Below, piece after piece: positions 1-7,920 of a stretch of DNA of 7,920 nucleotides. Location: assembly GCA_016212295.1 (NCBI GenBank), contig JACRGO010000107.1, positions 1 through 7,920 of the forward strand, in the 5' to 3' direction. Each line of letters begins with the position of its first letter. Position 1 is the stretch's first letter. The notes under the pieces are model-generated. The model ran no database searches and had not been told where the DNA came from. It worked only from the letters and a program-made list of their open reading frames with translations. This DNA comes from Nitrospinota bacterium (GTDB lineage Bacteria > Nitrospinota > Nitrospinia > JACRGO01). Made by a program: the position numbers and the translations under genes.

Positions 1-1
1 C

Positions 2-17
2 GGGTTTTATAAAACCC
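2..17. repeat. 16-bp perfect AT-centred palindrome
   Basis: GGGTTTTATAAAACCC reads the same on both strands. It lies at the very edge of the window, so whether it is the stem of a terminator for a gene to the left, an operator or chance cannot be decided. There is no loop in the strict palindrome; as RNA it would need to open its central bases. Confidence 0.5.
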
Positions 18-115
18 TGTACCCACGCAGATTTTTGTTGAGCGGCACTATAACCAAGGTGGAATGCCCTAAAAATCCCTTGCAATATTGCCGTGATTCA
101 CGCCCTTTTTCAACC

Positions 116-136
116 TTGAACCCTGAACCCGTGAAC
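116..136. repeat. Three-copy degenerate TGAACC heptamer array
   Basis: The word TGAACC recurs at a seven-base step: TTGAACC at 116-122, CTGAACC at 123-129 and the degenerate CGTGAAC at 130-136. It is short, but matches the pattern of the other heptamer arrays in this window. Confidence 0.5.
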
Positions 137-202
137 GGCTACGGATTTTTCAACGCTTAATGGCAAGGGCGCTATGAAAGGAAATGATGCAGTATGCCAT
201 GT

Positions 203-237
203 GTCATTGGTCATGTGTCATGGGTGGTGAGTCATGC
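203..237. repeat. GTCAT heptamer tandem array
   Basis: Five consecutive seven-base steps begin at 203, 210, 217, 224 and 231. Four of them start with GTCAT, followed by two variable bases; the unit at 224 is diverged (GTGGTGA). The array runs into an inverted copy at 241-246 (CATGAC). The word resembles heptanucleotide STRR repeats known from cyanobacterial genomes, which is an analogy, not evidence of origin. Confidence 0.6.
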
Positions 238-250
238 GCTCATGACGCAC
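227..250. repeat. Short hairpin, 10-base arms
   Basis: GTGAGTCATG (227-236) pairs with CATGACGCAC (241-250) with one mismatch and a four-base loop (CGCT). It overlaps the end of the GTCAT array. Downstream of hemL on the minus strand it could act as a weak terminator, but no T run follows it in either direction. Confidence 0.4.
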
Positions 251-264
251 TCTCTTCCTTACTT

Positions 265-303
265 CGATGTTGGACGTTCTATGTTCAATGTTCGATGTTC
301 AAG
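265..303. repeat. ATGTTC heptamer tandem array
   Basis: The heptamers ATGTTCA (281-287), ATGTTCG (288-294) and ATGTTCA (295-301) are contiguous. Decayed relatives (GATGTTG, GACGTTCT) precede them from 265. It is a separate word family from the GTCAT array about 40 bases away. Confidence 0.6.
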
Positions 304-344
304 TTTTTCCTTCTCCATTATAAAAGCAAATTTCCATGCAAAAA

Positions 345-1622
345 TCACAGCGCTGCCAATGCCTTTTCGTGGGCCTCAATGGTTTTATCCAGGTCAGCAT
401 CATCGTGGGCGGAGGAGACGAAGCCGGCTTCGAATTGCGACGGGGCGATATAAATTCCGTTTCGGAGCATTTCCGAAAAATATCTTCCGAAACGCGCGGT
501 GTCGGATTTAGCCGCTGTCGCGAAATCCACTACTTCGCCTCCGGTAAAGAAAGAGCAGAACATGGACCCAACGCGCGCCATGAAAACCGGAATGCCAGCT
601 TTCTTAACGTTCGCGGCAAAGCCGTCCGTGAGTCTTTTCGTTTTTTTCTCCAGATCGTCATAAAACCCCGGCCTGCCAAGGATTTCCAGCATCTTGAGTC
701 CGGCCGCCACTGCCAGCGGATTTCCCGATAAAGTGCCAGCCTGGTAAACAGGTCCAACCGGCGCCATCTTTTCCATGATCTCTCTTTTTCCGCCGAAGGC
801 GCCGACCGGCAGTCCTCCGCCGATTATCTTGCCAAGGCATGTTAAGTCCGGTTTGATTCCATAAAGTTCCTGGGCGCCGCCATAGGCAACGCGGAACCCG
901 GTGATCACTTCGTCGAATATCAGAAGCGCTCCGAATTTATTGGTCAGATCCCTAAGTCCCTGGAGGAACCCTTCCTTTGGCTGGACCACGCCCATGTTGC
1001 CGGCAATTGGCTCAATAATCACGCACGCAATGGTCTCCCCTTCCCTTGAAAATAGGTCCTTCACTCCATCCAGATCGTTGTATGACAAGGTTATAGTGTC
1101 CTTCGCCAGGCCTGCCGTGACTCCTGGACTGTCGGGAACTCCCAGGGTGGCCGCGCCAGATCCGGCCTTTACCAAAAGCGCGTCTGAATGGCCGTGGTAA
1201 CATCCGTCGAATTTCAGGATTCTGTCCCTGCCTGTATATCCCCTGGCAAGCCGGATGGCGCTCATGGCGGCCTCTGTCCCTGAACTCACCAGGCGGACCA
1301 TTTCCATGGATGGGACCGCTTTTATGATTGCCTTGGCTAATTGCACTTCCAATTCCGTGGGCGCGCCAAAACTGGTCCCGCTCTTCATGGCGGCGGCAAG
1401 GGCGGCTAGGATTTCAGGATGGGCATGGCCAAGGATCAAGGGACCCCACGAGCCCACGAAATCGATGTATTCATTCCCGTCCGCGTCATGAATTTTAGAT
1501 CCCGCCCCTCTCTCGATAAAAAGCGGATTTCCTCCCACGGCCTTGAAGGCCCTTACCGGACTGTTGACCCCGCCGGGTATGTATTTTTTCGCTTCAGCGA
1601 ACAGATCGCCTGATTTTGACAT
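345..1622 (-). CDS. hemL: Glutamate-1-semialdehyde 2,1-aminomutase
   Basis: The product converts glutamate-1-semialdehyde to 5-aminolevulinate in the cytoplasm, the last step of the C5 route to heme and other tetrapyrroles. It is a PLP-dependent class III aminotransferase-fold enzyme. The 425-residue length is normal for HemL. The N-terminal motif [11 protein letters not shown] (16-26) is typical. SSGTEA (113-118) would bind the PLP phosphate, FDEVITGFR (236-244) carries the Asp237 that contacts the pyridine nitrogen, and [17 protein letters not shown] contains Lys265, the Schiff-base lysine at the same number as in E. coli. [10 protein letters not shown] (293-302) is also diagnostic. The ATG is preceded by AGGGGAG at 1632-1638 with a nine-base spacer. 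mtnP lies 133 bases upstream on the same strand; most of that gap is an inverted repeat, so cotranscription is possible but unproven. No frameshift or missing key residue is seen. Confidence 0.97.
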
Positions 1623-1645
1623 TCGTTGAATCTCCCCTGAAAAGC

Positions 1646-1764
1646 AAGTGAGCTAAAGTGAGCTAAAATTAAAAGTGACTAAAATTGTGGAAGTTATCGG
1701 CTATAAAAGAAACCTGCCACAACTTTAGCCACTTTAGTTCACTTCTAACTTTAGCTCACTTTAA
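1646..1764. repeat. Long imperfect inverted repeat of AGTGAGCTAA-type words
   Basis: The left arm (1647-1690) is an ordered series: AGTGAGCTAA twice, a seven-base AATTAAA, AGTGACTAA, then AATTGTGG. The right arm (about 1717-1764), read on the minus strand, is built from the same words in a different order: AGTGAGCTAA, AGTTAGA, AGTGAACTAA, AGTGGCTAA, AGTTGTGG. The arms could fold into a long imperfect hairpin around a loop at about 1691-1716. The element fills the mtnP-hemL gap. The last lysine codon and the TGA stop of mtnP lie inside the right arm. A half-copy of the left arm occurs at 7681-7721. Confidence 0.8.
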
Positions 1765-2613
1765 GTTCAAAATTATCTCCAGGTCCTTCCTGGTTTGTTC
1801 CGGTATCATGTCCTTGTTAGTCATTATGGCGTTTTTCATGGCGTCCGCGCAGGCGCAGGCTTTTTTACCGTCAATGGATCCCACCGCGTTCTTGATGATC
1901 TTCTGGGCCATTTCCACGTTCTGGTGGATGATCCGGATCACAGCCTCCACGGTGACCTCTTCATGCCCGGCGTACCAGCAGTCGTAGTCCGTGGCCAGGG
2001 CGATTGTGGAGTAGCAGACGCCCGCCTCCCTTGCCAGCTTGGCCTCGGTGACGTTGGTCATGCCGATTACGTCCACTCCCCACTTCCTGTAGATATTCGA
2101 CTCCCCGCGGGTGGAGAACAGCGGGCCCTCGATGCAGATATACGTCCCTCCCTTATGGACCGTGGCGCCCGCGCTCTTGGCCGAGGCGGTAACCACCTCG
2201 CATAACGCGCCGCAGACCGGGTCCGCGAAGGAGGCATGTCCCACTACTCCGTTGCCGAAGAAGGTGCTGATACGGTTTTTGGTCTGGTCGAAAAACTGGT
2301 CTGGAATTACTATGTGCCCGGGCTCGATCTCCTCCTTCATGCTCCCTACGGCGCTGACGGACAGAATTTGCGCCACGCCTAGTTTTTTCATGCCGAAGAT
2401 ATTGGCGCGGAAATTCAACTGCGAAGGCAATATGCGGTGTCCCTTTCCATGCCTCGGCAGGAAGGCGACTTTTTTCCCCATGAGCGTGCCCAGGATAAAT
2501 TTATCCGACGGCTCGCCGAAGGGGGTCTCCACGCGGACCTCCTCTTCAATGGCCAATTCCTTCATCTCGTAAAGGCCGCTTCCACCAATAATCCCTATTC
2601 TTTTTCCGTTCAT
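1756..2613 (-). CDS. mtnP: S-methyl-5'-thioadenosine phosphorylase
   Basis: The product cleaves methylthioadenosine with phosphate to adenine and 5-methylthioribose-1-phosphate. It recycles the by-product of polyamine and related S-adenosylmethionine-using pathways toward methionine and the adenine pool. It belongs to the PNP/MTAP type I family and is 285 residues long, the usual size. GGSGLY (10-15) and the phosphate-site RHGKGH (54-59) are present, as are SAVGS (87-91), CIEGPLFSTR (160-169) and GMTNVTEAKLAREA (184-197) with Met185. ATDYD (207-211) supplies Asp209 and Asp211, spaced from Met185 as Met196, Asp220 and Asp222 are in human MTAP. These aspartates favour 6-aminopurine substrates, so MTAP is preferred over guanosine or inosine phosphorylase. 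The ATG has AGAGAGG at 2620-2626 with a six-base spacer. A TTGTCA/TTTAAA pair (2656-2661 and 2632-2637, minus strand) is a weak promoter candidate but leaves almost no leader. The stop codon lies in a repeat element. Confidence 0.94.
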   Translation of the reverse strand: MNGKRIGIIGGSGLYEMKELAIEEEVRVETPFGEPSDKFILGTLMGKKVAFLPRHGKGHRILPSQLNFRANIFGMKKLGVAQILSVSAVGSMKEEIEPGHIVIPDQFFDQTKNRISTFFGNGVVGHASFADPVCGALCEVVTASAKSAGATVHKGGTYICIEGPLFSTRGESNIYRKWGVDVIGMTNVTEAKLAREAGVCYSTIALATDYDCWYAGHEEVTVEAVIRIIHQNVEMAQKIIKNAVGSIDGKKACACADAMKNAIMTNKDMIPEQTRKDLEIILNLK

Positions 2614-2651
2614 TCAATTCCTCTCTCTAAATTTAAAGGAAAACAAAATCC

Positions 2652-2790
2652 CAAATGACAAACAGCAAATTACAAATAAATCACAAATTACAATCACCGA
2701 ATGTCCAAAACAATCCCATTTCCTTGTTTGTTATTTGTAATTTTGTCTATTGAGATTTATTTGTGATTTGACAATTGTGATTTGGAATTT
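2652..2790. repeat. CAAATNA heptamer array with distant inverted partner
   Basis: Heptamers of the form CAAANNN begin at 2652, 2659, 2666 and 2673, then slip by four bases to CAAATTA at 2684-2690. A reverse-complement series of TTATTTGTAA- and TTTGTGATTTG-like words follows at about 2724-2790. The two series pair imperfectly, for example the left ACAAATAAATCACAA against the right TTTATTTGTGATTTG. The element occupies most of the gap between the coiled-coil gene and mtnP. It could form a large AT-rich cruciform or RNA hairpin in a transcript running from one gene into the next. Confidence 0.65.
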
Positions 2791-2823
2791 ACTAAAACTT
2801 TGCTAAAAAAACAAAGTTTTAGT
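2791..2823 (-). terminator. Terminator-like hairpin downstream of the coiled-coil gene
   Basis: ACTAAAACTTTG (2791-2802) and CAAAGTTTTAGT (2812-2823) form a perfect 12-base-pair stem with a nine-base loop, about 50 bases beyond the stop codon of the coiled-coil gene. The T run lies in the loop on the minus strand rather than after the stem, and the stem is AT-rich. It is therefore not a textbook intrinsic terminator; it may instead be an mRNA 3' end structure or a decayed CTAAA-word repeat. Confidence 0.4.
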
Positions 2824-2873
2824 GGTATAGAGGCATCAGCTTGATAGATATACAGCCAGTGTCTGAATATTAC

Positions 2874-5135
2874 TCAAGACGCATCTACCGCCGCCAGCTT
2901 GCTCATCTCCTTCTTCTTTTCCAACTCACCAATCAGGAAACGCAGTTCATTCACATAATCCCCGGCCCTTGAAATGACAGCCTCGTCCTCCTTCAGGACC
3001 TTGAGCTTAACGTTCAGGTCCTCGGCCAGCAAGGCCAGTTCATTGATCCTTTCCTCTTCCTTGCCAAGGGCCTTTAATTTTTCGGTCAATTGGGCGGATT
3101 TTTCCTCGGCGGCCTTCATTACTTCATTCATCCTTGCCACCGAGCTTTCGACCACCGACAAGTTCTTGCTCTCCCTTTCCAGTCTTTCACGTTCGCGTTC
3201 AACCTCATGAAATCTTTTCCCAAGGGAATCAACCGCGGTTTGGGCCTCCTTTATGGAAATTTCCTTCTGCATGATTTTTTCCATCTTGCCCTCGACTTCG
3301 CTCAGGACATTCTTCAGGACTGAAACTTCCTTCGCGGTGGCGGCGACGAATTCTTCCTCCTCCTTCAAGCCGTCCATTTTGTATTTCAGTCCTTCCACCC
3401 CTTCCGCGATCTTTTCCACCTTTTCCTCGGTTGCCCTGACCTTTTCCGTTTGGCTGGAAAACTCCTTGTATTGCTCATTCAGGTTAACGATGACGCTGTT
3501 GATGCTCGCCTTGGTTTGGTCTATCCTGGCCAGGCTGTTAAGGCCCTTTTGGATTTCCGAAGCGCTATGCTCAATGGTTTTTTCCATTCCCGCCAATCTT
3601 GAGGAAATATCCAGCAGCCTTTTTTCCTGGGCGTCTATCTCCATACGCTCCTTGGTAAGGTCCATTATTTTTTCATCGATGTCCTTCATGAATTTAGACA
3701 CGGTATCGATTTTTTGTTCAAACCTTTCCATGAATTCCACCTGTTTTTGGATTTTTTCCATTTTAATAGTGGCGTCCTCCAGATGAAAACCCAGCCCGTC
3801 CAGCTTCTTTTCCAATTTTTCCACCTGGGTCTTTCTTTGGAGCTGGCTTTCCATTTTGACGTCAAGGCTGAGAATGGTGGAACTCAGGTCATGGACCTTT
3901 TTTTCCATTTGTTCCAGGAGCTGCTTCTTTTTGATAAGCTCCTCCATACGCGCTTTCATGGCGACTTCAAAGACCTCAATCCTCTTGGCCTTATCCACAA
4001 GGGAGTCCGCGATTTTCAAGGATTCCCGGAAGGAGTCCATTTTTTTCTGCGAGTCCGCAACGTCGGAACGGAAATTCGCGATCCTTCCCTGGGCCTCATC
4101 CAGGGTCTTCACCTCACCTTTCAGGTGTTGCATTCTCTTGCCTATGTCCTCGGAGAGAAAGGAATTCAACTCGTTAAGCCGCCTTTCAGTCTGGTCAACA
4201 GCGCTTTTTTCCCCCTGCAGCACGGAAATTCTTCCCTTAAGTTCCTCCGAAAGGGTATCCATTTCCCTCAACCTGGCCCCGACCTTTTTAATGGTTTCAC
4301 CTTTCAGGGCGATGTTTTTCGCCTCAACCTTCAAGACATCCAATTCCTTGGACAGATTGCTTGCTTCCTTCTTGGCCTCTTCTATGGCGGTATTTTGAAG
4401 GACCAACTGATCGTAGTTGCCTTGGACCTGCGTCAACAGCGCCTTAATTCCCACAACCTCCTTGTTGAATTGGTGGATGATTTCCTTTTCGCCGGCGAGG
4501 TTCCTGGATTTTTCCTCCAGGTCACGGATCATTTCCCGCATCTCCTGGAATTTCTGGGCGGACCCGACCAGGAATTTCTTGAAATTTGATACCTCATCCA
4601 TCTTGTCCGAGATGTTATCCAGCATGTCCTCAAGCTTTACTATATTTTTGTCGGCCTTCCTTACCAGCTTGTTCTCTTCCGTGAGTTTCTTGATCCTGGA
4701 CTCCATGTCCCATATCAAGATATTCAATTTGCCTGCTTCCTCATTCGCTTTTTCCACAAGCCAGCGCTGTTGGGACAGGTTCTTTATTTTCTTGTTGATA
4801 TGCTCAACGAGGCGGTTCAGGTTATCAACCTCCCTTTTGGAGTCCTTGTGGGCCGTTTCCAATTCCCTGGAAACCTGAAGGGCGCCTTTTAAGTCTTCCT
4901 CAACCCTCTGGATTTCCCCGGCGTTTTTCCCGACATATTCGAATTTTTCCAGCAGTTCTTTTTTTCTTTCATATTCCCCCTTGTTCCTCTCCATGTAATC
5001 CACGAGCAGTTGCAAATTCTTCCGCTCCTGGGTCGCGGTTTCCACAAGGTTCTCGAATTGCCTTGGGGAAACGCCTCCACCTGTTTCACCCACGCCTTCC
5101 ATCGGTTTTGCCATGGTTTCCTTTGGATCTGCCAT
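2874..5135 (-). CDS. Long coiled-coil protein made of 31-residue repeats, function unknown
   Basis: I do not recognise a named family. The 753-residue product has a glycine-rich N-terminus of about 23 residues, a continuous coiled-coil rod (24-741) and a 12-residue tail ending AAVDAS. It has no signal peptide, membrane span, nucleotide-binding motif or SMC head, so a cytoplasmic structural role is inferred. The rod divides into 23 consecutive units, 21 of exactly 31 residues. Core hydrophobic positions are 1, 4, 8, 11, 14, 18, 21, 25 and 28, position 14 is often Ala, and position 31 is usually Lys or Arg. There are no cysteines, and no proline after residue 24. The start is supported by AAGGAG at 5143-5148, seven bases before the ATG. 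It diverges from gltA across 308 bases containing an inverted repeat; mtnP lies 260 bases downstream. Similarity searches will probably return SMC, myosin or filament proteins through composition alone. A filament or scaffold role is speculation. Confidence 0.88.
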   Translation of the reverse strand: MADPKETMAKPMEGVGETGGGVSPRQFENLVETATQERKNLQLLVDYMERNKGEYERKKELLEKFEYVGKNAGEIQRVEEDLKGALQVSRELETAHKDSKREVDNLNRLVEHINKKIKNLSQQRWLVEKANEEAGKLNILIWDMESRIKKLTEENKLVRKADKNIVKLEDMLDNISDKMDEVSNFKKFLVGSAQKFQEMREMIRDLEEKSRNLAGEKEIIHQFNKEVVGIKALLTQVQGNYDQLVLQNTAIEEAKKEASNLSKELDVLKVEAKNIALKGETIKKVGARLREMDTLSEELKGRISVLQGEKSAVDQTERRLNELNSFLSEDIGKRMQHLKGEVKTLDEAQGRIANFRSDVADSQKKMDSFRESLKIADSLVDKAKRIEVFEVAMKARMEELIKKKQLLEQMEKKVHDLSSTILSLDVKMESQLQRKTQVEKLEKKLDGLGFHLEDATIKMEKIQKQVEFMERFEQKIDTVSKFMKDIDEKIMDLTKERMEIDAQEKRLLDISSRLAGMEKTIEHSASEIQKGLNSLARIDQTKASINSVIVNLNEQYKEFSSQTEKVRATEEKVEKIAEGVEGLKYKMDGLKEEEEFVAATAKEVSVLKNVLSEVEGKMEKIMQKEISIKEAQTAVDSLGKRFHEVERERERLERESKNLSVVESSVARMNEVMKAAEEKSAQLTEKLKALGKEEERINELALLAEDLNVKLKVLKEDEAVISRAGDYVNELRFLIGELEKKKEMSKLAAVDAS
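2913..5066 (-). repeat. Coding array of 23 units (93-bp period, 31 residues each)
   Basis: This segment encodes residues 24-741 of the coiled-coil protein. Units start at residues 24, 55, 86, 117, 148, 179, 210, 241, 272, 303, 335, 366, 397, 428, 459, 490, 521, 556, 587, 618, 649, 680 and 711. Unit 10 (303-334) has 32 residues and unit 17 (521-555) has 35; the rest have 31. The register is clear in the protein as spacing of hydrophobic residues and a terminal Lys/Arg. The DNA copies are strongly diverged, so the array is old or has been selected for protein pattern rather than recently amplified. Confidence 0.85.
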
Positions 5136-5168
5136 GATATGGCTCCTTAAAAAATATTAATTATTTTC

Positions 5169-5260
5169 ACCACAAAGCCACAAAGGACACAAAAAAAAAC
5201 AATTTTTATAATTTCCTGCACATTAAAAAAACTTTGTGATCTTTGTGTCTTTGTGGTTAA
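5169..5260. repeat. CACAAAG octamer inverted repeat in the divergent gap
   Basis: The left arm has CCACAAAG at 5170-5177 and 5178-5185 followed by GACACAAA at 5186-5193. The right arm (5231-5260) has CTTTGTG words at 5232, 5241 and 5249, ending GTGGTTAA. The arms are near reverse complements around a spacer of about 37 AT-rich bases. The element ends about 34 bases from the start codon of the coiled-coil gene, so it lies in that gene's promoter or leader. Confidence 0.75.
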
Positions 5261-5277
5261 TTTTAATTCCTGTTTGT

Positions 5278-5306
5278 CCTATTCAGAGATTCCCGGAAAT
5301 AATAGG
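5278..5306. promoter_or_regulatory. Nested dyads in the gltA upstream region
   Basis: CCTATT (5278-5283) and AATAGG (5301-5306) flank the palindrome TTCCCGGAA (5290-5298). The arrangement could be an operator or a small hairpin between the divergent genes. No regulator family is recognised from it, and chance is not excluded. Confidence 0.25.
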
Positions 5307-5374
5307 TGAATTGGGCAATAAAGTCAAGCTGGCGGAACGCCGGGAAAACGCCGCGCTATGCTAAAAAAATCGCC

Positions 5375-5403
5375 TTGCTAGTTTTATGGGAAAGTGCTAT
5401 TTT
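5375..5403 (+). promoter_or_regulatory. Candidate sigma-70 promoter of gltA
   Basis: TTGCTA (5375-5380) and TATTTT (5398-5403) are separated by 17 bases, each matching four of six consensus bases. Transcription would start near 5410 and give a leader of about 34 bases that includes the ribosome binding site. This is the best-placed promoter I see upstream of gltA. Confidence 0.45.
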
Positions 5404-5430
5404 AAACGGGCAAGAGCAAACTAAAATCAT

Positions 5431-5437
5431 GGGAGGT
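5431..5437 (+). promoter_or_regulatory. Ribosome binding site fixing the gltA start
   Basis: GGGAGGT lies six bases before the ATG at 5444. It decides against the two upstream in-frame starts: the GTG at 5306 would add 46 residues unlike any citrate synthase N-terminus, and the ATG at 5429 overlaps this site. Confidence 0.8.
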
Positions 5438-5443
5438 CTGATA

Positions 5444-6733
5444 ATGGGAGAAACGGCTAAATTGGAGTTTGGGGGAAAGACCGTGGAATTGCCGGTGGTG
5501 GCAGGAAGCGAGGGGGAAAAGGCCCTGGATATTTCCAAACTGAGGGCCTCAACCGGCCTGATAACGCTTGATCCAGGATATATGAACACAGGGGCTTGCA
5601 AAAGCGCAATTACATTCCTGGACGGGGAAAAGGGCATTTTGCGTTACCGCGGCTATCCCATAGAGCAACTCGCGGAAAAATCCACCTTTCTCGAAATAGC
5701 CTATCTCCTTATCTTCGGGGACCTCCCCGCCAAGGGTGAGTTCGAGGAGTTCAAGGAAAACATCACGCACCACTCCATGGTCCACGAGGACATGAGGCGC
5801 TTCTATGACGGTTTTCCCAAGGACGCGCATCCAATGGCGATCCTCTCCTCAGCCGTGAGCGCCCTATCCACCTTTTACCAGGACACCCACAATCCAAAGG
5901 ACGAAGCCGCGGTCAGGATGTCCATTTACCGTCTCATAGCCAAGCTTCCCACCATAGCCGCTTATGCCTATAAAAAATCCATAGGACAGCCCTTCGTGTA
6001 TCCTGACAATTCCGCTGATTACTGTTCCAATTTTCTGAACATGATGTTCTCCGTCCCATGCGAGAAATACAGCGTCGATCCCACGCAGGCAAAGGCCCTT
6101 GATCTGCTGCTGATCCTTCACGCCGACCACGAGCAGAATTGCAGCACCTCCACCGTGCGCATCGTGGGAAGCAGCATGGCCAATCTCTTCGCCTCCGCGG
6201 CGTCCGGGATCGCCGCCCTGTGGGGTCCCTTGCACGGCGGCGCCAACCAGGCGGTGATCGAAATGCTCCAGATGATCCAGCAAGACGGCGGCGATATAAA
6301 AAAATACATAGCCAAGGCAAAGGACAAGGCCAGCGGCTTCAGGCTCTCCGGCTTCGGACACAGGGTTTACAAGAATTTCGATCCAAGAGCCAGGATCATT
6401 AAAAAGGCATGCGACGAAGTTCTCGCGAAAATGGGAAAAAGGACCCCTCTGCTGGACATAGCCAAGGAGATAGAGGAGGCCGCCCTGAAAGACGATTACT
6501 TCGTCGAAAGGAAACTCTATCCGAACGTGGACTTCTATAGTGGCATTATTTACTCCGCCATCGGAATTCCGGTCAATATGTTCACCGGCATGTTCGCCAT
6601 AGGCAGGCTTCCTGGCTGGATAGCCCAATGGTGCGAGATGATGAAGGACCCTGATCTGAAAATCGGCAGGCCAAGACAGGTATACACCGGGGCAAACGAA
6701 CGACAGTACGTTTCATTAGAGAAGAGAAAGTAG
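5444..6733 (+). CDS. gltA: Citrate synthase, type II (GltA family)
   Basis: The product condenses acetyl-CoA with oxaloacetate to citrate, the entry to the TCA cycle. From the ATG at 5444 it has 429 residues, close to the 427 of E. coli GltA, and the numbering stays almost in register. The catalytic residues are His264 in WGPLHGGAN, His306 in GFGHRVYKNFDPRA and Asp363 in NVDFYSG; Arg388 and Arg409 match the substrate arginines. LILHADHEQN (223-232) is also typical. Residues reported at the NADH allosteric site of the E. coli hexamer are largely kept: His110, Tyr145, Arg163, Lys167 and Cys206, with Arg109 replaced by His and Thr111 by Ser. NADH inhibition is therefore plausible but not certain. 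2-Methylcitrate synthase is a less likely alternative, since those are usually shorter. The gene diverges from the coiled-coil gene, and the next gene starts 59 bases after its stop. Confidence 0.96.
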   Translation: MGETAKLEFGGKTVELPVVAGSEGEKALDISKLRASTGLITLDPGYMNTGACKSAITFLDGEKGILRYRGYPIEQLAEKSTFLEIAYLLIFGDLPAKGEFEEFKENITHHSMVHEDMRRFYDGFPKDAHPMAILSSAVSALSTFYQDTHNPKDEAAVRMSIYRLIAKLPTIAAYAYKKSIGQPFVYPDNSADYCSNFLNMMFSVPCEKYSVDPTQAKALDLLLILHADHEQNCSTSTVRIVGSSMANLFASAASGIAALWGPLHGGANQAVIEMLQMIQQDGGDIKKYIAKAKDKASGFRLSGFGHRVYKNFDPRARIIKKACDEVLAKMGKRTPLLDIAKEIEEAALKDDYFVERKLYPNVDFYSGIIYSAIGIPVNMFTGMFAIGRLPGWIAQWCEMMKDPDLKIGRPRQVYTGANERQYVSLEKRK

Positions 6734-6755
6734 ACGCACGGAGTTTAAAATCCAA

Positions 6756-6785
6756 TTGACATTCCTCACAAAGGGAGGATAAACT
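6756..6785 (+). promoter_or_regulatory. Candidate promoter with perfect TTGACA, abutting the next start codon
   Basis: TTGACA (6756-6761) and TAAACT (6780-6785) are separated by 18 bases. Transcription would begin at about 6792, the base before the ATG of the next gene. That would give a leaderless message and leave the purine-rich site at 6771-6778 outside the transcript. Confidence 0.4.
6771..6778 (+). promoter_or_regulatory. Distant ribosome binding site of the exported coiled-coil gene
   Basis: AAGGGAGG is a strong Shine-Dalgarno sequence, but 14 bases separate it from the ATG at 6793, longer than for the other genes here (5-9 bases). No in-frame alternative start lies closer. It would work only on a transcript starting upstream, for example read-through from gltA. 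Confidence 0.45.
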
Positions 6786-6792
6786 TTTAGCC

Positions 6793-7251
6793 ATGAAGAA
6801 GTTCCTTCTCCTTTTATTTCTTTTTTTTATTTCCCTGAGCCCTGCGCTTGCAGTGGAAATCGCCCCCCGCATCTCCGACAGGGAAATCATAGAAAATTTA
6901 TCCGATTTGCGAGGCGACATCAAGGAATTAAGAGCCGGCCAAAACGCCCTTCAGCAGCAAATCAATGATTTAAAGGAATCAACCAACAAACGGTTCGATG
7001 ACATGAACAAGCGGTTCGATGACGTCAACGGACGGTTCGATACCCTGCAATGGATGCTTGGGCTTTTTATTACCGTTGCCCTTTCATTAATAGGAATCAT
7101 GGGGCGTATACTCTGGAATCAGCAGAAAAAACTAACCCAGATAGAAACCTCCCTTGAGGCACAGAAGGAGGAGCTGTCATTTCTGAAATCCCTCATCGAA
7201 AAACTTCAATCCCTCATTGAAAAACTCCTCCCGCCTAGAGGCGTCCTGTAA
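6793..7251 (+). CDS. Exported coiled-coil protein with one membrane span, function unknown
   Basis: The 152-residue product starts with a clear Sec signal peptide: KK, then a Leu/Phe-rich core, with likely cleavage after ALA at residue 20. The segment VEIAPRISDREIIENL (21-36) follows. A first coiled coil (about 31-85) ends in three heptads with the NKRFDD pattern (65-85). A membrane span lies at about 86-108 (WMLGLFITVALSLIGIMGRILW). A second helical segment (about 109-146) contains SLIEKL twice. The likely topology is a periplasmic N-terminal coil anchored by one span, with the C-terminal coil in the cytoplasm. From memory, small proteins with the same VEIAPRI..DREI segment occur as hypotheticals in Aquificota and Nitrospirota-like genomes; no function is established to my knowledge. 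Similarity to coiled-coil sensor or scaffold proteins would be compositional. It lies 59 bases after gltA and may have its own promoter. Confidence 0.85.
   Translation: MKKFLLLLFLFFISLSPALAVEIAPRISDREIIENLSDLRGDIKELRAGQNALQQQINDLKESTNKRFDDMNKRFDDVNGRFDTLQWMLGLFITVALSLIGIMGRILWNQQKKLTQIETSLEAQKEELSFLKSLIEKLQSLIEKLLPPRGVL
6985..7047 (+). repeat. Three 21-bp tandem repeats within the exported coiled-coil gene
   Basis: Units at 6985-7005, 7006-7026 and 7027-7047 share the core CGGTTCGAT and encode NKRFDDM, NKRFDDV and NGRFDTL. Each unit is one coiled-coil heptad, and the DNA is still similar, so the array looks younger than the rest of the gene. A second, two-unit 21-bp repeat at 7186-7227 encodes KSLIEKL and QSLIEKL. 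Confidence 0.8.
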
Positions 7252-7299
7252 AATTCACGGAATAATTCCACTCGTTGCGGATTTGCAATCCACCTAATG

Positions 7300-7348
7300 A
7301 AATTTGGGATTGCGGATTTGGGATTTGAGATTTAAAATTCGAAATCCA
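7300..7348. repeat. GGATTTG heptamer tandem array
   Basis: Seven contiguous seven-base steps start at 7300. They read AAATTTG, GGATTGC, GGATTTG, GGATTTG, AGATTTA, AAATTCG and AAATCCA, degenerating toward the ends. An inverted fragment (GCAATCC at 7285-7291 against GGATTGC at 7307-7313) allows a small hairpin. The array lies between the two small membrane-protein genes, just before the promoter of the second. Confidence 0.7.
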
Positions 7349-7361
7349 ACTGAATCCGGCC

Positions 7362-7391
7362 TTGACAATGCAACGCATCTTAATGTAAATT
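7362..7391 (+). promoter_or_regulatory. Candidate promoter of the 83-residue protein gene
   Basis: TTGACA (7362-7367) is a perfect -35 box. TAAATT (7386-7391) follows after 18 bases, preceded by TG. The start near 7398 gives a leader of about 20 bases that contains the ribosome binding site AAGGAGG at 7407-7413. It sits directly after the GGATTTG repeat array. Confidence 0.55.
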
Positions 7392-7418
7392 TAAACGAAA
7401 CTAAATAAGGAGGCCGCA

Positions 7419-7670
7419 ATGGACAGGAATATAATTTTTTGGGAACGGGTTTTGATGGTGTGCGGATTTGTCTTCGGAGGTTATGAAGCGTATTCCTTTA
7501 TCAGTACCCTTAATGGTTCAACCCCCTCTTTCCTGAATAAAGCCCTTATGGCCCTCTTCGGTGGAATGGTCGGGGCCGGCGCGTTTTATTTACTTACCGC
7601 CGCCCTCTGGCTCATGTTCAAGCTTACGGTCCATTGTAAGGCCCTTCTGCAAGTCCCTTCCGAGGATTGA
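7419..7670 (+). CDS. Small membrane protein with two predicted spans, function unknown
   Basis: The 83-residue product has two hydrophobic segments, at about residues 11-28 and 43-67. They are joined by a short polar loop (NGSTPSFLNK) and followed by a C-terminal tail ending in acidic residues. The second span contains a small-residue cluster (GGMVGAGA, 48-55) suited to helix packing. There is no cleavable signal peptide. The start is well supported by AAGGAGG at 7407-7413, five bases before the ATG, and by a promoter with a perfect TTGACA. The reading frame is free of the repeat words found around it. I recognise no family. It follows the exported coiled-coil gene by 167 bases and appears to be transcribed separately. 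Confidence 0.75.
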   Translation: MDRNIIFWERVLMVCGFVFGGYEAYSFISTLNGSTPSFLNKALMALFGGMVGAGAFYLLTAALWLMFKLTVHCKALLQVPSED

Positions 7671-7677
7671 TTTATTC

Positions 7678-7721
7678 TTTAGTGGCTAAAGTGAGCTAAA
7701 GTTTCAAGTGACTAAAGTTGT
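7678..7721. repeat. Half-copy of the mtnP-hemL spacer repeat
   Basis: The series AGTGGCTAA (7681-7689), AGTGAGCTAA (7690-7699), AGTTTCA (7700-7706), AGTGACTAA (7707-7715), AGTTGT (7716-7721) follows the order of the left arm at 1647-1688. About 37 of 42 bases agree, with one gap. No second arm follows, so this copy cannot form the long hairpin. Confidence 0.75.
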
Positions 7722-7851
7722 AACAGTGAGCCGCAAAGCTCGCGGTGAATAAGTAGTTTCTATTGAAAAACTCCATGCTTGTCACCCTGCTATGAGGCCA
7801 AATGTCAAGCAAGGCGCGAAAAGGCCGTTTTTTCCGGGTTTAGGATAAAAC

Positions 7852-7901
7852 TTCCCTTCGAAGCCGCCCCCCACCCAAATTGGGGGCGGCGAAGAAGGGA
7901 A
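7852..7901 (-). terminator. Large GC-rich stem-loop, possible terminator of a minus-strand gene beyond the window
   Basis: The arms at 7852-7871 and 7882-7901 are 20 bases each and pair at 17 positions. An inner nine-pair GC stem (GCCGCCCCC with GGGGGCGGC) and an outer eight-pair stem (TTCCCTTC with GAAGGGAA) are separated by a symmetric GAA/GAA internal loop. The apical loop is ten bases. On the minus strand the stem is followed by GTTTTATCC, a short T run; on the plus strand no T run follows directly. A terminator for a convergent gene to the right is the best reading. A mobile-repeat or structured-RNA origin is possible. Confidence 0.45.
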
Positions 7902-7920
7902 CACCAATTTTCCTTGAGAG

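Follow-up and report, generated by a model that had tools for sequence, protein, structure and literature searches.

Predicted Length-Locked Coiled-Coil Rods with a 31-Residue Period: An Uncharacterised Protein Family of Nitrospinota and Neighbouring Bacteria

Introduction

Long coiled coils of bacteria tend to be passed over, since their sequences drift fast and match everything. Among the described proteins of this kind, crescentin, FilP and Scc share with the protein reported here a long coiled-coil rod, a disordered head, a short tail, conserved rod ends and breaks in the register. Crescentin is heptad-based and has one stutter (PMC10873595), whereas in the present rod a repeat of nine core layers per 31 residues (31/9) runs along the whole length. 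In eukaryotic intermediate filaments, a rod of about 308 residues is kept, and consensus motifs lie inside it at the N and C ends (PMC10873595). Coiled-coil regions generally show 3.6 times less length variation than other regions (PMC5082667). The length-conserved spacer coils and the arms of Smc resemble the present rod in having a selected length and a drifting sequence (PMC5082667; PMC5344682), but Smc arms fall into several classes of length, each about 100 amino acids apart (PMC5344682), whereas the rod has a single length of 604 residues and is devoid of end domains. Stammer coils (10/3 decads) likewise have three residues inserted relative to the heptad pattern and are more left-handed than a coil with 3.5 residues per layer. 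In the stammers described so far, the decad is local and includes a short 3-10 segment (PMC4786415); in the rod, one stammer per 31 residues is distributed over nine layers and recurs about 23 times. The same coil period appears, as judged from a family model, to be present in the SpiroCoCo proteins of spirochaetes (NF047514, NF047515, NF047516), a name for which no paper was found in the literature library searched; the rod proteins come from other phyla.

The protein described here, previously unstudied, belongs to bacteria related to the ocean nitrite oxidisers. Cultured cells of Nitrospinota are slender, curved or helical rods (PMC8026999), and a literature search for Nitrospina filaments or tubules found nothing. 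The rod offers an unusually sharp handle on a long coiled coil: a distance of 604 residues kept over several phylum-level groups, two motifs that delimit it, and a period that escapes notice when only heptads are considered.

Gene, Protein and Distribution

The rod protein is encoded in a 7,920-nucleotide stretch of a Nitrospinota contig (the window) by a CDS of 753 amino acids plus stop (2874..5135, minus strand), present in one copy in its genome. The named relatives nearest to this genome are MAGs of Nitrospinia and Nitrospinota. Residues 24–741, the part occupied by the repeat, correspond to positions 2913–5066. As the preliminary description had stated, the window protein contains no cysteine at all and no proline past residue 24. 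Other aligned orthologues do carry a proline, within a stretch of 11 residues of the N-terminal arm that is missing from the genus of the window at residues 60–63 (4947..4958, minus strand); in these relatives, it is likely to kink the chain between the N-terminal motif and the rod. The sequence gives no evident sign of a signal peptide or of a membrane segment. The protein has no Pfam match above the cut-off, and no catalytic or binding domain was found in Pfam or NCBIfam, only coil.

A profile search of 77 Nitrospinota genomes gave matches at E ≤ 1e-3 in 54; two of these are weak generic coils, which leaves about 52 of 77. Strong orthologues were also present in 18 of 24 genomes of a second phylum-level group (that of L067), and further ones in a genome titled Tectomicrobia (L079, one orthologue) and in four of nine genomes of a third, distant group (that of L092). 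Proteins L091, L092 and L094 of the distant group share 24–25% identity with the window protein. The gene is typically single, with one orthologue per genome, and no plasmid-borne relatives were found.

Repeat Organization

Hydrophobicity autocorrelation of the rod protein has its highest value at lag 31 and its second highest at lag 62. Over residues 24–741, the lag-31 value is 0.427, against a mean of 0.00 and a maximum of 0.106 in heptad-block shuffles (n = 2000); the highest autocorrelation of any lag between 15 and 99 in 300 shuffles was 0.149. The BLOSUM similarity at lag 31 reaches 0.342, compared with a mean of 0.066 (sd 0.061; maximum 0.295) when residues were shuffled within class and hydrophobic positions were kept fixed. 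Pooling of 48 sequences raises the lag-31 autocorrelation to 0.59. The 31-residue repeat is thus real and well above the heptad-only nulls, in agreement with the preliminary description, which had read a helical coiled-coil rod of 31/9 period from the sequence and had expected a peak at lag 31 beyond the generic heptad signal.

The count of 23 units, 21 of them of exactly 31 residues, also stands: the 718 residues consist of 21 × 31 residues and a further 67 in two longer units. The first of these is a 32-residue unit with a register shift of +1 (residues ~322–332; 4140..4172, minus strand), and the second is a 35-residue unit with a shift of +4 (residues ~508–543; 3507..3614, minus strand). 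Before the first shift, the 31/9 wave keeps a steady phase of 50–57 degrees; the phase jumps at that shift and drifts around the second.

The unit profile over 47 orthologues has hydrophobic layers at positions 2, 5/6, 9, 13, 16, 22/23, 26 and 30, and the layer at 19/20 is polar. If layers followed each other evenly at 3.444 residues from position 2, they would fall at 2, 5.4, 8.9, 12.3, 15.8, 19.2, 22.7, 26.1 and 29.6, the worst fit being position 13. As the layers lie near this even spacing, the stammer is delocalised over the whole unit and is not a sharp decad, so that its earlier placement near positions 11–14 has to be abandoned. Since nine is an odd number of layers, a given residue would be 'a' in one unit and 'd' in the next; the rod sequence does not seem to tell 'a' units from 'd' units, and lag 31 still exceeds lag 62. 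The rod also provides an example from nature of a coil that keeps to 3.44 residues per layer.

Predicted Structure

In the full-length AlphaFold2 model (mean pLDDT 63), helices span residues 24–50, 52–415 and 427–752. The head (residues 1–23; 5067..5135, minus strand), which contains Gly and Pro, is predicted to be disordered (pLDDT <50), and it varies in the alignment of orthologues. A hinge at the break in residues 416–426 was considered and rejected: the 31-residue register is not interrupted there, and residues 327–526, modelled with 39 sequences, form a single helix with a mean pLDDT of 91. The break, which falls inside the most conserved stretch of the protein, is therefore judged to be an artefact of the full-length model. 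The AlphaFold2 models support a long helix, and a long alpha-helical rod with a flexible head, as in intermediate-filament-like proteins, is what is predicted here.

Length Conservation among Orthologues

Two motifs delimit a part of the rod that is invariant in length (residues 127–730; 2946..4757, minus strand). The first, EKAN...W (127-VEKANEEAGKLNILIWDMESR-147), lies in the second of the conservation hot spots (residues 105–177; 4605..4823, minus strand), in which the distant group retains nearly every letter. The second, of the AGxxIxELKFLLxEVxKK type, lies in the conserved C-terminal end (residues 694–737; 2925..3056, minus strand). Among the 48 orthologues measured, 47 have a distance of 604 residues between the two, and the remaining one (L084) has 603; the 47 include L091, L092 and L094, in spite of their low identity to the window protein. 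A conserved motif near the N-terminus, ERKNLQLLVDYMERN (residues 37–51; 4983..5027, minus strand), lies 705 residues from the C-terminal motif in 37 of the 40 orthologues measured; the distance is 694 in the two from the genus of the window and 704 in L084. Both the length of the rod and the motifs at its ends are thus conserved, as in intermediate-filament-like proteins.

Apart from the single residue lost in L084, length variation is confined to the N-terminal arm (−65, −11, +129), which has 88 residues in the genus of the window, usually 99, and 228 in L094. The largest loss is an in-frame deletion of 65 residues in one genome (L116, G028:C115), and it takes out the EKAN...W motif; elsewhere in the same genus, the hits of G050 and G062 have a matching gap, and the gene is missing from G027 and G045. 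None of the length changes is a multiple of 31. Thus, of the molecular ruler proposed in the preliminary description, the fixed length is retained, and growth in steps of 31 residues is not, the changes being of −65, −11, −1 and +129.

Pairs of rod proteins at 30–40% identity differ by 0.04 indel events per 100 residues, compared with 2–3 per 100 in pairs at 20–40% identity from two globular neighbour clusters (leuB and glycosyltransferase), whose low-identity pairs may contain paralogues. Some globular neighbours are also free of indels at >50% identity, and the contrast therefore rests on the low-identity pairs. The rod protein thus combines constant length with diverging sequence, the mark of a length-conserved coiled coil, and an exact 604 residues across several phylum-level groups exceeds the length conservation that coiled coils generally show. 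Constancy of length through almost unrecognisable sequence change suggests a structural part that is workable at one size only.

L091, L092 and L094 lack one residue near the first register shift and have one extra near the second, which compensates for the loss and preserves the 604 residues. This may look as if selection acted on total length and not on local register, or it may be a matter of alignment choice.

Conservation outside the core peaks at four places, residues ~28–48, 105–177, 404–487 and 694–737, that is, at both ends and at two internal sites. The third (residues 404–487; 3675..3926, minus strand) has the most highly conserved non-core surface of the rod and is predicted to be continuous helix. 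Axial charge was examined for a periodicity that might indicate the stagger, and no clear long-range peak emerged.

Proposed Function

The conserved ends, the internal patches and the near absence of tolerated indels are what an assembly with a fixed axial stagger would be expected to need, and intermediate filaments are constrained in a comparable way (PMC10873595). At even odds (a probability of about 0.5), the protein is a cytoplasmic structural coiled-coil rod, with a fixed part of about 90 nm, that assembles into a staggered filament or lattice. Each chain would be one very long alpha-helix, made up of the N-terminal arm and the 604-residue rod (~90 nm, taking 0.1485 nm for each residue). 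Copies would pair in register through the nine-layer core repeat, as a slightly overwound left-handed coil, and the paired copies would associate through the conserved patches at both ends, at EKAN...W and in the centre. Because the patches must align, indels in the rod would be harmful, and its length would stay fixed while most of the surface drifts. The repeat, the prediction of a continuous helix, the fixed length, the conserved patches, the single copy and the dispensability are shown here; dimerisation, assembly and role we infer, as we do the cytoplasmic location, from the lack of an evident signal peptide or membrane segment. In such an assembly, the protein would work like the intermediate-filament-like proteins. 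Against a filament stand the metabolic gene neighbours, the clean losses of the gene, by which its role is not essential in every relative, the lack of any visible link with MreB or FlhA, and the solved relatives in the PDB, which are generic coils only (including a generic 21-bit match to keratin 5). No homology to crescentin or to intermediate-filament proteins was found in the libraries searched. The family would resemble a known kind of protein in its working, and yet it does not appear assignable to that kind by descent or function. Should the protein polymerise, Nitrospinota would possess a phylum-wide cytoskeletal element.

The main rival of filament assembly is a molecular spacer or ruler, a non-polymerising dimer that binds one partner at the EKAN region and another at the C-terminal end and keeps the two at a constant distance of 90 nm. 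This is a possibility to be held tentatively. It accounts well for an invariance that begins at EKAN and spans exactly the distance to the C-terminal motif, while the N-terminal arm outside varies (88, 99 or 228 residues, and the loss of 65 in one genus). However, a pure spacer has no need of a third conserved patch midway along the rod and could tolerate small changes in length, of which there are almost none, and the neighbouring genes, which are metabolic, include no candidate partner.

An SMC/Rad50-like or nucleoid-associated system that acts on DNA might have the protein as its arm-type coil, but this is improbable. The weak matches of the protein to profiles of SMC, Rad50, ASRP and JetC point in that direction, as do the constrained arm lengths of Smc (PMC5344682) and the Leptospira coiled-coil protein Scc, which forms filaments and binds DNA according to work cited in PMC2680258. 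However, an ATPase head, a hinge and a zinc hook are all absent, and the matches cover coil regions alone and lie far below the cut-offs. Moreover, SMC models gave the real protein 47 bits and artificial heptad controls 90, 60, 108 and 140 bits; as they favour the artificial coils, the SMC match is generic.

Similarity to the SpiroCoCo Families

Among the NCBIfam models, SpiroCoCo_C (NF047515) matches the window protein best, at 123.6 bits against a curated cut-off of 125, and all 17 aligned orthologues match this model. With SpiroCoCo_N (NF047514), the window protein scored 43.9 bits, short of the cut-off of 75, and a random 31-period sequence scored 68.9. Random sequences emitted from the 31-residue profile of the rod were used as probes of the NCBIfam models. 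Two probes of 31-residue period scored 123.2 and 135.9 bits on SpiroCoCo_C, compared, in approximate scores mostly from one random draw per control type, with 84.5 for a period of 24 residues, 42 for one 28-residue probe (a second was not listed), 33 for 30, 49 for 32, 45 for 35 and 106 for 38; the reversed real protein scored 71 and a plain heptad sequence 55. A 31-period probe that kept only the hydrophobic and polar classes scored 60 bits. The controls with a period that is a multiple of the heptad did not exceed 55 bits, and heptad controls preferred SMC models to SpiroCoCo_C.

The SpiroCoCo_C model has 313 positions, about ten units of 31 residues. It responds specifically to coils of 31-residue period that have the residue profile of the rod, and it appears to carry such a period itself, with comparable residue preferences. 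A named spirochaete family thus appears to share the period, as judged by probing its model, and the earlier remark that no named bacterial family is known to have such a period is not supported. Because random 31-period sequences score equally, the SpiroCoCo_C score reflects period and residue preference only and is no proof of descent. Membership of the rod in the SpiroCoCo family by descent, for which the top NCBIfam rank and the 17 matching orthologues speak, is very unlikely and was not accepted, since the real protein stays under the cut-off and scores no higher than unrelated random probes. It is conceivable, if doubtful, that the rods form a cytoskeletal family apart from the described intermediate-filament-like proteins, with a nine-layer overwound unit of 31 residues, 604 residues as the sole workable length, and a unit that arose at least twice, in Nitrospinota with its neighbours and in spirochaetes. 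If the twofold origin is true, 31/9 would be a solution that recurs among the very long rods of bacteria.

Gene Neighbourhood and Gene Loss

Most Nitrospinaceae loci have the order leuB, asd, rod, mtnP, hemL, eno, FtsB-like, HU-like and queA (names other than mtnP and hemL are our own reading of the sequences). The window retains the conserved neighbours mtnP, for S-methyl-5'-thioadenosine phosphorylase (downstream; 1756..2613, minus strand), and hemL, for glutamate-1-semialdehyde aminomutase (345..1622, minus strand), and a divergent gltA lies upstream of the rod gene where relatives have asd. These metabolic neighbours give no hint of function.

In four genomes (G029, G047, G002 and G032), the rod gene is absent and asd directly adjoins mtnP; in G045 and G027, it was not found, and different genes lie upstream of mtnP. 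Between asd and mtnP, genome G005 (L107, G005:C26; 98% complete) has a stub consisting of the start and, in another frame, about 70 C-terminal residues, which points to a recent deletion. From these clean losses in several lineages, it follows that the rod protein is dispensable in some of them. A flagellar link was rejected, as presence of the gene does not track FlhA closely: FlhA occurs in several genomes that lost the rod and is absent from some that bear it, e.g., G007. No link to MreB was seen either; MreB is near-universal (76 of 77 genomes) and thus uninformative.

The rods of L091, L092 and L094 have 889–912 amino acids, and the next genes (zinc-finger-like, RseC-like of 143 amino acids, phosphofructokinase-like) make up a context unlike that in Nitrospinota. 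In the window, positions 6793–7251 (plus strand) encode a 152-amino-acid protein with no match above the cut-off in Pfam. Its sequence shows what looks like a signal peptide, one membrane segment and a short coiled coil containing NKRFDDMNKRFDDVNGRFDTLQ repeats. The citrate synthase ORF (gltA; 5306–6733, plus strand) matches its family model from residue 50 and opens 40–50 residues before the expected start; the true start is probably internal to the ORF.
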